A stretch of DNA of 62,035 bases from a virus: positions 1-62,035 of IMG/VR virus record IMGVR_UViG_3300032462_000004, one strand, 5' to 3'. Both the position numbers and the translations under genes were made by a program. The notes under the pieces are model-generated. The model saw only the letters and a list, made by a program, of their open reading frames with translations, did not search any database and had not been told where the DNA came from. Position 1 is the first letter of the stretch; each line of letters begins with the position of its first letter. This document shows, piece by piece, positions 1 through 62,035 of this stretch.

Positions 1-278
1 GCCACAGAAGTAGGAGTGATAGAGCCCAGCGTAATGGTAATTGCTGGCGTTGTTGTAGCAGTTGCTACAGAACCAGAGACGCCAGCAACTGTTGACACCG
101 AGACAGAAGTAACTGTACCACTGCCGCCACCGCCGCCGGACAATGGAGTTTCGGTTCCCGACGAATCGAGTGAATAAAAAGTTCCGCTAGTCTTAGCGTA
201 TAACAGTATTTGTCCTGATGTGGGCGATGAAGGTACTGTATCCCCTTCTACCATTAAGATTCTTGCTGGTGTGCTCAT
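1..278 (-). CDS. Tail-fibre/virion protein, N-terminal part (cut by window edge)
   Basis: Reading from ATG at 278 toward the window edge gives 92 residues without a stop. After a short head (MSTPARILMVEGD) comes a Gly linker of five residues, then a Ser/Thr/Val-rich stretch with short repeats of the VTSVSVSTVAGVSG and TATTTPAITITLG kind. Such repeats are typical of phage tail fibres and collar or adhesin proteins; the host-binding end would lie outside the window. The start overlaps the stop of the 39-residue gene before it (ATGA), so the two are probably co-translated from the late promoter at 415-422. The class assignment comes from composition and repeats, not from a recognised domain. Confidence 0.75.
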   Translation of the reverse strand, partial: MSTPARILMVEGDTVPSSPTSGQILLYAKTSGTFYSLDSSGTETPLSGGGGGSGTVTSVSVSTVAGVSGSVATATTTPAITITLGSITPTSV

Positions 279-394
279 AATATTGCTATAACTCCATAAT
301 TTTCTATTAAGCCGTCAAGTTCACCAGTCACTATATATATTGGTGTCTTGTAGAAACAACAAATGTTTCTGCAGTGGATACTAAATCTCTCCAT
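275..394 (-). CDS. Small unknown protein, 39 aa
   Basis: A 39-codon frame starts at ATG 394 with AAAGGA six bases upstream and ends in a TGA that overlaps the ATG of the fibre gene. It contains three cysteines in the first third (residues 8, 12, 13) and no recognised domain. It starts about 20 bases after a late promoter box. The good ribosome site, promoter spacing and stop-start overlap support a real gene; its function is unknown. Confidence 0.5.
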   Translation of the reverse strand: MERFSIHCRNICCFYKTPIYIVTGELDGLIENYGVIAIL

Positions 395-414
395 GTTATT
401 CCTTTTTGCTTTGT

Positions 415-422
415 TATTTATC
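415..422 (-). promoter_or_regulatory. Late promoter box GATAAATA
   Basis: The plus strand reads TATTTATC, i.e. GATAAATA on the minus strand, 21 bases before ATG 394. It is one base from the T4 late consensus TATAAATA. Confidence 0.6.
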
Positions 423-468
423 AGAAACCCACAATTACAATAACAATATAGAAAATCTATTTTATTTT

Positions 469-476
469 GATAAATA
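469..476 (+). promoter_or_regulatory. Late promoter box GATAAATA
   Basis: GATAAATA ends only four bases before ATG 481. With T4-like geometry (start site about six bases after the box) the transcript would begin at or inside the start codon, so the mRNA could be leaderless. Confidence 0.6.
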
Positions 477-480
477 ATGG

Positions 481-1167
481 ATGAAGCTTTTCGAACTTAT
501 TAATACTCAGACCAAGACAACTGATATAAAATCTCCGTTTGACATGGACAAATTAAATAAAGAATACGAGAAGAAAAAAAATGGGCCGGAATCCGGATCC
601 TATGCAAGGGCCCGGCCTAATAAGAAAGATCCGCATATGTATTCCAAGTATACATATTTTCCAACCGATCTTAAGAAAGATGCATATTATCAATACATAA
701 AGGCTATCGAACCTCATATTGGTTCCAATCCGTATTTTCCCAGAGTCTATGTTGTCGAACTAATACGTGACCCGCAAGGTCAAGTTAAGCCCAACTATGG
801 CATGGAAAAATTGGTTACTGCTGATAGTTTTGATACAGATGCAATTATTGCAATGGGTGACCGGATGTTTAAAGGCTTTGCAGATGATTTTGGGTCAGGC
901 GAAAATACAACAGGCGAGGTATTTAATTCAATAATCAGGCTTGTTGCCGAGATAATGGAATGGCCATCTTCGGCCGAATATATAAAAGATGAAGAACTCA
1001 GGCAAGCATTATCTTTAATAGACAAAATAGAAAAATCAGATCCGAGTTTTGAATACGATATGCATACAGGAAATGCTATGATCAGGGGAACATCCAAAGG
1101 ACCTCAGTTTGTGCTTATGGATCCACTTTGGGATAGATCACGGGGAAGCCAGATAGGCAAAAAATAA
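481..1167 (+). CDS. Unknown, virion-associated candidate with kinase-like C-terminal motif, 228 aa
   Basis: The gene is a plus-strand singleton between a late promoter and a terminator. It begins MKLFEL, the same kind of N-terminus (M-K/R-x-x-E/D-I/L) seen in several other late genes here. Near the C-terminus, around residues 194-216, is DMHTGNAMIR followed by QFVLMDPL. This resembles the H-x-GN and D-P catalytic/metal motifs of protein- and aminoglycoside-kinase folds, but no Walker-like or Gly-rich N-lobe is clear. It could be a degenerate kinase-fold virion protein; function is not established. No ribosome-binding site is visible because the promoter abuts the ATG. Confidence 0.7.
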   Translation: MKLFELINTQTKTTDIKSPFDMDKLNKEYEKKKNGPESGSYARARPNKKDPHMYSKYTYFPTDLKKDAYYQYIKAIEPHIGSNPYFPRVYVVELIRDPQGQVKPNYGMEKLVTADSFDTDAIIAMGDRMFKGFADDFGSGENTTGEVFNSIIRLVAEIMEWPSSAEYIKDEELRQALSLIDKIEKSDPSFEYDMHTGNAMIRGTSKGPQFVLMDPLWDRSRGSQIGKK

Positions 1168-1178
1168 GCAGACATAAG

Positions 1179-1201
1179 AAAAGCCACTTTAAGTGGCTTT
1201 T
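1179..1201. terminator. Bidirectional rho-independent terminator
   Basis: Stem GCCAC/GTGGC (1183-1187, 1193-1197), extended by A/T pairs, is flanked by A and T runs, so it can terminate both the plus-strand gene at 481-1167 and minus-strand transcripts arriving from clpA. Confidence 0.75.
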
Positions 1202-1217
1202 CTATTATAGTGCAATA

Positions 1218-1379
1218 TTACAGTGTTACGGGTTCTTGTGCAGATTCCAGAACAACAATTGCAATCTCGCTATTAACCACATCAACATTCACTTTGCCGC
1301 CGAATTTTAACTCGCCAAACAAAATATGCTTAGACAATGGCTTCTTAATCTTCTCTTCGAACAGTCGCTCAAGTGGTCG
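1218..1379 (-). pseudogene. Displaced 3' end of a clpA gene
   Basis: On the minus strand 53 codons followed by TAA encode a ClpA C-terminus. It begins RPLERLFEEKIKKPLSK and continues HILFGELKFGG. The intact clpA upstream has RPLERLAETEIKKPLSK and EILFGKLRNGG at the same place. The fragment has no start codon and is separated from clpA by an HNH homing gene. It looks like the original end of clpA, left behind when the element at 1380-2486 brought a substitute end. About 24 of the first 40 residues match the resident version, so it is not a simple recent duplication. Confidence 0.85.
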
Positions 1380-1385
1380 TATTAT

Positions 1386-1393
1386 GATAAATA
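1386..1393 (+). promoter_or_regulatory. Late-type promoter box GATAAATA
   Basis: GATAAATA lies 17 bases before ATG 1411 of the HNH gene and immediately inside the left boundary of the element, so the endonuclease probably travels with its own late promoter. Confidence 0.5.
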
Positions 1394-1410
1394 ACAATAG
1401 AGACTTAATT

Positions 1411-2349
1411 ATGAATTACCAATTACATTATGATACCCTTATTAATAGGGCTAAACTTAGGATTTTACCATTAGATCAATATACTGAATCTCATCATATT
1501 AGGCCAACATGTATCGGTGGTAGAAATATTAAAGCTAATTTGGTTAAACTAACACCCGAGGAACATTTTGTAGCACATCAACTGCTAGTTAAGTTATATC
1601 CAGTCAATCCACTTATATTAAAAGCATGTCATATAATGACAAATAGTAACAGTAAAGTTAAACGAAATAATAAATTATACGGCTGGATAAGAAAGAGGTT
1701 AAGTATTCTATCGTCTAAAAGAGTAAACGTCGATGATACAATATACACATCGATGTTAGAGACTAGTAGGGTGTTCAATATTTCCGCGGATGTTGTCAGG
1801 CATAGATGTAAATCAACAAAATTTCCAAACTGGAATTATGCTGATGGCCTTATCATTAAGAAAATCGGAATAAGAGAAATAAATAAAATAAATTGCGATG
1901 GTATACTATTTCCATCTACCGTGCAAGCTGCCTTACATTTTAATATATCAAAAGATGCCGTCGGTCATAGATGTAAATCAACAAAATTTCCAAACTGGTT
2001 TATTATCGGAAAAGAAAAGACTGAAGAAACAAGAAATAAAAGACCGAATAAAGGTAAAATATTATGTGATGGTGTTATATTTGATGATATATACGAGGCA
2101 GCTAAATATTTTAACGTTTGCACTAATAGCATAAGTGCTAAATGTAACTCACTATATCATGAGAACTGGAATTTTTTAAATTCCCCGATAATTAAAATCA
2201 AGAAAGTAAAGAAAATTCCAGTGTGTGATAGTATTGAATTTGCATCATTCTCTGATGCAGCAAAATATTTCGGAATTACATTACAGGGTGTACTATATAG
2301 ATGTAAGACCGAAACATTTAAAGACTGGTATACTAAATATCTAAATTAA
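1411..2349 (+). CDS. HNH homing endonuclease with four NUMOD1-like repeats, 312 aa
   Basis: Residues about 25-70 carry the HNH nuclease signature: ESHHIRPTCIGG, then NLVKLTPEEHFVAHQLL. The C-terminal two thirds hold four copies of a roughly 42-residue DNA-binding repeat. Each has C/V-D-G/S-I-x-F, an AAxxFxI helix and RC-x-S/T-x-x-F-x-x-W, as in NUMOD1/IENR1 modules. Copies 1 and 2 share an identical 33-base stretch (1801-1833 and 1966-1998). The longer frame reaching back to 1210 is not coding: it is the antisense of the displaced clpA end, so ATG 1411 after the late box is preferred. The 3' end overlaps the clpA 3' end by 17 bases, tail to tail. It presumably cuts clpA alleles lacking the element. 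Confidence 0.9.
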   Translation: MNYQLHYDTLINRAKLRILPLDQYTESHHIRPTCIGGRNIKANLVKLTPEEHFVAHQLLVKLYPVNPLILKACHIMTNSNSKVKRNNKLYGWIRKRLSILSSKRVNVDDTIYTSMLETSRVFNISADVVRHRCKSTKFPNWNYADGLIIKKIGIREINKINCDGILFPSTVQAALHFNISKDAVGHRCKSTKFPNWFIIGKEKTEETRNKRPNKGKILCDGVIFDDIYEAAKYFNVCTNSISAKCNSLYHENWNFLNSPIIKIKKVKKIPVCDSIEFASFSDAAKYFGITLQGVLYRCKTETFKDWYTKYLN

Positions 2350-4555
2350 GAGATTCAGTAATCGTAGATTCAATTGTTAGGTGTATTTTGTCATCCAACA
2401 CATCAAATATTGCGTGGCCACCATTCCTTAGTTTACCGAACAATATTTCTTTAGACAGTGGCTTTTTAATCTCCGTCTCGGCTAAACGCTCGAGTGGTCG
2501 AGCACCCATCTTAGGATCGAATCCATGTTCGGCAAGCCAAGCACGGGCCGTTATTGTCACAGCAATCGTAATGTTCTTAGGAGCCAACATAACTTCTGTC
2601 TTCTCGACTTCAGCATTAACAATCAATGCCATTTCTGTCATTGTCAATTTCTTGTATTTGACAATACCATCCAGTCTGTTTCTAAATTCTGGAGTAAAGA
2701 ACTTTCTCAACTCGGTTTCAACAGCGGATGAATTGTCCTGATCACCAAACCCAATTTTCAATTGCTCTGCGGCAGCAGCACCAATGTTAGCTGAAAGAAT
2801 AATAATAGTGTTGGAGAAGTCAACTGTCTTTCCTTTTGCAGATGTAAGTCTGCCATCATCCATCACCTGCAATAATACAGTCAGTACATCCGGATGTGCC
2901 TTTTCAACTTCGTCCAGCAACAATACACAATTTGGATCAGTATCGACTGCCTGGATTAATTGCCCTTCGCCCATCTTACCTTCACCGTGCCCAACGTATC
3001 CCGGAGGGGCGCCGATGAACTTGGATACAGTGTGCTTTTCCATATATTCCGACATGTCGAATCGTGTAAATTTAACACCTAAGATCTCTGCAAGCTTCTT
3101 TGCCGTGTATGTCTTTCCGCTGCCAGTTGGGCCAGTAAACAAGAAGCTTCCAATCGGCTTAGCTGGATTACGCAATCCTGCTTTAGACAAGTGAATTGCA
3201 TCTACCAACTTGTCTAATGCCTCATCCTGACCATAGACTTTATCTTTGAGTCTTGGAGCAAGTTCTGCTAATGCATCATTTTCTTTCATATTCATCATCT
3301 GTGCAGGAATACGTGACAGCTTCGAAGCTGCTGAAAGAACAACGTCGTCCGAAACAACTTTCTGTTCATTCAGTTTAGCGTTTGCGCCGGCTGAGTCCAT
3401 AATGTCGATAGCCTTATCCGGGAAGAACTTTTGTTTCATGTAACGATCAGCAAGGTCCACACACATATCGAGTGTACCGGGGTTATAAGTTACATCGTGA
3501 AATTTCTCATAGTATTTTGCAAGTCCAGCAAGAATCAATTTTGTCTCAGCAACAGATGGCTGATTAATATCGTACTTCTGGAATCGACGAAGCAATGCTT
3601 TGTCCTTTTCGAAATGTTCATGGAACTCATCATATGTGGTTGCACCGACACACATAAGTTCGCCCTTAGCGAGCATAGGCTTCAATAAGTTGCCTGCATC
3701 CATTTGACTGCCAGTCGCGGAGCCAGCACCAAGAATCATGTGAATCTCATCGATGAACATGATACAGTTGCCGAGCTTCTTAACTTCGTCAAGTACACCT
3801 TTGAGGCGCTCTTCGAAATCACCTCGGAACTTTGTTCCTGCAAGCAATGCGCCGAGATCCAGACTGTATACAACTTTCTCCTGCAATGCTTTAGGAACTT
3901 CTTTGTTTGTAATTTTCAACGCCAGGCCTTCCGCAAGGGCAGTTTTTCCTACCCCCGGTTCCCCAACATAGATTACATTGTTCTTTTTCCTGCGAGCCAA
4001 GATTTCGATAGTATCGATAACTTCTTTCTCGCGACCAATGACAGGATCGATCTTGCCGTCTGCTGCTTCTTTATTGAGATTTCGAGCAAACTGGTCGAGT
4101 GCAGATTCTTCCTTTTCTTGGGATTTTTCATCTTGTTTACGTAATTTCTCAATCAGTTTTTCTCTGGTCACGCCGTTCTTATTCAGGAAATAATATGCGT
4201 GGCTTGTTTCCTCGCTAAGGATACTTAGCAAGACCGATTCGTTACTCAGCTCATTTCTGCCGCTGAATACAAGCTGTGTCAATGCACGTTGGAAGGTTCT
4301 GTGAACAACCTGTGTTCGTTTAGCAGGAATTTCCTTTAATGCATCTGGTTTTTTGAGATTAGGATCTGCAAGAAATGCAATAACATCTGCCTTTATCTTT
4401 GCAGGCTGGCAACCAGCAGACAAGATCATCTCATTTACTTCTTTCTGGTGCAACAGAGAAAGCAAAATGTGTTCCAATGTCACGTACTCATGATTATTAT
4501 CATTAGCAAACTCTGTTGCTTTTTCAACCATTTTTTCAACTTTCTTAGTACTCAT
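2333..4555 (-). CDS. clpA: ClpA-type AAA+ unfoldase, 740 aa
   Basis: Full-length Hsp100 unfoldase of the ClpA class. It has a Clp N domain (about 1-145); a first AAA module with Walker A GEPGVGKT (198-205) and Walker B IMFIDE (265-270); and a second module with GPTGSGKT (475-482) and VLLLDE (544-549). The ClpP-docking loop IGF is at 601-603, in the same context (GDQDNS after it) as the IGL loop of E. coli ClpA, and arginine-rich TPEFRNRLD follows. There is no ClpB-type middle domain, so a protease partner rather than a disaggregase is expected. The last ~50 residues, from ARPLER (685-690) on, were supplied by an inserted HNH element. The gene ends the operon infA-dnaJ-clpA. ClpS and ClpP partners are encoded elsewhere in the window. 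Confidence 0.95.
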   Translation of the reverse strand: MSTKKVEKMVEKATEFANDNNHEYVTLEHILLSLLHQKEVNEMILSAGCQPAKIKADVIAFLADPNLKKPDALKEIPAKRTQVVHRTFQRALTQLVFSGRNELSNESVLLSILSEETSHAYYFLNKNGVTREKLIEKLRKQDEKSQEKEESALDQFARNLNKEAADGKIDPVIGREKEVIDTIEILARRKKNNVIYVGEPGVGKTALAEGLALKITNKEVPKALQEKVVYSLDLGALLAGTKFRGDFEERLKGVLDEVKKLGNCIMFIDEIHMILGAGSATGSQMDAGNLLKPMLAKGELMCVGATTYDEFHEHFEKDKALLRRFQKYDINQPSVAETKLILAGLAKYYEKFHDVTYNPGTLDMCVDLADRYMKQKFFPDKAIDIMDSAGANAKLNEQKVVSDDVVLSAASKLSRIPAQMMNMKENDALAELAPRLKDKVYGQDEALDKLVDAIHLSKAGLRNPAKPIGSFLFTGPTGSGKTYTAKKLAEILGVKFTRFDMSEYMEKHTVSKFIGAPPGYVGHGEGKMGEGQLIQAVDTDPNCVLLLDEVEKAHPDVLTVLLQVMDDGRLTSAKGKTVDFSNTIIILSANIGAAAAEQLKIGFGDQDNSSAVETELRKFFTPEFRNRLDGIVKYKKLTMTEMALIVNAEVEKTEVMLAPKNITIAVTITARAWLAEHGFDPKMGARPLERLAETEIKKPLSKEILFGKLRNGGHAIFDVLDDKIHLTIESTITESLNLDI

Positions 4556-4563
4556 CTTAATCC

Positions 4564-5379
4564 TTATAAATTAATGGTTTCTCTACGCTTCACAGATTTT
4601 AGCAATTCTAACTCCTCGGTCGACAACTTAGGGACTGTTATAGAAACTCTTACCAACATATCTCCGTATTGATCCGTCTCGGGGTTTTTCATTCCCTTTT
4701 TATTTAGCTTTACTATTTTACCAAATTGCATTCCAGCAGGTATTTCGAATTCGTACTCTGCACCATCCAAGTGTACAAATTTTGCATTAATTCCAAAAAT
4801 AGCTTCAATTGCTGTTATCTCCACTTCAATCAGCAAGTCATCATTTGATCTTTTAAATTTTAAATCTGGCAAAACATCCACCCTGAACATTTTACCACCA
4901 TTGAACAACTTAGTTCCGGTTCTTATGCCTTTCGGTAAGTGTATTGTTGTTGCAGCATCTATTGTTATTGTACGCCCTATATAAGCATCTTGCAATGATA
5001 TAGTAATTACATATAAATTTTGTTTGGTCCGGGTAGTGTAAAAGTCGTCTAAGTTACCGGGTCTATGTTTAAACATTTCAGTGAATGCCTTAGCTACACC
5101 GTCCATGTCATCATTACTGTTCCAACCATCCCAGTCTGTCTTATTGTGGAATCTCTGCGAGGGATTATCGTGGGCTGCTTTCTTTTCCGGATCACTTAAT
5201 GTCTCGTAAGCTTCCTTAGCCTCTCTGAATTTCGCCGTGGCATTATTCTTCTCCGACGATTCGGTAGGGAATTTATCTGGATGATATTTGCTTGCTAGTT
5301 TTCTATATGCAGATTTAATCTGCATACTATCTGCATCTTTAGCAAGTCCTAGGATTGTGTAGTAATCCTGTTTACTCAT
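4564..5379 (-). CDS. dnaJ: DnaJ/CbpA-type J-domain co-chaperone, 271 aa
   Basis: The J domain occupies residues 1-70, with the HPD motif at 33-35 that stimulates Hsp70 ATPase. It is followed by a short linker and beta-rich C-terminal substrate-binding domains (about 115-265). The four CxxCxGxG zinc repeats of canonical DnaJ are absent, so it is of the CbpA class. No dnaK is visible in the window, so it probably recruits host DnaK. It sits eight bases before clpA and eleven bases after infA in one operon, linking unfolding and proteolysis. Confidence 0.93.
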
Positions 5380-5389
5380 TATTTTCTTT

Positions 5390-5605
5390 CTAGAATCGGT
5401 AAGTGATTCGCCCTAAATTCAAATCATATGGACTCATTTCAACTTCAACCACGTCATTTAGTAAAATTTGGATGTTGTTTTTCCTAATCTTACCGCTAAC
5501 AACTGCGTTCAGTATGTGCCCGTTTTCCAGTTTAATTTTAAATCTGGCGCCTGGGGAAGCATCTGTTATCTTTCCGCGAGCTGTAATCATATCTTCTTTA
5601 GCCAA
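5390..5605 (-). CDS. infA: Translation initiation factor IF-1, 71 aa
   Basis: The product matches bacterial IF-1 over its whole length: AKED start, LENGH, SGKIRKN, an IL...D-V-V-E-V-E segment, SPYDL and GRITYR in the right order. This is the five-stranded OB fold that binds the 30S A site. TTG at 5605 is chosen as start: it gives M-A-K-E-D as in E. coli, length 71 (family 71-72), and AGGA lies about nine bases upstream. A longer frame reaches 5626 but adds residues without family support. It starts immediately after the stop of the upstream gene, implying coupling. IF-1 is an unusual phage gene; with bS21 in the same window it points to control of host 30S initiation. Confidence 0.93.
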
Positions 5606-5606
5606 G

Positions 5607-6362
5607 TTATCTAGTCCTATTAACAAGTTGAGTGTTCTTCACTAACATTACCGTGTCGTCTCTATTAACGCAAAGGTATTTTCCTATCGGTAAAACATCG
5701 CAGTTACCAAGCATGTTGCTTAATATGTTAGCTTCATATGGCTTATTTTCAAGGCCAAATGCAGACTCACTTAAGAAGTTTCTGCCGATAACTGTATCAT
5801 AGTCGCCGACATCTACAACTTCAGTAACTATAGTTCTACCGTTATGGCTCATTGTAACAATGTTCCCGTCAACTGTCAAGTTGGATGCATATGATTCCTT
5901 AAGGAACATCTCGATGCCTTCTTTAATATCTTTCATTTTAAATTCGTCCTTTGGAACATATTGTTCTGGGTTTAATATAACGTAATTGAATAATTCCGGA
6001 TCGTTGAATGCAAACTCTCTATCGTCTGATAGATATGTTTTCACTGCCCAGGTTATGCTGCCGGTTAAATTTTCTATATCCTTTAGCAGTGCCTGAAATT
6101 TATTTGGGAAAGTGTCATCCCTACCCATTTCCACAAATATTAAATATCTGCCTTCTTCGTCTGTGCTTGGGCTCACTTCAACATCTAATGTATCTATGAA
6201 GCCGCGTTGAATAAATGTATTCAGATCCTCGGCAGGTTCTTCGTCCGTTAAATAGAACGCAACAACAATAACATCCTTGTCGTCGCCTGCTTTAGGCGTA
6301 AACTCATCGATGGATACATCAGGCAGCAACTTACCATTTAGGTCGCCGTTCTTTAAACTCAT
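5607..6362 (-). CDS. Conserved-looking unknown protein, 251 aa
   Basis: An acidic soluble protein without membrane segments or catalytic motifs that I can recognise. It overlaps the preceding gene by four bases (ATGA type) and its stop touches the TTG start of infA, so it belongs to the infA-dnaJ-clpA transcript. Residues about 165-180 ([18 protein letters not shown]) and the Asn/Asp-rich middle suggest a beta-rich fold. No function is assigned. Confidence 0.75.
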
Positions 6363-6931
6363 ACCCCGCCTCCCATTTCTTCATCGGGATTACCCATATC
6401 ATCCATTTGACCTACTTCGGAGGTTTCGGTCGACATGTCATCCATCTCCGATGTTTCGCCATATGCATCCGCTAAGTCCGAATTTGTCTTCTCTATGTCT
6501 TTCTGGATTATATCATCTGTATGTTCGATTCCACGATTAATATATTTAATGGGCATATCTATTGTTACAAGCCAGATTTCAGATTCGTCCATCTTAGCTC
6601 GTTTGGTTTCCGGGTCTACCCAATCCTGTGGACCTTTAACTTTAACAGGACGTTTGAATACACCCTTCCTGAATCCTATCCTGGCGCCAAGTTTAGTTAG
6701 GCGTAATCCGGCATTTGGATCGGGCATCAGTTTTGCCGGATACATCCACACAGTTTTAAACCAATACCTGTCGATGTGCGGCCCCTCAACAAGTTCTCCG
6801 AGAGTCCAATTTTTATAAGCAAATATTTCTGCATTATCTAAAGTTCTCTCTAATTCTAATAACATATCGAGTACACTGTCTCCTCTGGATATATTTACTA
6901 GCGTATTTTTTATCGAATCGAGATCAGTCAT
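6359..6931 (-). CDS. Unknown protein with acidic Met-rich tail, 190 aa
   Basis: A globular N-terminal part of about 140 residues (Trp- and Pro-rich, with GPHIDRYWFKTVWMYPAK) is followed by a flexible tail of Asp/Glu/Met repeats ending EEMGGGV. Tails of this type recur in the virion-like proteins at 24660-26162 and 55241-56596. It is the first intact gene of the operon running to clpA. Its ATG lies inside the last codons of an HNH remnant. Function unknown. Confidence 0.75.
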   Translation of the reverse strand: MTDLDSIKNTLVNISRGDSVLDMLLELERTLDNAEIFAYKNWTLGELVEGPHIDRYWFKTVWMYPAKLMPDPNAGLRLTKLGARIGFRKGVFKRPVKVKGPQDWVDPETKRAKMDESEIWLVTIDMPIKYINRGIEHTDDIIQKDIEKTNSDLADAYGETSEMDDMSTETSEVGQMDDMGNPDEEMGGGV

Positions 6932-7135
6932 TTTTTTTCCTACATTGTGTTCCGTGCCATCTCTTATAATTTCCAGGATGCATTTTTACCAAAAGTTGAT
7001 GGACCACATAATGTTCTTCTGGGGACAATCGAACAATATTTTCTTTTCTGTTATTTCCATTCATACATTTGGGGATAATATGGTGTTTTCTAAATATATG
7101 TCAACGGGACGATTAATAGATCTGGAAATTAACAT
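6924..7135 (-). pseudogene. Frameshifted HNH homing endonuclease remnant
   Basis: From ATG 7135 the frame reads MLISRSINRPVDIYLE. After a one-base shift in the A run at 7086-7089 the next frame reads HHIIPKCMNGN and then NIVRLSPEEHYVVHQLLVK, the same HNH core as the gene at 1411. Restoring one A would join them as ...YLEKHHIIPKC. The reading stops at a TGA overlapping the start of the next gene and lacks any DNA-binding repeats. It is therefore a decayed, truncated homing gene. Confidence 0.85.
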
Positions 7136-7145
7136 TTCATAATGA

Positions 7146-7173
7146 TATTTATAATTCATATGTCTTATTTATC
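7146..7173 (-). promoter_or_regulatory. Two late promoter boxes (TATAAATA and GATAAATA)
   Basis: On the minus strand TATAAATA (7153-7146) and GATAAATA (7173-7166) lie in tandem upstream of the HNH remnant and the operon leading to infA, dnaJ and clpA. Divergent phoH has its own box 60 bases away. Confidence 0.55.
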
Positions 7174-7236
7174 ACAATTATGCAGATGTCGAGATTAAAA
7201 TAAATAGCCCAATTATACTGCATATATCGAATATTG

Positions 7237-7244
7237 TATAAATA
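7237..7244 (+). promoter_or_regulatory. Late promoter box TATAAATA
   Basis: Exact T4-type late consensus on the plus strand upstream of phoH; a leader of roughly 95 bases would precede the preferred TTG start at 7345. Confidence 0.55.
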
Positions 7245-7344
7245 CGATTACATGATATCCTTTTATAGAGATACATTTCACAATATTAATCCTGTTCTTG
7301 GATTAGTTGTTCCACAATCTAAAATTCTTAATGGAGAAATAACC

Positions 7345-9138
7345 TTGAGTAAAAATCGTAAAATGGCAAAACTATCACCTAATTCTCGCACATCATACAA
7401 ACCAACAGACGACCAACAGTCTACGGTTGTTAAGTTCGGAAATAGGAACTATAAGAAAGTCGAGATGTTACCCAGAAATACAGCGCAGGAAGCTTACGTC
7501 GAGGCATTGCTCGATAAACGTATGGTGTTTGCAGTCGGGCCGGCCGGCACAGGAAAGGCCCAGCCATTAGATGCAAAGATTAAGATCCCCGACGGATGGG
7601 TAACAATGGGCAATATAGGCATTGGCGATGTAGTGTCTACGCCGTCCGGCGGTACAGCAAATGTTGTTGGTGTATTTCCGCAAGGAATGAAAGACATATA
7701 TCGTATTACATTTTCCGATGGCAGAACTACCGAATGTTGTAAAGAACACTTGTGGGAGGTTTATTACAGAGATAATTGGGGCAATATATCCAAGGTCATG
7801 AGTTTAGGTGATATTATAGAAAAATCTAAGAAATTTAAAAAGAAATTTCAGATTAGATTGCCGAAGCACGAAAACACTGCCGATGTTGACCTGCCTATTA
7901 ATCCATATGTCCTAGGCTGTCTCCTGGGAGACGGATCTATGACTATTACAGGCAGGATAGAATTTTCGAGTGCAGACAAAGAAATCGTTAATCGACTTAA
8001 TGAATCTGTACCTGACGGCACATTTAAATTTAAATCCAACTATGATTATATATTTGTGTCAGGAGGAAAAGGGTCTGGCCATACACCAGGGAAGTTCGGA
8101 TCAGAATTAAGACAAAATATATTTAATCTTGGCCTGTTTGGAAAAAAATCTTTCGAAAAATTTATCCCATTAGCATATTTGAATTCTTCAGAATCTCAAA
8201 AAATTGAATTATTACGTGGATTGCTGGACACCGACGGATATGCTGATTCTAAAAATAACGGATTGTACTTTACATCTACCAGTAAAATACTTGCAGAACA
8301 AGTTCAGTACCTTGTAAGATCCATCGGCGGCACCGCAAAAATTTCATCCAAGGTCCCTACTTATACATATAAAGGAATTAAAAAATATGGCAGAATTGCA
8401 TATGATGTAAAGATAGATCGTAAAGACAAAAAAAATCTAGTATCTTTGCAGAGGAAAAAAGACTGTTTATCTGACAACGGACAATACATAAAATTTAACA
8501 CTATATCTATTAGTAAGATAGAATTGGCAGGATCTAAAGAAGCACAATGTATTATGATTGATTCCGAAGATCATCTGTATATCACCGACGATTTTATAGT
8601 GACACACAATACACTGTTGGCTGTTCTTAGAGCAATTAAAGCATTAAGGGAACATGAGATAACACGGATTATCATAACTCGCCCTGCTGTTAGCGTTGAC
8701 GAAAAACATGGATTTTTGCCAGGAGATTTGAATGCTAAAATGGAACCATGGACACGACCTATATTCGATGTGTTCGATGAATACTACGGTGTAGTGGAAA
8801 CAAAGAAAATGCTAGAAGATGGAACAATTGAAATTGCCCCACTAGGCTTTATGAGGGGTCGAACTTTTAAACATTCGTATGTGATTTTAGATGAGGCCCA
8901 GAATTGCACACCGTCACAAATGACTATGGTCCTAACTCGTTTAGGGGAAGGTAGTTCTATAGTAGTTACCGGTGACTTAAAACAACATGATAGAGGATTT
9001 GAAGAAAACGGATTAAAAGATTTCCTTAAAAGATTTCCTAAATCTGACAACGACATAGCTGTATGTACATTTGAAAGATGTCATGTCGAAAGAGACCCAC
9101 TTGTATCTAAGGTATTAGGCATTTACGGTCAGGATTAA
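7345..9138 (+). CDS. phoH: PhoH-like ATPase interrupted by an intein (597 aa precursor)
   Basis: The exteins sum to 246 residues, normal for phage PhoH-like P-loop ATPases. N-extein: MLPRNTAQEAYVEAL then VFAVGPAGTGK. C-extein: T-L-L-A-V-L, a Walker B in YVILDEAQNC, and VVTGDLKQ. The intein sits between K and T of the Walker A motif GPAGTGK/T, so the enzyme cannot bind nucleotide until splicing. TTG 7345 is preferred because GGAGA lies eight bases upstream and the resulting MSKNRK start looks like other phage PhoH. ATG 7252 and ATG 7363 are alternatives with poorer ribosome sites. The gene stands alone on the plus strand between a late promoter and a terminator. PhoH roles in phage are unsettled (RNA metabolism or phosphate stress). 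Confidence 0.93.
   Translation: MSKNRKMAKLSPNSRTSYKPTDDQQSTVVKFGNRNYKKVEMLPRNTAQEAYVEALLDKRMVFAVGPAGTGKAQPLDAKIKIPDGWVTMGNIGIGDVVSTPSGGTANVVGVFPQGMKDIYRITFSDGRTTECCKEHLWEVYYRDNWGNISKVMSLGDIIEKSKKFKKKFQIRLPKHENTADVDLPINPYVLGCLLGDGSMTITGRIEFSSADKEIVNRLNESVPDGTFKFKSNYDYIFVSGGKGSGHTPGKFGSELRQNIFNLGLFGKKSFEKFIPLAYLNSSESQKIELLRGLLDTDGYADSKNNGLYFTSTSKILAEQVQYLVRSIGGTAKISSKVPTYTYKGIKKYGRIAYDVKIDRKDKKNLVSLQRKKDCLSDNGQYIKFNTISISKIELAGSKEAQCIMIDSEDHLYITDDFIVTHNTLLAVLRAIKALREHEITRIIITRPAVSVDEKHGFLPGDLNAKMEPWTRPIFDVFDEYYGVVETKKMLEDGTIEIAPLGFMRGRTFKHSYVILDEAQNCTPSQMTMVLTRLGEGSSIVVTGDLKQHDRGFEENGLKDFLKRFPKSDNDIAVCTFERCHVERDPLVSKVLGIYGQD
7558..8610 (+). mobile_element. Class 3 intein with LAGLIDADG endonuclease, 351 aa
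   Basis: The insert starts with Ala (A1) rather than Cys or Ser and ends VTHN before Thr+1. Trp66 after the block B His (HLW), Cys331 in block F (QCIMID) and Thr349 in block G form the W-C-T triplet that defines class 3 inteins, in which the block F Cys starts splicing. Two LAGLIDADG motifs are present, VLGCLLGDGSM and LLRGLLDTDGY, so an active homing endonuclease is likely. Its frame is intact. The site, inside the P-loop codons, is a highly conserved target. Confidence 0.93.
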
Positions 9139-9155
9139 ATTTTTAATAAGGTATA

Positions 9156-9194
9156 AAGCTCGTCTTTTGTAATAGAAGACGAGCTTCCTTTTTT
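9156..9194. terminator. Strong terminator between phoH and the HAD gene
   Basis: An 11-bp perfect stem AAGCTCGTCTT/AAGACGAGCTT (9156-9166, 9176-9186) is followed by a CC and six T. It closes phoH and, with A residues on the other side, may serve the convergent minus-strand operon. Confidence 0.85.
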
Positions 9195-9201
9195 AAGATT
9201 A

Positions 9202-9801
9202 TCAATAGATATTATAATCCTTGCATACTATATCATAAATGTCCTTCCAGGGAGTATCGAAACTTACCTTAGGAAATAAATCAGTATTGTAATGTGTATT
9301 GTATGGGTGATTAATTAGCAACGGTCGCAATCCGTTTTCGTACCCTGCTTCTGCTTGCCGCATATGGTCCTCGATCCAGAAATATTTAGTCCCCTCCCAT
9401 GCCTGCAATGTAGTGAATTTGTTTGTGCCCATTGCAATGCAATGTACATCATCAAATATGTCACCGAAGTGATTAAGTAGATTACGCTTTCTGTATACAG
9501 CAGAAGCTGGATGATCGCTTATGCTTGTCACTACAGTGAATCTAAATCCTTTTTCTGCTAATTTTCCAACATATTTTACAGAATCTGAGAATGGTGCCAA
9601 CTCGGCTACATAACTACCTTCGTTAAACTCTTTAATAGAGGAATGTGCTAAATCTGGCGAAATTCCATGCCTGCCGGAGATGCTGTAATCAGCATCTGTA
9701 TCAGGTAATCTCGGATGACCTTTTGATAGCATGAATCTATCGAATCCAGCATTCCAATCTAATAGTACGCCATCGGCATCAGTTAATATTATCTTTTCCA
9801 T
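9202..9801 (-). CDS. HAD-family phosphatase, deoxynucleotidase-like, 199 aa
   Basis: HAD motif I is LTDADGVLLDW at the N-terminus (nucleophile D8, acid D10). Motif II is VVTSIS around 118, and motif IV is FWIEDH around 160. Size and the small alpha-helical cap suit 5'(3')-deoxyribonucleotidase-like or broad phosphatases. In a phage this would fit nucleotide turnover, but the substrate cannot be read from the sequence. It is last in the operon starting with the clamp loader and overlaps the upstream gene by 13 bases. Confidence 0.8.
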   Translation of the reverse strand: MEKIILTDADGVLLDWNAGFDRFMLSKGHPRLPDTDADYSISGRHGISPDLAHSSIKEFNEGSYVAELAPFSDSVKYVGKLAEKGFRFTVVTSISDHPASAVYRKRNLLNHFGDIFDDVHCIAMGTNKFTTLQAWEGTKYFWIEDHMRQAEAGYENGLRPLLINHPYNTHYNTDLFPKVSFDTPWKDIYDIVCKDYNIY

Positions 9802-10019
9802 ACACTGTATCCGTCCTGTGTTTCTAGATGACTTACATCTCTCTTTATGTCGATAAGCGATCGTATCATGAGGTCTATCTCAGTTACCAGGTCCTCATGA
9901 ATTACCATCGGAGGGTCTATTATCTTATTGCGATTTCTTACCTGATTTTTTATATCATTTATTTTACATTTGAGGATATAGAATTCTCTTTCTATATATT
10001 GATCGAAGTTAGCTGACAT
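9789..10019 (-). CDS. Unknown small helical protein, 76 aa
   Basis: Charged and probably all-helical, without recognised motifs. It overlaps the next gene by 13 bases and shares one base with the end of the gene before it, as expected for translational coupling in the clamp-loader operon. Confidence 0.65.
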   Translation of the reverse strand: MSANFDQYIEREFYILKCKINDIKNQVRNRNKIIDPPMVIHEDLVTEIDLMIRSLIDIKRDVSHLETQDGYSVWKR

Positions 10020-10372
10020 TATGAATCGAAGACAGTTTTTAATCTAACTGTTCCAAATTTGTCAGTGTACAATTCTGGTTCAGTGGCCTTTTCTGGCCTA
10101 TCAGCTTTGTACATACTATCTAGTTGCGATAGTTCTTTTTCATATTTCTTTCTAACATAACCCTCGAACTGTTTGTAATCGGTCATCCCGCTACGTGAGC
10201 CTGTCAGCATCTTTTCATTAAGGTAATCCGCAATAGCTGTCGACATTGTGTGATGTCTATTTCGGAGTTGGTTAACAAACTCCACAGTCTCGGAAACTTC
10301 CCAGTGATCTTTCGTGCCTCTCTTAAGGCTGTGCTTGTGAGATAATACGATGAATACTTTTTCTTTTGCCAT
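10019..10372 (-). CDS. Unknown protein, 117 aa
   Basis: A basic protein starting MAKEKVFIVLSHKHSL. It contains a Glu/Lys-rich helical middle and no motif I can name. It lies ten bases after the clamp-loader gene and is probably part of the same transcript. Confidence 0.7.
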   Translation of the reverse strand: MAKEKVFIVLSHKHSLKRGTKDHWEVSETVEFVNQLRNRHHTMSTAIADYLNEKMLTGSRSGMTDYKQFEGYVRKKYEKELSQLDSMYKADRPEKATEPELYTDKFGTVRLKTVFDS

Positions 10373-10382
10373 TTTATTCCCT

Positions 10383-11321
10383 TTACATTACCCCACGTGC
10401 AATCATTTCTAACTCTATAAATGTTGCTGCTAAATTTAGCTCTACGTCAGCACACATTGTATGCTTTACCAATCCGTCCCGAATAGTTAAAATACATTTA
10501 TTCTGGATATCACTATCCTCACCCCACACTTCGATGTTTTCATACATGAATGTATAGATGTCCTCATATTCGTCCTTGTTAGCCTGAGCACAAACAAGCT
10601 GTCTTGCTTCCTTATATTTCTGAGATCTAAATAATGCAATCATATCCAACTTATAATCTGCAACTTGCTCACTGTCCTCATCGGGCGATACTAATTTTCC
10701 ATCCATCGAATTTGCTTGCAACATACTAATCCCGCGACGCAAGTCTGGATATGTTTTCTCTGTTATAGCACCTAATGCATCAAAATTAATTTCCACATTT
10801 TCTGCGGTGAGGATAGCAATGAGTCTCATGTCAAACTCATCCTTATCCAAATTCTGGATATGCATTCTGCCGGTTTCACATCTGGACTTAATTGCAGGGA
10901 TAATCTTATTTGGGTAATTGCAGGTAAGCAGGCATCTTACCGAACTTGCATACTTCTCCATCGTGCCACGCAATACACCCTGGGCTGGTGCGGATAGTCC
11001 GTCTGCCTCATCTAGGAAAATATATTTCATTTCTCCATAGCCCATTGTCTCGGAAAAACGTGTAATAGTTTCACGAATGAAATCTATGCCATTATCTTTG
11101 GATGCATTGACTTCTAATACATCAAACGGATCAATCTTTAATTCGCCTAGTAAGGCTTTAATAAGAGTGGATTTGCCAGTTCCTGGGGAACCAGACAGAA
11201 GCATGTGCGGTAATGCCCCTGATTTAATCCATTTTTCTATTTGCGTTCTCTGTTTTTGATCTTTGAAAACGTAACCATCAATTTCGGCGGGTCGCCATTT
11301 TTCTGTCCAAAGTTCTTTCAC
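10383..11321 (-). CDS. Sliding-clamp loader large subunit (T4 gp44-like), 312 aa
   Basis: AAA+ ATPase of the RFC/gp44 family that opens the sliding clamp at primer ends. It shows Walker A GSPGTGKS (44-51), Walker B FLDEAD (102-107), sensor 1 in LLTCNYPNKI (131-140) and the arginine-finger SRC motif (146-148). Length matches T4 gp44 (about 320). The start is GTG at 11321; AGGG lies about ten bases upstream. It leads an operon with three small genes and is driven by the sigma70-type promoter at 11347-11376 lying in the end of the GroES gene. The clamp, small loader subunit and polymerase are not in the window. Confidence 0.93.
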   Translation of the reverse strand: MKELWTEKWRPAEIDGYVFKDQKQRTQIEKWIKSGALPHMLLSGSPGTGKSTLIKALLGELKIDPFDVLEVNASKDNGIDFIRETITRFSETMGYGEMKYIFLDEADGLSAPAQGVLRGTMEKYASSVRCLLTCNYPNKIIPAIKSRCETGRMHIQNLDKDEFDMRLIAILTAENVEINFDALGAITEKTYPDLRRGISMLQANSMDGKLVSPDEDSEQVADYKLDMIALFRSQKYKEARQLVCAQANKDEYEDIYTFMYENIEVWGEDSDIQNKCILTIRDGLVKHTMCADVELNLAATFIELEMIARGVM

Positions 11322-11354
11322 GTTATACTACCCTTTTGTTAAAAGTAGTATAAC
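11322..11354. repeat. Inverted repeat over clamp-loader promoter
   Basis: GTTATACTAC (11322-11331) and GTAGTATAAC (11345-11354) form a perfect 10-bp inverted repeat with a 13-base spacer. The right arm contains the -10 box and the left arm abuts the GTG start, so it may be an operator or an mRNA hairpin. Confidence 0.6.
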
Positions 11355-11376
11355 TTATTTCCTTATGGAATGTCAA
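11347..11376 (-). promoter_or_regulatory. Sigma70-type promoter TTGACA-N18-TATACT
   Basis: The -35 box is at 11371-11376 and the -10 at 11347-11352 on the minus strand, 26 bases before the clamp-loader GTG. The -35 overlaps the groES stop codon. Confidence 0.75.
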
Positions 11377-11708
11377 GTAGATGTGAATTCAGAGAAGATC
11401 GCTGTTTCCGGATCTGTGTCAGAGACTAGGGAAACGGATTGTGGCCACTCGACGCCCCACATATTTACTTCTGTTCCATCATCTTCTTTAACTGTCATCA
11501 TGCGTGTCCAACGAACATTGTCGATTAAGATCCACTGTCCTTTCTTAACTTCGGTTACGTCAGGACCTGCCGAATATACCTTAGCCCAACGTGCTCGAAT
11601 TCCTTCGCTCTTTCCGTCGTCGTTGGGAATGATAATACCATTGACAACTCTGGAACCGCGTTCCAAATCTGTAACTAATACTTTACCTTTAAGTGCTCTG
11701 ATTTTCAT
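11373..11708 (-). CDS. groES: GroES-like co-chaperonin, 111 aa
   Basis: The N-terminal LKGKVLVTDLE and the order G-I-I-I-P, then A-K-V-Y-S-A-G-P-D-V and V-K-K-G-Q-W-I-L match the Cpn10 fold. The mobile loop would lie around residues 18-32 (RGSRVVNGIIIP). Length is close to Cpn10 (95-100) and T4 gp31 (111). It probably caps host GroEL for folding of phage capsid protein. It is the last gene of a late operon beginning at 13763. Confidence 0.8.
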   Translation of the reverse strand: MKIRALKGKVLVTDLERGSRVVNGIIIPNDDGKSEGIRARWAKVYSAGPDVTEVKKGQWILIDNVRWTRMMTVKEDDGTEVNMWGVEWPQSVSLVSDTDPETAIFSEFTST

Positions 11709-11741
11709 TTTTATCTCTCTCGTTGTGTGTAATGCTTATTT

Positions 11742-12080
11742 TCAATTGTCATTGTCATCTTCCATGATAATATCGCCAGATAGTAATTCCGTTTCTTTCT
11801 GCTTGTTAGCCTTAACCGGCTCCTTTGCTTTCTTCTTAGGAGTTTCGAAAGCATCTGGTGTTTTCGGCAGAGGACCCTTTAGCCCAGTTTTCACAATCGC
11901 AGTATGCGTTCTGTGATTTTCTCTTGCAATTTGGTCTGCTGTTTTGGTTACAATCCCGCTTCGAATTTGATCGCCCCTGGCATTTACTGGCATATTTCCG
12001 ACGGCAGGAACTTTTTCATTTTCCCTTCGCATGGAATCCATGTCGATTGTGAGACCTCTATATGTTACGTGGTTGCTCAT
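11742..12080 (-). CDS. Unknown basic protein, 112 aa
   Basis: Starts MSNHVTYRGLTIDMDSMR and contains PVNARGDQI, an arrangement I associate with a conserved unknown family of T4-like phages. The C-terminal third is Lys/Glu-rich and likely disordered. It lies between the histone-like gene and groES in a late operon. Confidence 0.7.
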   Translation of the reverse strand: MSNHVTYRGLTIDMDSMRRENEKVPAVGNMPVNARGDQIRSGIVTKTADQIARENHRTHTAIVKTGLKGPLPKTPDAFETPKKKAKEPVKANKQKETELLSGDIIMEDDNDN

Positions 12081-12088
12081 CTTCCTCC

Positions 12089-12277
12089 TTAGGCTGCTTT
12101 AGCTTCTTTTCGTGAATTCTTTTCTGCAGTAATTTCATTTCTACGAGATTTAATCAACTTCGACATTTCTGCCAATGCTTTACGTGCTCGTGTACCAGCT
12201 GCCGAATTACCAGCTTGAAATTTTGCATCTTCTGCAAGAAATGTGTTGTATGTTTGTTCTAATTCTGTTGTTGTCAT
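12089..12277 (-). CDS. Histone H1-like (Hc1-type) small basic protein, 62 aa
   Basis: One predicted helical bundle: a TRARKALAEMSKLIKSRR segment (about 29-46) followed by a Lys/Arg/Ala-rich tail ending EAKAA. This is the pattern of the short Hc1/H1-like proteins found in several large phages, which may bind DNA. The assignment rests on composition and the R-A-R-K-A-L motif; it is moderate. Confidence 0.6.
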   Translation of the reverse strand: MTTTELEQTYNTFLAEDAKFQAGNSAAGTRARKALAEMSKLIKSRRNEITAEKNSRKEAKAA

Positions 12278-12285
12278 TTTATTCC

Positions 12286-12819
12286 CTATTTTAAATAATC
12301 TTTTATATCCAAATTGTACCGAAGTGAATCAACCCTATGTATTCCTATCAAATATAATATATATGACGAAACACTAGAACCCCTCCCTACACCCCATAGA
12401 AATTTATTCTTTCTCATGTAGTCAACAAGGTATATAAAGAGTCGAAGAAGCATTACTAGTTCTCTTTCTTCGAACATAGTAAATTCAACAGTAACCCTAT
12501 CTATCTCTTGCTGTGTCTTACATTTATCTAAGAGATACGTCTTAACGTCTAGTTGTTGATATATTATGGGGAATATCCACTCGTCCGCACGGTTTTCGTG
12601 GAATTTGTCAAAGTCTAAGACTTCCTCAGGCGCATCTAAAAAGGTAATTGTATCATGTAGCAATTCTGATTGATACTTTTCGAACAGTAATACATCTTCA
12701 TCGAAAATAACATTCAAATGACTTATGCTTTTGCCCTGTAAAATTAAGTCCCTTAATTTATCACTCGCAAGAATAGCTTGACCATATATATTTATTTTCA
12801 GACTTGTTTCGGTTTCCAT
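12286..12819 (-). CDS. Orphan DNA polymerase III alpha-like fragment, 177 aa
   Basis: The last ~40 residues read FLWGVGRGSSVSSY, then LYLIGIHRVDSLRYNL. They match the GxGRGS...Y-x-LGI-x-x-x-D-P-L-x-Y-N-L segment at the beginning of the bacterial PolC/DnaE palm domain. No PHP domain precedes it and no catalytic aspartates follow: the gene stops there. A frame this clean in a dense operon suggests a domesticated domain rather than a pseudogene. It overlaps the upstream gene by 22 bases. Confidence 0.7.
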   Translation of the reverse strand: METETSLKINIYGQAILASDKLRDLILQGKSISHLNVIFDEDVLLFEKYQSELLHDTITFLDAPEEVLDFDKFHENRADEWIFPIIYQQLDVKTYLLDKCKTQQEIDRVTVEFTMFEERELVMLLRLFIYLVDYMRKNKFLWGVGRGSSVSSYILYLIGIHRVDSLRYNLDIKDYLK

Positions 12820-13505
12820 TTTTCCATTTTAATAATTTTTGCAGGTTCTTTAAGCATTGTAATATTGCTTGCTGAAATTTCTTCAATTATATTTTCAAAT
12901 TCGTCCATGGGATCGATAATAGAATCGAAAATCTCATTACTTTCTGCACCTTCGGGCTTTATAAACTCGAAGCAAAATCCATCATCGCGGAGCCACCATG
13001 GAACAATGTCCCTTGCAACTCCTTCCGGGTAATATTCTTTAATAGTATACGGCAACATATATTCGCTTCCAGCAGAATCGAAAGTATATTGCAAAGATGT
13101 ATCATTACCCTTTAAATGTGTTTCGCCGATAACAAGTTCTGTTCCAGCTAATGTAGATAGTTTATAGTGTATCAACTGTATTAGCAAGTCGTCGCCGGGG
13201 TTACCTGGGCAAAAGAGTGCAATATTCGAGGTTAGGTTAGCAAGATACAGATCATCTTCATTTTCTGCATCAACCATTACGGAATTATGCAAATTCGTGT
13301 CAAGCCAGAAATACAGTCTCTGGTACATCATACTTGCTTTATGTTCCGATTCTTCCCGGGGTCTGCCTTTTTTAACAGGTGCTATAATGTTAACTGTCAA
13401 GTTCCAATCTACGGGGGTAAGATTACTTTCCTGAATTCGTATTCCAGAAAAAGAGAATTCCAATGTCATGTAGCTTTTTATGACGTGACTTTTGTGCTTC
13501 ATCAT
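12798..13505 (-). CDS. Unknown protein, 235 aa
   Basis: Contains CPGNPGDDLLIQLIHYKLSTLAG cut here as CPGNPGDDLLIQLIHYKL and later PWWLRDDGFCFEF. No family is recognised. The spacing of charged and beta segments would allow a T-fold-like structure, which is speculation. It is second in the late operon from 13763 and overlaps the Pol III-like gene. Confidence 0.7.
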   Translation of the reverse strand: MMKHKSHVIKSYMTLEFSFSGIRIQESNLTPVDWNLTVNIIAPVKKGRPREESEHKASMMYQRLYFWLDTNLHNSVMVDAENEDDLYLANLTSNIALFCPGNPGDDLLIQLIHYKLSTLAGTELVIGETHLKGNDTSLQYTFDSAGSEYMLPYTIKEYYPEGVARDIVPWWLRDDGFCFEFIKPEGAESNEIFDSIIDPMDEFENIIEEISASNITMLKEPAKIIKMEKWKPKQV

Positions 13506-13514
13506 AATAGCTCC

Positions 13515-13763
13515 TTAATTTTCTATTTTTCCCAATTCGATTGGTTTATTTGAATCTGGATATTTCTTGTCTACTTCGTCTGCCATTACTTTTTGCATCC
13601 TGGTTGATCGTTCTTCTTCCAAAGCTGTAATAACTTCTCGAATACTAACCACAGCAGGCATGTGTCCCACAGACTTTTGAAAATTCATAAAAGTGTAAGC
13701 TTTGCCTAATCGTTCGATAATTTCCTCATCTGATAATTTAGTAACATCTAAAAATGGGTGCAT
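13515..13763 (-). CDS. Unknown protein, 82 aa
   Basis: First gene of a late operon. GAGGAG lies nine bases before ATG 13763 and a TATAAATA box just upstream. Helical, with KLSDEEIIERLGKAYTFMNF and a C-terminus NKPIELGKIEN. No known domain. Confidence 0.75.
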   Translation of the reverse strand: MHPFLDVTKLSDEEIIERLGKAYTFMNFQKSVGHMPAVVSIREVITALEEERSTRMQKVMADEVDKKYPDSNKPIELGKIEN

Positions 13764-13781
13764 AAAAACTCCTCAACTATG

Positions 13782-13789
13782 TATTTATA
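13782..13789 (-). promoter_or_regulatory. Late promoter box TATAAATA
   Basis: Exact T4 late consensus on the minus strand, 18 bases before ATG 13763; drives the operon ending with groES. Confidence 0.7.
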
Positions 13790-13830
13790 CCAATTTTTAG
13801 ATAATTTTCGTATTTGTTGGAAATTTTTTA

Positions 13831-14247
13831 TTATTCTTCAAGGAATTCGTGTATGGTAAATCTTACGTGTGTGGGCCACATCTTAACATCCCTTGCAGTT
13901 TCATCGATTGTAAGTCTGAACTGTAATACATCCATCTCGTCTGTAAAACAGAAATATCCTCTGTATCTAATTTCGATGTCGCTATCTCCGAATAATGCTG
14001 CTAGACTGATAAGTCTGTGATTACTATTCATTGATGCTTGTGGTGGAGCGTCAGCTGTTCTTTTTACAGATTCCATTTCCAGACGAGAATGGCCCCATGT
14101 TCCTTTTATCAGTTTATAGGTCTGCCTGGTAATACTGCTATATTTGTAATGTGCAGCGGTTTCTGTGATGTCGGCTGAAAATTGTACCCTGACCACAATC
14201 GGGTCTGGAAAAAATATCTCCGAATTAGTTCGTATGGCTCTTACCAT
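13831..14247 (-). CDS. Unknown protein, 138 aa
   Basis: No motif recognised. Contains two aromatic-rich beta segments (IEIRYRGYFCFTDEMDVLQF). Its ATG shares a base with the stop of the 80-residue gene upstream, so it is part of the short operon from 15001. Confidence 0.65.
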   Translation of the reverse strand: MVRAIRTNSEIFFPDPIVVRVQFSADITETAAHYKYSSITRQTYKLIKGTWGHSRLEMESVKRTADAPPQASMNSNHRLISLAALFGDSDIEIRYRGYFCFTDEMDVLQFRLTIDETARDVKMWPTHVRFTIHEFLEE

Positions 14248-14489
14248 TACACATACTCGTGGTGCTTTCTATGGAAAGATGTTACGTCTTCTTTTTCGGA
14301 AAATCGAATAACAACATATTCTCCAAGATCCATTTCTGCGTACAGACCCTTGACAGCTTTAAGACTTTCCTGGAATTGATCCATCCTTCGGTAAAATGTT
14401 GCTGGATGCAACTTAACGGACATCCATTCAGCTGTGAATCTGTCCACGCTAGTCATATTCCCAATAATACAGTTACCTACTTGTTTCAT
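14247..14489 (-). CDS. Unknown small protein, 80 aa
   Basis: The C-terminus YVVIRFSEKEDVTSFHRKHHEYV resembles, cut to its core RFSEKEDVTSF, the F-x-x-x-E-D-A-x-x-F ending of several other small proteins here. It may belong to that paralogous set. Tight spacing with both neighbours supports expression. Confidence 0.65.
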   Translation of the reverse strand: MKQVGNCIIGNMTSVDRFTAEWMSVKLHPATFYRRMDQFQESLKAVKGLYAEMDLGEYVVIRFSEKEDVTSFHRKHHEYV

Positions 14490-14490
14490 A

Positions 14491-14661
14491 TCATTCCTTA
14501 TTGATTTTTAACCACTTATCGACTACAGATTGGAGAAGGGCGGCCAACGAATTAATAGACACAGTGTGATCCTTGCCGGAGACAGTCATTATCTGGAATG
14601 TCGTGTCGTCCCTGAGTTTGTCAACAGTTTGTAGTTCGTCGTCCGAATATCCAAAATTCAT
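14491..14661 (-). CDS. Small unknown protein, 56 aa
   Basis: A frame from ATG 14661 encodes MNFGYSDDELQTVDKLRDD and ends HTVSINSLAALLQSVVDKW plus a short tail. Its TGA is one base before the ATG of the next gene. Such spacing in a stretch that would otherwise be empty supports a real gene. Function unknown. Confidence 0.65.
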   Translation of the reverse strand: MNFGYSDDELQTVDKLRDDTTFQIMTVSGKDHTVSINSLAALLQSVVDKWLKINKE

Positions 14662-14731
14662 ACTTTCGATAAACTTAAAATGGACTATGATACACCGTCT
14701 GCTATAAGGACATCATATGGGTAGCAATAGT

Positions 14732-15001
14732 TCACAGAAGGCTGAGATACAAAGCATTTGATTCCTCAAAGTCTACTCTGTAAATATAAATATTTGGAGA
14801 TACGGTCTTGCCCTGCTTAAGGATTCGCAGAACTCGTCCTTCCATAGTCCATTTATCTTCTCCTTTGCCGACGTTCGTATTAAGCCAGTTCACAATTTTG
14901 TAAAAGTGTGGCTGATCACGGATAGTTACACGGAAGGTATGGCTTGCATTTTTCTCTTTCATGTTTACAGGTTGTTCGCCGGTAGTTTTTTGCTTAGTCA
15001 T
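14732..15001 (-). CDS. Unknown protein, 89 aa
   Basis: First gene behind a perfect sigma70-type promoter. Contains FRVTIRDQPHFYKIVNWLN and a beta-rich end RVDFEESNALYLSLL, again with the acidic-then-hydrophobic finish of the small paralogous proteins. Function unknown. Confidence 0.7.
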   Translation of the reverse strand: MTKQKTTGEQPVNMKEKNASHTFRVTIRDQPHFYKIVNWLNTNVGKGEDKWTMEGRVLRILKQGKTVSPNIYIYRVDFEESNALYLSLL

Positions 15002-15032
15002 ATTACACTTTCTATATGTGAGTTGAGATTTA

Positions 15033-15061
15033 ATTATAAACTATAGCGTTAATTATGTCAA
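15033..15061 (-). promoter_or_regulatory. Consensus sigma70 promoter TTGACA-N17-TATAAT
   Basis: The minus strand has TTGACA (15061-15056), a 17-base spacer and TATAAT (15038-15033), perfect in all positions. The 14732-15001 gene starts 32 bases downstream. Confidence 0.85.
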
Positions 15062-15067
15062 CTGGTG

Positions 15068-15256
15068 CTATATGAATTTGAAAGATCCGCACATTTTACA
15101 CTTGTAGGCAACTTCATCCGCGTATCCATTTATGTATGTCCAGCCCTTATTATGTGGGCACTCGTCCTTAAGGACGAGTATTGCTTGTTCCTCAATGGAC
15201 GGTGCTAAGTGTTCATATTCATATTTTTGCTTCGACGATTCTGACTCCAGCTTCAT
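15068..15256 (-). CDS. Small zinc-finger-like protein, 62 aa
   Basis: C-terminal half carries ECPHNKGWTY and YKCKMCGSF: C-x-H plus C-x-x-C, a likely zinc knuckle. The 60-residue protein at 16372-16554 has the same layout (GCSHESGWSY, YKCKVCDK), so the two are paralogues. It overlaps the end of the dCMP deaminase gene by 38 bases. Confidence 0.7.
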   Translation of the reverse strand: MKLESESSKQKYEYEHLAPSIEEQAILVLKDECPHNKGWTYINGYADEVAYKCKMCGSFKFI

Positions 15257-15674
15257 TTAACATCTCCATTGATACTATCATATCTTCTTTCCAACGCTCT
15301 GGCATTTTATCTGCTGCATATTCTGCATCCACAACTATGGTTGCAATATTACGTTGGATGATTGACTGGGCGCAGCTCGAGCATGGGAAGAATGTAACAA
15401 ACATTACACATCCGGATAAATCAGATCTGGATGCTAAGTCCATTGCATTGCGTTCTGCATGGGCGAACCATTTATATTTTAGTGGACGCTCTTGCCTTTC
15501 CGGCAGCGTATCATTTACGCCCATCGGCATACCATTAAATCCCCACGATATAGGCTTTCCATCCTCGGTAGTAATAACTGCACCTACTTTTGTAGATTCA
15601 TCCTTGGACCAACTTGCGACTTCCTTTGCCATGTTGAGCAATCTGCTTGCCCATTTATCATTAGTTATATCCAT
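15219..15674 (-). CDS. dCMP deaminase, 151 aa
   Basis: Cytidine/deoxycytidylate deaminase fold. The zinc ligand and general acid H72-A-E74 are in WFAHAERNA, and the second zinc motif is PCSSC (Cys98, Cys101). The enzyme makes dUMP for thymidylate synthase, which is encoded at 36659-37567. Length is typical for the bacterial/phage family. It overlaps both neighbours. Confidence 0.9.
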   Translation of the reverse strand: MDITNDKWASRLLNMAKEVASWSKDESTKVGAVITTEDGKPISWGFNGMPMGVNDTLPERQERPLKYKWFAHAERNAMDLASRSDLSGCVMFVTFFPCSSCAQSIIQRNIATIVVDAEYAADKMPERWKEDMIVSMEMLNEAGVRIVEAKI

Positions 15675-15885
15675 ATTTTAATTCCCATATTAATCTCTCG
15701 GACTCGTCTATGAAATTAAATTCTGCACTCAGCCCTCCTTCTATCTCGTTGCAAATTACCGAATAGTCGCCGGGATATTTCTGTTTAATGTCTGCTTCCA
15801 CATTCCTAATAGTAAATTTATCAGCAGGTCCAAACATATGGCCCTCGAGAAGTCTCGAAATATTTGACATTATCTTGTTAAGCAT
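15661..15885 (-). CDS. Unknown small protein, 74 aa
   Basis: No known domain. It ends FIDESERLIWELKYGYN, a variant of the acidic-patch plus L-F/W-K/E-L-K-W/Y-G finish seen in several neighbours. Overlaps the genes on both sides by about 15 bases. Confidence 0.65.
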   Translation of the reverse strand: MLNKIMSNISRLLEGHMFGPADKFTIRNVEADIKQKYPGDYSVICNEIEGGLSAEFNFIDESERLIWELKYGYN

Positions 15886-16169
15886 TCGATTGTAATGATT
15901 TGTGCTATTTCTTCGCCAAGGTCCTCCTCGTCAGTTACAATATATAACTTGGATTTATGCTGATCTTTTACGGGATCATATGAACTAAGTTGGATTACTT
16001 TTCCACCAATTGCACTAAAGACTGTAAAGTTTATTCCATTATTGAAATCTTTTATGGACATCCTTGTCACACTATTGCTGTACAATGATACCGACTCTTG
16101 TTCCTGTTTATTATCAGAATTATTTGCCCAGCGAATTATTCTTTTTACCACATTTCTTAATATCTTCAT
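15870..16169 (-). CDS. Unknown protein, 99 aa
   Basis: A basic N-terminal helix (KILRNVVKRIIRWANN) precedes a beta-rich part with LYIVTDEEDLGEEIAQIITIE, shortened here to LYIVTDEEDLGEEIAQII. I recall similar short proteins in T4-like phages but no function. Four-base overlap with the next upstream gene. Confidence 0.65.
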   Translation of the reverse strand: MKILRNVVKRIIRWANNSDNKQEQESVSLYSNSVTRMSIKDFNNGINFTVFSAIGGKVIQLSSYDPVKDQHKSKLYIVTDEEDLGEEIAQIITIECLTR

Positions 16170-16375
16170 TTAATATATCCTCCCCATTTTAATTTAAAAA
16201 TCAGTGCTGTATCTTCATGCTTGAATGCAAATACGTCTCCCGTACCGGATTCGTGAACTATCCAGTCACCATATTCTATGCCAGTTTGTTGCCGACACCA
16301 AATACACATTTTACTTGTCATGTCTGAATCCACTCTTATCGACACGGGCCAGTATTTTTTATTTAATACTCTCAT
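16166..16375 (-). CDS. Unknown small protein of the DAxLFKLKWG set, 69 aa
   Basis: Ends FAFKHEDTALIFKLKWGG, the clearest copy of a C-terminal signature shared by several small proteins in the window. It also contains CIWCRQQTG (C-x-x-C). Overlaps by four bases with genes on each side. Function unknown. Confidence 0.7.
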   Translation of the reverse strand: MRVLNKKYWPVSIRVDSDMTSKMCIWCRQQTGIEYGDWIVHESGTGDVFAFKHEDTALIFKLKWGGYIK

Positions 16376-16554
16376 TTTTCTATAAGTTGAACCATATTGT
16401 GAGTTTCAATTTTATCACATACCTTACATTTGTACGTTATGGATGCGCCCTCACGAATAACATATGACCAACCACTCTCGTGACTGCAACCTTTTAGGAT
16501 AGTGATTATCCTTTCGGCCTCTTGTCTCTTATTCCTGCACTTAATCAGGGCCAT
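16372..16554 (-). CDS. Small zinc-finger-like protein, 60 aa
   Basis: Paralogue of the product of 15068-15256: GCSHESGWSY then YKCKVCDK give C-x-H and C-x-x-C ligand pairs. Overlaps the genes on both sides. Confidence 0.7.
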   Translation of the reverse strand: MALIKCRNKRQEAERIITILKGCSHESGWSYVIREGASITYKCKVCDKIETHNMVQLIEK

Positions 16555-16766
16555 GTTAATTCGAATAAGGTTCCATCTTCTTCTCTGGAAAATCCTATCT
16601 CTAGATTATCCATATTATCCCTACAAATATCCCAATTCCAGGCTTTGCCCTGTTGACCTATATTCTCTTCGAGCCATAGTCGATAACGATCATTGGGTTC
16701 CTTGTCTGAGCCCTTTATCATAAATTCTCTATGAGCTATATGTGCATAAACTATGTTTGCCATCAT
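16545..16766 (-). CDS. Unknown small protein of the DAxLFKLKWG set, 73 aa
   Basis: Ends IGFSREEDGTLFELTWP, matching the shared finish. The middle is Trp-rich (GKAWNWDICRDN). It heads a string of six overlapping small genes. A TATAAT-like sequence lies some 30 bases upstream without a good -35 box. Confidence 0.65.
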   Translation of the reverse strand: MMANIVYAHIAHREFMIKGSDKEPNDRYRLWLEENIGQQGKAWNWDICRDNMDNLEIGFSREEDGTLFELTWP

Positions 16767-16814
16767 GAAGTGCCTTTATTATAAATCTGATATTAACGGG
16801 TGCATAGTTTTTCC

Positions 16815-17711
16815 TTAATTTCGAGTTCTAATAATAGTGTACTTGATTGTAAGTAACTTTCCTAGTAATTCTTTTTCATTATCTCTTGCAACACTTTCTG
16901 CAATGGTAGTAAGATTTGTTTTCCACGGATATGCTTTTTTATTCCCATCAGTGCTTGCCTCATCGATTGTGTAATGAAATGGTCCGTGGTATTCTAATAT
17001 TTCAACAACCTTAGATTTGTTACCCCTGTAACCTAGTTCAAACACTACTAAATCGTATAGTACCCATCTACCATTATGGTATATTCCCCATTCGTGTAAC
17101 TCGCTCTCTGCATCGGCGTATGCACATTGTTCTGTTAAATACCCGTTTTCATTGATATAATTTCTAATGTATAAGGTTGCCTCTCTACTTGAATTTGACT
17201 TAGTAAATCCTCCATTTGCAATTTTAGTAGCAACTATTTTAGCAGATATTTCCTTATTTTTTGACGGAACATCAACTCCATATCTTTTAATATTTGTGTT
17301 TCTTGTTCTTTCGCGAACTACTTTGGATTTATTAGGATTAGTTACTCCGTAATTTTTCAAACACGTAGCTTCTTTTTTCTGCTTAATTGCTTGGTCCTTT
17401 GACGGATTATCAACGCCGTATACTTCAATGAATTTAGCCTTAATCTTGTTTTTTATTTGGTCCGAAGAGGCTGGATTCTTCGTTCCGTATTTTTCCAGAT
17501 TTGTGTCTATTGCCTTGATCCTTCCGCATTTTGCACAACCTGATCCTCTTCTGTGGTCTCCGGCTCGCTGTTCGAATTCTCCGTGTGCTTTACATACTAT
17601 AGTAAGTTTATTATCGTTGCCACTATACTCGGATTTACTATAATCGTAACTCTGAGCATTATCTTTTCGAGTCAAGGCTAGTTTTTCTAAATATTGTGCG
17701 GTAGTAATCAT
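16815..17711 (-). CDS. Homing-endonuclease-like protein with zinc finger and nuclease-like C-terminus, 298 aa
   Basis: The N-terminal part has VCKAHGEFEQRAGDH followed by GCAKCG, the C-x-x-H...C-x-x-C finger common in phage and organelle homing proteins. The middle holds four repeats of the form K-Y-G-V/T-x-N-P-S (YGTKNPAS, YGVDNPSK, YGVTNPNK, YGVDVPSK), a known companion motif of such genes. The C-terminal domain, with YDLVVFELGY and VVEILEYHGPFHY, resembles Vsr/PD-(D/E)XK-type nuclease folds, but catalytic residues cannot be assigned with certainty. It is free-standing between small genes and mazG and has its own late box. Confidence 0.75.
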   Translation of the reverse strand: MITTAQYLEKLALTRKDNAQSYDYSKSEYSGNDNKLTIVCKAHGEFEQRAGDHRRGSGCAKCGRIKAIDTNLEKYGTKNPASSDQIKNKIKAKFIEVYGVDNPSKDQAIKQKKEATCLKNYGVTNPNKSKVVRERTRNTNIKRYGVDVPSKNKEISAKIVATKIANGGFTKSNSSREATLYIRNYINENGYLTEQCAYADAESELHEWGIYHNGRWVLYDLVVFELGYRGNKSKVVEILEYHGPFHYTIDEASTDGNKKAYPWKTNLTTIAESVARDNEKELLGKLLTIKYTIIRTRN

Positions 17712-17730
17712 AATAACACCTTTAATATAT

Positions 17731-17738
17731 TATTTATC
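17731..17738 (-). promoter_or_regulatory. Late promoter box GATAAATA
   Basis: Nineteen bases before the start of the homing-like gene at 17711; AAAGGTG serves as ribosome site in between. Confidence 0.6.
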
Positions 17739-17767
17739 AATATATGTGACTTAGGTGTTATTATGTA

Positions 17768-18175
17768 TTATATGTCTCCTGCTTCTCTTTTCTCAGACCT
17801 CTCTACCGAAAACCCTCCAGGATACCTGGCAGACAGTTTACTGACATTTTCGTTAATAACATCATTCGGGTCTAAATCAAGCGCACGGCAAGCATTAATC
17901 CAGTAAAACATAACGTCTCCAAGCTCACGCTTCATATGGAAAATGTTATCAGCATTATATTCCTTGCCCTGAAACAAAATCTTCTTAACGATTTCATCGA
18001 ACTCGCCGCCCTCACTTGCTAAGCCGATACCAGCTGTGCTAAGTCTTGCAACCTGCATACCTTGTGCTGATAATTCGCGAATTCTTGCGATAAACAGCTC
18101 GTCATCTTTGCTGACTTGGCTTGTTACACCATCTACGAATTCTGCATACTTATTTAAGTCTAATTTCTTTGCCAT
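17768..18175 (-). CDS. mazG: MazG-like nucleotide pyrophosphohydrolase, 135 aa
   Basis: All-alpha NTP pyrophosphatase with the metal-binding pattern E55-x-x-E58 (ASEGGEFDE) and E84-x-x-D87 (KRELGDVMFYW). Such phage enzymes hydrolyse non-canonical dNTPs or dGTP-like substrates; a role against (p)ppGpp has been proposed but is disputed. Twelve bases separate it from the 382-residue gene upstream. Confidence 0.88.
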   Translation of the reverse strand: MAKKLDLNKYAEFVDGVTSQVSKDDELFIARIRELSAQGMQVARLSTAGIGLASEGGEFDEIVKKILFQGKEYNADNIFHMKRELGDVMFYWINACRALDLDPNDVINENVSKLSARYPGGFSVERSEKREAGDI

Positions 18176-18186
18176 TTTATTTCCTG

Positions 18187-19335
18187 TTATATGTAAGTGT
18201 TATTCTTTACATGTTTGACTATTTTATAGAATTTCGCAAAAAAGTCAAGTTTATGTGTTTCGGTACTTTTGTAGCCCCATACCTGTTTTTTATTTTTGCG
18301 AGAAATACTAAATTCGTCGATTAGTGCATCTATTTCTACAGCATTAAACGATATGGGATCAGGTATAATACTATTATTGTACCCATACATAAAATTTGCC
18401 ATATACTGTTTGCAATTTTTTGCTTCGAACAGCAAAACACCTGTATCTGAATATCCGAATGCTTCCTTAAATAACGCTGCTGCCTCGTTAATATCTATCT
18501 CTACTAACTTCAAAGTAGCTTTAGTAACAGTATCAGTTGAGGCAAAAGATATCATACCGTGAGTAGAGTACAATGTTTGCGGACTTCCGTCAGTATAAGA
18601 CGTGAAGTTTGCAGTCTTAGCCTGAATTCCATCATTTAACTCTTTCATTACCTGCTGCTTTGTTCCGGGTGTCAAGGTGACCTTTGTTACTTTTAATATC
18701 TTAGTATCTGCTTGATAAAAATAGTTGTTAGGTGACAATTCGACAACTTGGCGCCTTGGGTAAACCTTAGCAGTAGATGTTGAGCCGGAGTATCCCATAT
18801 TTGTAAGCGGTCCGTATAAGGAAATGATTCCCTTATAGATTCCAGTTTTACCATTTTGAAGCAAGACCTCGTCGCCAATCTGTATGTCCTTACGACTAAC
18901 TTTATCTTCTAGCAGTTTAGTATTATCCTGAGCAAGTTGGTAATCAGGTGAACTGATTGGCACCAATGTTAGTTTTGTTTGACTATCTTGTCTTGCCCAA
19001 ATGCATCTTTCCTGTATAAGCCCTTCGGTTATTCCTGTAACTAATAAAATGTCAGATAGGTTATCATTTGTAATCCTGACAAGGTAGCCTCGTGGGTCAA
19101 TAACAAGCCATGACATGTCTGCCGATCCCCGGTATTGTCTATCAGGTTTATGCAGCGTAAAACCAGGCAATGCTGTGTTCTCAAATTCTTTGATATTTAA
19201 ATACTTCGAGGTCGCCTTTGATAGTTTTTTCTTTTCGTTTGTTGTGTCACCATGCGGTACTATAGTAACTTCCGGTAATGATTTCGTTGGTGCAACAGAC
19301 CATGCTGCATATATTTGTCTAGAAACATTTAGCAT
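18187..19335 (-). CDS. Unknown protein, 382 aa
   Basis: A soluble protein with mixed alpha/beta character and an SH3-like stretch (DIQIGDEVLLQNGKTGIYKG, about residues 149-168). No enzyme motif is visible. Its start shares a base with the stop of the 77-residue gene. It lies between an operator-like promoter region and mazG. Function unknown. Confidence 0.7.
   Translation of the reverse strand: MLNVSRQIYAAWSVAPTKSLPEVTIVPHGDTTNEKKKLSKATSKYLNIKEFENTALPGFTLHKPDRQYRGSADMSWLVIDPRGYLVRITNDNLSDILLVTGITEGLIQERCIWARQDSQTKLTLVPISSPDYQLAQDNTKLLEDKVSRKDIQIGDEVLLQNGKTGIYKGIISLYGPLTNMGYSGSTSTAKVYPRRQVVELSPNNYFYQADTKILKVTKVTLTPGTKQQVMKELNDGIQAKTANFTSYTDGSPQTLYSTHGMISFASTDTVTKATLKLVEIDINEAAALFKEAFGYSDTGVLLFEAKNCKQYMANFMYGYNNSIIPDPISFNAVEIDALIDEFSISRKNKKQVWGYKSTETHKLDFFAKFYKIVKHVKNNTYI
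18221..18248 (-). promoter_or_regulatory. Possible promoter TTGACT-N16-TAAAAT before mazG
   Basis: Located in the last codons of the 382-residue gene, 46 bases before the mazG ATG. One mismatch in each box and a short spacer make it a moderate candidate. Confidence 0.4.
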
Positions 19336-19568
19336 TATGATACTCCGAAGCCGAATTGGATTTTAAATAGTGTTGCATCTTCTCCGTCCTCGAATGCAAA
19401 TTTATTTCCTCCCAGCATCGTCCATCTTCCCTCTAAGTTTTCAATGCACCACATAACAATTCCGTGTTTGGCAATTTCTATGTATTCCATATTTAAGTGT
19501 GTAAATGTCCATTCAGTTTTTTTATCTTTTACAAGATTATTCATTGGTATATATTTGTGTTTGTCCAT
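19335..19568 (-). CDS. Unknown small protein of the DAxLFKLKWG set, 77 aa
   Basis: Contains HGIVMWCIENLEGRWTMLG and ends FAFEDGEDATLFKIQFGFG, the shared C-terminal signature with F-x-F, acidic pair, A-x-L-F-K. It is the first gene behind a promoter with a perfect palindrome. Confidence 0.7.
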   Translation of the reverse strand: MDKHKYIPMNNLVKDKKTEWTFTHLNMEYIEIAKHGIVMWCIENLEGRWTMLGGNKFAFEDGEDATLFKIQFGFGVS

Positions 19569-19584
19569 GTGTCTCCCGTGGTTA

Positions 19585-19614
19585 ATTGTAACAAATTTTG
19601 TTACAGAATGTCAA
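19585..19614 (-). promoter_or_regulatory. Promoter TTGACA-N18-TACAAT containing a 19-bp perfect palindrome
   Basis: The -35 box (19614-19609) and -10 box (19590-19585) frame TGTAACAAATTTTGTTACA at 19587-19605, a perfect odd-centred palindrome. It covers the spacer and part of the -10, the classic place for a repressor operator. Confidence 0.75.
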
Positions 19615-19626
19615 ATTTGGCAGGGA

Positions 19627-20355
19627 TTATTTTAAGTACGGAGTCCAGCACTCTTTCGTATTTAGAAGTCTGTTTGCTATGATAAAGACAGAAATGGGAT
19701 TATGGCCTAGTCCCAAATGGCTTGCTCCGGGAATTTCTATGTTTTCATAGAATGGCCCACTGTCCTCGATAGAGCATTCCCAATGTACCACGCCGTCCGA
19801 TTTACTATACATTGATGTAAATGGGACCGGTGGTGCAGTGCCGATTTTTTTAATTATTTCGGGATCAAGATGACTCTTGTCCTTGCTAAGTAACTCGTAC
19901 AGAGCACTTGCATTTGTGCTGTTATTTGCTGATTTAAACGGTGTACCGAGGGTGATTACTTGTCTGACCAAGTCTGGGCAAATTTTTGCAATTTCCCGAC
20001 CATAAATCCCACCCAAACTCCACCCAATAATGCTAACTTCGCTATTGTCATGCAACTGTGAGATTTCAGAGACTCTGGCAGACAGTTTATCCATCATATT
20101 ATCCATACCATCTCTTGGACCGTAATTACGACCTAGATTCCAAGTCTGTGGCTTATATCCGATTTTTTCTAAGAAATTTCTTAAATAATGTGTAGACGAG
20201 TCGCCTGCGCCGAGTCCTGGTAATATAAGAACAGGATGACCATCTCCCTTTGGGGAAATATATTGAAGTGGCATATTAAGCAACCATCCTATTCCGAATT
20301 CATATAGTCCACGAATTGCTTCAACACTTAGCAATATTTTAGATGGGCCTGACAT
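19627..20355 (-). CDS. Alpha/beta-hydrolase, triacylglycerol-lipase-like, 242 aa
   Basis: Lipase-type fold: VLILPGLGAG (oxyanion region, 42-51), nucleophile elbow GWSLG with Ser113, candidate acid Asp187 and catalytic His213 in GASHLGLGH. LGTPF at 136-140 is characteristic of bacterial lipases and phospholipases. There is no signal peptide, so action is inside the cell or at lysis. Possible roles are membrane lipid attack or esterified metabolite cleavage; neither is shown by the sequence. Uncommon in phages. Confidence 0.85.
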   Translation of the reverse strand: MSGPSKILLSVEAIRGLYEFGIGWLLNMPLQYISPKGDGHPVLILPGLGAGDSSTHYLRNFLEKIGYKPQTWNLGRNYGPRDGMDNMMDKLSARVSEISQLHDNSEVSIIGWSLGGIYGREIAKICPDLVRQVITLGTPFKSANNSTNASALYELLSKDKSHLDPEIIKKIGTAPPVPFTSMYSKSDGVVHWECSIEDSGPFYENIEIPGASHLGLGHNPISVFIIANRLLNTKECWTPYLK

Positions 20356-20498
20356 TTGCGTCCTTTAGTTTATACATGTAGTTATCAGAAACCTGCTGAA
20401 CTTCCGCATCTACTTTTCTTATTTGAATCATTTTATACAAAGGTTTCGCCCATTGAATATCCTTTGTAATCCAAATCGATTCCTCGGCAAGTATTCAT
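20339..20498 (-). other. Two short overlapping frames, possible remnant gene
   Basis: ATG 20498 opens 21 codons (MNTCRGIDLDYKGYSMGETFV, split MNTCRGIDLDYKG/YSMGETFV) ending at 20433. In another frame codons for IWITKDIQWAKPLYKMIQIR and VDAEVQQVSDNYMYKLKD end at 20339, with ATG 20431 as the only in-frame start. The second looks protein-like and overlaps the lipase start by 17 bases. It may be a frameshifted small gene; otherwise the stretch between lipase and clpP holds nothing recognisable. Confidence 0.35.
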
Positions 20499-20530
20499 AT
20501 AATTTTTCTTTTGCTTTTAAGTTACTTTAA

Positions 20531-21127
20531 TCAAGCCCTTTTATCTACTATATGATCTGCAAGTCCCAATTCCAATGCCATCGGCGCCGGCAACCATTTA
20601 TCACGGTCCATTAGTTCTGCAAACTTTTCGTACGATACTCCTTTCGAATTATGTTTAACATATAGTTCTGTCATTTCTTTCTTGATACGCAAACTCTCAA
20701 TAAGATCAATTTCCATATCAGACACCTTACCACGTGTGCCGGATGATGGCTGATGGATCATTGTTATCGCCCTTGGCAAAAGATATCTATGTCCAGGTGT
20801 ACCAGCTTGTGCAAGAAAAGACCCCATACTGGCTGCCATCCCCGTAACATATGTGTGGACTGGACTTTTGATATATTGCATAACATCATAAACTGCCAGA
20901 CCGTCATAAACAGAACCCCCCGGACTATTTATGTACATGCTAATAGGCATTTCTGGATTCTCTGCTTCGAGGAATAACATCTGTGCAACCAGGATATTAC
21001 ACATGTGTGTTTCTACCGGGCCCGTAAGGAAAATTACACGTTCCTTCATTAAACGAGAATATAGATCGTAAGACCTTTCCCCACGTGGTGTTTGTTCTAC
21101 TACCATTGGGATTAAAGCGTTTTGCAT
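20531..21127 (-). CDS. clpP: ClpP protease subunit, canonical triad, 198 aa
   Basis: ClpP serine peptidase with Ser100 in [10 protein letters not shown], His125 in TMIHQP and Asp176 in DRDKWL, equivalent to Ser97, His122 and Asp171 of E. coli. NSPGG (68-72) forms the oxyanion and substrate strand. Length suits a mature 14-mer subunit; the short N-terminus includes the axial-loop region. It lies 14 bases after a divergent second clpP. ClpA and ClpX encoded here both keep IGF docking loops. Confidence 0.95.
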
Positions 21128-21140
21128 GTGTGTTTTCCTT

Positions 21141-21713
21141 TTAAATAAGTTTTGTCGATATTCCCATCTGAAGCGATTCTTCAGCTGTAAATTTTTGATC
21201 TGTATTTACAGATCTTCTGTCGTGAAATTGCTTCTTTGTTAGTTTAGCCCTCGAACGGAATATTTCATCAGTATAATCCTCAATTTCATTCAATCTCGTA
21301 GTAGCTGTATTCAACAATGATTGTAAAGTATACACTTCTGCTAAGGTCAAAATCAAATCGCCATTGTTGTTAAGAGACTTATATGTTCTTAGAAAGCTAT
21401 ATGCACCCCATAATGTCCAAGATGTCGGATGAATCATAAAATTAACTTTCTTCCCTGCAAGTCTTATATCGGCTGCAAGAAATATTAACACTGCTGAACT
21501 CATGCAATCTCCATTTGAAATTGTAGTTGTCCTGTCTCTAAAATTTTCTAAAGAATCGTAAATAACTTTTGCTGCATCCGGATCTCCACCGTTAGAATCG
21601 ATAGTTATTTCTAATAGCAATTCCGGATCATTTTCTAAAAGCGTGATGGCAGATTGCACAATGTTTATATGAACGTCATTAATAGATCCGAATATGTTAA
21701 TACTATGTGCCAT
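21141..21713 (-). CDS. Divergent ClpP-like protease subunit, 190 aa
   Basis: ClpP/crotonase fold with [10 protein letters not shown] for the oxyanion strand, a candidate nucleophile in [13 protein letters not shown] and His in FMIHP. The acidic triad residue is not obvious, and an insert follows the His. ATG 21713 is preferred over the one at 21737 because GAAGGA sits seven bases upstream of it. It is paired with canonical clpP, so it could form mixed rings (like ClpR/ClpP pairs) or act on its own, for example as a capsid-maturation-type protease. Confidence 0.85.
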
Positions 21714-21765
21714 CCGTGGTCCTTCTTTCTTCAACATAGTATTTACTCTCTTAGCTTATTATTTT

Positions 21766-21773
21766 GATAAATA
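21766..21773 (+). promoter_or_regulatory. Late promoter box GATAAATA
   Basis: Ends five bases before ATG 21779; T4-like start-site geometry would place +1 on the A of the ATG, predicting a leaderless mRNA. Confidence 0.6.
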
Positions 21774-21778
21774 CGATT

Positions 21779-22168
21779 ATGAAATTAAAAGACATATTGC
21801 TAGAATCCCCGACGGACGTAGTTGCTCGATTTTATATCGAGGCAAGTGCTGCGTCTGACAAATTCTATAACCCCGAAGATGTTAAGTATAAGGAAAAAAC
21901 TTCTGCATACTATAAAGAACACTTTGATAGTTGGTTTAAAGAAGGTAAAGTCCCTGTTTTTGAAAAGCCTACAGATTTAGTCCAACCGGAATATACTAAC
22001 GAACCTAAACAAGGTAAATTACAATCTCCAGGTTTCCGTGGATTACAATATGCTTTAGCTGCGGCCGGTTTACCATATAATCACAAACTACAAGCATACG
22101 AACCAAATGCTGCCGGGATTGTCGCTACTCCGACGATGGACGCGGCTCAAAACAATAACGGGCAATAA
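21779..22168 (+). CDS. Unknown virion-associated candidate, 129 aa
   Basis: A plus-strand singleton behind a late box. It starts MKLKDILLE-S, resembling the T4 capsid-targeting leader that ends L/I-x-E. The C-terminus is Gln/Asn-rich and probably disordered. There is no catalytic motif. A TTG at 21764 would extend the frame, but it overlaps the promoter, so ATG 21779 is chosen. Confidence 0.7.
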   Translation: MKLKDILLESPTDVVARFYIEASAASDKFYNPEDVKYKEKTSAYYKEHFDSWFKEGKVPVFEKPTDLVQPEYTNEPKQGKLQSPGFRGLQYALAAAGLPYNHKLQAYEPNAAGIVATPTMDAAQNNNGQ

Positions 22169-22393
22169 TCATTTCCCAAACCTGTTAAACACAAACTGCA
22201 TTAATTCATCTTCTGTGAATTTATGAGCTACCATTGCGTAGTCATTATAATCAATAGTCATATCTTGTAATAGTTGGTCGATTTCAATCTGGGAATATCT
22301 AATTACAGGCAATGTAGCATGCTCTTTCGGTATAAATATGGTCATTTGACCGACTTTGCATAAGATACTATCCTTAAGACGTATTCCGTACAT
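22169..22393 (-). CDS. Unknown protein, 74 aa
   Basis: Small mixed alpha/beta protein (MYGIRLKDSILCKVGQMTIF), ending VFNRFGK. Its start shares a base with the stop of the exonuclease gene, so the two are co-translated. Converges exactly with the plus-strand gene ending at 22168. Confidence 0.65.
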   Translation of the reverse strand: MYGIRLKDSILCKVGQMTIFIPKEHATLPVIRYSQIEIDQLLQDMTIDYNDYAMVAHKFTEDELMQFVFNRFGK

Positions 22394-23160
22394 TATAATA
22401 CTTCGTTTATACTCGCCGCCAAGTCTGGATCATAGTTATCGGCTTCATCATTAAACCAGTCTGTATTTTTCATACCCCACGCCCAGTAGCTCTTAGGAAT
22501 ATCTTTCATCAGTTCGCCTTTGTGTTTACCGAATGGCATCCTCTTATAAATGATAGGTGCTTTAGCCCATTCTGCAATCTGTGGACCATATGGAATACTT
22601 GTGTCTATTAGATTAGATTTTTCCATAAAATCTACAAAGAATTCAAGCAGTCTTGCAGTAACATATGAGTCGTTACCTGCACGATGGCAATGTAGTTCGA
22701 TGGGAACATCGAGTTTCAAAGCAAATCGTAAATATGGGAGATTGGTTTCTTCTACTTCAGGGACATCGTTGAAGATTTTCTTAGCCATACGCCAAGTACA
22801 AATCCAGGAATGATCCTCAGTATTGATTCCGTGATTCGCTAATACACGCATATCATAAAAATGATTATGGGCAACGAGATAACCATCGGAATATCCGTTT
22901 ATAACTGTTTGGAATGTTTCGCTTGAATCGAGGAAGGATGGTTTGTCTTCGACCATTTCATTTGTAATGTAACAAATGGACGATACTGTCGGCGGAACAT
23001 CGGTGTCTATAGGCTTATGCAATTCTTGAAAGATGGTCCAATCGATTCCTTCACGAATGACAAATCCAGACTCGATTATTTCTGCAGTTTTATAATCTTT
23101 TCCTGTCGTTTCAGTATCTAAAACTAAACACGATTTTAGGAAATCTTCTTTATGTGACAT
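22393..23160 (-). CDS. DnaQ-like 3'-5' exonuclease with DUF3820-like tail, 255 aa
   Basis: DEDDh exonuclease: D15-x-E17 in LVLDTETTG, D103 in HFYDMRVLA, H159 and D164 in HRAGNDSYV. A C-terminal segment MPFGKHKGELMKDIP...YWAWGMKN is the small DUF3820-type domain often fused to such phage nucleases. It probably proofreads or trims DNA or RNA ends; T4 dexA-like roles are possible. It follows a broken GIY-YIG gene with an 11-base overlap and shares its consensus promoter. Confidence 0.88.
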   Translation of the reverse strand: MSHKEDFLKSCLVLDTETTGKDYKTAEIIESGFVIREGIDWTIFQELHKPIDTDVPPTVSSICYITNEMVEDKPSFLDSSETFQTVINGYSDGYLVAHNHFYDMRVLANHGINTEDHSWICTWRMAKKIFNDVPEVEETNLPYLRFALKLDVPIELHCHRAGNDSYVTARLLEFFVDFMEKSNLIDTSIPYGPQIAEWAKAPIIYKRMPFGKHKGELMKDIPKSYWAWGMKNTDWFNDEADNYDPDLAASINEVL

Positions 23161-23781
23161 TTTCTTTACCTTTATTTTCTTTTATTTTTGCCCATCTTTT
23201 CCTGTGGGCTGCTGACATCTTTTGTTTCCACTCTTCCGAAAAGGGTTTCCGTTTTAATCCAGTCTTAGATTTAGAAACATTGTTGTTATGTTCTACAGAT
23301 TTCGGTTTTCCTGCTAATGATTTGGATCTCTTCTGTTTAGTTTCTTCGGAATGTATATTTCCTGTATTGGAAATTTGTATTTTCTTTCTTGTGTTTTCCG
23401 AATGGGGAATTCCCAGATTCCATGGAACAGAACCTTTTCTACTTTGTGAAATTTTATTTCGTGTTTCGGGAGTGCAGATCCATCCAGTGTTGCCCTCTCC
23501 ACCGTCTGTCAGATTCAACAATGAACCTTTACCTAAATCCTTTCTTCCGAATCTAGATATAAGTTCCATTTCTAACAAATGTGCAAATTCTTCATCTAAT
23601 CCAGAATACATTCCTATTATAGGTCTTATATTATTTCGCTTCATAAGTTGTAATCGCTGAACAAATGGATGTTTTTCTGTTCTGTACGAATGTTCCCATG
23701 CTCGTGGGCATGTCCTTTACCTACATAAATAGGTTCGTTATTTCTAGATGGATCGTAATAAATGTAAGCGTAAAATATCAC
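23150..23781 (-). pseudogene. Frameshifted GIY-YIG homing endonuclease
   Basis: The first frame, from GTG 23781 to TGA 23641, encodes VIFYAYIYYDPSRN and then EPIYVGKGHAHEHGN, the GIY...YVG strands of the nuclease. The +1 frame then continues TEKHPFVQRLQLMKRNN, joins ATG 23644 and gives the rest: RFGRKDLGKG, LLNLTDGGEG and NUMOD3-like repeats (SEETKQKRSKSLAGK). The two halves overlap at TTATGA. A one-base slip between about 23675 and 23700 is needed to make one protein, so it is a pseudogene or, less likely, uses frameshifting. Confidence 0.85.
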
Positions 23782-23801
23782 AAATAATGCCTTTATGTAA
23801 T

Positions 23802-23830
23802 ATTATAGCAGATGTCAACGGGAATGTCAA
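23802..23830 (-). promoter_or_regulatory. Consensus sigma70 promoter TTGACA-N17-TATAAT
   Basis: Perfect boxes at 23830-23825 and 23807-23802 with 17-base spacing; a second TTGACA lies inside the spacer. It drives the GIY-YIG/exonuclease operon. Confidence 0.85.
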
Positions 23831-23931
23831 CGACGGTTTGTGGGATTGCTTGGAGTTGGCGATTCTATCTTTTCCGTAGTAAATAAGTCTTGTATAACTT
23901 TTCTATTTACTGGATCCGCAGCCTTTTTCAT
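23827..23931 (-). CDS. Possible small protein, 34 aa
   Basis: From ATG 23931: MKKAADPVNRKVIQDLFTTE and a Pro/Thr/Asn-rich end. A GGGAGGAG sequence lies about 20 bases upstream, too far for an ideal start. The frame is open upstream without a start, so it may be the tail of a decayed gene. Confidence 0.3.
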   Translation of the reverse strand: MKKAADPVNRKVIQDLFTTEKIESPTPSNPTNRR

Positions 23932-23983
23932 GAATTTGCCAATGATTGCAGAACTCCTCCCTTTACTACGTCTTCAACTTTCA

Positions 23984-24133
23984 TTAATGCTGTGAATACG
24001 GGACCACCGGCCTATCGTAACCATCAGGTTCCGGATAAACTGGATACTGATCTTTATTGTATTCTCCTGGAAAGGTCATTTCGTTTATCATCGAGCGTAA
24101 AACCATACGATCTTTGGTCGTGTTGTAGTTCAC
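23984..24133 (-). CDS. Small unknown protein, 49 aa (GTG start)
   Basis: GTG 24133 overlaps the stop of the upstream gene (GTGA). The product contains NTTKDRMVLRSMINEMTF and a Tyr/Pro-rich end (YPVYPEPDGYDRPVV). Overlap and composition suggest a small late-operon gene; function unknown. Confidence 0.5.
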   Translation of the reverse strand: MNYNTTKDRMVLRSMINEMTFPGEYNKDQYPVYPEPDGYDRPVVPYSQH

Positions 24134-24363
24134 AGTAATTCTAATATCTCAGTATAGATAGCACTTATTAATTCGCTTTTTAATATCCAGATTTCTAAAT
24201 TTTCTCTATCATAATACACCCGTTCTTTAGACAAATTTATTAATTGTAAAAATTCTGGAGTAAGTGTTCTTGTTGTCGAACCTGCCAATAAAACAGTATG
24301 TATATCTTTTAGGTTTCTGTATACAATCTCAATAGTATCTCCAGATATCTCATCAATCCTCAT
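24130..24363 (-). CDS. Unknown protein with MRIDEI leader, 77 aa
   Basis: Starts MRIDEISGDTIEIVY. The first residues match the leader-like N-terminus of the preceding gene (MRLDEIST). The remainder is helical and ends YTEILELL. Overlaps the preceding gene by 11 bases; part of the late operon from 26162. Confidence 0.65.
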   Translation of the reverse strand: MRIDEISGDTIEIVYRNLKDIHTVLLAGSTTRTLTPEFLQLINLSKERVYYDRENLEIWILKSELISAIYTEILELL

Positions 24364-24658
24364 ACAATCTGTTTTGTGCTTTAAGATAGTTGAATTGTTT
24401 TACGATGTCGGATACTGCAGGGAAAAAAGTTTCCTTCAAATTACGATATGATTGTTCGAGTGCTTCATCCGAATTACTACTTTCTTTAACAGACTTCTTA
24501 GCATCGTTATCAAACTGCTTCTTAGTAGCTTTTACAATCCCGGCAAAGCGTTTATCGCCCTTCTTAAAGTCGCCCTTCTTATCGGCAGCAGACGCGTCTT
24601 TGCCTGCGGCTGTTTTATAGTCCGCAAGCTTCTTTGTCGATATTTCGTCAAGGCGCAT
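24353..24658 (-). CDS. Unknown Lys-rich protein with MRLDEI leader, 101 aa
   Basis: Starts MRLDEISTKKLADYK and is rich in Lys, Asp and Ala (ASAADKKGDFKKGDKRF). The leader resembles the capsid-targeting peptides of T4 internal proteins, and the basic body would suit a DNA-associated internal head protein. That is inference. It directly follows the 500-residue acidic gene. Confidence 0.65.
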   Translation of the reverse strand: MRLDEISTKKLADYKTAAGKDASAADKKGDFKKGDKRFAGIVKATKKQFDNDAKKSVKESSNSDEALEQSYRNLKETFFPAVSDIVKQFNYLKAQNRLYED

Positions 24659-24659
24659 G

Positions 24660-26162
24660 TTAGCGTCCGTAGCCCTTCATGTTGCCAAGCTTAGAAAAAC
24701 GGCTCATCCATTCTAAAACTTCTGGATCAGCACCTTCGTCTAGGTCATCTTTCTTATCTTTCTTCTTTTCTTTGTCAGCTTCTTTGCCTGTGTAGCTCTT
24801 ACCTTTTACGGCTGTACCAGACTGCTCTTTGCCGGACTTGTCTGTCCAAGGCTTGTCAGACTTTTCTTCGTCGACTTTTTCTTTCTTGTCCTTAGCTGCT
24901 TTAGCAATGGATTCATCTTTGTCGCCGTCTTTGTCAAGATCAGGGAAGTCTGGCTTCTTCTTTTCCATCATTGGTGATTTTGATGCCTTAAGGTCATCAT
25001 ATGCTTTGAATCTTCCGATCCAATTTTGAATATCTTTATCTGCGTGTTCCATCATACTTCCTTTATTTGTAATTGATTCCGGCATAGTTGGTGCTGTGCC
25101 TGGAGGATAGCCACCGCCACCTCCGCCCATCCCGGCACCACCGCCACCCAATGTGCCGCCAGTTGCCATATCTCCACCCATCTGGGCATCCTGCGGCATC
25201 ATTTCGTCTTCAGAGACTGTGCCCATAACTCTGTCGAGACATTGTTTTAATTCCTCGTGGTCATAAGACATAAGTTCATCATACGTGTATGATCTGTCAT
25301 CATTCGATAATCCCATATACTGCAACTCCATGATACTCTTTGCTGTTTCTTCCTGTTCTTGTCGGAAATCTCCATATCCCGCGTCGTCTTCATTTTCGAC
25401 CATGCCGAAGTTATCTTGTTGATAGCGGCCAGCTTTGCCATACTCGTCGCCCGATGTATCTGGCATTTGAGTAAAGTCCATTGCCTCTTCTTCCATTCCG
25501 CCGCCCATGTCTCCGCCGAGGTCGTCTCCGTGTGTCAGCGGGGATTCTTCACCGGCCGACACATACTTCTGCACAATGCTACCAAGCTTAACACCCTTAC
25601 CCGAACGTGGTTTTTCAACTGAGCCTGGTTCTTCGTCCATCATATGTTCTGGCTCTTCGCCTACAACAGGTTTTGTGCGAGGATTATTTGGCAAGCTTAC
25701 ATTGGCGGCCTTTCCCCGCTGTTGGGACATATTACCCTTCCCGGTCTGCGACCCGATATGCTTTGATGCAAATGACCTACCTGGAGTTTCTTTATTCATA
25801 TATGGTAACTTAGTAACTTGTCCGCCACTGGCCATAAATGCTGCCACAGCATCGTCATCTTCGTCCATAGTGACATCAACTAAGTCCACTTCATCGCTGT
25901 GTTCATGATCGTCGCCATGTGTTTCTCCAAATAAAGGGCAAGCATGTCCACCTGCTGTCATTCCCATTGCTGGTTCCATTTGTGGGGCCATTGCCATTCC
26001 GTGGACTGGTGCCTGCTCTGGGAAACACGCCGGACAATTCCAGTCCCCGCATCCGCATTCACTTCCGTGTGGAACAACTTCTTCTAAGTCTGACATCCCT
26101 TCGGTTGTTAATGCTTCCTCTACTGCTGACATCCATTTTGTAAATTCGTCTCTTTGATCCAT
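24660..26162 (-). CDS. Large acidic low-complexity virion-like protein, 500 aa
   Basis: ATG 26162 is chosen because GAGGAG lies seven bases upstream; the frame could reach TTG 26183 but without a ribosome site. Near residue 35-50 is a Cys cluster (ECGCGDWNCPACF) that could bind zinc. Long Asp/Glu/Met-rich and Gly-rich segments follow (GGTLGGGGAGMGGGGGGY), then Lys/Asp repeats. The end is DPEVLEWMSRFSKLGN, similar to the end of the membrane protein at 33535-34833 (PPEVLSWLKEFKR). Late promoter and composition suggest a scaffold, core or tail-associated protein. Confidence 0.75.
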   Translation of the reverse strand: MDQRDEFTKWMSAVEEALTTEGMSDLEEVVPHGSECGCGDWNCPACFPEQAPVHGMAMAPQMEPAMGMTAGGHACPLFGETHGDDHEHSDEVDLVDVTMDEDDDAVAAFMASGGQVTKLPYMNKETPGRSFASKHIGSQTGKGNMSQQRGKAANVSLPNNPRTKPVVGEEPEHMMDEEPGSVEKPRSGKGVKLGSIVQKYVSAGEESPLTHGDDLGGDMGGGMEEEAMDFTQMPDTSGDEYGKAGRYQQDNFGMVENEDDAGYGDFRQEQEETAKSIMELQYMGLSNDDRSYTYDELMSYDHEELKQCLDRVMGTVSEDEMMPQDAQMGGDMATGGTLGGGGAGMGGGGGGYPPGTAPTMPESITNKGSMMEHADKDIQNWIGRFKAYDDLKASKSPMMEKKKPDFPDLDKDGDKDESIAKAAKDKKEKVDEEKSDKPWTDKSGKEQSGTAVKGKSYTGKEADKEKKKDKKDDLDEGADPEVLEWMSRFSKLGNMKGYGR

Positions 26163-26189
26163 TTCTGGCTCCTCATTGTTCAATATACT

Positions 26190-26197
26190 TATTTATC
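26190..26197 (-). promoter_or_regulatory. Late promoter box GATAAATA
   Basis: Twenty-seven bases before ATG 26162 of the acidic virion-like gene. Confidence 0.65.
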
Positions 26198-26219
26198 AAG
26201 TAAGGCAGTATTTTTAGTC

Positions 26220-26243
26220 AAAAAAAAGGCACCCGAGGGTGCC
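26220..26243 (-). terminator. Rho-independent terminator after the ligase operon
   Basis: Stem GGCACCC/GGGTGCC (26228-26234, 26237-26243) with GA loop; the minus-strand transcript then has a run of eight T. It ends the ligase and small-lipoprotein transcript before the late promoter at 26190. Confidence 0.85.
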
Positions 26244-26260
26244 AATGGTGCTATAGTGGA

Positions 26261-26410
26261 TTATCGACAAATAGTTCTAATTAATATTGGATCCACATTA
26301 GCTTTTATTGCCTCTTTTCTACAGTCATTGTTCTGAAACGAACAGGAAGTAAAGAACCCAATTATTAGTGTAATTATTACACCAGCGAGTATTGCTTCAT
26401 ATTTGTTCAT
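26261..26410 (-). CDS. Small membrane protein or lipoprotein, 49 aa
   Basis: ATG 26410 overlaps the ligase stop (ATGA). Residues 6-22 are hydrophobic (AILAGVIITLIIGFF), followed by TSC, a possible lipobox ending at Cys24. The rest is polar with two more Cys (NNDC, RTIC). It could be an Rz1-like spanin component or an inner-membrane peptide; no Rz partner is visible nearby. Confidence 0.6.
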   Translation of the reverse strand: MNKYEAILAGVIITLIIGFFTSCSFQNNDCRKEAIKANVDPILIRTICR

Positions 26411-27768
26411 TTGATTTCTTTCGAAGAGTTTGCAATCGACTTGTCATATCTAAATTCAGCATATCGTGGAAGGAACAGTGAATCTACTCCAGGTCGGCTC
26501 TTATCACTAATACGCTCGTTATACAGCACTGCGACAATGGTACCCATTATTTCCTTAATCCGCACAGTAATGTCTTTTCTTACATCATCTGTAAATCCGC
26601 TAAGATTTGTTTCCACAAGTCCATCACTTGATGCACACAATAAGCTACCAACCATTCCAACAAATTTACCCTTACCTTCAGTCCAGCCTATAACTTCCAA
26701 ATCACAATCTTTTTCAGATTTAAGCTTTACAAGATGCTTACTTCTTGTATCTTCCCAGAATGCACATCCATTCTTGAGAATCGTACCTTCTTCCTTGATG
26801 GAAAGCATTTCTTCGAAGTGCTCTTGTGCTTCTTCTAAGTTATTGACCATTCGCCATGGAATAACCCAATAAGTGAAGCCAGTGCCTTTTAATGCTGCCG
26901 CAGTCCTGTCTCCCGGAGTAATTTTATCCGTCTCAGTCTTGATTGCAGCAATCAGTTTATTGAATCGATCTGTATATTCTTCCTTGGATTTTCTAGCTTT
27001 GAATTCATCCGCAGGAATAACGTCCCAAAGCTGGACACGGACCATCTTAGCCTCTTCGGCAGACATCGTGCCTTTTATGGCCTTGTTGATAATACCGTTG
27101 CCAACTTTCCTGGAAAGCAATTTACTATCTGGACCCATAACAACTAATTCGCCGTCGAATACAACAGGTGTGGAAAAGTTAGTTCCAAGTTGTTCGAAGT
27201 CTGAGTCTAGTGTGTTCAGCAGATCCATTACTTTGCCACTGCGTCCGCAGAATGTAATACCGGAGCCATTTACGTGAATATTTACTCGAACACCATCTGC
27301 TTTAAGTTGGCTGTATGCCGGGTAAACAATGTTCTTAATGTTTTTTGCTTCGTATGGTCGTGCAAGCAAACACGGATAAGTTGGAATGAAATCTTTTATT
27401 GCCTCGTTGACTGTACCATCCGCTGCAGAAACTCGTAAATCTTTACCAATAATACGCTCAACAACAATAGCATCGTCACTGATAAGATTAGATAGAATAT
27501 TTCGAAGATGCTCAATACCTGCGTGACCAGTGAGTTGTCTATTCGACAGCTTTTCAAGCTCAACTAATGCCCAGTCTAGATTCTTTGCTCCTGTTGCTTT
27601 ATATTCGGGTATCTTTCGTATAAAAAAGTTTGTATAAGGATCTAACGTAAGAAATAGTGTCCGTTTAAATAATTCATTATCTTTATGTTTGGTAATGACA
27701 TTAATCTTATATGTGCGGGCAGAATTAGCCCCGATTTCATTTAATATAGTTAAAATTCCGCTATTCAT
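26407..27768 (-). CDS. ATP-dependent DNA ligase (T4 gp30-like), 453 aa
   Basis: Nucleotidyltransferase-type ligase with motif I K156-A-D-G (SQLKADGVRVNI), motif III around FDGELVVMG, motif IV EGTILKNG and motif V LVKLKSEKDCDLEVIG. An N-terminal helical DNA-binding region of about 130 residues precedes the core as in T4 ligase (487 residues). It seals Okazaki fragments and repairs nicks. No strong promoter is seen upstream; a convergent homing-like gene starts 77 bases beyond on the other strand. Confidence 0.92.
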   Translation of the reverse strand: MNSGILTILNEIGANSARTYKINVITKHKDNELFKRTLFLTLDPYTNFFIRKIPEYKATGAKNLDWALVELEKLSNRQLTGHAGIEHLRNILSNLISDDAIVVERIIGKDLRVSAADGTVNEAIKDFIPTYPCLLARPYEAKNIKNIVYPAYSQLKADGVRVNIHVNGSGITFCGRSGKVMDLLNTLDSDFEQLGTNFSTPVVFDGELVVMGPDSKLLSRKVGNGIINKAIKGTMSAEEAKMVRVQLWDVIPADEFKARKSKEEYTDRFNKLIAAIKTETDKITPGDRTAAALKGTGFTYWVIPWRMVNNLEEAQEHFEEMLSIKEEGTILKNGCAFWEDTRSKHLVKLKSEKDCDLEVIGWTEGKGKFVGMVGSLLCASSDGLVETNLSGFTDDVRKDITVRIKEIMGTIVAVLYNERISDKSRPGVDSLFLPRYAEFRYDKSIANSSKEIK

Positions 27769-27815
27769 ATATTCCTAATATGTTATCTATGTTTTGTCTG
27801 CCACACCGCACAACT

Positions 27816-27823
27816 GATAAATA
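27816..27823 (+). promoter_or_regulatory. Late-type promoter box GATAAATA
   Basis: Located 22 bases before ATG 27846 of the free-standing homing-like gene. Confidence 0.5.
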
Positions 27824-27845
27824 ATTATATAATAAAGTCCTGCAT

Positions 27846-28715
27846 ATGTCAACACCCTTCACTTACAAAATAACCTTTAATAAAACCGGATATTTTTATA
27901 TTGGATCCTGTTATAAGAAAGGTGCTCATCCTTTTCAACTCGGTAATATCTATTTCTCATCTTCTAACACCGTAAAGAATTTATTAAAAATAGATAATAA
28001 TGTAACATATAAAATTATTTCTACCTATACAGACATAGAAAGTGCTATATTAGATGAGAAGAGGTTGATAGAAGAAAACTTTAATGATCCATTAAATATA
28101 AATCTACATCGTGGAACAGGTTCTTTAAATCTTGCGAAATATTATATATTATTACAAGCAGGAATAATACAACATCCGATAAAAGGTAAACATAGAATAA
28201 CAAACGGAACTATTATTAAATTTTCAACAGAAATTCCTACTGGATTTATAATTTGTTCATCTAAATCAGTTAAAGATAAAAAATGCTATAATAATGGTAA
28301 ACGGGACAAATATTTTTCAATAGAAGATAATATACCGGACGAATATATCTTCGGATCAATTCACAAAAAACACAATAAGGATAAGAGATGGATCACCGAT
28401 GGATTAAAAAATCTTTGTACCGGTAAGAATGATATTATTCCGATTGGATTTTATCCTGGTCATACACAATATCATAAATATCAAAAATTGACATATTATA
28501 ATAATGGTATAAAAAATATCAGGATACAGGAAATCAATAAAATACCAGATGGATTCGTTATAGGAAGATTACAGAATCATGGCGATTTTAAGAAAAATTC
28601 AGAAAAGAAATACTGGATAAATGATGGCATAAGACAAAAGCTAATTCCCGTATCCGAATCGTGCCCTAATGGATTTACATTAGGTAGACCCTTACGCTCT
28701 ACTCAATTAACTTAA
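27846..28715 (+). CDS. GIY-YIG-like homing endonuclease with short repeats, 289 aa
   Basis: The N-terminus YKITFNKTGYFYIGSCYKK corresponds to the first strands of a GIY-YIG domain (Y-K-I...Y-F-Y-I-G), with E-K-R-L-I-E-E-N and N-L-H-R-G-T-G later as in the family. The rest has about five repeats of the pattern Y/W-x-N/T-x-G...I-P-x-G-F-x-x-G-R (WITDGLKN..IPIGFYPG, YYNNGIKN..IPDGFVIGR, YWINDGIRQ..CPNGFTLGR), frequent in phage homing genes. Very AT-rich relative to neighbours, which fits recent acquisition. It lies between ligase and the disrupted tRNA-like gene. Confidence 0.75.
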   Translation: MSTPFTYKITFNKTGYFYIGSCYKKGAHPFQLGNIYFSSSNTVKNLLKIDNNVTYKIISTYTDIESAILDEKRLIEENFNDPLNINLHRGTGSLNLAKYYILLQAGIIQHPIKGKHRITNGTIIKFSTEIPTGFIICSSKSVKDKKCYNNGKRDKYFSIEDNIPDEYIFGSIHKKHNKDKRWITDGLKNLCTGKNDIIPIGFYPGHTQYHKYQKLTYYNNGIKNIRIQEINKIPDGFVIGRLQNHGDFKKNSEKKYWINDGIRQKLIPVSESCPNGFTLGRPLRSTQLT

Positions 28716-28866
28716 GTTCTCTATCCAATATGTATGTTGCCATCTCTGGGAGATAAGTGTCATACATCCTGTCATAGTGGTTTTCACAATATGATTTTCC
28801 AAATATAGTGGGCTGATGACATTTTTCACCATCCCCAATCCATGTACATTTCTTTTCTAATTTCAT
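28699..28866 (-). CDS. Small zinc-finger-like protein, 55 aa
   Basis: ATG 28866 to TAG 28699: KKCTWIGDGEKCHQPTIFG then SYCENHYDRMY gives C-x7-C-H and C-x-x-H, a compact zinc-binding layout known in small phage proteins. Its 3' end overlaps the convergent homing gene by 17 bases. It starts eight bases after the 3' end of the tRNA-like element, on the same strand. Confidence 0.65.
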   Translation of the reverse strand: MKLEKKCTWIGDGEKCHQPTIFGKSYCENHYDRMYDTYLPEMATYILDRELKLIE

Positions 28867-28873
28867 ATATTAG

Positions 28874-29010
28874 GCCCTATGATGGAACACTTCAAACCAC
28901 CGACCTATCAGTTAAGTGCTGATTGCTCTCTATAATGTAACTAAGACAACATAGAGGAGGCGGCGCCGCCTTGTGTCTAGAGGCTATTTGTTTTTCTGAG
29001 CTAATAGGGC
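28874..29010 (-). tRNA. tRNA-Lys(CUU)-like gene disrupted by a D-loop insertion
   Basis: All four tRNA stems are present on the minus strand. Acceptor GCCCTAT/ATAGGGC (29010-29004 with 28880-28874), D stem GCTC/GAGC, anticodon stem ATCAG/CTGAT around loop CACTTAA (anticodon CTT), variable loop AGGTC, T stem GGTGG/CCATC. Three defects stand out: a 69-base D-loop (28929-28997) instead of about 10, A instead of U at position 33, and an 11-base T loop. The insert holds the palindrome GGCGGCGCCGCC, very GC-rich for this genome. Probably a non-functional or intron-like-interrupted tRNA; identity Lys is inferred from the anticodon. Confidence 0.7.
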
Positions 29011-29028
29011 AATATTATTATAACACAG

Positions 29029-29355
29029 TTATTCTAATTCTTCAAGGTGTTCCATAATAATTTTATTATAGCCATGATTTATTGCGAATTCTATTAATTC
29101 CGGTAATGAAGCTTCTTCTTCAGATGTGGAATACCAAAAGATACTATGGGGATCTACATCTTCATATCCTGCAAGAACTTCGATAGATTTTGCTAGGTAA
29201 TTTTGCATTGTCTTAAAATCATCCGTATAGGGGCCCAAAGCGGCGTCTAGAATTTCAGAGTGAGGGATTACTTGGATGGAGCCTACTATCTTTCCTGATT
29301 GATCAGATACTGTGTAATCTGTCCCAAGTTGATCAATGTGCGTAATTTTATACAT
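29029..29355 (-). CDS. Unknown protein, 108 aa
   Basis: ATG 29355 is preferred over 29397 because TAGGAG lies seven bases before it; the extra 14 codons have no support. Product is acidic with no known motif (YKITHIDQLGTDYTVSD start, KIIMEHLEELE end). Follows the 344-residue gene. Confidence 0.65.
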   Translation of the reverse strand: MYKITHIDQLGTDYTVSDQSGKIVGSIQVIPHSEILDAALGPYTDDFKTMQNYLAKSIEVLAGYEDVDPHSIFWYSTSEEEASLPELIEFAINHGYNKIIMEHLEELE

Positions 29356-29403
29356 AATTTCTCCTAGATTTTTATTATAATTCTCTATCTCTGCCAATAC
29401 TAT

Positions 29404-30438
29404 TTATGGCAATTTTAAAAACTTCGACTTATAGTCGTAGAAACGAACCGATCCCGCTATTCTGTCCAATACCATTCTGTCTACCAAATCCTCGATGTAT
29501 GTATGTATTTCTATCGCTGTTTTATCATTCAGTTCATCGATTTCTATGTCAGATACAGATATAGATGAATCTGGCGACGCGTCCAGGCCAACGACAACCG
29601 GAAAGAAAGTTACATCTGCTTTCCCCATTAGGATATCTTTATAACTGACAACAACAGAATAATCCATTGTTTCTGGATACACAGACAAGACAGAATGGAA
29701 ATTTTGTCCATTCGATTTAACTATTCCTAAAAATTCTGACTTCGAGCCTGGGGCATGTATTATCTTATTTTCATCTAAGACGTTAGACGAACCTTTACCC
29801 ATAAGTTTATGAAAGAATTTTGAATTTTCTCTTGCAATAATATTTCGATATACAAATGAAATTGCCGATTTGTTGTTATTATAAATTGTTAATAATTTTA
29901 GATTCGAACTATCCTGTAGCACATAATTCGTAACACTATTTAGAGCACCAAAACTTTCAATTTCCTCAACTACTTCGATGCCGAGTCCAGGGCCTATCTC
30001 AAATACAACAATCGAATTATAAAAAGATTCGAAGTCGGATTTGTATCTGACATAAATGGGTTCATCCATTTCCCCTGTAATCTGAAACATCGTATGATTT
30101 TGGCAAACAAGATATGCTAATGTCGAGAATGTTTCGGGGTTATAGAGACTTCGTGGGTTAGTAGCTTGATCTTTATTTTCCAGAGAATTCGTAACAGCAA
30201 CAGACGGATGATCGTACAATTGCTTACTTATTTGAATTTCGTTTCCGGAAATAGTTACAATTAATCCATCAAGGGATGGATCGATAATCATCTGTGCTTT
30301 ATTGCTTTGGATCAGGAAGCGTTGATCAAATATGGTGTCGATTTTTGTCCCAGAATACTTGTCCTGTATAGAAGAGTAATTGAGTTCCGAGTAATATTTT
30401 CCGAGAAAAGATTTGATTGGTATTAATATATTGGACAT
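29404..30438 (-). CDS. Unknown protein, 344 aa
   Basis: Beta-rich soluble protein without recognised motifs; begins MSNILIPIKSFLGKYY. Repeated Ser/Asp/Ile segments could suit a virion or tail component, but no late box precedes it. Its start follows a 13-bp palindrome (30445-30457) and it lies downstream of clpS in the same direction. Confidence 0.65.
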   Translation of the reverse strand: MSNILIPIKSFLGKYYSELNYSSIQDKYSGTKIDTIFDQRFLIQSNKAQMIIDPSLDGLIVTISGNEIQISKQLYDHPSVAVTNSLENKDQATNPRSLYNPETFSTLAYLVCQNHTMFQITGEMDEPIYVRYKSDFESFYNSIVVFEIGPGLGIEVVEEIESFGALNSVTNYVLQDSSNLKLLTIYNNNKSAISFVYRNIIARENSKFFHKLMGKGSSNVLDENKIIHAPGSKSEFLGIVKSNGQNFHSVLSVYPETMDYSVVVSYKDILMGKADVTFFPVVVGLDASPDSSISVSDIEIDELNDKTAIEIHTYIEDLVDRMVLDRIAGSVRFYDYKSKFLKLP

Positions 30439-30444
30439 TTATTT

Positions 30445-30457
30445 CCTGTATTACAGG
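30445..30457. repeat. Short perfect palindrome between clpS and the 344-aa gene
   Basis: CCTGTA-T-TACAGG, perfect 6+1+6; on the minus strand its second arm supplies the AGGA ribosome site of the 29404-30438 gene, so a hairpin would hide it. Confidence 0.45.
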
Positions 30458-30467
30458 ATATTTATTA

Positions 30468-30773
30468 TTATAATTCTTCGTATGTCACAGTTAATGGAAA
30501 ACTGTTTGCGCGAGCATAAGCAACCGACTCGGTTGTCTTTTCCTGTGCGATTTCCAATGTATATGGTGCACCAGCAATACCCTGGCCATTCACATGGACA
30601 GATTTCGCAATCTCGACTGCTTCTTCCATGTCCTTATGGAAGATTGTTATCAGAATGGATATGACAAATTCAAACGTGGTAGAATCGTCATTGTGCAACA
30701 GGACTTTGTATAATTTCGGGATCAAAACTTTAATAGTTTCGTCAACTCTCTCGATAATCTCTATATCTGACAT
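30468..30773 (-). CDS. clpS: ClpS adaptor for N-degron substrates, 101 aa
   Basis: Full ClpS core: LHNDDSTTFEFVISIL with N28-D29-D30, F-H-K-D, and VHVNGQGIAG with His60, then YTLEIAQEKT and FPLTVTYEEL. The Asp pair and His are the residues that bind the N-terminal amino group of N-degron substrates and hand them to ClpA. The N-terminal extension (about 20 residues) needed for delivery is present. With clpA, clpX and clpP genes in this window it completes an N-end-rule degradation pathway. It follows a GIY-YIG gene behind a sigma70-type promoter. Confidence 0.92.
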   Translation of the reverse strand: MSDIEIIERVDETIKVLIPKLYKVLLHNDDSTTFEFVISILITIFHKDMEEAVEIAKSVHVNGQGIAGAPYTLEIAQEKTTESVAYARANSFPLTVTYEEL

Positions 30774-30790
30774 TCTGTTTTCCCTTATTT

Positions 30791-31411
30791 CTAGTGTGTT
30801 AATGATCTACGTAATTGTTGTGCTATTCTCATTTTATTCTTTGTATCTTCAGATTTCGAACGACCTGCTAATGCATTTGATATTTTATCTTTGTGATCTT
30901 GCGTATGCGGCCCCTGCTTTTTACCCATATGGCTTTTAGAAATCTTTAGTTTAACTTCCTTTGATCGACTATTTCCCCTATTAATATTCGACATCCTTTG
31001 CATATGTTCCGGAGAATGCATTTTTCCTTTTTGTGCAATCGACATCTTCTCTTTAGTCTCATCTGAGAATATTCTGCCCGTTAATGCAATAGAAAGTTTA
31101 TTTTTATGTTCTTCCGAAAATATAGCACCGGGAGATCCTTCCCCTCCATCTGTCTTATTATGTAAAATACCAGTTCCCAAATCTTTTCTTCCGTACCATT
31201 TAATCATTCTTCGTTCTAAACACAAAGACCCAAAGTTAGTCAGATTCGTCTCTAAAAACACAATTTTAGTATTATCTTTAGGTAAAGAAACGCCGACATG
31301 CTTTCTATACGCCCTGTCTCCAGAACCCTTTCCTATATAATATGGTGTTCCGCTCTTTGCTGTTATAGAATCGCTCGATCTAATATATGCATAAACGTAA
31401 AAACTAATCAT
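30791..31411 (-). CDS. GIY-YIG homing endonuclease with NUMOD3 repeats, 206 aa
   Basis: Intact GIY-YIG nuclease: FYVYAYIRS, YYIGKGSGDRAYRK, catalytic-region LERRMIKWYGRKDLGTG and NKTDGGEG. The C-terminal half has about five NUMOD3-like repeats (SEEHKNKLSIALTG, SDETKEKMSIAQKGK, SPEHMQRMSNINRG) for DNA binding. Free-standing between hsp20 and clpS. It is the intact relative of the broken copy at 23150-23781. Confidence 0.92.
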   Translation of the reverse strand: MISFYVYAYIRSSDSITAKSGTPYYIGKGSGDRAYRKHVGVSLPKDNTKIVFLETNLTNFGSLCLERRMIKWYGRKDLGTGILHNKTDGGEGSPGAIFSEEHKNKLSIALTGRIFSDETKEKMSIAQKGKMHSPEHMQRMSNINRGNSRSKEVKLKISKSHMGKKQGPHTQDHKDKISNALAGRSKSEDTKNKMRIAQQLRRSLTH

Positions 31412-31444
31412 TAATAAATAAACCCCGGGTCATGTGTATCCTTA

Positions 31445-31473
31445 ATAATACACTGCCCGTGGTCAAAAGTCAA
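31445..31473 (-). promoter_or_regulatory. Sigma70-type promoter TTGACT-N17-TATTAT
   Basis: Boxes at 31473-31468 and 31450-31445, 17-base spacing, 34 bases before the GIY-YIG start. It may also transcribe clpS beyond. Confidence 0.6.
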
Positions 31474-31478
31474 GTAGT

Positions 31479-31898
31479 TTAAAAGATATTAATTACTTTT
31501 GGCTTATCGGCCTCGGGTTCATTCTTCTGCAAATTAATAGATAGTAATCCATCTGCCAATTTTGCGTCGACAACTTTGATGTATTCCGCAAGCCTGATGG
31601 ACTTGGTGAAAGATCTTTGTCCTATTCCCCTGAATTGATAGTTTCCCTGGTACTCGCTAGTTTTGTCTGTTTTAGTTCCGGTAATTGTTAGGACACCTTT
31701 TAGTTCCTCAATTGCAATTTCTTCTCTTTTGAATCCTGCAACTGCAAGTTCCAGGACATAATTGTTATCATAACCCTGTACAATGTTGTGTGGAGGATAG
31801 CCGGTAACGGCATATTGAAATTCTCTGAATATTGGGCTGAAGCCAACTGTTAGTGAGTCGAGACGATCGTACAATTTATCAAATCCATCTTTAGGCAT
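31479..31898 (-). CDS. Hsp20 small heat-shock protein, 139 aa
   Basis: Alpha-crystallin domain with YVLELAVAGFKREEIAIE, LTITGTK, FRGIGQRSFTKSIRLAEYI and the strand ADGLLSINL, as in IbpA/Hsp20. N-terminal YDRLDSLTVGFSPIFREF is the IbpA-like arm (FxxxFR). It holds denatured proteins for ClpA/DnaJ/DnaK processing. Own late promoter with a hairpin at the mRNA 5' end. Confidence 0.93.
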   Translation of the reverse strand: MPKDGFDKLYDRLDSLTVGFSPIFREFQYAVTGYPPHNIVQGYDNNYVLELAVAGFKREEIAIEELKGVLTITGTKTDKTSEYQGNYQFRGIGQRSFTKSIRLAEYIKVVDAKLADGLLSINLQKNEPEADKPKVINIF

Positions 31899-31923
31899 AA
31901 AATACTCCTATTAAGCAAGTTAA

Positions 31924-31950
31924 TGCACAGTCCATAATTGGCACTGTGCA
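31924..31950 (-). promoter_or_regulatory. 5'-terminal hairpin in hsp20 leader
   Basis: TGCACAGT (31924-31931) and ACTGTGCA (31943-31950) form an 8-bp perfect stem with 11-base loop beginning about where the late transcript should start. It could protect the mRNA or sense temperature. Confidence 0.55.
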
Positions 31951-31954
31951 TTTT

Positions 31955-31962
31955 TATTTATC
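31955..31962 (-). promoter_or_regulatory. Late promoter box GATAAATA
   Basis: 57 bases before the hsp20 ATG and four bases before the leader hairpin. Confidence 0.65.
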
Positions 31963-31991
31963 ACCTATTATAGCAGTTATGCCAATAAAAC

Positions 31992-32041
31992 GTATGCAAT
32001 CAGAGCCAAAACAACAGGCTCCGTAGAGCCTATTTGCATAC
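31992..32041. other. Nested inverted repeat after rpsU, possible switchable RNA structure
   Basis: Outer arms GTATGCAA (31992-31999) and TTGCATAC (32034-32041) enclose AGGCTC-CGTA-GAGCCT (32016-32031). A second AGAGCC at 32003-32008 can also pair with GGCTC, so two alternative inner hairpins exclude each other. It lies between rpsU and the hsp20 promoter and lacks a T run on the minus strand. Confidence 0.5.
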
Positions 32042-32056
32042 ACTATATAGTAGTGC

Positions 32057-32311
32057 TTAGTATTTTTTGTCTTTGAGCCAGGCGCCGTTCTCGATCTGGT
32101 CCTCGACTATTCTTTCCCAGCGTTTACGTGCTTGCTTCTTAAGGCGCTGTCTTAATACAGCTGGCTTCTCGTAGGACATACGATCTTTGACCTCTTTGAG
32201 CAGGCCCGAATCTTGGACCTTCTTGGACCAAGTGCGTAACGCTCTTCCAAAGTCGTCATTTCTGACTTCTACAACGAGTCCTCGGACTCTGCGGTTATCT
32301 CTATTATTCAT
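32057..32311 (-). CDS. rpsU: Ribosomal protein bS21 homologue, 84 aa
   Basis: Matches bS21: GLVVEVRNDDFGRALRTW, SGLLKEVKDR, YEKPAVLRQ and a Lys/Arg helix KKQARKRWER. bS21 sits near the anti-Shine-Dalgarno end of 16S rRNA and helps choose mRNAs. ATG 32311 overlaps the clpX stop (ATGAATAA) and gives the family length; a longer frame to 32368 lies inside clpX. A phage copy can replace host bS21 and bias translation. IF-1 is encoded at 5390. Confidence 0.92.
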   Translation of the reverse strand: MNNRDNRRVRGLVVEVRNDDFGRALRTWSKKVQDSGLLKEVKDRMSYEKPAVLRQRLKKQARKRWERIVEDQIENGAWLKDKKY

Positions 32312-33533
32312 CGTTTGCTCGTTTTTCTGCCTTGTATACATGTTTAATATTCCCGGTTGCGTCAACATAAATTTTGGTAACGCCGGCTTTCGCTAATCTC
32401 GGCAAAGTAAATTGAACAGCCAGGAGATTCTTCTCCATAATCGAACGCAAACCCCTTGCTCCAATTTTCTGTTTCAAACATTCTGCTGATACATTCAGTA
32501 GGTATTTATCATCAAACTCTAAAGTCACCCCATCATACTTAAATAATGCTTTAAACTGGTCTACTAAGCAGTTTTTAGGTTCTTTTAGGATTCTGAGCAG
32601 CGTCTGTTCTGACAAATCATCAAATACAACTACAACTGGGTGGCGACCGACAAATTCCGGTATTAAACCATATTTGACAAAGTCGGACGGTATTGCTGTT
32701 TTAACAATATTGGAGAATAATGTCTTGGTCTGCAATGGTGCTCCAAATCCAATTCCAGACTTTGATCTATTTTTCCTGATAATCTCATCTAGTCCGACAA
32801 ATGCACCACTACAAATGAACAGTACATCCTTTGTATCAAAATCGACCATTTCGCCATATTCATCTTCGATCTTCAGAACTGTGCCTTCTATAAGCTTCAG
32901 CAATGACTGTTGGACGCCTTCGCCGGATACATCTCGACTAATAGTAGAGGATTCGCTCTTTCTGCTCTTTTTATCTATCTCGTCAATGAAGATAATCCCG
33001 AACTTAGCTTTTTCTATGTCATCGTCTGCATTTGAAATTAATCTCTTTATCAAACTATCTACATCTTCCCCTACATACCCTGCTTCTGTCAATGTAGTTG
33101 CGTCTGCTATAACGTATGGCAAATCAAATAGTTTTGCAATAGTCTTTACTGTTAATGTCTTGCCAGAGCCGGATTCCCCGACCATAAGAAGGTTTGATTT
33201 ATCAATTTCTACGCCCGACTTGTCACTTATTCGCTTATAGTGGTTTCGTACTGCTACAGATATGGCAATCTTTGCGTCATCTTGTGCAATTATGTATTCA
33301 TCTAGAAATTTCTTAATTTGCTCGGGTGTGTAGATTTGTGTAGTTTTCTTTTTCTCTAGCTTAATGGTATCTTCATGATGAAGTATATCGTAAGTCATGT
33401 CAACACATTCATTACAAATGTAGATATTCTCTGTATCCATTACAGGACCTTCTACCATTTGATCTACTTCGTGCCTGCCCTTTTTGCAAAACGAACAAGT
33501 AATGATTTCCCTAATAATGTCATTATTTCCCAT
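32304..33533 (-). CDS. clpX: ClpX-type AAA+ unfoldase, 409 aa
   Basis: N-terminal zinc domain with Cys13, Cys16, Cys40 and Cys43; Walker A GESGSGKT (119-126); Walker B IFIDEID (181-187); pore-2 region GEGVQQSLLKLIEGT (205-219); ClpP-docking IGF at 261-263 in KSGIGFGAP; C-terminal small domain with KIGARGLRSIMEK. Near full length (E. coli 424). The Walker A has ES instead of PT, a conservative change. It follows a membrane protein and overlaps rpsU. Substrate specificity may differ from host ClpX because the zinc domain linker is unlike E. coli. Confidence 0.95.
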   Translation of the reverse strand: MGNNDIIREIITCSFCKKGRHEVDQMVEGPVMDTENIYICNECVDMTYDILHHEDTIKLEKKKTTQIYTPEQIKKFLDEYIIAQDDAKIAISVAVRNHYKRISDKSGVEIDKSNLLMVGESGSGKTLTVKTIAKLFDLPYVIADATTLTEAGYVGEDVDSLIKRLISNADDDIEKAKFGIIFIDEIDKKSRKSESSTISRDVSGEGVQQSLLKLIEGTVLKIEDEYGEMVDFDTKDVLFICSGAFVGLDEIIRKNRSKSGIGFGAPLQTKTLFSNIVKTAIPSDFVKYGLIPEFVGRHPVVVVFDDLSEQTLLRILKEPKNCLVDQFKALFKYDGVTLEFDDKYLLNVSAECLKQKIGARGLRSIMEKNLLAVQFTLPRLAKAGVTKIYVDATGNIKHVYKAEKRANDE

Positions 33534-33534
33534 A

Positions 33535-34833
33535 TTATGTCCTCTTAAATTCTTTTAACCAACTTAATACTTCGGGTGGAGTTTTCTTTACTGGTGCAGG
33601 GATCGGCTGCGAGGCCCTTACCTCGGCTAATTTCTGAGGTATGAAATGTGACTGGGTTCCGAGCAATTCGTCCAATATGTGCCCCTGGTGTAACCATGGC
33701 GCAGTCGATTTCTTTGGTTGTAATGCAGTAGCGATTTTGTTCCCTACTAGACTCGGTTCCGGGTTTCTTAACACGGGCGAAGGTAATTCGATTATAGTAA
33801 TCTTTGCCGGGGTTGGGTCAACCGCGTCTATATTTAGAATTTCCAATGACCGCTCATATATCGGAACATGTACCTCGGCGTCTTTGTCTGCCTTGCGAGT
33901 TTCTGTAATATTGTCTGGTATCTGCGGAAGTTGGACAGGCTCCTCGACTTGTGCGACTGTCTCATTATCTTGTCGGTTCTCCGGATTTCCCGAACGGTTT
34001 TCCGGTTCAGGATCGCCAGGGGTTTGCAGGCTGCCCGCAACATCCGGTCCATTGCCTCTACTCGAACTGTCCTTTTCTTTCTTCTCATTTTGTAATCTAA
34101 TAAGTGTATGGTTGGCTGCTATTAACAGTGCAATAGCAAGTGGATCTAGTGATAATACTAACAATGAGCTAAAGGCTCTAATTGCAGACTCGATGTTTTT
34201 CTGCGGATCGCCGGCGGCGCCATATATTAGCTCTGCTATATACCTGATAGGACCTACTTCCAATTCTAATTTCCTTACTTCCGATTGTAAAGCAAATCTC
34301 TCTTGACTAATATCGTCAATCCGTTTCTGTATTGCCTCCGTATCTTTCCTGAGATTCTCTCTTTCGACTTTTTGTTTATTTCTTGCCGAAATCGACCTAG
34401 CGGCTGCGCCGCTATCGAGATAAGACTTAATTGTGGCATCCATTTGATCAATCACACGTTGGTTGTCTACAATTTTCGATTTTTCTTGCGAGATTTGTTC
34501 TTCTAGTCTTACTACTTTAGCACCATTGTCTAAAGTTGATGCACCTTGCTCTAAGTGAGCCTTAGATAAGAATCCATACACCCCAATACTTGTTGTCGAC
34601 ATAATAATCGCAGATAGAAATATAAGTGGTGCTAGTATTTTCCAATCTGTGAAGAGCCAATTTCGGTAGATCCAACTAACTGTAACTATCTTACCACATT
34701 CAATAACTATTCCTGCTACTAATGCGTGAAGTGGCGCGCCGGCATAAATCGCCATAATGCCTATAATAGAAAACCAACCAGCGACTGCTGCAAGCCCTAA
34801 TGCTGCTAATAAAGTGAGAAATGCAAATATCAT
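33535..34833 (-). CDS. Membrane protein with central coiled coil, 432 aa
   Basis: Three hydrophobic segments in the first ~100 residues (about 1-20, 23-48 and 70-92), a long heptad-rich coiled coil at about 108-195, another hydrophobic segment near 222-242, then a Pro/Glu/Asn-rich cytoplasmic tail ending PPEVLSWLKEFKRT. That last motif recurs at the end of the acidic virion-like protein 24660-26162. The organisation suggests an inner-membrane scaffold or lysis/superinfection factor; none is established. Late box abuts the start. Confidence 0.75.
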   Translation of the reverse strand: MIFAFLTLLAALGLAAVAGWFSIIGIMAIYAGAPLHALVAGIVIECGKIVTVSWIYRNWLFTDWKILAPLIFLSAIIMSTTSIGVYGFLSKAHLEQGASTLDNGAKVVRLEEQISQEKSKIVDNQRVIDQMDATIKSYLDSGAAARSISARNKQKVERENLRKDTEAIQKRIDDISQERFALQSEVRKLELEVGPIRYIAELIYGAAGDPQKNIESAIRAFSSLLVLSLDPLAIALLIAANHTLIRLQNEKKEKDSSSRGNGPDVAGSLQTPGDPEPENRSGNPENRQDNETVAQVEEPVQLPQIPDNITETRKADKDAEVHVPIYERSLEILNIDAVDPTPAKITIIELPSPVLRNPEPSLVGNKIATALQPKKSTAPWLHQGHILDELLGTQSHFIPQKLAEVRASQPIPAPVKKTPPEVLSWLKEFKRT

Positions 34834-34837
34834 CTAA

Positions 34838-34845
34838 TATTTATC
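34838..34845 (-). promoter_or_regulatory. Late promoter box GATAAATA
   Basis: Ends four bases before ATG 34833; another case where the transcript would be nearly or fully leaderless. Confidence 0.6.
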
Positions 34846-34863
34846 TTAGATATATTCTTCAGA

Positions 34864-35376
34864 CTACGCAAGTAAATCTTCGTCCCACTCGCAATGTCCT
34901 TCTCTGAAAGCCATATTCGATTGTGTCTCGCGCACCTCGACTCTATAGCACCACAGACGTGCAGATTCGGCTTGACCCCACATATCGGGAATAAATATTC
35001 CATTTACATATTTGTAAAGCATATCGGATAATGCTTCACAACCTAATGCAGGCAGAACAGTAAGTTTTGCCAACTTGCGACGTTCCATTTCCTTATAGAA
35101 CTCTAGCTCTGGATCATCCTGTGCAACTAATGTAGTGTGGTCGAATTGTGATTCGAGAATTTGTTTAAGTTCCTTAAGTCCGCCGTAATCTGCCATCCAG
35201 TTTCTGACATCTAAATCATTGCCGCCGAAATAAAACTTCATTGAGAAACTATATCCGTGATTCATGTTACAATGAGAATCGGCCTTCCATTGACGATAAG
35301 CACACGGAAATGCATCAATATATTCTTTTGTCGATGTCCATTTATAACTAACTGGGAAATATTTAACGTCTGACAT
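34864..35376 (-). CDS. queD: QueD-like 6-carboxytetrahydropterin synthase, 170 aa
   Basis: T-fold pterin enzyme: zinc-type His cluster SHCNMNHGYSF (His35, His40), DYGGLKELKQ, FDHTTLVA (His80) and the closing RVEVRETQSN typical of QueD/PTPS. It is longer than E. coli QueD (121) because of inserts around residues 85-105. It would convert dihydroneopterin triphosphate, made by the adjacent FolE product, toward preQ0. QueE and QueC are not in the window. Confidence 0.85.
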   Translation of the reverse strand: MSDVKYFPVSYKWTSTKEYIDAFPCAYRQWKADSHCNMNHGYSFSMKFYFGGNDLDVRNWMADYGGLKELKQILESQFDHTTLVAQDDPELEFYKEMERRKLAKLTVLPALGCEALSDMLYKYVNGIFIPDMWGQAESARLWCYRVEVRETQSNMAFREGHCEWDEDLLA

Positions 35377-35390
35377 ATTATTCCTTTATC

Positions 35391-35398
35391 TATTTATA
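35391..35398 (-). promoter_or_regulatory. Late promoter box TATAAATA
   Basis: Exact consensus, 15 bases before queD ATG 35376, overlapping the stop codon of the 52-residue membrane protein. Confidence 0.6.
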
Positions 35399-35552
35399 CC
35401 AATTCTTCAACAACTCCGCCGATTTCAGCTAAGATAATTAATATACCTGCTGTTACGAATATTCCTGACATTAATGCTACACCGGCGGCAATTCTTAATC
35501 CACTTTTTACCAAACTGATGTATAAATGTAACTTTGGATCTGGATGTTTCAT
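35394..35552 (-). CDS. Small membrane protein, 52 aa
   Basis: MKHPDPKLHLYISLVKSG precedes two short or one long hydrophobic segment (LRIAAGVALMSG, FVTAGILIILAEIGG). It starts one base after the folE stop region, so it is translated with folE. Function unknown; similar two-helix peptides occur in large phages. Confidence 0.65.
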   Translation of the reverse strand: MKHPDPKLHLYISLVKSGLRIAAGVALMSGIFVTAGILIILAEIGGVVEELV

Positions 35553-35553
35553 A

Positions 35554-36273
35554 CTATCCCTTATTAATGGTCACAAGTCTCATGAATTCAGCTCTTACCT
35601 GTGGTTCATTCTTGAAACAACCACCTAGTTTGCTTGTGATTGTGCTGGAACCAACATCTTCGACACCGCGACTCTTAACACAGTAATGCTGGGCATGGAT
35701 TACCACGCCAATATTGTCAGTTTTCAGGATAAATTGCAGTGCGTGATAAATTTGTTCTGTTAGTCTTTCTTGGATCTGTGGACGTTTGCTAAAGTATTCC
35801 ACAATGCGGTTAATCTTACTTAATCCTAATACTTGTTGACTAGGAATATAACCTACTGTTGCCACGCCGTCGATGATAACAAGGTGATGTTCGCAATTCG
35901 ATTGTACATTGATATTCTTCTCTACAACCATCTCGTCATATTTCATCTTATTATCGACTGTTGTACATTTTGGAAATGCTTCGTAGTCGAGTCCCCAGAA
36001 GATTTCGTTGACGTACATTTTAGCAACACGTTTAGGTGTTTCCATCAAACTATCATCGGATAAATCTAATCCTAATGTCTTCATTACCTCTGTCATGTGA
36101 CGTTCTATTTCTGCAATCTTATCTTTACGGTCTAAATCGTCGACTTGTACCTTAACACCATTTTGCAATGTGATTGTATTATTTACTTGCGGTGTTTCTA
36201 CTCCGCATTTTACTAAATGTGCGTGAACTTGTTTGCCGAGTTCGGCGTCTGTTTTTGTTTTATTGTATGACAT
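35554..36273 (-). CDS. folE: GTP cyclohydrolase I, 239 aa
   Basis: FolE core in the second half: CEHHLV (Cys127, His129, His130), [29 protein letters not shown], and [12 protein letters not shown] with Cys198 for zinc. It makes dihydroneopterin triphosphate for folate or queuosine-type pathways. An extra N-terminal ~45 residues precede the usual helical region. Together with queD it suggests 7-deazaguanine synthesis. Confidence 0.93.
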
Positions 36274-36307
36274 ATGAATCCTTCCTTAAACGGATATTAT
36301 TTTTGAA

Positions 36308-36329
36308 TTTGTAACCTTTTTGTTACAAA
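36308..36329 (-). promoter_or_regulatory. 5'-terminal hairpin in folE leader
   Basis: TTTGTAAC (36308-36315) and GTTACAAA (36322-36329) pair perfectly with a 6-base loop, at the predicted start of the late transcript. The arms share GTTACAAA with the palindromic operator at 19587. Confidence 0.5.
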
Positions 36330-36331
36330 AG

Positions 36332-36339
36332 TATTTATC
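36332..36339 (-). promoter_or_regulatory. Late promoter box GATAAATA
   Basis: 59 bases before folE ATG 36273, followed at once by the leader hairpin. Confidence 0.6.
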
Positions 36340-36341
36340 GT

Positions 36342-36662
36342 TTAATAAACGTTGTGCTTTTGTTTTAGGTTATGAAAATCTGTAGTGTAAGCAAGCGTCG
36401 TTTGATTCAATATTTTCAATAACATAGCAAAATCCGCCTTCATGGTTATCATATCTGATTGCAATTGGGCAACTGCAAGTTGTTTAGCGTCTAATTCCGA
36501 TACTACTGTACTAAGTAGCTGCGAATTGTTGTTTATACCCTTCAATTTTGCAGCTACCAAGTCGCCATTCATGCTCTCCTGCAATTCATCCGACGTATAA
36601 CAACCTAACAGTTTGTCGAGGGCATTAATTTTCTTCCTTGTCTCGTCATCAATAATAATCAT
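36342..36662 (-). CDS. Unknown helical protein, 106 aa
   Basis: Predominantly helical with heptad-like Leu spacing (LLSTVVSELDAKQLAVAQL). Overlaps the thymidylate synthase stop by four bases, so it is co-translated with it. Function unknown. Confidence 0.65.
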   Translation of the reverse strand: MIIIDDETRKKINALDKLLGCYTSDELQESMNGDLVAAKLKGINNNSQLLSTVVSELDAKQLAVAQLQSDMITMKADFAMLLKILNQTTLAYTTDFHNLKQKHNVY

Positions 36663-37567
36663 GTCGCCATCCCCGGTTTGTTTGCAATGTCAGGATGCGG
36701 ATCATACCCGATTAGCTCAATGTCTTCCCATTGCAAGTTAAGAATATCATCAAATTTGGATAAATCCTTGTTTATCTTAAGTTTTGGCAATTCTTTAGGT
36801 GCCCGTGTTAATTGTTCCTTTACCATATCCATTTGATTCTGATAGATATGAACGTCCCATCCCATGTATACAAGGTCACCGGGAATCATCTCTAAATGTT
36901 TTGCGAAAATCATGTTCAGTAATGCGTAAGACATGATATTATAGGGTAAACCAAACGGGACATCATTGCTTCTCATTACAAATCCGGTGTGAAGTTTTCC
37001 GTCGCCCGTTGTGAAGTCACTCTCCACAGAATAAAGATGCAACATATGGCATGGTGGTAAGGCCATCTCATGAAGTTGCCCAGGATTCCAGCCTGTTATA
37101 ACGTGTCGACGGCCAGTCGGGTCTTTCTTAATACCGGTCAACAGGTCAGCAACTTGATCAGTCTCCTTGACTCGATAAACCATGTCACCAGTTTTTGCAG
37201 AAGCTGCAGAATCCCATTGCGGTGTCTGCCAATGTCTCCACTGGAACCCGTACCCTTTACCCATATTACCTTCCGGTAAGTGAGATAGCCCGACTTTATC
37301 GAGAAACTCTCTGGAAGTATTACCTTTCCAGATATTAATCTTCTTTTCTTCTAATAGTTTTGTGTTAGTTTCGCCTCGTAGGAAGAACATTGTTTCCTCG
37401 AACGCGATACGCAGGGAAACTTTCCTTGAGGTAATGATCGGGAACCCGTCGTTTAAGTCCCACCGCAATAATCTTCCGAAGACTGCCCTGGAACCGATGC
37501 CGGTCCTGTCGCCTTTATCTACACCATTGGTGTAAACATCATTTAATAAATCTAAAAAATTTTGCAT
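36659..37567 (-). CDS. td: Thymidylate synthase (ThyA type), 302 aa
   Basis: ThyA fold with N-terminal R-T-G, GYGFQWRHW, TGRRHVITGWNP and the catalytic Cys173 in LPPCHMLH, then FGLPYNIMSYALL and YMGWDVHIYQNQ. Makes dTMP from dUMP using methylene-tetrahydrofolate. No intron interrupts it, unlike T4 td. Own sigma70-type promoter; works with dCMP deaminase and RNR encoded here. Confidence 0.95.
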   Translation of the reverse strand: MQNFLDLLNDVYTNGVDKGDRTGIGSRAVFGRLLRWDLNDGFPIITSRKVSLRIAFEETMFFLRGETNTKLLEEKKINIWKGNTSREFLDKVGLSHLPEGNMGKGYGFQWRHWQTPQWDSAASAKTGDMVYRVKETDQVADLLTGIKKDPTGRRHVITGWNPGQLHEMALPPCHMLHLYSVESDFTTGDGKLHTGFVMRSNDVPFGLPYNIMSYALLNMIFAKHLEMIPGDLVYMGWDVHIYQNQMDMVKEQLTRAPKELPKLKINKDLSKFDDILNLQWEDIELIGYDPHPDIANKPGMAT

Positions 37568-37592
37568 GCCTTTGACTCCGTTTCATATAGCT

Positions 37593-37621
37593 ATGATACT
37601 ATATATAAGCGAAAAAGTCAA
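37593..37621 (-). promoter_or_regulatory. Sigma70-type promoter TTGACT-N17-TATCAT
   Basis: Boxes at 37621-37616 and 37598-37593, 17-base spacer, 26 bases before the thymidylate synthase ATG; the -35 lies in the stop region of the upstream gene. Confidence 0.65.
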
Positions 37622-37899
37622 AGATTATCTGCTAACTTCCTTGTTAGGTATTCTGCTTCGGTGATGTTCTCTACAAAATCGACATGTCCGTTATTGTAAT
37701 CCCTGAATGAACTATTCCAGTTGTTATATTTTTTATAATAAATCTTAAATAGGACTATCTCTCCGTCAGAACATGTGGTTCTAAAGAATGAGAATTTCTT
37801 TTTATAAAATGAGGTGACATCTAGCCCGGATTCATTTCGCCAATCTGTATGGTCTGTGTCCATAAGCATCCGACGGTTCCTACTCTTTGTAGAAGTCAT
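37618..37899 (-). CDS. Unknown protein, 93 aa
   Basis: Basic start (TSTKSRNRRMLMDTDHTDW), aromatic middle (FYKKKFSFFRTT) and a helical end with TEAEYLTRKLADN. Overlaps the wall-hydrolase gene by 20 bases and ends at the td promoter. Function unknown. Confidence 0.65.
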   Translation of the reverse strand: MTSTKSRNRRMLMDTDHTDWRNESGLDVTSFYKKKFSFFRTTCSDGEIVLFKIYYKKYNNWNSSFRDYNNGHVDFVENITEAEYLTRKLADNL

Positions 37900-38404
37900 G
37901 GTTACCTATTCTCATTGTTTTATTCATCTCGAGTCTCCAAGATGGGAAACTAATAAATGGATTATGGAAATGTGTTGCCCCTTTTGTATTATCCTCCACT
38001 TCGCCTGCAAGTGTCGATATAGCAACCATGGATGCTACTTGGAATTGATCTACGATGCGTTGATTCATCGAACCATCCTTGTTCTTAATGGGAATTTCCT
38101 TATTTTTCATATTGTTCTCACAATACCATGAAAATGCACATACTATCTTTTTACTAGTTCTGGATACTGCACTGGATTTCACTACACCACATATTGTGCT
38201 TGGAAATCTTTCGTCATTTGCTCTATTTATTGTTACTGCTGCCACAGCAAATTGTCCTCGTATATCTTCGTTTCTTGCTTCGTAATAAACGTTTTCCGCA
38301 AGGCAATAAGCTTGGTTCAGATCCACGCGAGAAATATCCATATTAGGATTTATTGCGACCATGCTTTGCATCAAATATGCGAGGAGAAGTTTTGTTGTTA
38401 CCAT
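37880..38404 (-). CDS. SleB-like cell-wall hydrolase (endolysin candidate), 174 aa
   Basis: Hydrolase_2/SleB family: LAENVYYEARNED (catalytic Glu in YYEAR), GQFAVAAVTINRAND, ICGVV...CAFSWYC and GATHFHNPFISFPSW. These enzymes cleave peptidoglycan glycan strands as lytic transglycosylase-like lysins. A hydrophobic N-terminus (KLLLAYLMQSMVAI) may be a signal-arrest or export sequence. Driven by a perfect sigma70-type promoter, which is unusual for a lysis gene. Confidence 0.85.
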   Translation of the reverse strand: MVTTKLLLAYLMQSMVAINPNMDISRVDLNQAYCLAENVYYEARNEDIRGQFAVAAVTINRANDERFPSTICGVVKSSAVSRTSKKIVCAFSWYCENNMKNKEIPIKNKDGSMNQRIVDQFQVASMVAISTLAGEVEDNTKGATHFHNPFISFPSWRLEMNKTMRIGNHDFYKE

Positions 38405-38471
38405 TAAACTCTCCTGATTGGATTCCTAAGATAGCGTCAAAGGACTGTTATTTAGTCCATAACTTGTGTCC

Positions 38472-38500
38472 ATTATACATATTGTGAAGTAGATTGTCAA
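38472..38500 (-). promoter_or_regulatory. Consensus sigma70 promoter TTGACA-N17-TATAAT
   Basis: Perfect boxes at 38500-38495 and 38477-38472, 17-base spacer. The leader to ATG 38404 contains a small hairpin GGACT/AGTCC. Confidence 0.85.
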
Positions 38501-38506
38501 TAAATG

Positions 38507-38514
38507 GATAAATA
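38507..38514 (+). promoter_or_regulatory. Late promoter box GATAAATA
   Basis: 22 bases before ATG 38537, with AAAGG as ribosome site in between; divergent from and seven bases beyond the wall-hydrolase promoter. Confidence 0.6.
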
Positions 38515-38536
38515 CTGCAAACGAAAGGATTAACCT

Positions 38537-40591
38537 ATGAAACTTGGACAAATTAATAAAGACATGTCACTTTTTAAAAGTGAATATATGGAATTATCTG
38601 CCAATAAGAATATTTCCGAATCTCCCGCTACAGAGATACCGGAATCATCGGAGATGCCCGAAAAAGGTGACACCATTCGAACATCTAAAATGCAGATGGA
38701 AGGTAAAGTCGAGAGAGTAGGTCAAAATCGAGCAGGATACGATGAAGTTTTCTTCAGGATTGCCGATGGTAGGTTAATGAAGACTCCGGTGAGTAATGTT
38801 ACTGTTGTAGAGAAACTTGCCGATGACGAGATGGAAGAAGCTATTACATTTGCACCAGGTTCTTATCCGGATGTCGATCACATGCCAGGTGCAGTCCATA
38901 AAAACGGTGTGCTTCCGGCTAAATCGTCGGGCAATGTAAAATCATTTGACGATTACGCAGACTGGAAAAAGAATGCGGATCATATAAATTCGGTTGTCCA
39001 TGACGACAATTCAGAAATTATAAGCAATTCTTCTTCAGAAACTTACGGGCCAGAAAATGGTAAAGTTTTTGCAAAATGGAACAAGCAGACAAATACTGGT
39101 AAGATATTAATGCCAACAAATGAAGGAATGATGGGCGGAATCAATCGTGCTGCTCCTGCTGTAGATGTTAGCTATGAAAAAGTATTAGACGAAGTAACAT
39201 CAAAGTATCGTATGGACGAACTAAGCATAGGCAAATTACAAGCATATCAGCAGAAGGTTAAATCCCCAGAACGGATGAGATTAGCTTCGTTGTCGCAGCT
39301 GAACCGCGATGTCGAGGGCAACAGGCGAGCACAGGGCAAAATTGCAACAAAATCCGGCCAACAAATCCCAGATAGATCCAAGTTCAGAGAAGAAGGCAGC
39401 AATACAGATAGTAAAGTTGCCGAATTGAAGAAATGGGCTGAAGATAATTACAGTAATGGTGCTGACACTTTCGTAGAAACATATGGAGACGAAGAATACG
39501 CATTAATGTTAGACGATAACAACGGAGACGTTGCGGAAACCATCGAATTTATGAAGATCATGGCAGATGTTTGGCAGGAAAAACAAGCCGATGCCGATTA
39601 TTATTCTCGTGGCGAAATGGATGAAGCTTATGATCTTAATTCGTTTACTGGAGTACTGAATAGGCAACATGCAGAGAAACCTGTGGCTAAGAAAAAGACA
39701 GTTAATGTTCCGTATAACGGGTGGCTTATAAGATATCGGCCGCCTGCCAAACCTGGAGAAAAGACTGTTTGGCAAGTTATGGACAAATCAGATACAATTA
39801 AGAAAGCCGGAGAAGCCACTACAGATAAAGATGCTGTACGAGATGCTCAGGAATGGATTAACGCGGGTGGTGGTGAAGGTCAGACGTCGTCAAACAAAGT
39901 AACCATCGACTTTAACGTGAATTTTGCAAGAGAATTTGCGCCAGAGGGCGATACATTTTATGCTAAAATAGAAAAATATGGTGCTGGAACAGCATTAATG
40001 GTTTCGACCACTCAGCATGAAGGGTATAAAAGAAGTCATATTAGGAATCAAAAAAATAAGATAACAGGCACAACTACCAAGCTACCTATGATACCAATGA
40101 GTGCTTCGGAAGCTAACTCTGCCGGCTTGGTTGCCAACGGACGTTACACATTGGGCGGCAAGGAAGATATGGGTGACGATACAATGTTATTCCCACTGGA
40201 ATACCAAGGCAAAACCCAGAGCAAAACAGATGCAGTTAGATTAAACAAGCCGGGCCTAACAGTTGCAACAGAAAGAGATACAGTTGGTGAAGCTATAGAT
40301 CCTTGGCACGGGTATACACCAGACGATAAGAAGGCGAATTCCCTTTCGAAGGCACCTAAAACAACCATGCAGGGTTCGGGAGATTTACCATTTGATCAAA
40401 TGGTAAAAGACACAATCAACACCCACGGACTGAAGTGGGCGTTTGATTATTATGTCAGGAAGAATGGATTGCCGCCAAGACAATTTCAGATTTTTGCTGG
40501 ATTGACTGTTAAACCTAAGAATAAATCGCCAGTCGCAGATAAAGAGTCCTGGTTGCAGAAATTACGAGGTAAATTACCATTTGAAGAATGA
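38537..40591 (+). CDS. Large unknown virion-like protein, 684 aa
   Basis: Plus-strand singleton behind a late box, starting MKLGQINKDMSLFKSEY, another leader-like N-terminus. Long Lys/Asp/Glu/Ser-rich regions alternate with folded segments (a KOW-like stretch GDTIRTSKMQMEGKVERVGQ near 43-62, and PYNGWLIRYRPPAKPGEKT). The end ESWLQKLRGKLPFEE recalls the W-x-x-K/R-F/L endings of other late proteins. No enzyme motif. Probably an internal or structural virion protein. Confidence 0.75.
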   Translation: MKLGQINKDMSLFKSEYMELSANKNISESPATEIPESSEMPEKGDTIRTSKMQMEGKVERVGQNRAGYDEVFFRIADGRLMKTPVSNVTVVEKLADDEMEEAITFAPGSYPDVDHMPGAVHKNGVLPAKSSGNVKSFDDYADWKKNADHINSVVHDDNSEIISNSSSETYGPENGKVFAKWNKQTNTGKILMPTNEGMMGGINRAAPAVDVSYEKVLDEVTSKYRMDELSIGKLQAYQQKVKSPERMRLASLSQLNRDVEGNRRAQGKIATKSGQQIPDRSKFREEGSNTDSKVAELKKWAEDNYSNGADTFVETYGDEEYALMLDDNNGDVAETIEFMKIMADVWQEKQADADYYSRGEMDEAYDLNSFTGVLNRQHAEKPVAKKKTVNVPYNGWLIRYRPPAKPGEKTVWQVMDKSDTIKKAGEATTDKDAVRDAQEWINAGGGEGQTSSNKVTIDFNVNFAREFAPEGDTFYAKIEKYGAGTALMVSTTQHEGYKRSHIRNQKNKITGTTTKLPMIPMSASEANSAGLVANGRYTLGGKEDMGDDTMLFPLEYQGKTQSKTDAVRLNKPGLTVATERDTVGEAIDPWHGYTPDDKKANSLSKAPKTTMQGSGDLPFDQMVKDTINTHGLKWAFDYYVRKNGLPPRQFQIFAGLTVKPKNKSPVADKESWLQKLRGKLPFEE

Positions 40592-41698
40592 TTATTCCCC
40601 TGAATAATATTTCTTATATGATCTTGTCTTTTTAAATTTATCGAAATCTATATCGGAGTGATTTATCACTCCTTTAATTTTCTTTTCTAACATTAATTCT
40701 AAAATAGCAACGCCCGAGCCGGCCGTTGTTGCCTGAATACCTGTTAAACCATCTGTACCATAGAATTTAGCAGAATAGTTTCTAACAATCTTTCGATCAT
40801 CTTCGTCACGGCCGGATGCTTTTGCATATACAACAATAACATCCTGATTATTATATGGGAATGCATTAAGGAATTCTTTCTTTACGCTATCGAAATCCTT
40901 ATTATGCTTAGATACTATATCTTTTACATACCTATAATGACCCGGATACCGTAATGTCTTGTAATGTATGTTCGAGACTCCAGGTAAATCACTGATTAGA
41001 CTTCCAACGCCACCCGATGTGTGGGCTGCTTCGTAGGTCATGCCATCAATAATGATAATTTCGACCCCGGATAATGCTTCTATTTCACATACTACATCGT
41101 TTTCCTTAACTCTGCATGGTCTAATGTATTCATTAACTAATCCATCAATACTCCATGAGAGATTATATGAAGATTCGGGTAAATTTGGATCAAATGACAC
41201 CATCTTAGGCAATGCACCTACGCTGACCATCAATGACTCGGGTTTATATATTTTTTTGGCTAACTCTAGCCCTACATAGTTAATAAATCCAGGTGCAAGT
41301 CCGCATTTTACTGCACAGCTTAAACCGCTGTCCTTATATATTGCCTGGACATTATCTGCCATGACATCGTCTTCTGTAAAATCAATATAAGAACATTTTG
41401 CATTCCTGGAAGCTGTGGCAATTTTCTCATTAAAAGAAAACGGCAGAGCATTTATGACATGTGTAATTTTGGAACTAACTAGAATTCTGGTTATTTCGCC
41501 AACTGTTGAAGTTGACAGATCCATATTACACATGCTTTCGATTTGATCGTCGGTTGAAATGACTGAATCAATCACCATCGGATAGTTGCGAAGATTACTG
41601 CAAACACTCCGATGATAATTGACTAATCCTTTAGCAATTTTATAAACACCTTTGCCAATTTGTCCGTATCCAAAAATTGCTATATTTACATCTGCCAT
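40592..41698 (-). CDS. Saccharopine/lysine-dehydrogenase-like oxidoreductase, 368 aa
   Basis: Rossmann start IAIFGYGQIGKGV (G10-x-G12-x-x-G15), VINALPFSFNEKIA, SYIDFTEDD and CGLAPGFINYVG, then LSWSIDGLVNEYIRPC and TSGGVGSL plus YKTLRYPGHY. This is the fold and signature order of saccharopine dehydrogenase-type (lysine 6-dehydrogenase-like) enzymes using NAD(P). Substrate is unknown; a role in lysine or polyamine metabolism is possible. It follows nadV, so its cofactor supply is encoded beside it. Rare in phages. Confidence 0.82.
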   Translation of the reverse strand: MADVNIAIFGYGQIGKGVYKIAKGLVNYHRSVCSNLRNYPMVIDSVISTDDQIESMCNMDLSTSTVGEITRILVSSKITHVINALPFSFNEKIATASRNAKCSYIDFTEDDVMADNVQAIYKDSGLSCAVKCGLAPGFINYVGLELAKKIYKPESLMVSVGALPKMVSFDPNLPESSYNLSWSIDGLVNEYIRPCRVKENDVVCEIEALSGVEIIIIDGMTYEAAHTSGGVGSLISDLPGVSNIHYKTLRYPGHYRYVKDIVSKHNKDFDSVKKEFLNAFPYNNQDVIVVYAKASGRDEDDRKIVRNYSAKFYGTDGLTGIQATTAGSGVAILELMLEKKIKGVINHSDIDFDKFKKTRSYKKYYSGE

Positions 41699-41724
41699 AA
41701 ATCCCCTGATAAGTATGTACTTAT

Positions 41725-43125
41725 TTAGCGGACAGGCAGGTTAGCTCGCTCTCGAATCTGAACAAATGTTGTCTCACTATAGCTAACACCGTTCTTGAAG
41801 CGTGTTATTAATAGATCCTCTTGGCCCGATTTATATTCGAGTTCTTTGGTGGCATACTTGTCATCTTCCAACACAAGCATCAATCGACCACGCTTACTTT
41901 TCTTTTCAGGTGCATTGATCGGATCCTTGTACACATCACGCCATTCCAACTTGCCATCAGCACCCTTGATTCCGATTGCACTACATTTCATTGCAAACTG
42001 CAAGGTATCACGGTTAACTTGTTGCAAGAGTGCGCCGCCTTGGCCAAATGCTACGTTATCTGCACTATAACCGGCCAAATCCAAGCAGAACAAGATGGAT
42101 CTGATAGACGCATGGTCGATGCCGTCGCCTTGTATAACCCTGACATTGTTCAACACCCTGTAACCTTTGGCATTCTTTACACTACCAAAGCGTTTATCGA
42201 GTGTATGAACGCATGCAAGAACAACAGAACTCGGATTGCCACTGTCTGGGCGAATAACAACAATTGCACCAGAGTCAATTACTTGTTGCTTTAGCTGTTC
42301 ACCCCAGATTTTGTCGCAAGCATGCCCGATGTCATAGCTATCACTAACGAATGCAATAGGTGCGCCTGCTTTACCGTGAGTTCTCAACATGTTGCTGTAA
42401 GAGTCTGCTTCATTTTCACGACCCCAGCTCGTCACAGTGCTATGTTCCATTGCAGGGATACTAAATCCACAGATTTCTGCATCATAGTATTCCATTGCGG
42501 TCAATACGCCGGAAACAGTATCGGTGCCCATGAAGTTTACCAAGTGTGCCATACCGCCAAGGCCGGCAGATTCGAAACTGCTTACACCACGCGCACCAAA
42601 GTCGTGTAACTTGAAGTCGATGAGACTTGGATCGCCATTCTTTTCCAGATAATGCATAATAATGCGCTTACTTTCATGACTGTTAGTTGCAACAGTCGTT
42701 GGATACCAAATAGCACGAAGCAATGCAGTTTCCAAGAAGCTTGGCAACCACCAGCACTTAGGATCAGTATTAACAATGGTCAGCAACACGTTTTTCAAGC
42801 GCATGACTGAACCTTCATCCACTGCTTTGATTTCTACTGGCAAAATACCGCCGTGCATATTAAGAATATGCATCCACCCTTCTTTATTGAATGGTTCACC
42901 GTGAACTGCCATGAAATCAGCAGCTTGGTCGATCATTGCGCGGGTAATAGGTGTCTTCAGATATTCACGGATGAATGCTTGGAGGCCAAGGAACACTAAT
43001 TGATCGTATGCTCCACCGCGAGATTCGATATACGAGTAAACATACTCGGTACCTGGCGGGTATTGGTTATATTGAGAAAACTTGTATGAATCTGAATTCA
43101 ATATAATGTTTTTTGCGAATTTCAT
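41725..43125 (-). CDS. nadV: Nicotinamide phosphoribosyltransferase (NadV/NAMPT), 466 aa
   Basis: NAMPT family over full length: SYKFSQYNQYPPGTEYVYSY start, ESRGGAYDQ, FKLHDFGARGVSS, STVTSWGRENE, AFVSDSYD and RPDSGNPSS are the signature active-site stretches. It converts nicotinamide and PRPP to NMN, the step before the NatV adenylyltransferase encoded at 44004-45074. The pair corresponds to the KVP40 nadV/natV salvage route. Last but one gene of the operon from 45074. Confidence 0.95.
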   Translation of the reverse strand: MKFAKNIILNSDSYKFSQYNQYPPGTEYVYSYIESRGGAYDQLVFLGLQAFIREYLKTPITRAMIDQAADFMAVHGEPFNKEGWMHILNMHGGILPVEIKAVDEGSVMRLKNVLLTIVNTDPKCWWLPSFLETALLRAIWYPTTVATNSHESKRIIMHYLEKNGDPSLIDFKLHDFGARGVSSFESAGLGGMAHLVNFMGTDTVSGVLTAMEYYDAEICGFSIPAMEHSTVTSWGRENEADSYSNMLRTHGKAGAPIAFVSDSYDIGHACDKIWGEQLKQQVIDSGAIVVIRPDSGNPSSVVLACVHTLDKRFGSVKNAKGYRVLNNVRVIQGDGIDHASIRSILFCLDLAGYSADNVAFGQGGALLQQVNRDTLQFAMKCSAIGIKGADGKLEWRDVYKDPINAPEKKSKRGRLMLVLEDDKYATKELEYKSGQEDLLITRFKNGVSYSETTFVQIRERANLPVR

Positions 43126-43176
43126 AATGATAAACTCCTTATCGTTAAATTGCCCAACTCACTGTCGGGATTTGCT

Positions 43177-43413
43177 CTATATTAACACTGATCTCATCAT
43201 TAATACAATCTTATCTTCGTCGGATATAAAATATTCATCTTTTATTCCGTAACGATTTTTTATTTCCGTAACTGTATTGCCCTTGACTAAGTATGCTCTC
43301 TCCGCAAACTGCATTTCTTCCCTGTAGTCTGTATTTTCCATGTTAATCATGCACAATGCAGCTGGTGCGCCGGCGATTCGAATCGCCATATCCGAGAATT
43401 CTAGAAAAATCAT
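43177..43413 (-). CDS. Unknown protein, 78 aa
   Basis: Short mixed protein (IAGAPAALCMINMEN, EEMQFAERAYLVKGN) between natV and nadV. Four-base overlap with the next gene upstream. No motif; its place in the NAD operon hints at a linked role. Confidence 0.65.
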   Translation of the reverse strand: MIFLEFSDMAIRIAGAPAALCMINMENTDYREEMQFAERAYLVKGNTVTEIKNRYGIKDEYFISDEDKIVLMMRSVLI

Positions 43414-43736
43414 TTTACTCCTAAGATTTCCATGTCTTCTGCCGTAAGTTTAGCTAAAGCCCTTGCTTTCTTTGACGCTGCTTCTTCCAGACGGTGTCTG
43501 GAGTCAAGTTTCTTGTGTTTTGTATGCCACGACATCAGTTCTTTCTTTGTAATGCCGGCACCTTCACAATCAATTAAATCATAATACTTGGTTTTATCTT
43601 GCAATACTTTTTCAAAAGCATCTAATGTAGCGCACAGGGCACTCTCAGCAAAACTGATCTGCTTTTTCAGTGCTGGCTCAGTAATATCAGTAAAATACTG
43701 TTGTGGATGATCGTCGTAATAATTTCTGCATGGCAT
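43410..43736 (-). CDS. Unknown MPCRxYY-type protein, 108 aa
   Basis: Begins MPCRNYYDDHPQQYF, a start I recognise from small unknown proteins of T4-like and other large phages, followed by a helical body with ELMSWHTKHKKLD and a Lys/Ala-rich end. Overlaps the 78-residue gene. Confidence 0.7.
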   Translation of the reverse strand: MPCRNYYDDHPQQYFTDITEPALKKQISFAESALCATLDAFEKVLQDKTKYYDLIDCEGAGITKKELMSWHTKHKKLDSRHRLEEAASKKARALAKLTAEDMEILGVK

Positions 43737-43746
43737 ATTAATCTCC

Positions 43747-44007
43747 TTAAGTTAACCAATTTGGCTCAACATGTGGTTCCAATTCTGGAACTACCGTACT
43801 ATAGACTCCGCCGTGCGCAAGTACAAATGCTAAGGCGTCGTCCTCACTTTCAAACTTTAAATGCGCGGCTGCATTATTCATACTGTCGCCTTGCCATCCG
43901 CCTGGATCGTAATCAACTTCGCTAAGCCCGTTGTTATTAAGCCACTCGCCTAATTTGCAAAGGTCCAAGCGACCATTAATTCTCGGTATACGGATGTAGT
44001 GGCTCAT
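43747..44007 (-). CDS. Unknown small protein of the DAxLF set, 86 aa
   Basis: Contains AHLKFESEDDALAFVLAHGG, a form of the F-x-x-E-D-D-A-L-x-F signature of other small proteins here, and GGWQGDSMNN. Overlaps natV by four bases. Function unknown. Confidence 0.68.
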   Translation of the reverse strand: MSHYIRIPRINGRLDLCKLGEWLNNNGLSEVDYDPGGWQGDSMNNAAAHLKFESEDDALAFVLAHGGVYSTVVPELEPHVEPNWLT

Positions 44008-45074
44008 TTCTTTGCTCGTGCCACCATTGTTTGGATAATATGTGCATGATCGCCGTACATCACTTCACCCATTGTTGCAACTTCAGCCAAAGTAAACCAT
44101 TTTGCCTTCTTGGCATCATCGGACCCCTTGACTCTCGGAAGCTCTCCGTTACCGCCGTCCAACTCAATCAGATATGCATGAGTGATAGTGCGCCCACGTA
44201 GATCACGATCGGGATGGTCGAATACTTTATTGTACGTTATAGCCTTACGAAGAACGATTTCCGGTACTTTAATTTTTGTTTCTTCAATTAATTCCCGAAC
44301 AACACAGTCTTCGAGCAATTCCTTAGGATTAATGAACCCACCCGGAAGAGCCCAGAGTCCTTTACCAGGGGAAAATCCTCGTTGAATAAGCAGGATGTGA
44401 CCTCCCTGGACCACGACCGCGTCAGTGGTCTGAAAAACTGGAACGAATGGTGCCGATTCCCAGGCTTTATGATAGCCTTTATAGAAATAATATTCTTCGA
44501 CCATCTTTTCGTAATGATTAGTGGTCCTGAATGCTACTAGCCATTCAAATATTTCAGATGGAACTGCACCCTTTACAAAGTCTAGGTGTCCTTCGAACAG
44601 AAGTTCTCTGATTTTTGTAGCGTCAATTGGGTGTGATCCGTGTTCGACGAATCCTTTAAGTTCGATAAACTTCCAAGCAGGGAAAGCATGATTGTACCAG
44701 CTTGATTCATCTTTATCGAACCCAAGGATACAAATTTCGGAATCAGCAACACCTGGATGTTCAGATCCGACCTGTGTTTGGACTTCGCGAATCCAGTTAT
44801 TGTTGCTGTATTTGTGATCGCGCAGTGGACTGATGGTGTAATTATATTCCAGAGAATCCATTACCTTGATTGATCTATTCAATGAACTAGCAATCATTTG
44901 CTTTCGTTCATAATAGTCGAAGGGATTCTTCGGAGTGCTTGGTTGGAAAGAACTCCCAACCAAAATATGGACATGTTCAGCAAGGTCGAGTGCTTGCATT
45001 ACATTCCGGAGATGTCCGTTATGGAATGGTTCGAATCTGCCGATAAGTACGGCGACTTTATATTTCTTTGTCAT
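44004..45074 (-). CDS. natV: Bifunctional NMN adenylyltransferase / Nudix hydrolase (NatV), 356 aa
   Basis: N-terminal NadM-type nucleotidyltransferase with GRFEPFHNGH (12-21) and ISPLRDHKYSNNNWI. C-terminal Nudix domain with box GGFINPKELLEDC...RELIEET, i.e. G-x5-E-x7-R-E-L-x-E-E. The first half makes NAD from NMN and ATP; the second cleaves ADP-ribose-type compounds. Same domain order as vibriophage KVP40 NatV. First gene of an operon that also holds three small unknowns, nadV and the dehydrogenase-like gene. Confidence 0.95.
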   Translation of the reverse strand: MTKKYKVAVLIGRFEPFHNGHLRNVMQALDLAEHVHILVGSSFQPSTPKNPFDYYERKQMIASSLNRSIKVMDSLEYNYTISPLRDHKYSNNNWIREVQTQVGSEHPGVADSEICILGFDKDESSWYNHAFPAWKFIELKGFVEHGSHPIDATKIRELLFEGHLDFVKGAVPSEIFEWLVAFRTTNHYEKMVEEYYFYKGYHKAWESAPFVPVFQTTDAVVVQGGHILLIQRGFSPGKGLWALPGGFINPKELLEDCVVRELIEETKIKVPEIVLRKAITYNKVFDHPDRDLRGRTITHAYLIELDGGNGELPRVKGSDDAKKAKWFTLAEVATMGEVMYGDHAHIIQTMVARAKK

Positions 45075-45135
45075 AATTGGCTCCCAATTAAGTTATTGTT
45101 TGTAGAAGTCTGTCTCTACGTTGTATTTAGCCGTT

Positions 45136-45165
45136 AGTATAGCATCGACGGTAGTTATTGGTCAA
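45136..45165 (-). promoter_or_regulatory. Sigma70-type promoter TTGACC-N18-TATACT before natV
   Basis: Boxes at 45165-45160 and 45141-45136; leader of about 55 bases to ATG 45074. Drives the NAD salvage operon. Confidence 0.6.
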
Positions 45166-45200
45166 TCACCCTACATTAGACCTACCACCATTTGATAAAT

Positions 45201-45599
45201 CTAATCATCTTTTTTGCCACTATCTTGATTGGTAACAATATCCAAGAATGCTTCTTCTTCTCCTTCGGTCCATTCCAAAAGATCCGTAGATTGTTCTGCT
45301 GTGAGCACTGGTGCATAAGCAACAGGCTTCGGATATGTCGGAAACGGCCATGCTCCACTAACATCTGCTCCGTGGTTTTCCGGAATACCAGTGTCCTGAA
45401 CATCATCCATCTTCGCAAAGTCATATTTACCCTTGATAAATTTGGAATAATATTCGCCGAGGGAAACAGCAACAATGAAATCTCTGTATACTTGCTCGGG
45501 AACAGCACCATATTCATATACGCCACCATTTTTCAGAGTGACAGTAAGCCAACCACCGTTGGCCCACTGCACACCATTAATAATACTCGAATCTTTCAT
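45201..45599 (-). CDS. KTSC-domain protein, 132 aa
   Basis: Residues 4-60 match the KTSC domain (S-I-I-x-x-V-Q-W...L-T-V-T-L-K-N-G-G-V-Y-E-Y...VPEQVYRDFIVAVSLGEYYSK). KTSC domains occur alone or with RNA/DNA enzymes such as lysyl-tRNA synthetase; function unclear. The C-terminal half is acidic and Pro-rich. Overlaps the phosphoesterase stop by four bases. Confidence 0.8.
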   Translation of the reverse strand: MKDSSIINGVQWANGGWLTVTLKNGGVYEYGAVPEQVYRDFIVAVSLGEYYSKFIKGKYDFAKMDDVQDTGIPENHGADVSGAWPFPTYPKPVAYAPVLTAEQSTDLLEWTEGEEEAFLDIVTNQDSGKKDD

Positions 45600-46360
45600 T
45601 TAAACTCCTTAAATTCTTCAAATTTAAAACCACGCTTACCGTGTGACACAACTGCGCCACTTAAAACCCCACCCTTACCACAGCCTGTGTCTAAGAATAT
45701 AACTTTACCACCATTTGCATTGGTAACAACCATCGGTTCGGTTATCGGCACCTGATGTATCGGCTGCTTATCATGACCTACCATTAAAGTTTTGCCTATA
45801 GGGACTTCGTCCATCCAGTTATATAGCCGAACAGGATACCCATCTTCAAATACTTCGCCGTTAGTCTCACCAACTAAGTATCTGGACTTAGCAGACTTGC
45901 TCATTTCAGCAGTCCCGTCCCATAAAGATGGGTGACTTGCAGCATGCACTAAAACTACATCATCGAATTTATGATGAAATCCAGATAACGTTTCATGATT
46001 AACAACTTTCGAATACATTCTTAAAAATTCAGCTTCTCTCTCCGCGCCGACAGCTAATAAAGTGTTTTTTGCATCAACCGAAAATCTAACCTTAGCGCCA
46101 TTCAGATATCTGGAATATTTGTCGTCGTGGTTACCAACTGTAAAGCCGGCCGCACCTAAAGACATTGCATAATGCATTGTTTCGACAACTTCATATGGTT
46201 GTACGCCTCTGTCAACTAAGTCACCTAAAGACATAAAGAAGAAGTTATTGTCCATAGCAAATTTATATGCTTTTACGAAGGATTTAAAATCTCCGTGGAC
46301 GTCCCCGAAGACTAACATGCCTTCAAAGTTGTTTTTTACGTAATTTGCTAAAAATCCCAT
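45596..46360 (-). CDS. Calcineurin-like metallophosphoesterase, 254 aa
   Basis: PPP-type motifs GDVHG (19-23), GDLVDRG (46-52) and TVGNHD (near 75), with later His in VHAASH and GHDKQP. Similar to phage lambda-type or PrpE/ApaH phosphatases acting on proteins or dinucleotides; the substrate cannot be read. Possible link to the neighbouring NAD pathway is only positional. Confidence 0.9.
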   Translation of the reverse strand: MGFLANYVKNNFEGMLVFGDVHGDFKSFVKAYKFAMDNNFFFMSLGDLVDRGVQPYEVVETMHYAMSLGAAGFTVGNHDDKYSRYLNGAKVRFSVDAKNTLLAVGAEREAEFLRMYSKVVNHETLSGFHHKFDDVVLVHAASHPSLWDGTAEMSKSAKSRYLVGETNGEVFEDGYPVRLYNWMDEVPIGKTLMVGHDKQPIHQVPITEPMVVTNANGGKVIFLDTGCGKGGVLSGAVVSHGKRGFKFEEFKEFK

Positions 46361-46383
46361 TTCTTCTTTCAGTGGATGCCTAC

Positions 46384-46411
46384 ATTATACACTCGCACAT
46401 TAAAATAGCAA
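46384..46411 (-). promoter_or_regulatory. Sigma70-type promoter TTGCTA-N16-TATAAT
   Basis: Perfect -10 at 46389-46384, weaker -35 at 46411-46406; 23 bases before ATG 46360. Confidence 0.6.
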
Positions 46412-46419
46412 CTGGTAAT

Positions 46420-47184
46420 TTACACCCAAAGACTCTTTCGAATTTTGATTAGGCGAATCAGCATGTCTGTATCTTCCTGCTCCCATATTTCCTCCATATC
46501 ATTTATCTTATCCATCGCTGCCATGTATGAAACATAATCAGGAGCATTAACATCGAAGCTAGAATCTAAACTACCAAGTTCAAACCCCTGATAACTGTAA
46601 GTGGTCCTGGTGGCTTCTTCTCTTGCTGGTCTAAGCAAGGTCCACCAAGTATATAGTGCTAACACTTCTCGGGCGGACCTTGCTTGATCAGGCGACTGTT
46701 CATGCGGTGGCAATGCCGGATTATCCAGGGTTGCTGCCCATTCAAAATAAGCGACACCTAGTTCCGGATTCTTAAATTTAGTAAGTATGTTGTAAAAAGG
46801 CATGTACTTTTCACAAAATGTCAGGTTGCCTGACACACAATGGTTATGCCACGCGGAGTCGATTTCGACATGTTCTTTTAATAAGAAAAAAGACGCATAT
46901 AGCATTCTTTTACTAAGCTCTATATAGTCGGGTTTTAATTCCGTTTTTACAACATGGGATCTTTCCGTTGTCCTGTATATAATCCAATACTTCACATGCG
47001 CAATATTATTTACAATACGATTTATAATTTTTCTCTTTATAGTCTTGTTCAAGAGATAACGAATAGGTGCGTTTTTCTTGTATTCTCTGTTGAATAATCG
47101 CCAGCCGCGGGCAGATAACGCGCCTGGCGGGCTGTATGCCATCCAATGCTTAAATTTTTTTACTAATCTGGTTATTTTGTTCAT
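46420..47184 (-). CDS. Unknown protein, 254 aa
   Basis: A basic N-terminus (KITRLVKKFKHWM) is followed by a soluble helical domain rich in Trp and Tyr (GVAYFEWAATLDNP, LYTWWTLLRPAREE). ATG 47184 is slightly preferred over 47196, since the latter would fall at the transcription start. I recall similar unknown proteins in large T4-like phages. Function unknown. Confidence 0.7.
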   Translation of the reverse strand: MNKITRLVKKFKHWMAYSPPGALSARGWRLFNREYKKNAPIRYLLNKTIKRKIINRIVNNIAHVKYWIIYRTTERSHVVKTELKPDYIELSKRMLYASFFLLKEHVEIDSAWHNHCVSGNLTFCEKYMPFYNILTKFKNPELGVAYFEWAATLDNPALPPHEQSPDQARSAREVLALYTWWTLLRPAREEATRTTYSYQGFELGSLDSSFDVNAPDYVSYMAAMDKINDMEEIWEQEDTDMLIRLIKIRKSLWV

Positions 47185-47204
47185 AAAAGTGCCCATATAA
47201 GCGC

Positions 47205-47233
47205 AGTATATACACTTTATATGGGCATGTCAA
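47205..47233 (-). promoter_or_regulatory. Sigma70-type promoter TTGACA-N17-TATACT
   Basis: Boxes at 47233-47228 and 47210-47205, 17-base spacer, directly before the 46420-47184 gene. Confidence 0.75.
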
Positions 47234-47237
47234 TGGA

Positions 47238-47435
47238 TCAAAAGTTATGTTTACTGACTGATACAAACTCGTTCAGTTTTGTTGCTTCGATAATTACTTC
47301 CTCGGAAGTTGGTGCGGCAGCTATATCGCCGCCGGCGTTGCCAGTAGACACTACTTGTTTCTCTTTAAGAATATTAAATGCCAATTGTAGCAAGTCTAGT
47401 CTAATCTCGTATGGGCTTTTGTTTGTCGGCTTCAT
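47238..47435 (-). CDS. Unknown protein, 65 aa
   Basis: SPYEIRLDLLQLAFNILKEK is a helix found in small unknown phage proteins; an Ala/Gly-rich hinge and a second helix follow. Fifteen bases after the 499-residue virion-like gene. Confidence 0.65.
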   Translation of the reverse strand: MKPTNKSPYEIRLDLLQLAFNILKEKQVVSTGNAGGDIAAAPTSEEVIIEATKLNEFVSVSKHNF

Positions 47436-47450
47436 TGTGTTTCCTTTGTG

Positions 47451-48950
47451 TTATTTTCCGCTATCTAAATATGTATACTGTTGTATTGGCAGGACATCTC
47501 TGCCTACACTAATCATATATGTGTATGGGTATTTTCCATATAATACTCTGGCACTTTTCTCAAATTTCATGCTAGATAGTAATAAAAGAGCCTGTCTGAG
47601 AACCGGGACGACTGTACTATTTACATATTCCCTGATCTGAACATATCCATACGGGGCAGTTGGTGTTGGTAATGTATAATTATTCTCTGGACCAAACGGC
47701 CCTGCAATGTCGCCTCCTGGTCTTGCATCATACACATCCTTCCAGGCCGCAATTTTTGCAGGATCTGTCGATGTTCCTTCTGTGTTTGCACCACCAGCGC
47801 CGGCGGCAAGTTTCTTCCCTTCATATTGGTTCGTATTTATCCAATCTTCCACATATGTTTTTCTAAATTCTGCTACAGCGTTCGTAATCTTTATAACTAT
47901 TTTCTCTTGTGCCTTAACTGGTGGAAACAATAAATCGCTTACTTCGTCATACGTATACGGAACAATAGCGCCTGGCGGTACAGGAATCGCTTGCGCTGCA
48001 GGAGCCGTTTGTACTGGAGTTATTACAGGAACTTCTGCATTCGCAGCAACAGCAACTATTGTGGGTTGACCAGGCAATACTATTTCCTTCTTTAAGCTCA
48101 TATTGGAAACTTCTACTGCTATTACGTCAACTTGTGCTGGATTCACAGAATTTGCCATAACATTATTGATACATGGATTACTACTGGAAATAAGATTTAC
48201 AACGTCCTGCCCTTTTACAAAGTTGGAGGCTGCCGCGACGGCGTTGGCTTCTGTCACTACCGCTGCTGAAAAGTCGGTAGTAAGATTTCCAACATCGGAT
48301 TGTGCTGATGCAAACGAACCTTTTAACGATGCCACCATTGTAGGGGATGCTGTAATCGAGTTTTTAATTGCAGTTACAACCGCGGCCGGGGCATTAGCGA
48401 CATATGCCAACAATTCTTTCCCTGATGCAATAATCGGGCCACCGGCAGTCTGTATAGCTGTAATCATCGGAGCAAGTGCTCCAGATACGTCTAGTGAGGA
48501 ACCCATGGCGTTTATTTTCCCTGCAACCATTGCACCTGTTTCTGTAATAGTTTTAAAAGAATCCTTTATGGACACGGTCGGACAGTCACCTGGAGAAGGA
48601 AAGGCTTTATTAATTATGTCCGGGTATCCTGTACCTGATACAATTGCATCTATCTCAGTAACTCTTATTTGTAATGCTGCCGCACTTGATACAAACGCCA
48701 ATTGATTAGGTATTTCATTAATCTTAGCAGTAAGTTGAGTCGATATATCAGATACTGCTGTGGTCATCGACCCCGTTAATGCAGAAGGATCAAATCCAGG
48801 GTCACTAATTACCATTGCTTGACCGAAAATATCATAACTACCATTCGCGGTAGAAAAATCATTCAATTCTACTGTTGCAGGTAGTTTATATAGTGATCCT
48901 ATGCTACCTAGCGGCGTTGTAGCCGATGCTATCATTGAAGATAATGACAT
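47451..48950 (-). CDS. Ala/Val-rich virion-like protein, 499 aa
   Basis: Long stretches of Ala, Ser, Thr and Val with helical heptads in the first 300 residues (many A-x-x-A repeats), a Pro-rich hinge around 300-330 and a folded C-terminal part (VRIRE-type strand YGYVQIREYVNSTVVPV). Such composition is typical of phage structural or tape-like proteins; no enzyme motif. Its ATG overlaps the stop of the 104-residue gene. Confidence 0.7.
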   Translation of the reverse strand: MSLSSMIASATTPLGSIGSLYKLPATVELNDFSTANGSYDIFGQAMVISDPGFDPSALTGSMTTAVSDISTQLTAKINEIPNQLAFVSSAAALQIRVTEIDAIVSGTGYPDIINKAFPSPGDCPTVSIKDSFKTITETGAMVAGKINAMGSSLDVSGALAPMITAIQTAGGPIIASGKELLAYVANAPAAVVTAIKNSITASPTMVASLKGSFASAQSDVGNLTTDFSAAVVTEANAVAAASNFVKGQDVVNLISSSNPCINNVMANSVNPAQVDVIAVEVSNMSLKKEIVLPGQPTIVAVAANAEVPVITPVQTAPAAQAIPVPPGAIVPYTYDEVSDLLFPPVKAQEKIVIKITNAVAEFRKTYVEDWINTNQYEGKKLAAGAGGANTEGTSTDPAKIAAWKDVYDARPGGDIAGPFGPENNYTLPTPTAPYGYVQIREYVNSTVVPVLRQALLLLSSMKFEKSARVLYGKYPYTYMISVGRDVLPIQQYTYLDSGK

Positions 48951-49264
48951 TATCGACCAGTTACAATAGAACTTTTCTGTGGAACAACAATCGGAGAAAT
49001 GGTGCTTTCATAATGGTCCTGTAGCTTGGCATCCGGCTTAGCCATAATACATGGCTTAGGAATATATACTTTCTCATTCATGTTAGCCATCATCAAAAAT
49101 GGTGCAAACTGTAATCCTTTATCAGTTGATACCATTGACAATGGTTTCTCGACAATCCAGTGTGTTACGTTATCGTCTACTACCTTGCAAATAAATTCTT
49201 CGCCGCTATTCATCTTAAAAACTGAAATAGTCGGAAATGAATCTATGTGATTTTGTTTTAACAT
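48950..49264 (-). CDS. Unknown Sm/SH3-like small protein, 104 aa
   Basis: Beta-rich with FKMNSGEEFICKVVDDN and HWIVEKPLSMV, the layout of Sm-like barrel proteins that several T4-like phages encode without known function. It is the first gene behind a TAGACA-N17-TATAAT promoter. Confidence 0.68.
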   Translation of the reverse strand: MLKQNHIDSFPTISVFKMNSGEEFICKVVDDNVTHWIVEKPLSMVSTDKGLQFAPFLMMANMNEKVYIPKPCIMAKPDAKLQDHYESTISPIVVPQKSSIVTGR

Positions 49265-49291
49265 TATTTGTCCTTGTGTTTGTTATTCTAT

Positions 49292-49320
49292 ATTATATGC
49301 GTTTTGTTAAATATTGTCTA
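49292..49320 (-). promoter_or_regulatory. Sigma70-type promoter TAGACA-N17-TATAAT
   Basis: Boxes at 49320-49315 and 49297-49292 between the nrdJ stop and ATG 49264. Confidence 0.7.
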
Positions 49321-51885
49321 TCAGCTACATTTACCGGAGCCGCAGTTAACACATTTCTTGCATCCTTCTTCGTATACTACATTAGACGAACCGCATTCTG
49401 TACAAACTTCGCCATGCACTTTATCTCCGTCCTTAATAAACGATGCTAAGTATTTCTTAATCTGGAATAAGAAACTACCAATATAAACATCTTCTAAAGA
49501 ATCTAGTGTAGACACAATGTTCTTAATAAGGACACCATGTCTTAAATTTAAAGAAACCATTCGTGCAATTTTTGTAGCATTATCACTACCGTTAATCTTT
49601 CTTGTCACTTCGTCAATATACGTCTGAGGTATACCTTTTCTGATTGCTAAATCGGTAAGTTTTTCTATAGCATCGGATGTCGTAACATTCTTCTCATGGT
49701 GATTTGTGTGAACAAACAAAGCATGCGGACGTGTTTGGGTTTCATTCCACACTACCGACAAATACCATTTCCTGCCTTCTGCTCTCAATGTCTTCATAGA
49801 AGCTGGTGCAGATTCTGGGAGATCCACTGTGTCCAGAATAATTTCTTCGTCTGCATCTTCTGCATGCTTCTCATCCTTACCTGACAACACAGTTGCCATT
49901 GTACCAGACCTGTATGTTGTAAAGCCTTTGATGAAACCAGTGTTGTAAACTGTAAGATAAAGGTGTTTGAAGTCTTCATATGGGTAATCAAACGGAATAT
50001 TGCATGTCTTCGAACATGCTGCATCTGTCCATTGAGAAAATCCCTTCAAATCAGAGATGTGATCATGCACAGTGAGATTGGTAGTAGTTACTGCCCAATC
50101 TGCATTTGGGTCCCATTGATCTTGTGATTTCAGGAACCTAACACCATAGTCCTCGCATAATACTTCTTTAGTAAGTCCACGATTCTTATCAATCTTATAT
50201 GTTACACCTTTATAAGTACCTTTTAAGATTTCGTCATCGCCTTCCTTAGATAGTTTAAATAGTTTTGTCTCAAACCATTCGCCTTCATACCATTTAGGAG
50301 TAACATCCGCTATTTCATCTGGACACTGAGAAACAATAACAGTTCTGACATATTCCGGCATGAAGATTGGCTCGATACCACCAGATACTACGTTTGCAAG
50401 GATAGATGAATTTCCATTAGGTTGTTGACTCATTAAAGATGCATTACGAATACCTGTGGTACTCAATTTAAGTTTATATTCCTCGGACAACCCCAATTGT
50501 TTAATAAACACAGATTCGGAATGCCAATCTGGCTTACAATACTCGAACATGCCTTTCTCTACAGCCAAATCAATGGATGTTTCGTATGCAGTCTTCGAGA
50601 CAAGCTTCATTAGCTTTTCCCTGATCACTTCTGCTTCATCAGATGCAAATCTTGTCTTCAGCATAAACAATGAAGAACCCCATCCCATAATACCAAGGCC
50701 AATACGACGCTTCTTTCTCATAGAATCAATATATTCGGGCAACGGTGCCGAGGAATAAGAGTTGACATTGTCTAAGAAACGAACCATATACGCTACGTAT
50801 TTCTTAATGGCGACCCAATCGAATCCAGATCCGTCTAACTTGACGAATTGTGTCAAGTTGATAGTTCCTAGGCAACAAATGTTCCCAGGCGATAGTGTTT
50901 GCTCTCCGCAAGGATTGGTCGCAAAGATTGTTTCTGCATAGTTTAATGGATTAAAATAGTTTGCACGGTCTAGGAAAAGTACACCTGGTTCTGCACGATT
51001 ATACGTGGATTCCATGATAAGATTCCATAACCATTTTGCAGAGATGGTGTTATGCACCTTTACAGGATAGCCATGGGCCAGCCATGCTTTAATATCACCT
51101 GTCCACGACTCTTTATATTCTTTGCAAGTAGTTACAGGGAAAATCAGGTCCCATTTATCCAACTTAGCTACCTTTTCTGCAACAGCATCGGTGATATCTC
51201 CGGATTCTAGCTTGTCCATTTCCACTATGCGAGACATAAATTCATCTGTACAGTTTGCCGACACATTGAACTTTGTCAGACGTCCAGGTTGCTGCTTTGC
51301 GGTAACAAATTCAATAATATCCGGGTGCCAGACATCCATAACGCCCATCATGGCACCTTTACGAATCTTACCTTTTGCTTTTGCATTTGTAGACTTTTTA
51401 CCAGATCCTGCTGTAATAATCTCTGATGCTTTGTCAAAAAGCTCCATATATTTTACAGAACCCGGGGTTTCTACACCAATACCATTAATAAATGATCCCC
51501 TAGGACGAATATACGAAAAGTTTTCTCCCCATCCGCCTTCAGATTTTAGTGTTTGTGACTGACTCAACAAATGGCTGTAAATGCCTTCCAACGAATCGAT
51601 ATCATATTTTTCTCGGGGACCGACGAAACAATTCATTAGTGTCGTGCCAGACCATTCGGTACCAGCGTTTGACATAATCCTGCCGCCTGGCACACCTTTA
51701 AAATTTGTCAATAATTCAAAGAATCTCTTTTCCCACAACACCTTCAGTTCGTCGGTTGCTTCGACCGAAGCAATAGCTCTTGCTATTCGTCCCAATGTGT
51801 CGTTTATATCATTATCTTTATGATCTTTGTATGTAGTTTCCCATATTTCCCTAGAAAATGGATCCTGAAATACTGTTGTTGCCAT
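49321..51885 (-). CDS. nrdJ: Class II (B12-dependent) ribonucleotide reductase, 854 aa
   Basis: Single-chain reductase. Early GGRIMSNAGT and Cys86 (NCFVGP); GGWGENFSYIRPRG; NPCGEQTLSPGNICCLGTINL with the active-site Cys region; PNGNSSILANVVSGGIEP. The C-terminus has CTECGSSNVVYEEGC and CVNCGSGKC, a zinc-ribbon-type tail characteristic of NrdJ. No small radical subunit gene is needed or seen. It turns ribonucleotides to deoxyribonucleotides independent of oxygen but needs adenosylcobalamin. No riboswitch is visible upstream. Confidence 0.92.
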   Translation of the reverse strand: MATTVFQDPFSREIWETTYKDHKDNDINDTLGRIARAIASVEATDELKVLWEKRFFELLTNFKGVPGGRIMSNAGTEWSGTTLMNCFVGPREKYDIDSLEGIYSHLLSQSQTLKSEGGWGENFSYIRPRGSFINGIGVETPGSVKYMELFDKASEIITAGSGKKSTNAKAKGKIRKGAMMGVMDVWHPDIIEFVTAKQQPGRLTKFNVSANCTDEFMSRIVEMDKLESGDITDAVAEKVAKLDKWDLIFPVTTCKEYKESWTGDIKAWLAHGYPVKVHNTISAKWLWNLIMESTYNRAEPGVLFLDRANYFNPLNYAETIFATNPCGEQTLSPGNICCLGTINLTQFVKLDGSGFDWVAIKKYVAYMVRFLDNVNSYSSAPLPEYIDSMRKKRRIGLGIMGWGSSLFMLKTRFASDEAEVIREKLMKLVSKTAYETSIDLAVEKGMFEYCKPDWHSESVFIKQLGLSEEYKLKLSTTGIRNASLMSQQPNGNSSILANVVSGGIEPIFMPEYVRTVIVSQCPDEIADVTPKWYEGEWFETKLFKLSKEGDDEILKGTYKGVTYKIDKNRGLTKEVLCEDYGVRFLKSQDQWDPNADWAVTTTNLTVHDHISDLKGFSQWTDAACSKTCNIPFDYPYEDFKHLYLTVYNTGFIKGFTTYRSGTMATVLSGKDEKHAEDADEEIILDTVDLPESAPASMKTLRAEGRKWYLSVVWNETQTRPHALFVHTNHHEKNVTTSDAIEKLTDLAIRKGIPQTYIDEVTRKINGSDNATKIARMVSLNLRHGVLIKNIVSTLDSLEDVYIGSFLFQIKKYLASFIKDGDKVHGEVCTECGSSNVVYEEGCKKCVNCGSGKCS

Positions 51886-51901
51886 TTACACTCCTGCTAT
51901 G

Positions 51902-52339
51902 TTAATTTATTTGTTTTATTTTTTCTTTTGAAAACCGTTGCAATACCGTAAAGTCATCGTTCAGTTCCGAGTATGTACTTACCTTGCCGATCTCATAATT
52001 TAGTATAAATTTGTTATCTATTATGGGTAACAAATACTGACCATCTGTGTCATTTACTAGGTGTAATTCCACTGATTCAGGGTCGTCTAGCATAGTTAAT
52101 GTATAGAAAATTAATAAGCTTATAGAGCTTGTGCAAAATAAATCGTGGGACAGGATTTCCCATGGTGTCGGCCAATTCTCCGGAGTATAGTAATCGATTG
52201 ATCGAGAACCGAATGGTATTGTGGAACAAAATTTCGCAACTTCATTTAATCTTTCTTCCTTAGGAAGTAAATTTATATCTGTTCGTAATTTTTTCCACAA
52301 GCGGAGGCGCTCTTCGGTTGGCAGTGATCCCCAGAACAT
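51902..52339 (-). CDS. Unknown protein, 145 aa
   Basis: Trp-rich start (MFWGSLPTEERLRLWKKLR), then DYYTPENWPTPWEILSHD and YLLPIIDNKFILNY, which I recognise from an unknown family of T4-like phages. Located between a fibre-like gene and nrdJ. Function unknown. Confidence 0.75.
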   Translation of the reverse strand: MFWGSLPTEERLRLWKKLRTDINLLPKEERLNEVAKFCSTIPFGSRSIDYYTPENWPTPWEILSHDLFCTSSISLLIFYTLTMLDDPESVELHLVNDTDGQYLLPIIDNKFILNYEIGKVSTYSELNDDFTVLQRFSKEKIKQIN

Positions 52340-52342
52340 ACT

Positions 52343-53005
52343 TTAGAATGGTAACCACTTAATGGAACTACTGCTAAATGTCAGAGATCCAGCAAAATCA
52401 TGCATATAAGAAATTTCAACTAAGGTTTGTGTTCCATCGTATTCAGTTTTAAATGTTATGCTGTTGGGCAGAACTGTATTAACTTCGGTACCTGTGTCTG
52501 ATAAGACAACCGAAGTTACGTCTGGAAATGGGGGATTCGGGATAGGCGCAAAATATGCAGTAGCAGTAATTTCTAATTGACCATTTCTCGAAAATGTAGT
52601 ACCTACTGTATTCCAGTCTGGGCTCAATACATCTGTGATGTCATATAGGATTGTAGTAAACGGTGTAGCAGTATAAGTTAATGCAGGTATTACTGTGAAT
52701 ATTGCTGCTGGCGGTAAAACTAATACTAGTGGATTTAATAATATGTTGTCCTGAGCAGGTACATCGCCAATTTCTATGTATTCACCACTTATATTACCGA
52801 TGAACATTCTTCTTGTATCTGTACACAATGCTATCTCGCCGGCTGCTAATACTCCTGGAAAATTCACAATTGTGAACGGTGGAATACTTATATATCCAGG
52901 ATCAAAGCCACCAACACCGGTGTATCCTGCAGGATACAACCCATCAAATTGAGCCTGGGTGCCTCTTCGATTCTGAATTCTTGTTACTACTACGGGTGTT
53001 GCCAT
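52343..53005 (-). CDS. Virion protein with fibre-type N-terminal domain, 220 aa
   Basis: Begins VVVTRIQNRRGTQAQF; LAAGEIALCTDTRRMFIGN is the hallmark (L-A-x-G-E-I-x-x-x-x-D-T-x-R-x-F-I-G) of domains at the base of phage fibres and tail proteins. The C-terminal half is beta-rich. Own late promoter inside the end of the upstream nuclease gene. Confidence 0.82.
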   Translation of the reverse strand: MATPVVVTRIQNRRGTQAQFDGLYPAGYTGVGGFDPGYISIPPFTIVNFPGVLAAGEIALCTDTRRMFIGNISGEYIEIGDVPAQDNILLNPLVLVLPPAAIFTVIPALTYTATPFTTILYDITDVLSPDWNTVGTTFSRNGQLEITATAYFAPIPNPPFPDVTSVVLSDTGTEVNTVLPNSITFKTEYDGTQTLVEISYMHDFAGSLTFSSSSIKWLPF

Positions 53006-53021
53006 GATTTAATCCTAAGTC

Positions 53022-53696
53022 TTATGGTGTATTTATCGAAATTTCAGGCAAAGAATAGTAAACATCGACTTTTTCTAACCACATAACTTGGTACTTAATA
53101 AATTCATCACCTTCGATTATAAATTCTTGATATCTGGCATCTCTTGTAGCTACCATAACAACCCCTTTCCTAATATCTGTACCATACATTTCGTTATGCG
53201 ACAAAGAGTAGGCTGCTAACTGCATAAAATAGTCTTCGATCCACTCTTTTTCCTTGGCGGACCTGCTATTCTTGTAATCCATGATAGCAGGTACGTTTTC
53301 GTGGAGGCCAACTAAGTCTGTTGTCCCGGCATACAATCCTTCTGTATAAAGCATTACCTCCGATCCCCAAATTTCAGTAATCCTGGGGAACGCTTCTTTT
53401 ATAATCAATTTTGCAAGGGCTTTGGCCATGAATGACCCAGACATTTCTTTTCCTGCAATGTAATTTTCTAAATTATTATGCATAGCTGTGCCTAAGAACC
53501 CAGCTTCAGTAACAATTTGGTCTGCTTTAGCATCTCCCACTGCACGGCGCCATTCATCCAATCCAGTCATATCCTTAGTCTTGGACAAGATAGTAGTTAC
53601 ACTAGGTAGAGAAACACCGTCTCGGACAACATATTGGCGTCCGTCTGGGCTATCAATACGTTCTAATTTTTTGTAATTGTATTTTGCTGTAATCAT
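53022..53696 (-). CDS. PD-(D/E)XK exonuclease, RecB/Cas4-like, 224 aa
   Basis: Motifs: GTAMHNNLENYI (helix with His), YAGTTDLVG (catalytic Asp) and AIMDYKNSRSAKEKEWI (D-Y-K), then DYFMQLAAYSLSHNE (QxxxY). These order as in RecB-family and mitochondrial-genome-maintenance exonucleases. A longer frame to ATG 53714 is rejected because the -10 box lies inside it; ATG 53696 gives MITAKYNYKK. Confidence 0.85.
   Translation of the reverse strand: MITAKYNYKKLERIDSPDGRQYVVRDGVSLPSVTTILSKTKDMTGLDEWRRAVGDAKADQIVTEAGFLGTAMHNNLENYIAGKEMSGSFMAKALAKLIIKEAFPRITEIWGSEVMLYTEGLYAGTTDLVGLHENVPAIMDYKNSRSAKEKEWIEDYFMQLAAYSLSHNEMYGTDIRKGVVMVATRDARYQEFIIEGDEFIKYQVMWLEKVDVYYSLPEISINTP
53030..53037 (-). promoter_or_regulatory. 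Late promoter box GATAAATA
   Basis: 25 bases before ATG 53005 and inside the last codons of the nuclease gene. Confidence 0.65.
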
Positions 53697-53702
53697 TAAC
53701 GA

Positions 53703-53732
53703 ATTGTAACACAAAGAGTATCACAATGTCAA
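53703..53732 (-). promoter_or_regulatory. Sigma70-type promoter TTGACA-N18-TACAAT
   Basis: Boxes at 53732-53727 and 53708-53703. Fixes the nuclease start at 53696. Confidence 0.72.
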
Positions 53733-53736
53733 AGAT

Positions 53737-54909
53737 TTACCAGCAAATTCTCCACTGGACAGTGTTGCCATTATCTGGATTACTTTGAATTTGGATTGTA
53801 TATTTTAATCCCTTAAAGTAAGCCAACACCGAGTTCAATTGTAATTGAATTGGTTTATTTGTTGCTGTACCTGACCACACTTGCCAATACAAGTTTGGAT
53901 TTGTACCAAATGTATTCACTGCTGTATTGATGGTAACGACTGATGGTGTTGCCGGAGGATTCGGTAAAGCTGCTGTAGGTGGATTAAGGACATTACCTGT
54001 TGCACCTGTTGTATATTGACTTCCTTGCACATTTACTGCAATAGATGCAACAGATGTTCCTGCCAGTGTCACAGTAGTCGTCGCCCCGGTTCCTGGGTCA
54101 GATATAACTAAATATGGTGGAAAAACAGCATAGCCGGCGCCCGTATTGTCAACTATCACCTGTGTGATTGTTCCAGGTATATCTGTTAAGACTGTTCCCA
54201 TAAATCCAGATCCAAGTGGGTATGGTAATAAAGGATTTAATGTAGAAACTATCTGTGCAACTGCAACACTGGCTTGATATCCCGATCCTGCATTCAAAAT
54301 AGCAACACCTACAATTTGTCCTGTAATACTTACAGAAGTAATTTGAAACACTGCATTAACATATGCAATGTTTGGAAGAACTGCTCTGGTAGCAGTAACA
54401 GTATCGCCGATTGTATATCCTGTACCTGCTGATGCAATATTTACGTTGACAATGTTTCCAGCACCGTTAACTAGCGGTTCCAGAACGGCGCCTGCGCCGA
54501 GTATAGAACTAACACTCATTGTTGCAGAGACTGGCTGATATCCTGATCCACCGTCTGTAATGTTGATTGCTAAGATATTTCCGCCGTTTGTTGTAACTGT
54601 GCCTGTTGCAATAACAGTCGGTATTACGCCAACCGGAGGAATAAAGTATACAGATGGACTATCTTCAAAATAGTCAGCGCCGCCATTAACTACTGTTACA
54701 GATGAAACACCTGTTACAAAAGTCATCGGAGTCATTCCGCCAACAATTGTACACATTTGACCGCCGCCGACTTGACACTGACTCGATGCAGCCAATATGG
54801 CTTGCTGAATCATGCAGATCTCTTCCCATACTACAGGGAAATTCGTAGCCAACTGCTCCATTGTAGAAGCAGTTGGGAATCCTGAGCCAGGGGTGCAACA
54901 ATCTGCCAT
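53737..54909 (-). CDS. Virion protein with GGSGY repeats, 390 aa
   Basis: After a Cys-containing head (MADCCTPGSGFPTAST; also CQVGGGQMC) the protein has at least five copies of a beta repeat with the turn N/D-x-G-S/T/A-G-Y followed by P or V strands (DGGSGYQPV, SAGTGYTIGD, NAGSGYQASV, NTGAGYAVFP). Such repeats build tail-fibre or head-decoration shafts. The last 35 residues read NTFGTNPNLYWQVWSG and end TVQWRICW. Transcribed with two upstream virion-like genes from the late box at 56626. Confidence 0.8.
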   Translation of the reverse strand: MADCCTPGSGFPTASTMEQLATNFPVVWEEICMIQQAILAASSQCQVGGGQMCTIVGGMTPMTFVTGVSSVTVVNGGADYFEDSPSVYFIPPVGVIPTVIATGTVTTNGGNILAINITDGGSGYQPVSATMSVSSILGAGAVLEPLVNGAGNIVNVNIASAGTGYTIGDTVTATRAVLPNIAYVNAVFQITSVSITGQIVGVAILNAGSGYQASVAVAQIVSTLNPLLPYPLGSGFMGTVLTDIPGTITQVIVDNTGAGYAVFPPYLVISDPGTGATTTVTLAGTSVASIAVNVQGSQYTTGATGNVLNPPTAALPNPPATPSVVTINTAVNTFGTNPNLYWQVWSGTATNKPIQLQLNSVLAYFKGLKYTIQIQSNPDNGNTVQWRICW

Positions 54910-54914
54910 TTTTC

Positions 54915-55241
54915 TTATCCTATACTATTAGCTTTCTGTGCCATGTCAGACACTTGTGCTGCACTATCTTGGGCTACACCAGGTGCTCCGCCCTGAGCAG
55001 AGCCTTCGGGTGCAGTTAATTGAATCATTTCTGGTGTTGCGTTCATTACAACTGGGTTATTACTTAATAACGACATAATGCTGTTAACATCTACAGCATA
55101 GCCCATTTTATATAGTTGATCAACCAGTTGTTGCGTGTCGATCTGCTGAGATCCGATACCTTTTGCTCCTATAAGCAAATTAGTTAAATCTGATTCTAAG
55201 TTCTGATTGTAATCCTCTTGCAAAAGTTCTCTTGCTCTCAT
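54915..55241 (-). CDS. Unknown virion-associated candidate, 108 aa
   Basis: Starts MRARELLQE-DYNQ, the best match here to the T4 capsid-targeting rule (L/I-x-E cleavage site around residue 9). The body is helical with a Gly/Ala/Gln-rich tail. Its start shares a base with the stop of the 451-residue gene. Could be an internal head protein or prohead core component. Confidence 0.7.
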   Translation of the reverse strand: MRARELLQEDYNQNLESDLTNLLIGAKGIGSQQIDTQQLVDQLYKMGYAVDVNSIMSLLSNNPVVMNATPEMIQLTAPEGSAQGGAPGVAQDSAAQVSDMAQKANSIG

Positions 55242-56596
55242 TAAGCAGACCTTGCTTCTCTGATTTTTTTAGCCTTCTCGACTAATTTCTTCATTTCAAG
55301 GATTCTTTTCTGTAATTTTGCAGATTCCATCTTCTTTGAACGGCCTAGTGGTTCTTCGCCGCCAAAATCATCTTCGGCGTCCAATTCAGCGTCGATGTTG
55401 TCTAGATCCATATCATCGCCGCCAAAATCATCTTCGGCGTCCATTGCATTTGGATCACCCATGCCAGCATCCATGCCATCCACCGGAAGATCCATGTCAG
55501 ATGGTGCATTGAATTGACCAGTTGCAGCCATATTTGAAACTGCATCATCGACTTGATTCTTTGCTGTGTACAGAGAATCCATAACACCTTGGAGAGCGCC
55601 ATAAATTTGTGTCTGGAATGCAGATGCAGATTCCATACCATATGTTTCCCTCATTTGATCTGTTACTGGTGGAAGATCTTCGTTTTGTAGACGACCAATC
55701 TTTTCTACCATTTCCTGGAGTTCCTGAGCAAAGCCTTTTGCTGCCATCATAACTTCTGCCTGGCTGACTTCTGTCTCTAATAGCCGACGAAGATTTTTTA
55801 CTAAAGTTGCATGTTCTTTCATTTTAACACCCTTCTGTTGTTCTGTTGATTCATTGTATGCCTGGCCTTGTTTCCTGGCTGCTTGTGCTGCAAATGGATC
55901 AGCTACCATTCTGCCTGTTGTTTTATCTCTTACCATCGGTACTGCCTTATCGCCACTTTGTGGAGCTAAACTTAGTTCCGGAGCATCTAATGCTTTCATT
56001 GCCAGCAGACCTTGTGGGGAGGAAGGTGCTGTAGCTGGTGCGCTACCATCGCGTTTTCCTATCTGACTCCAATCTGCATCGGCTTCGAAAACATCTGGAC
56101 CAGCCATATTTAATTCAGGTGCGCCACTACCCTGTGAATTCATACATACTGGTAATGATTTTGATCTTACTCGCTGTTCAATGATATTGTCAGCAAAACG
56201 ATACTTGCTAGATCTATAATGACCCATTGCACCTTCTACTGCACGTTCATAATGAGTCGGATTTTCGCCGGTCAGTCTGAACGTGTCTATAACAAACTTA
56301 GTAAGCCCATCTATAACCATGTCTAAGTCCGGTGATTGGAATTTACTCATCGCAAATTCTCGCAAGCTTCTCATGCCTTCTAATACAAGCAGCCTTTTCG
56401 ATATTTCCGGGGAAGCCTTTGAATCATCGCCCTTAATCTTCAATTCAGTTATTTCATCCTGGATTTGTTCCATTATAACAACTAAGTCTCTATCACTGAC
56501 ATCTTCAGATATCTTAAAACCGTAATTAGTTTCGAGGTGCTGATTTATCCTTTTGAAGGTGGTATCTGGTGCTTTACCAATATCGTTTAAGAGCAT
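55241..56596 (-). CDS. Acidic virion-like protein, scaffold/core candidate, 451 aa
   Basis: Helical N-terminal domain (KRINQHLETNYGFKISEDV), a second helical part around 260-340 and a very acidic linker with the octamer DAEDDFGG twice (60-bp direct repeat). It ends in a Lys/Glu-rich helix KRILEMKKLVEKAKKIREA. Charge pattern and late promoter suit a prohead scaffold. The assignment is inferential. Confidence 0.7.
   Translation of the reverse strand: MLLNDIGKAPDTTFKRINQHLETNYGFKISEDVSDRDLVVIMEQIQDEITELKIKGDDSKASPEISKRLLVLEGMRSLREFAMSKFQSPDLDMVIDGLTKFVIDTFRLTGENPTHYERAVEGAMGHYRSSKYRFADNIIEQRVRSKSLPVCMNSQGSGAPELNMAGPDVFEADADWSQIGKRDGSAPATAPSSPQGLLAMKALDAPELSLAPQSGDKAVPMVRDKTTGRMVADPFAAQAARKQGQAYNESTEQQKGVKMKEHATLVKNLRRLLETEVSQAEVMMAAKGFAQELQEMVEKIGRLQNEDLPPVTDQMRETYGMESASAFQTQIYGALQGVMDSLYTAKNQVDDAVSNMAATGQFNAPSDMDLPVDGMDAGMGDPNAMDAEDDFGGDDMDLDNIDAELDAEDDFGGEEPLGRSKKMESAKLQKRILEMKKLVEKAKKIREARSA
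55356..55443. repeat. 28-bp direct repeat within the acidic gene
   Basis: Identical 28-mers at 55356-55383 and 55416-55443 (60-bp period) encode the repeated D-A-E-D-D-F-G-G. Nucleotide identity points to recent slippage or conversion. Confidence 0.85.
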
Positions 56597-56625
56597 ATAA
56601 ATCGTTCCTGTAAGTTTTATTTCTT

Positions 56626-56633
56626 ATATTTAT
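56626..56633 (-). promoter_or_regulatory. Late promoter box GATAAATA
   Basis: 30 bases before ATG 56596; drives three virion-like genes down to 53737. Confidence 0.65.
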
Positions 56634-56644
56634 CATTCTGGCAA

Positions 56645-57094
56645 CTATTTTACTCTTTTGAAGAACGAAATCTTATCACGCAAATCGTTAGCATGTACTT
56701 CGGCCATTTGAAATTTATCTTCCAGAATACATAGTCTTTCCATATCTTTCTTTACTTTTACTTTCCTCATACAATTTAAGTAATATGTCATGTCAGTATG
56801 ATACTTAAAAAATGAAGATTCGAGCGAAAGAACTGTCTTTAATTCTTTTCTCTGCCCTTTGGAATATTTCTGGGCAACTATAACAGCTACATCAAAGACA
56901 CAGATGTCCTTGTATATGACATCCTTACTAGAATTTAGTATGTTATAGAATCCATGTCCACTTTTCTGGACATATGCTGCATCAACTTTAATTAGTTTCT
57001 CTGGAATAGGTAAAATAGTGCCGCGCCGAATAGCGACCAGAGCAACTTTATCTGTTGCCCTGTCTATTCTGTCAAGCATGTCACTTCTGTTCAT
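56645..57094 (-). CDS. Unknown protein, 149 aa
   Basis: Helical basic protein (MLDRIDRATDKVALVAIRRG start; long C-terminal helix RKVKVKKDMERLCILEDKF). No motif. Its start shares a base with the stop of the 258-residue gene. Confidence 0.68.
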   Translation of the reverse strand: MNRSDMLDRIDRATDKVALVAIRRGTILPIPEKLIKVDAAYVQKSGHGFYNILNSSKDVIYKDICVFDVAVIVAQKYSKGQRKELKTVLSLESSFFKYHTDMTYYLNCMRKVKVKKDMERLCILEDKFQMAEVHANDLRDKISFFKRVK

Positions 57095-57870
57095 TATTTT
57101 TTCTTACGACCGTTATTGATTCTTGAGGCTGTCTTTTTTCCGTTAGCTGCTAATGTTGCAGATAATTCGCCACTTGCTTGTTGCGGCTTAGTATCCCCGA
57201 TTATGGTCTTTACAGGAGCGGTCCTGTAATACTCTTTTTTCTGTTCTGTGGTGCCGGATCTTTTCTGCATTCCACCCAATGCAGTTGGAGCAATAGCTAT
57301 GCCCCCGGCGCCAGTTGCACCTGCGCTTGAATTTTCTCTAATTCCTGCTAATTCCCGCAATCTGGAAATGTGTTTAGCCTCTTCTGTTGGCTGGGCAGTT
57401 CCCATAGCTGCATCTTGGAATGGTTCCAAAGCGTCCATGTTAATCCATTCATCCTGATTCGTTGTTGGATTCCTAACTTTGACTCCATTGGCCGACTGGT
57501 CCACCTGTGATACTTGTCCCGGGACTGCGATTCCGTCTTGTCCCTTCATACCGACTGTCATTCCCATCTGTACTGGTGCGCCTTTTCCTGGCCATAGGGA
57601 TTTTATGCCGGACAAATCCGAGGTCGAGGAAGTTCCTGTTGTTGATGTAGGCCCTATTGTTTGACCCGACGGTGGAACAATTGGTGCTTCGGATAATGCT
57701 CGATATTCTAAGAATGACATCTTTGAAAGCTCTTCCCGTGCTTCCGATAGGCCTATATTTCTGTCTTTAACTAGCTTCTGGATGGTGTCTCCATAAATTA
57801 AGTCACCGATAATTTTATCATTTTGTATCATACCGATTGCATCCTTGAAAATACTGTATTTTTTGCCCAT
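57094..57870 (-). CDS. Unknown virion-like protein, 258 aa
   Basis: Charged N-terminal helices, then a Ser/Thr/Gly/Pro linker and a KOW/SH3-like stretch (VGMKGQDGIAVPGQVSQVDQ, about 104-123). HISRLRELAGI near 163 is a short helix often seen in structural proteins of large phages. The C-terminus is basic (RINNGRKKK). Overlaps the upstream gene by 43 bases, a long overlap. Confidence 0.68.
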   Translation of the reverse strand: MGKKYSIFKDAIGMIQNDKIIGDLIYGDTIQKLVKDRNIGLSEAREELSKMSFLEYRALSEAPIVPPSGQTIGPTSTTGTSSTSDLSGIKSLWPGKGAPVQMGMTVGMKGQDGIAVPGQVSQVDQSANGVKVRNPTTNQDEWINMDALEPFQDAAMGTAQPTEEAKHISRLRELAGIRENSSAGATGAGGIAIAPTALGGMQKRSGTTEQKKEYYRTAPVKTIIGDTKPQQASGELSATLAANGKKTASRINNGRKKK

Positions 57871-58328
57871 CCTGTCGGACTTCCCGAAACAGTTGTTACT
57901 CTAACTCCACTCGGAATAATTACCCCATTTAGGTCATCGACTAATAATCCTACCGGACCGGGTGTCCCATATGGTGTAAAATTAAAGAATTGAACACCCC
58001 TCTCTACTGCAAATTTCCATACAAACCCTTCTCCAGAAAGTTCTTGTGTCAGATCTGCTAATTCTATAACTGCATACGGATCAGATAATACTACTGGCAT
58101 TGCTCGTAAGCCTATACTCATTAATAATACTTCGAAGTTTTTCTGACTTTCGTCTAATGGATTCCCTGTTACTTGTATGTTCATTAATCTAATTATTTCT
58201 TGTGAGGCAGGTGGATTAGGATTAGGATCTGTGAAAGCTCCCGGCGACGATGCATAGCAAACATAGTATTGTAGGTCTGCTGTTAAATTCTGCATCGACG
58301 ACGCTGCGCCGTGAATTTGTTTAGTCAT
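57828..58328 (-). CDS. Virion-like protein, 166 aa
   Basis: Beta-rich with Pro and Asn (FTDPNPNPPASQEIIRLM) and a Gly/Pro loop region (FNFTPYGTPGPVGLLVDD). A variant late box GGTAAATA lies at 58346-58353, 17 bases upstream. Likely a head-decoration or tail component; no specific family. Confidence 0.65.
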   Translation of the reverse strand: MTKQIHGAASSMQNLTADLQYYVCYASSPGAFTDPNPNPPASQEIIRLMNIQVTGNPLDESQKNFEVLLMSIGLRAMPVVLSDPYAVIELADLTQELSGEGFVWKFAVERGVQFFNFTPYGTPGPVGLLVDDLNGVIIPSGVRVTTVSGSPTGWAKNTVFSRMQSV

Positions 58329-58362
58329 TCTTAATCCTTATCCTCTATTTACCAGGGTTTTA

Positions 58363-58569
58363 TTAGTTCACTGAACCAATTTGAAGTTCCCAGTCATTGT
58401 TATCACTAACAATGAAAATACATTGTTCGGTTACATCAAGTTCTATGGAATCAGTTGAGCCGAGGTCAGTGTTAATTTCATCGGCAAGCATCCCGACATC
58501 TACATAGTGTGCAAGTGAGCCTGTTAGGACCTGTTCATCGAACACACCACCGGTTGTACGAATAGGCAT
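58363..58569 (-). CDS. Small virion-like protein, 68 aa
   Basis: Starts MPIRTTGGVFDEQVLTGSLAH; the 191-residue product upstream starts MALRVNGGIISNQTLTGGM. The shared M-x-x-R-x-x-G-G...Q-x-L-T-G head suggests related structural proteins that differ in their outer parts. Own late box. Confidence 0.7.
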   Translation of the reverse strand: MPIRTTGGVFDEQVLTGSLAHYVDVGMLADEINTDLGSTDSIELDVTEQCIFIVSDNNDWELQIGSVN

Positions 58570-58594
58570 ATTATTGTTCCTCGAATATTTCTTA

Positions 58595-58602
58595 TATTTA
58601 TC
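58595..58602 (-). promoter_or_regulatory. Late promoter box GATAAATA
   Basis: 26 bases before ATG 58569. Confidence 0.65.
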
Positions 58603-58631
58603 AAGAAACGAAGAACACTATGCCAAAAGAA

Positions 58632-58649
58632 AAGCGACCGAAGTCGCTT
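58632..58649 (-). terminator. Rho-independent terminator
   Basis: AAGCGAC-CGAA-GTCGCTT hairpin after the 58669-59244 gene, with a short T-rich tract on the minus strand. The CGAA loop is UUCG in the transcript. Confidence 0.8.
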
Positions 58650-58668
58650 GTCTCTTTTCCTGTAATTA

Positions 58669-59244
58669 TTACGCTAAATTGTAATATGTAGTTGTTCCCA
58701 ATGAGAACGAAACTTCTTCCACTGTGACACCGCCGAATACTACTACTGTAGAAACGGGAGGCTGAGTCGGGTCATCTGGTGCGCCTGCAGTAATATATAC
58801 TGTTGCATTCGGTAATGCCTGAATTGCTGCCTGCATCTCCGTTTCTGCGCCTGTTGGTGTATCTGGCAATTGCTTTTCATCTGCGTCTGCAGGAGGTGCA
58901 TCGTATGCAGGATCATCTGATCCCCACCCGAGTGCTGATGCCGAAAGTGCAATGTGCAATTCTGTTGTATCGCCATACGAAGCTGGCAATAAGCCGATAA
59001 TAATAATACCTGCTTTCTTGCTAACTTCGCGCAATACAATGTCTGCTGCGCTATTTGGCACAGGGCGATTATTCCCTACTACAAAATAACTAGTGACTGG
59101 AGTTGCTCCCCCGGTCGTGAAAACTGGCAAGTTAACCGACCCATCCGAAACTGCCCATTCAAATGGACCCGTAATTTTAAAAAACCTCATTCCGCCTGTC
59201 AGCGTTTGATTGCTGATAATTCCACCGTTTACTCGAAGTGCCAT
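58669..59244 (-). CDS. Virion-like protein, 191 aa
   Basis: Head MALRVNGGIISNQTLTGGM as in the 68-residue product downstream, then beta-rich regions and an Asp/Pro-rich loop (DDPAYDAPPADADEKQLP). Single-gene transcript with its own late box and terminator, as for an abundant virion component. Confidence 0.72.
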   Translation of the reverse strand: MALRVNGGIISNQTLTGGMRFFKITGPFEWAVSDGSVNLPVFTTGGATPVTSYFVVGNNRPVPNSAADIVLREVSKKAGIIIIGLLPASYGDTTELHIALSASALGWGSDDPAYDAPPADADEKQLPDTPTGAETEMQAAIQALPNATVYITAGAPDDPTQPPVSTVVVFGGVTVEEVSFSLGTTTYYNLA

Positions 59245-59271
59245 GTCTGTAATCTCCTACAATATTGCATT

Positions 59272-59279
59272 TATTTATC
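59272..59279 (-). promoter_or_regulatory. Late promoter box GATAAATA
   Basis: 28 bases before ATG 59244, with GTAGGAG as ribosome site between. Confidence 0.65.
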
Positions 59280-59302
59280 AATAAACATAAATTTTAGTCA
59301 AC

Positions 59303-59327
59303 AAAAAAGCACCCGAAGGTGCTTTTC
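59303..59327 (-). terminator. Terminator after the Ala-rich virion gene
   Basis: GCACC-CGAA-GGTGC stem (59309-59322) flanked by an A run on one side and T run on the other; bidirectional, with six T in the minus-strand transcript. Confidence 0.85.
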
Positions 59328-59353
59328 TGAAGTTCCAACTAACTCTGTTCGAA

Positions 59354-59941
59354 TTAGTAAGGAAGACCGACTGGGTAGTAGCCTGGTGTACCAGTTGGGC
59401 TGTTTGTAGGTGTAGCACCTGAAGTAGCTCCTGGGCCAAAGTCCAAGTCACCTGCTGCAAATGTAGCTACTGGCATTGTACCGTTAAATGCTGCAAATTC
59501 CATGTTAAATGTAACTGCACCAGCTGCAACGCTAACTAGAGCGCCAACTGTATCCGTAGGTGCTGCACCAGCTGTTGTTACAACTGCTTGAGCATTAACT
59601 ACTGGAAGTGCTGCTGCGATAAGACCGGCTGTATCAGAGAACCAACCTTCTGCATGGCCTAGCATAACGTCAACACTGAATGCTGATGCATCGTAACGGC
59701 TGATTGCTAATACTGTGGACTTTGTTTGCAATGTCTTAAGTGCTTGAACCATTGCGCTTTCTACAACTGCGAAAGTTGCATCAGCTACAGTGCCATCACC
59801 AGCTGCCGTTGCTGTACCCAAAACACGAAGATCGGCTGTTAAAAGAGCTGAGATGTCTGTATTGAAGGTTAACTTAACAAATGTTACTTGCTTCTCTACC
59901 CAAATGCCTGCATATGCGGCACCATTTACTTTTGTCGTCAT
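59354..59941 (-). CDS. Ala/Thr/Gly-rich structural protein, 195 aa
   Basis: Head MTTKVNGAAYAGIWVEKQVTF, a body very rich in Ala, Val, Thr and Gly (ALPVVNAQAVVTTAGAAPTD) and a Gly/Pro tail GTPGYYPVGLPY. Single-gene transcript with late box, 5' hairpin, AAGGAG ribosome site and strong terminator: the layout of a highly expressed virion protein such as a decoration or fibre subunit. Confidence 0.75.
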   Translation of the reverse strand: MTTKVNGAAYAGIWVEKQVTFVKLTFNTDISALLTADLRVLGTATAAGDGTVADATFAVVESAMVQALKTLQTKSTVLAISRYDASAFSVDVMLGHAEGWFSDTAGLIAAALPVVNAQAVVTTAGAAPTDTVGALVSVAAGAVTFNMEFAAFNGTMPVATFAAGDLDFGPGATSGATPTNSPTGTPGYYPVGLPY

Positions 59942-59964
59942 TTTGAAAACTCCTTAAATTTGTG

Positions 59965-59979
59965 ATAGGTTAATCCTAT
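59965..59979 (-). promoter_or_regulatory. 5'-leader hairpin
   Basis: ATAGG/CCTAT (59965-59969, 59975-59979) with 5-base loop close to the predicted 5' end of the late transcript of the Ala-rich protein. Confidence 0.45.
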
Positions 59980-59987
59980 TCATAAAC

Positions 59988-60866
59988 TTATTTATCATTT
60001 TCGGAAATATACTTGGCTATTTCGGGTGGATATATGAACATTTTAGCATCATCTCGCATAGATAAGTCATATACAATCTGCTTCCATACCTTTTCTTGAG
60101 TATTCTTATCATAATTACGCTTAACAGCATTCATTAGTGTTTCGACACTGTCTAAATCAAACAATGTGTTACTTTCAGGAAATAATGTACCAATAACTGC
60201 GTGGAAATCAAATACAGGCGTAGTTAATTGCGTATCTTTCTGTTTTTTATGAACTTTTCCCGAAGATTCGTTAAAAGTCGATACTCTTTCGACCTGAACA
60301 AACCCTTTTGGGCCAAATTTCCACCTAATCTGGGATACAGGGCGCCCAAAAGTATCCAATTTATCTGAAACTTCGGTTGCCAATGCGGTACAAATTGCAG
60401 ATATTAATATATTTCTGTGAAATCCTTTATACTCTGACTCGGCGCCGGCACTAAAATGGAATATCTTTTCCCATTTTACATCGCCAAATATAAAATCAAC
60501 TTGAACAAACCCTGTTCGTGGTTTTCTCTCTTGTAGTTCTTCCTTGTAATTTACAATGGGATACTTAAGATGAATCATTGTTCCTGTTCGGCGAGTGTCA
60601 TTTTCGTTATATATTAAATCCAAGTGCTTCTTGAATGCTACAGGACCATGGCCCCACTCGTAGTCACCTAGAACTAAATCTAAGTCACCCGAATATTCTT
60701 TCTTACCAGTAGAACCTATAGCGAAATCATTCAAATCGATATGAAATCCTAGATCATCTGATAATTTATCTAACGTTGGCTTTACTTCCGATTTGTGAAT
60801 GGTTCCGCAATCCGGTATAGCACCACCACCTTCATTTTCGGGTATTGTTCTGTATTTTAGTTCCAT
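59988..60866 (-). CDS. Nucleotidyltransferase-fold protein, 292 aa
   Basis: FAIGSTGKKEYSGDLDLVLG (about 48-67) is the G-S...D-x-D signature of the pol-beta/CCA nucleotidyltransferase superfamily; a third acidic residue could be in VDFIFGD near 128. Size and lack of other domains fit a minimal phage nucleotidyltransferase. One base separates it from the ligase-like gene, suggesting joint action in nucleic-acid end repair. Substrate unknown. Confidence 0.8.
   Translation of the reverse strand: MELKYRTIPENEGGGAIPDCGTIHKSEVKPTLDKLSDDLGFHIDLNDFAIGSTGKKEYSGDLDLVLGDYEWGHGPVAFKKHLDLIYNENDTRRTGTMIHLKYPIVNYKEELQERKPRTGFVQVDFIFGDVKWEKIFHFSAGAESEYKGFHRNILISAICTALATEVSDKLDTFGRPVSQIRWKFGPKGFVQVERVSTFNESSGKVHKKQKDTQLTTPVFDFHAVIGTLFPESNTLFDLDSVETLMNAVKRNYDKNTQEKVWKQIVYDLSMRDDAKMFIYPPEIAKYISENDK
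59989..59996 (-). promoter_or_regulatory. Late promoter box GATAAATA
   Basis: 48 bases before ATG 59941 and inside the last codons of the nucleotidyltransferase gene. Confidence 0.65.
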
Positions 60867-60867
60867 T

Positions 60868-62035
60868 TTAGCTTTCTATTAAATATTTTCCTGCAACAGT
60901 CTCTAGCAAATCGGACGGAACAGTCGATTTCTCAATTTTGTATTTTGTGTCATTTATCCTAATAAATGTCTCTGCAAATGTCTCCAGAGTACGCCTTCTT
61001 ATTTCGCCTGTATCGGTGTGATCTTTATATGATGCTAATAATCCAGATAACTCATAAGATGCTTCGTCTGCCAAATGAAATAGATATGATTTTATGGATT
61101 CAAATTCCATATATTCATTTATACTGCTAATAATATCTTTTATCGGTATATTTAATCTTTTCAAATATGGTCTAGCTTGTATAGTACCTAATTCTGGGTG
61201 GCCTAATGCAAATGCTAATCCTACGTCCAGTTTACCCATGATACTTGCAGGATTCTGGGCACTCATCGATCTTTCATTTATACTGTTACGTGTTTTCCAT
61301 GCACGCTGTCTCATTACCCCAAAGACATTTTTATCTACTAGTTTCAGCATATTTCCGGTGGTTTTATGCCTGAAGACAACACCTTCTATCCACCCACCTT
61401 CTTCGCATATTGGTCCAAATGCACTTGGACGATTATGGACAATGTATTGCAATAATATTTCTTTTATTACCAGTTTCATGTCCATAACTTGCTGCCGTAG
61501 TATTTCACGCTCGTTTGTTATGTCTAACTTTTCTGTTGACCAATCTGAATGACTGATAAACTCGGGACACTTATTCATCTTCAACGAATATATGTCCAAC
61601 CGTGATACACCATCATACATTGTCCCTGCATGTAGAAAATATTCTAACTTATCTAACAAATGCCTAACCTTTGTATAGATTTCGTTTGACAATGTTATTA
61701 CCGGGGATCTTTTAAACTTCCAATCATGCATTTCTGTACGTATAGACATTGTAATACCGTCGTCAGTATACGGAACATCTAACACTGTGGATATGTACTT
61801 GTCTGCTAAAGAATTTTGCAACTTGTTTATGTCTACTAATCCAGCTGTTGACCTTAAAAAGATCAAGTAATTCGTGTCGGGTGAATAAGGTACCACGTTT
61901 GGTAATTCTCCAAATAAAACTTCACATTCTATTTGGTCACCTACACTTAGTCCAATCTCTTTTAACGTCGGAAGAATAGATTCTAATAACAGATGTACTG
62001 ATCTTCTGTAAGTTGTAGAAAATTGGATGTCGTAT
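60868..62035 (-). CDS. RNA/DNA-ligase-like protein, C-terminal 388 aa (cut by window edge)
   Basis: The frame is open from the window edge to TAG/stop at 60868; a GTG at 61896 exists but the coding clearly continues upstream (DIQFSTTYRRSVHLLLES, GDQIECEVLFGELPNVVPYS). Motif IV-like EGVVFRHK and motif V-like MLKLVDK near visible residue 215 resemble covalent nucleotidyltransferase ligases. The motif I lysine would lie beyond the window. The long C-terminal helical part is of unknown role. Adjacent to the nucleotidyltransferase gene. Confidence 0.72.
   Translation of the reverse strand, partial: YDIQFSTTYRRSVHLLLESILPTLKEIGLSVGDQIECEVLFGELPNVVPYSPDTNYLIFLRSTAGLVDINKLQNSLADKYISTVLDVPYTDDGITMSIRTEMHDWKFKRSPVITLSNEIYTKVRHLLDKLEYFLHAGTMYDGVSRLDIYSLKMNKCPEFISHSDWSTEKLDITNEREILRQQVMDMKLVIKEILLQYIVHNRPSAFGPICEEGGWIEGVVFRHKTTGNMLKLVDKNVFGVMRQRAWKTRNSINERSMSAQNPASIMGKLDVGLAFALGHPELGTIQARPYLKRLNIPIKDIISSINEYMEFESIKSYLFHLADEASYELSGLLASYKDHTDTGEIRRRTLETFAETFIRINDTKYKIEKSTVPSDLLETVAGKYLIES

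What the first reader, a model, noticed from the sequence alone, without database searches (positions are those of the whole stretch)
28874..29010. tRNA-Lys-like gene split by a 69-base structured D-loop insert
All stems of a tRNA are intact, including a perfect 7-bp acceptor, yet the D-loop holds a 69-base insert that itself can fold (CTA-GACA with TGTC-T-TAG) around the palindrome GGCGGCGCCGCC. U33 is A, and the T loop has 11 bases. Either a dying tRNA invaded by a small mobile hairpin, or an unusual tRNA-like RNA. GC content of the palindrome is far above the genome.
Basis: partly seen in the sequence, partly recalled or inferred. Interest (0 to 1): 0.7.

Follow-up and report, generated by a model that had tools for sequence, protein, structure and literature searches.

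The report
Phage tRNA-like RNA with giant D-arm
A large bacterial virus and its relatives carry a conserved small RNA that is shaped like a transfer RNA but has one arm rebuilt into a long folded domain; it is clearly kept by selection, mostly unfit for ordinary protein synthesis, and resembles a phage T4 RNA whose job has been unknown for decades.

Summary
The RNA lies on the minus strand, 29010 to 28874: a tRNA cloverleaf with a 69-nt D-loop and an 11-nt T-loop. It is not a dying tRNA. Twenty-two distinct homologs occur in one uncultured jumbo-phage lineage that is syntenic with Pseudomonas phage PA5oct, all just downstream of the same 108-aa gene. Covariation is very strong: 23 of 40 pairs change on both sides, and none of 500 shuffles reaches this. 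It includes the helices of the "insert", which therefore is a folded long D-arm. 21 of 22 have a sigma-70-like promoter placing the start at or next to nucleotide 1 of the acceptor stem; 14 of 22 encode a 3' ACCA. The decoding end is degenerate: A33 in 13 and an 8-nt anticodon loop in 3, so only 6 have a canonical loop, although all end in U36-A37-A38. Two relatives have lost the RNA with its promoter. Rfam, ARAGORN, GenBank phages, plasmids and 84,980 prokaryote genomes gave no homolog. The closest known architecture is phage T4 stable RNA species 1 (RNA C, function unknown), which also folds as a tRNA-like body with a ~60-nt D-arm but is not detectably homologous. Best reading: a tRNA mimic acting in trans. 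Target inferred, not shown.

The parts
29040..29045 (-). -35 hexamer TTGAAG, inside the end of the upstream 108/122-aa gene
   Evidence: 17- or 18-nt spacer in the 21 homologs with a promoter
29017..29022 (-). -10 hexamer TATAAT, preceded by TG
   Evidence: TANNNT 5-7 nt before nt 1 in 21 of 22 homologs
28874..29010 (-). the tRNA-like RNA, 137 nt; predicted transcription start at nt 1 (29010)
29004..29010 (-). acceptor stem 5' strand GCCCUAU
   Evidence: double-sided compensatory changes in 6 of its 7 pairs
28998..29001 (-). D stem 5' strand GCUC, invariant in 22 of 22
28929..28997 (-). 69-nt D-loop folded as a long D-arm
28990..28992 (-). D-arm helix P1b 5' strand AAC (pairs with GUU 28939-28941); also complementary to T-loop UGUU
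28983..28987 (-). D-arm helix P2 5' strand AUAGC (pairs with GUUGU 28946-28950)
   Evidence: 5 of 6 helix pairs with double changes
28976..28979 (-). D-arm helix P3 5' strand UAGA (pairs with UCUA 28952-28955)
   Evidence: 3 of 4 pairs with double changes, 86% of cells paired
28959..28970 (-). apical palindromic hairpin GGCG[GCGC]CGCC
   Evidence: 2 of 4 pairs with double changes, 98.9% paired; palindrome kept in most relatives
28925..28928 (-). D stem 3' strand GAGC
28907..28923 (-). anticodon arm AUCAG-CACUUAA-CUGAU; A33, nominal anticodon CUU, U36-A37-A38
   Evidence: double changes at all 4 modelled pairs and at the fifth; loops tabulated
28881..28901 (-). T arm GGUGG-UUUGAAGUGUU-CCAUC, 11-nt loop with UGUU added after position 60
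28874..28880 (-). acceptor stem 3' strand AUAGGGC; no encoded CCA in the window (14 of 22 homologs have ACCA)
29029..29397 (-). upstream neighbour, 108 aa in relatives (122 aa with an alternative start), unknown function; always precedes the RNA
28699..28866 (-). downstream 55-aa Cys/His-rich ORF; not always the next gene in relatives

Best explanation
It is a conserved, separately transcribed, tRNA-derived non-coding RNA of a jumbo-phage lineage. Shown: it folds as a tRNA cloverleaf whose D-arm has become a ~65-nt structured domain and whose T-loop has grown to 11 nt; selection keeps its helices; a sigma-70-like promoter places the start at about its first nucleotide. Inferred: it keeps the tRNA core (U8, A14, G15, A26, G46, C48, U54, A58; often encoded CCA) so that a tRNA-handling factor binds it, while the changed elbow and decoding loop stop it from working as an ordinary elongator tRNA. 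The most likely role is a tRNA mimic that engages or occupies such a factor in trans, for example an anticodon nuclease, tRNA-modifying enzyme, synthetase or processing nuclease, with the D-arm as an added binding or assembly module. The anticodon loop (always ending U36-A37-A38, with variable 33-35) is the likely site of specificity.
For: Covariation over 22 homologs: 94.9% of cells paired, 23 pairs with double changes, 0/500 shuffles on all five measures, slid controls 30-48% paired. Promoter in 21 of 22. Window RNA 67.6-86.5% identical to relatives, against 33-66% for the 300 bp upstream and 56-69% for the downstream ORF. tRNA body recognised by ARAGORN in 15 of 19 after shortening the D- and T-loops. 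A33 in 13, an 8-nt anticodon loop in 3, U33 with 7 nt in only 6; all end UAA. Independent of the downstream gene: 55-aa ORF, PD-DExK-like, DUF2201-like or ligase follows, some with their own promoter. A 362.8-kb relative with 42 ordinary tRNAs above the cut-off still keeps it. Accessory: lost with its promoter in L028 and L040, which nest among carriers.
Against: No target, expression or processing data exist. Six homologs have a canonical anticodon loop and 14 encode ACCA, which a pure mimic would not strictly need. The promoter -35 lies inside a conserved coding tail, and L223 has no clear promoter. The mimic reading rests on what is kept and lost, not on a partner.
Confidence: 0.5

Rival explanations
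1. An unusual but working elongator tRNA for ANN codons (Lys, Arg, Ile) whose D-arm expansion is tolerated by the ribosome, supplementing the host pool.
For: Cloverleaf core intact; 14 of 22 encode ACCA; anticodons CUU, UUU, UCU, GAU and UAU all have U36-A37-A38; stems covary.
Against: A33 in 13 and an 8-nt loop in 3 of 22; no G18-G19 element, and C56 replaced by U or A in all but L046; the anticodon differs between phages 98% identical upstream (L039/L043); 42 ordinary tRNAs in the 362.8-kb relative.
Confidence: 0.2
2. A structural RNA that dimerises or oligomerises through its palindromic apical D-arm loop (GCGC, GGCC), the tRNA body serving as scaffold, by analogy with phage RNAs that form RNA-only complexes.
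For: The apical palindrome is kept through compensatory change (GGCGCC, GGGCCC, GCCGGCGCCGGC). Phage-encoded GOLLD and ROOL assemble through kissing loops (PMC12286853).
Against: L032 and L046 break the palindromic loop; a stable hairpin alone could explain the GC-rich sequence; the RNA is far smaller than GOLLD or ROOL.
Confidence: 0.12
3. A cis-acting 5' leader of the downstream gene that mimics tRNA to regulate its translation or mRNA stability.
For: In the window the RNA ends 7 nt before the ATG of the 55-aa ORF, with no terminator between them.
Against: The next gene varies in relatives (ligase in L230, DUF2201-like in L019, L025 and L223, PD-DExK-like in L008 and L042) and often has its own -10 element; the invariant neighbour is upstream, not downstream.
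Confidence: 0.06
4. A tRNA with an intron in the D-loop that is removed to give a normal tRNA.
For: The insert is bounded by AG...AG (GCUCAG|AAAAAC...YCU|AGUUACA) and has nearly constant length.
Against: Cutting at the AG repeats leaves a D-loop without G18-G19 and does not mend the 11-nt T-loop. Even with UGUU also removed ARAGORN accepts only 2 of 19 such products, and with the T-loop as it is none. Bacteria are not known to have a splicing endonuclease of that kind (general knowledge). L249 lacks the AGUUACA junction.
Confidence: 0.05
5. A decaying tRNA invaded by a small mobile palindromic element.
For: No ordinary tRNA caller recognises it; insert GC far above the genome.
Against: 22 homologs share insert, position and compensatory changes; no second copy in the window; conservation at least as high as flanking genes.
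Confidence: 0.02

Closest known systems
Bacteriophage T4 stable RNA species 1 (RNA C, rnaC, NC_000866 70908-71046)
   Same: 139 nt against 137-141 nt; tRNA-like with acceptor-like ends, T-arm, anticodon-like arm and a ~60-nt structured D-arm, supported by 14 compensatory pairs over 7 Tevenvirinae and related homologs; carried by large phages; T4 literature gives no function (PMC3014915, PMC9697503).
   Different: Not detectably homologous: model R1 does not match rnaC and R2 does not match this family. T4 RNA C has a normal 7-nt T-loop, a 10-bp anticodon-like arm with fixed loop CGUCAA, U-U mismatches in the acceptor, no CCA, and lies next to the tRNA cluster.
Canonical phage tRNA (Rfam RF00005)
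   Same: 7-bp acceptor, U8-A9, GCUC/GAGC D stem, A26, 5-bp anticodon stem, 5-nt variable loop, 5-bp T stem, ACCA in 14 of 22.
   Different: 69-nt D-loop, 11-nt T-loop, no G18-G19/C56 elbow, A33 or 8-nt loop in 16 of 22; below Rfam and ARAGORN thresholds.
Phage tRNAs that evade anticodon nucleases (PARIS/T5 tRNA-Lys; van den Berg et al. 2023)
   Same: Phage-encoded, anticodon-arm changes, often nominal tRNA-Lys (PMC11455837, PMC10264068).
   Different: Those are ordinary tRNAs that replace cleaved host tRNA; here the body carries an extra domain and mostly lacks U33.
GOLLD and ROOL RNAs
   Same: Phage-encoded structured RNAs of unknown function; kissing loops (PMC12286853).
   Different: Hundreds of nucleotides, no tRNA body as core; no Rfam match here.

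Membership tests
Canonical tRNA | Cloverleaf with 7-bp acceptor, 5-bp anticodon stem and 5-bp T stem | tested here: met
   mismatches at 1-72 and 27-43 in some homologs
Canonical tRNA | Reaches the RF00005 gathering score or an ARAGORN call as it stands | tested here: not met
   a weak partial RF00005 hit only for L029's record (21.1 bits)
Canonical tRNA | 7-nt anticodon loop with U33 | tested here: not met
   6 of 22 only; the window has A33
Canonical tRNA | G18-G19 in the D-loop pairing with U55-C56 of a 7-nt T-loop | tested here: not met
   T-loop 11 nt in all; position 56 is U or A in all but L046
Canonical tRNA | Aminoacylation and ribosomal decoding | not testable with these tools
   needs biochemistry
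T4 RNA C (species 1) family | tRNA-like body with a D-arm of about 60 nt | tested here: met
   (architecture only)
T4 RNA C (species 1) family | Sequence/structure homology by covariance model | tested here: not met
   R1 against the T4 region: only ordinary tRNAs score well; R2 against this family: none
T4 RNA C (species 1) family | Long anticodon-like arm with conserved CGUCAA loop | tested here: not met
tmRNA | Rfam or ARAGORN tmRNA match; mRNA-like tag ORF | tested here: not met
   no hit; D-loop lengths 64-71 nt differ by single nucleotides, so no shared frame
tRNA-Sec | Long acceptor-T branch, UCA anticodon, 6-bp D stem with 4-nt loop | tested here: not met
   7-bp acceptor, anticodons CUU, UUU, UCU, GAU, UAU
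GOLLD/ROOL | Rfam match; several hundred nt | tested here: not met

The most novel reading that the evidence does not exclude
Large phages have repeatedly built a class of trans-acting RNAs by grafting a folded domain onto the D-arm of a tRNA. The window family and T4 RNA C would be two founding members, with a D-arm-expanded tRNA-Arg in a 237-kb relative as a possible third, sharing a function in taking over or protecting the host's tRNA machinery.
Probability: 0.3. Interest if true: 0.82.

Novelty: new variant of a known kind. Interest (0 to 1): 0.62.

Why it matters
T4 RNA C has been known for decades and still has no function. A second, apparently unrelated family with the same architecture and 22 diverged sequences says that a tRNA body with an enlarged D-arm is useful to large phages, and shows which positions matter. 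It also shows a kind of phage RNA that standard tRNA callers and Rfam miss, so more probably lie unannotated. If the mimic reading holds, it would be a phage tool against tRNA-targeting defences or for control of translation.

Tried and rejected
Exact pattern scan of 84,980 bacterial and archaeal genomes: 117 hits, none real by covariance model. GenBank phages and plasmids by blastn: no real match. The neighbouring 344-, 122-, 108- and 55-aa proteins by tblastn in GenBank phages: nothing. Of the first pattern's 13 hits, 8 were judged chance matches by eye, among them L014/L016, whose motif falls at the end of an opposite-strand gene. D-loop/T-loop kissing AACA:UGUU was tested: compatible in 98.7% of cells but with no double changes, so neither shown nor excluded, and it competes with AAC/GUU. 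CTA-GACA/TGTC-T-TAG helix: not conserved. No homolog in PA5oct. A snoRNA hit (SNORD51, E 3.3) is chance. Two paper searches for D-arm insertions in phage tRNAs found nothing.

Full report
WHAT IS THERE. On the minus strand from 29010 to 28874 lies a 137-nt tRNA-like RNA: acceptor GCCCUAU/AUAGGGC, U8-A9, D stem GCUC/GAGC, a 69-nt D-loop, A26, anticodon arm AUCAG-CACUUAA-CUGAU, variable loop AGGUC, T arm GGUGG-UUUGAAGUGUU-CCAUC. ARAGORN finds no tRNA in the window and Rfam finds no family. Folded alone the sequence is unremarkable (z -1.0), so the question had to be settled by comparison.

RELATIVES. A search with the neighbouring 122-aa protein gave a first relative at 60%. A gapped DNA pattern shared with it hit 13 IMG/VR contigs, five of which were real; a search with the neighbouring 55-aa ORF, a relaxed D-loop pattern and a T-loop pattern brought the total to 22 distinct RNAs, on contigs up to 362.8 kb. 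In every case where the upstream side could be read, the RNA sits directly downstream of the same 108-aa gene, in the order HSP20, ClpS, 344-aa SufBD-like, 108-aa, RNA, then a variable gene, then DNA ligase. The neighbourhood is syntenic with Pseudomonas phage PA5oct (Arenbergviridae), which has no copy of the RNA.

STRUCTURE. On the 22-sequence alignment 94.9% of cells form standard pairs; 23 of 40 pairs have compensatory double changes (109 cells, shuffle mean 34); none of 500 shuffles reaches any of the five measures, and sliding the partners by 1-3 columns drops pairing to 30-48%. The acceptor is rewritten in L223 (UUCCCAA/UUGGGAA) and partly in L037 and L029. The insert is a long D-arm: AG/CU, AAC/GUU, then a 6-bp helix (5 pairs with double changes), UAGA/UCUA, and an apical GC hairpin whose palindromic loop GCGC or GGCC survives in most sequences. 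RNAalifold predicts nearly the same arm by itself from the 19-sequence alignment. The alignment was fitted to a model built on five of the sequences, which leans towards that structure, but the other 17 were not used to derive it.

TRNA ANCESTRY. With the D-loop trimmed and UGUU removed from the T-loop, ARAGORN calls a tRNA in 15 of 19 homologs (mostly Lys CUU; also Arg UCU and Ile GAU or UAU); with the 11-nt T-loop kept, 0 of 19. Core positions U8, A14, G15, A26, C48, U54 and A58 are kept (read directly); 14 of 22 encode 3' ACCA, the window does not. The elbow G18-G19/C56 is gone. The anticodon loop is CACUUAA (A33) in 12, UAUAUAA in 1, 8 nt long in 3 (L046, L230, L249), and canonical with U33 in only 6; all 22 end in U36-A37-A38.

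EXPRESSION UNIT. 21 of 22 have a -10 element (TATAAT in 8) 5-7 nt before nt 1 with a -35-like hexamer at a 17- or 18-nt spacing; the window's is the best promoter match of the surroundings, 10 of 12 with TG before the -10. Transcription is thus predicted to start at or next to the acceptor's first nucleotide, without a leader. The -35 usually lies in the coding tail of the 108-aa gene, so its conservation alone proves nothing, but L004, whose gene ends earlier, has a perfect TTGACA at the same 17-nt spacing. Downstream genes vary and often have their own -10, so the RNA is its own gene.

SELECTION AND TURNOVER. The window RNA is 67.6-86.5% identical to relatives, against 33-66% for the 300 bp upstream and 56-69% for the 55-aa ORF. 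Two relatives without it (L028, L040) are nested among carriers (support 0.99 each), so promoter and RNA were lost at least twice. L039 and L043 are 98.3% identical upstream but 78.7% in the RNA and 77.6% beyond, with different anticodon loops, which points to recombination at or near the RNA. A 362.8-kb relative with 42 ordinary tRNAs above the cut-off keeps the RNA. So it is accessory, under strong purifying selection, and not a substitute for missing tRNAs.

HOW IT PROBABLY WORKS. Shown: a folded, tRNA-derived RNA under selection, with a conserved promoter of its own. Inferred: it is not an ordinary elongator tRNA, since U33, the 7-nt loop and the elbow contacts are mostly missing; it acts as a tRNA mimic in trans, with the anticodon loop (U36-A37-A38 fixed, 33-35 variable) and the D-arm as recognition surfaces. 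Phage tRNAs with altered anticodon arms are known to defeat tRNA-cutting defences (PMC11455837, PMC10264068), so such a factor is a plausible target, but nothing here names it.

CLOSEST KNOWN. From memory I recalled T4 stable RNA species 1 and then tested it. T4 rnaC (139 nt) folds with z -4.6 into a tRNA-like body with T arm CCGGG-UUCGAAU-CCCGG, an anticodon-like arm and a ~60-nt D-arm; 7 homologs of T4-like phages give 14 compensatory pairs. The T4 literature states that its role is unknown (PMC3014915) and that it is a late RNA confirmed by Northern blot (PMC9697503). Covariance models of the two families do not find each other. It is therefore the same architecture without shown homology.

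LIMITS. All homologs are from uncultured contigs, no transcript data could be consulted, and the function is inferred.

Noticed in passing
window 2333-4555, 20531-21127, 30468-30773, 31479-31898, 32304-33533: The phage encodes a ClpA/B-like ATPase, ClpP, ClpS, HSP20 and a ClpX-like ATPase, a nearly full set of Clp proteolysis including the N-degron adaptor; PA5oct shares ClpX, ClpS, ClpP and HSP20.
   Followed up: partly
window 32057-32368: 103-aa ORF in the place where PA5oct has a 30S ribosomal protein S21; by eye a phage-encoded bS21 homolog close to the tRNA-like RNA.
   Followed up: no
L215:256-446 (L219:5456-5646; 237-kb relative of L040): tRNA-Arg(UCU)-like body with ACCA and a different 113-nt D-loop insert, inside a ~1.7-kb stretch next to tRNA-Thr with almost no ORFs and strongly folding windows (z -4.4, -3.4, -2.6): candidate further D-arm-expanded tRNA or giant ncRNA. 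No homolog of the insert in the records searched.
   Followed up: partly
L215:441-514: Just 3' of that tRNA-like body an inverted repeat of about 18 bp (ACCATATAGAAACACATT/AATGTGTTTCTATATGGT) overlaps its CCA end.
   Followed up: no
L269:1409-1547 (T4 rnaC): In T4 RNA C and its homologs the D-arm apical sequence UUGACG is complementary to the conserved anticodon-like loop CGUCAA: a possible 6-bp kissing interaction.
   Followed up: partly
L008, L042, L019, L025, L223 just 3' of the RNA: Genes inserted or exchanged directly after the RNA: a 143-aa ORF that looks PD-DExK-like and a ~400-aa DUF2201/VWA-like ORF (by eye).
   Followed up: no
window 27846-28715 and 30791-31411: Homing-endonuclease-like ORFs (289 aa, PHROG homing endonuclease; 206 aa with NUMOD3) next to the RNA neighbourhood.
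   Followed up: no
L039 against L043: Recombination breakpoint near the RNA: 98.3% identity upstream, 78.7% in the RNA, 77.6% downstream, with an anticodon swap.
   Followed up: partly
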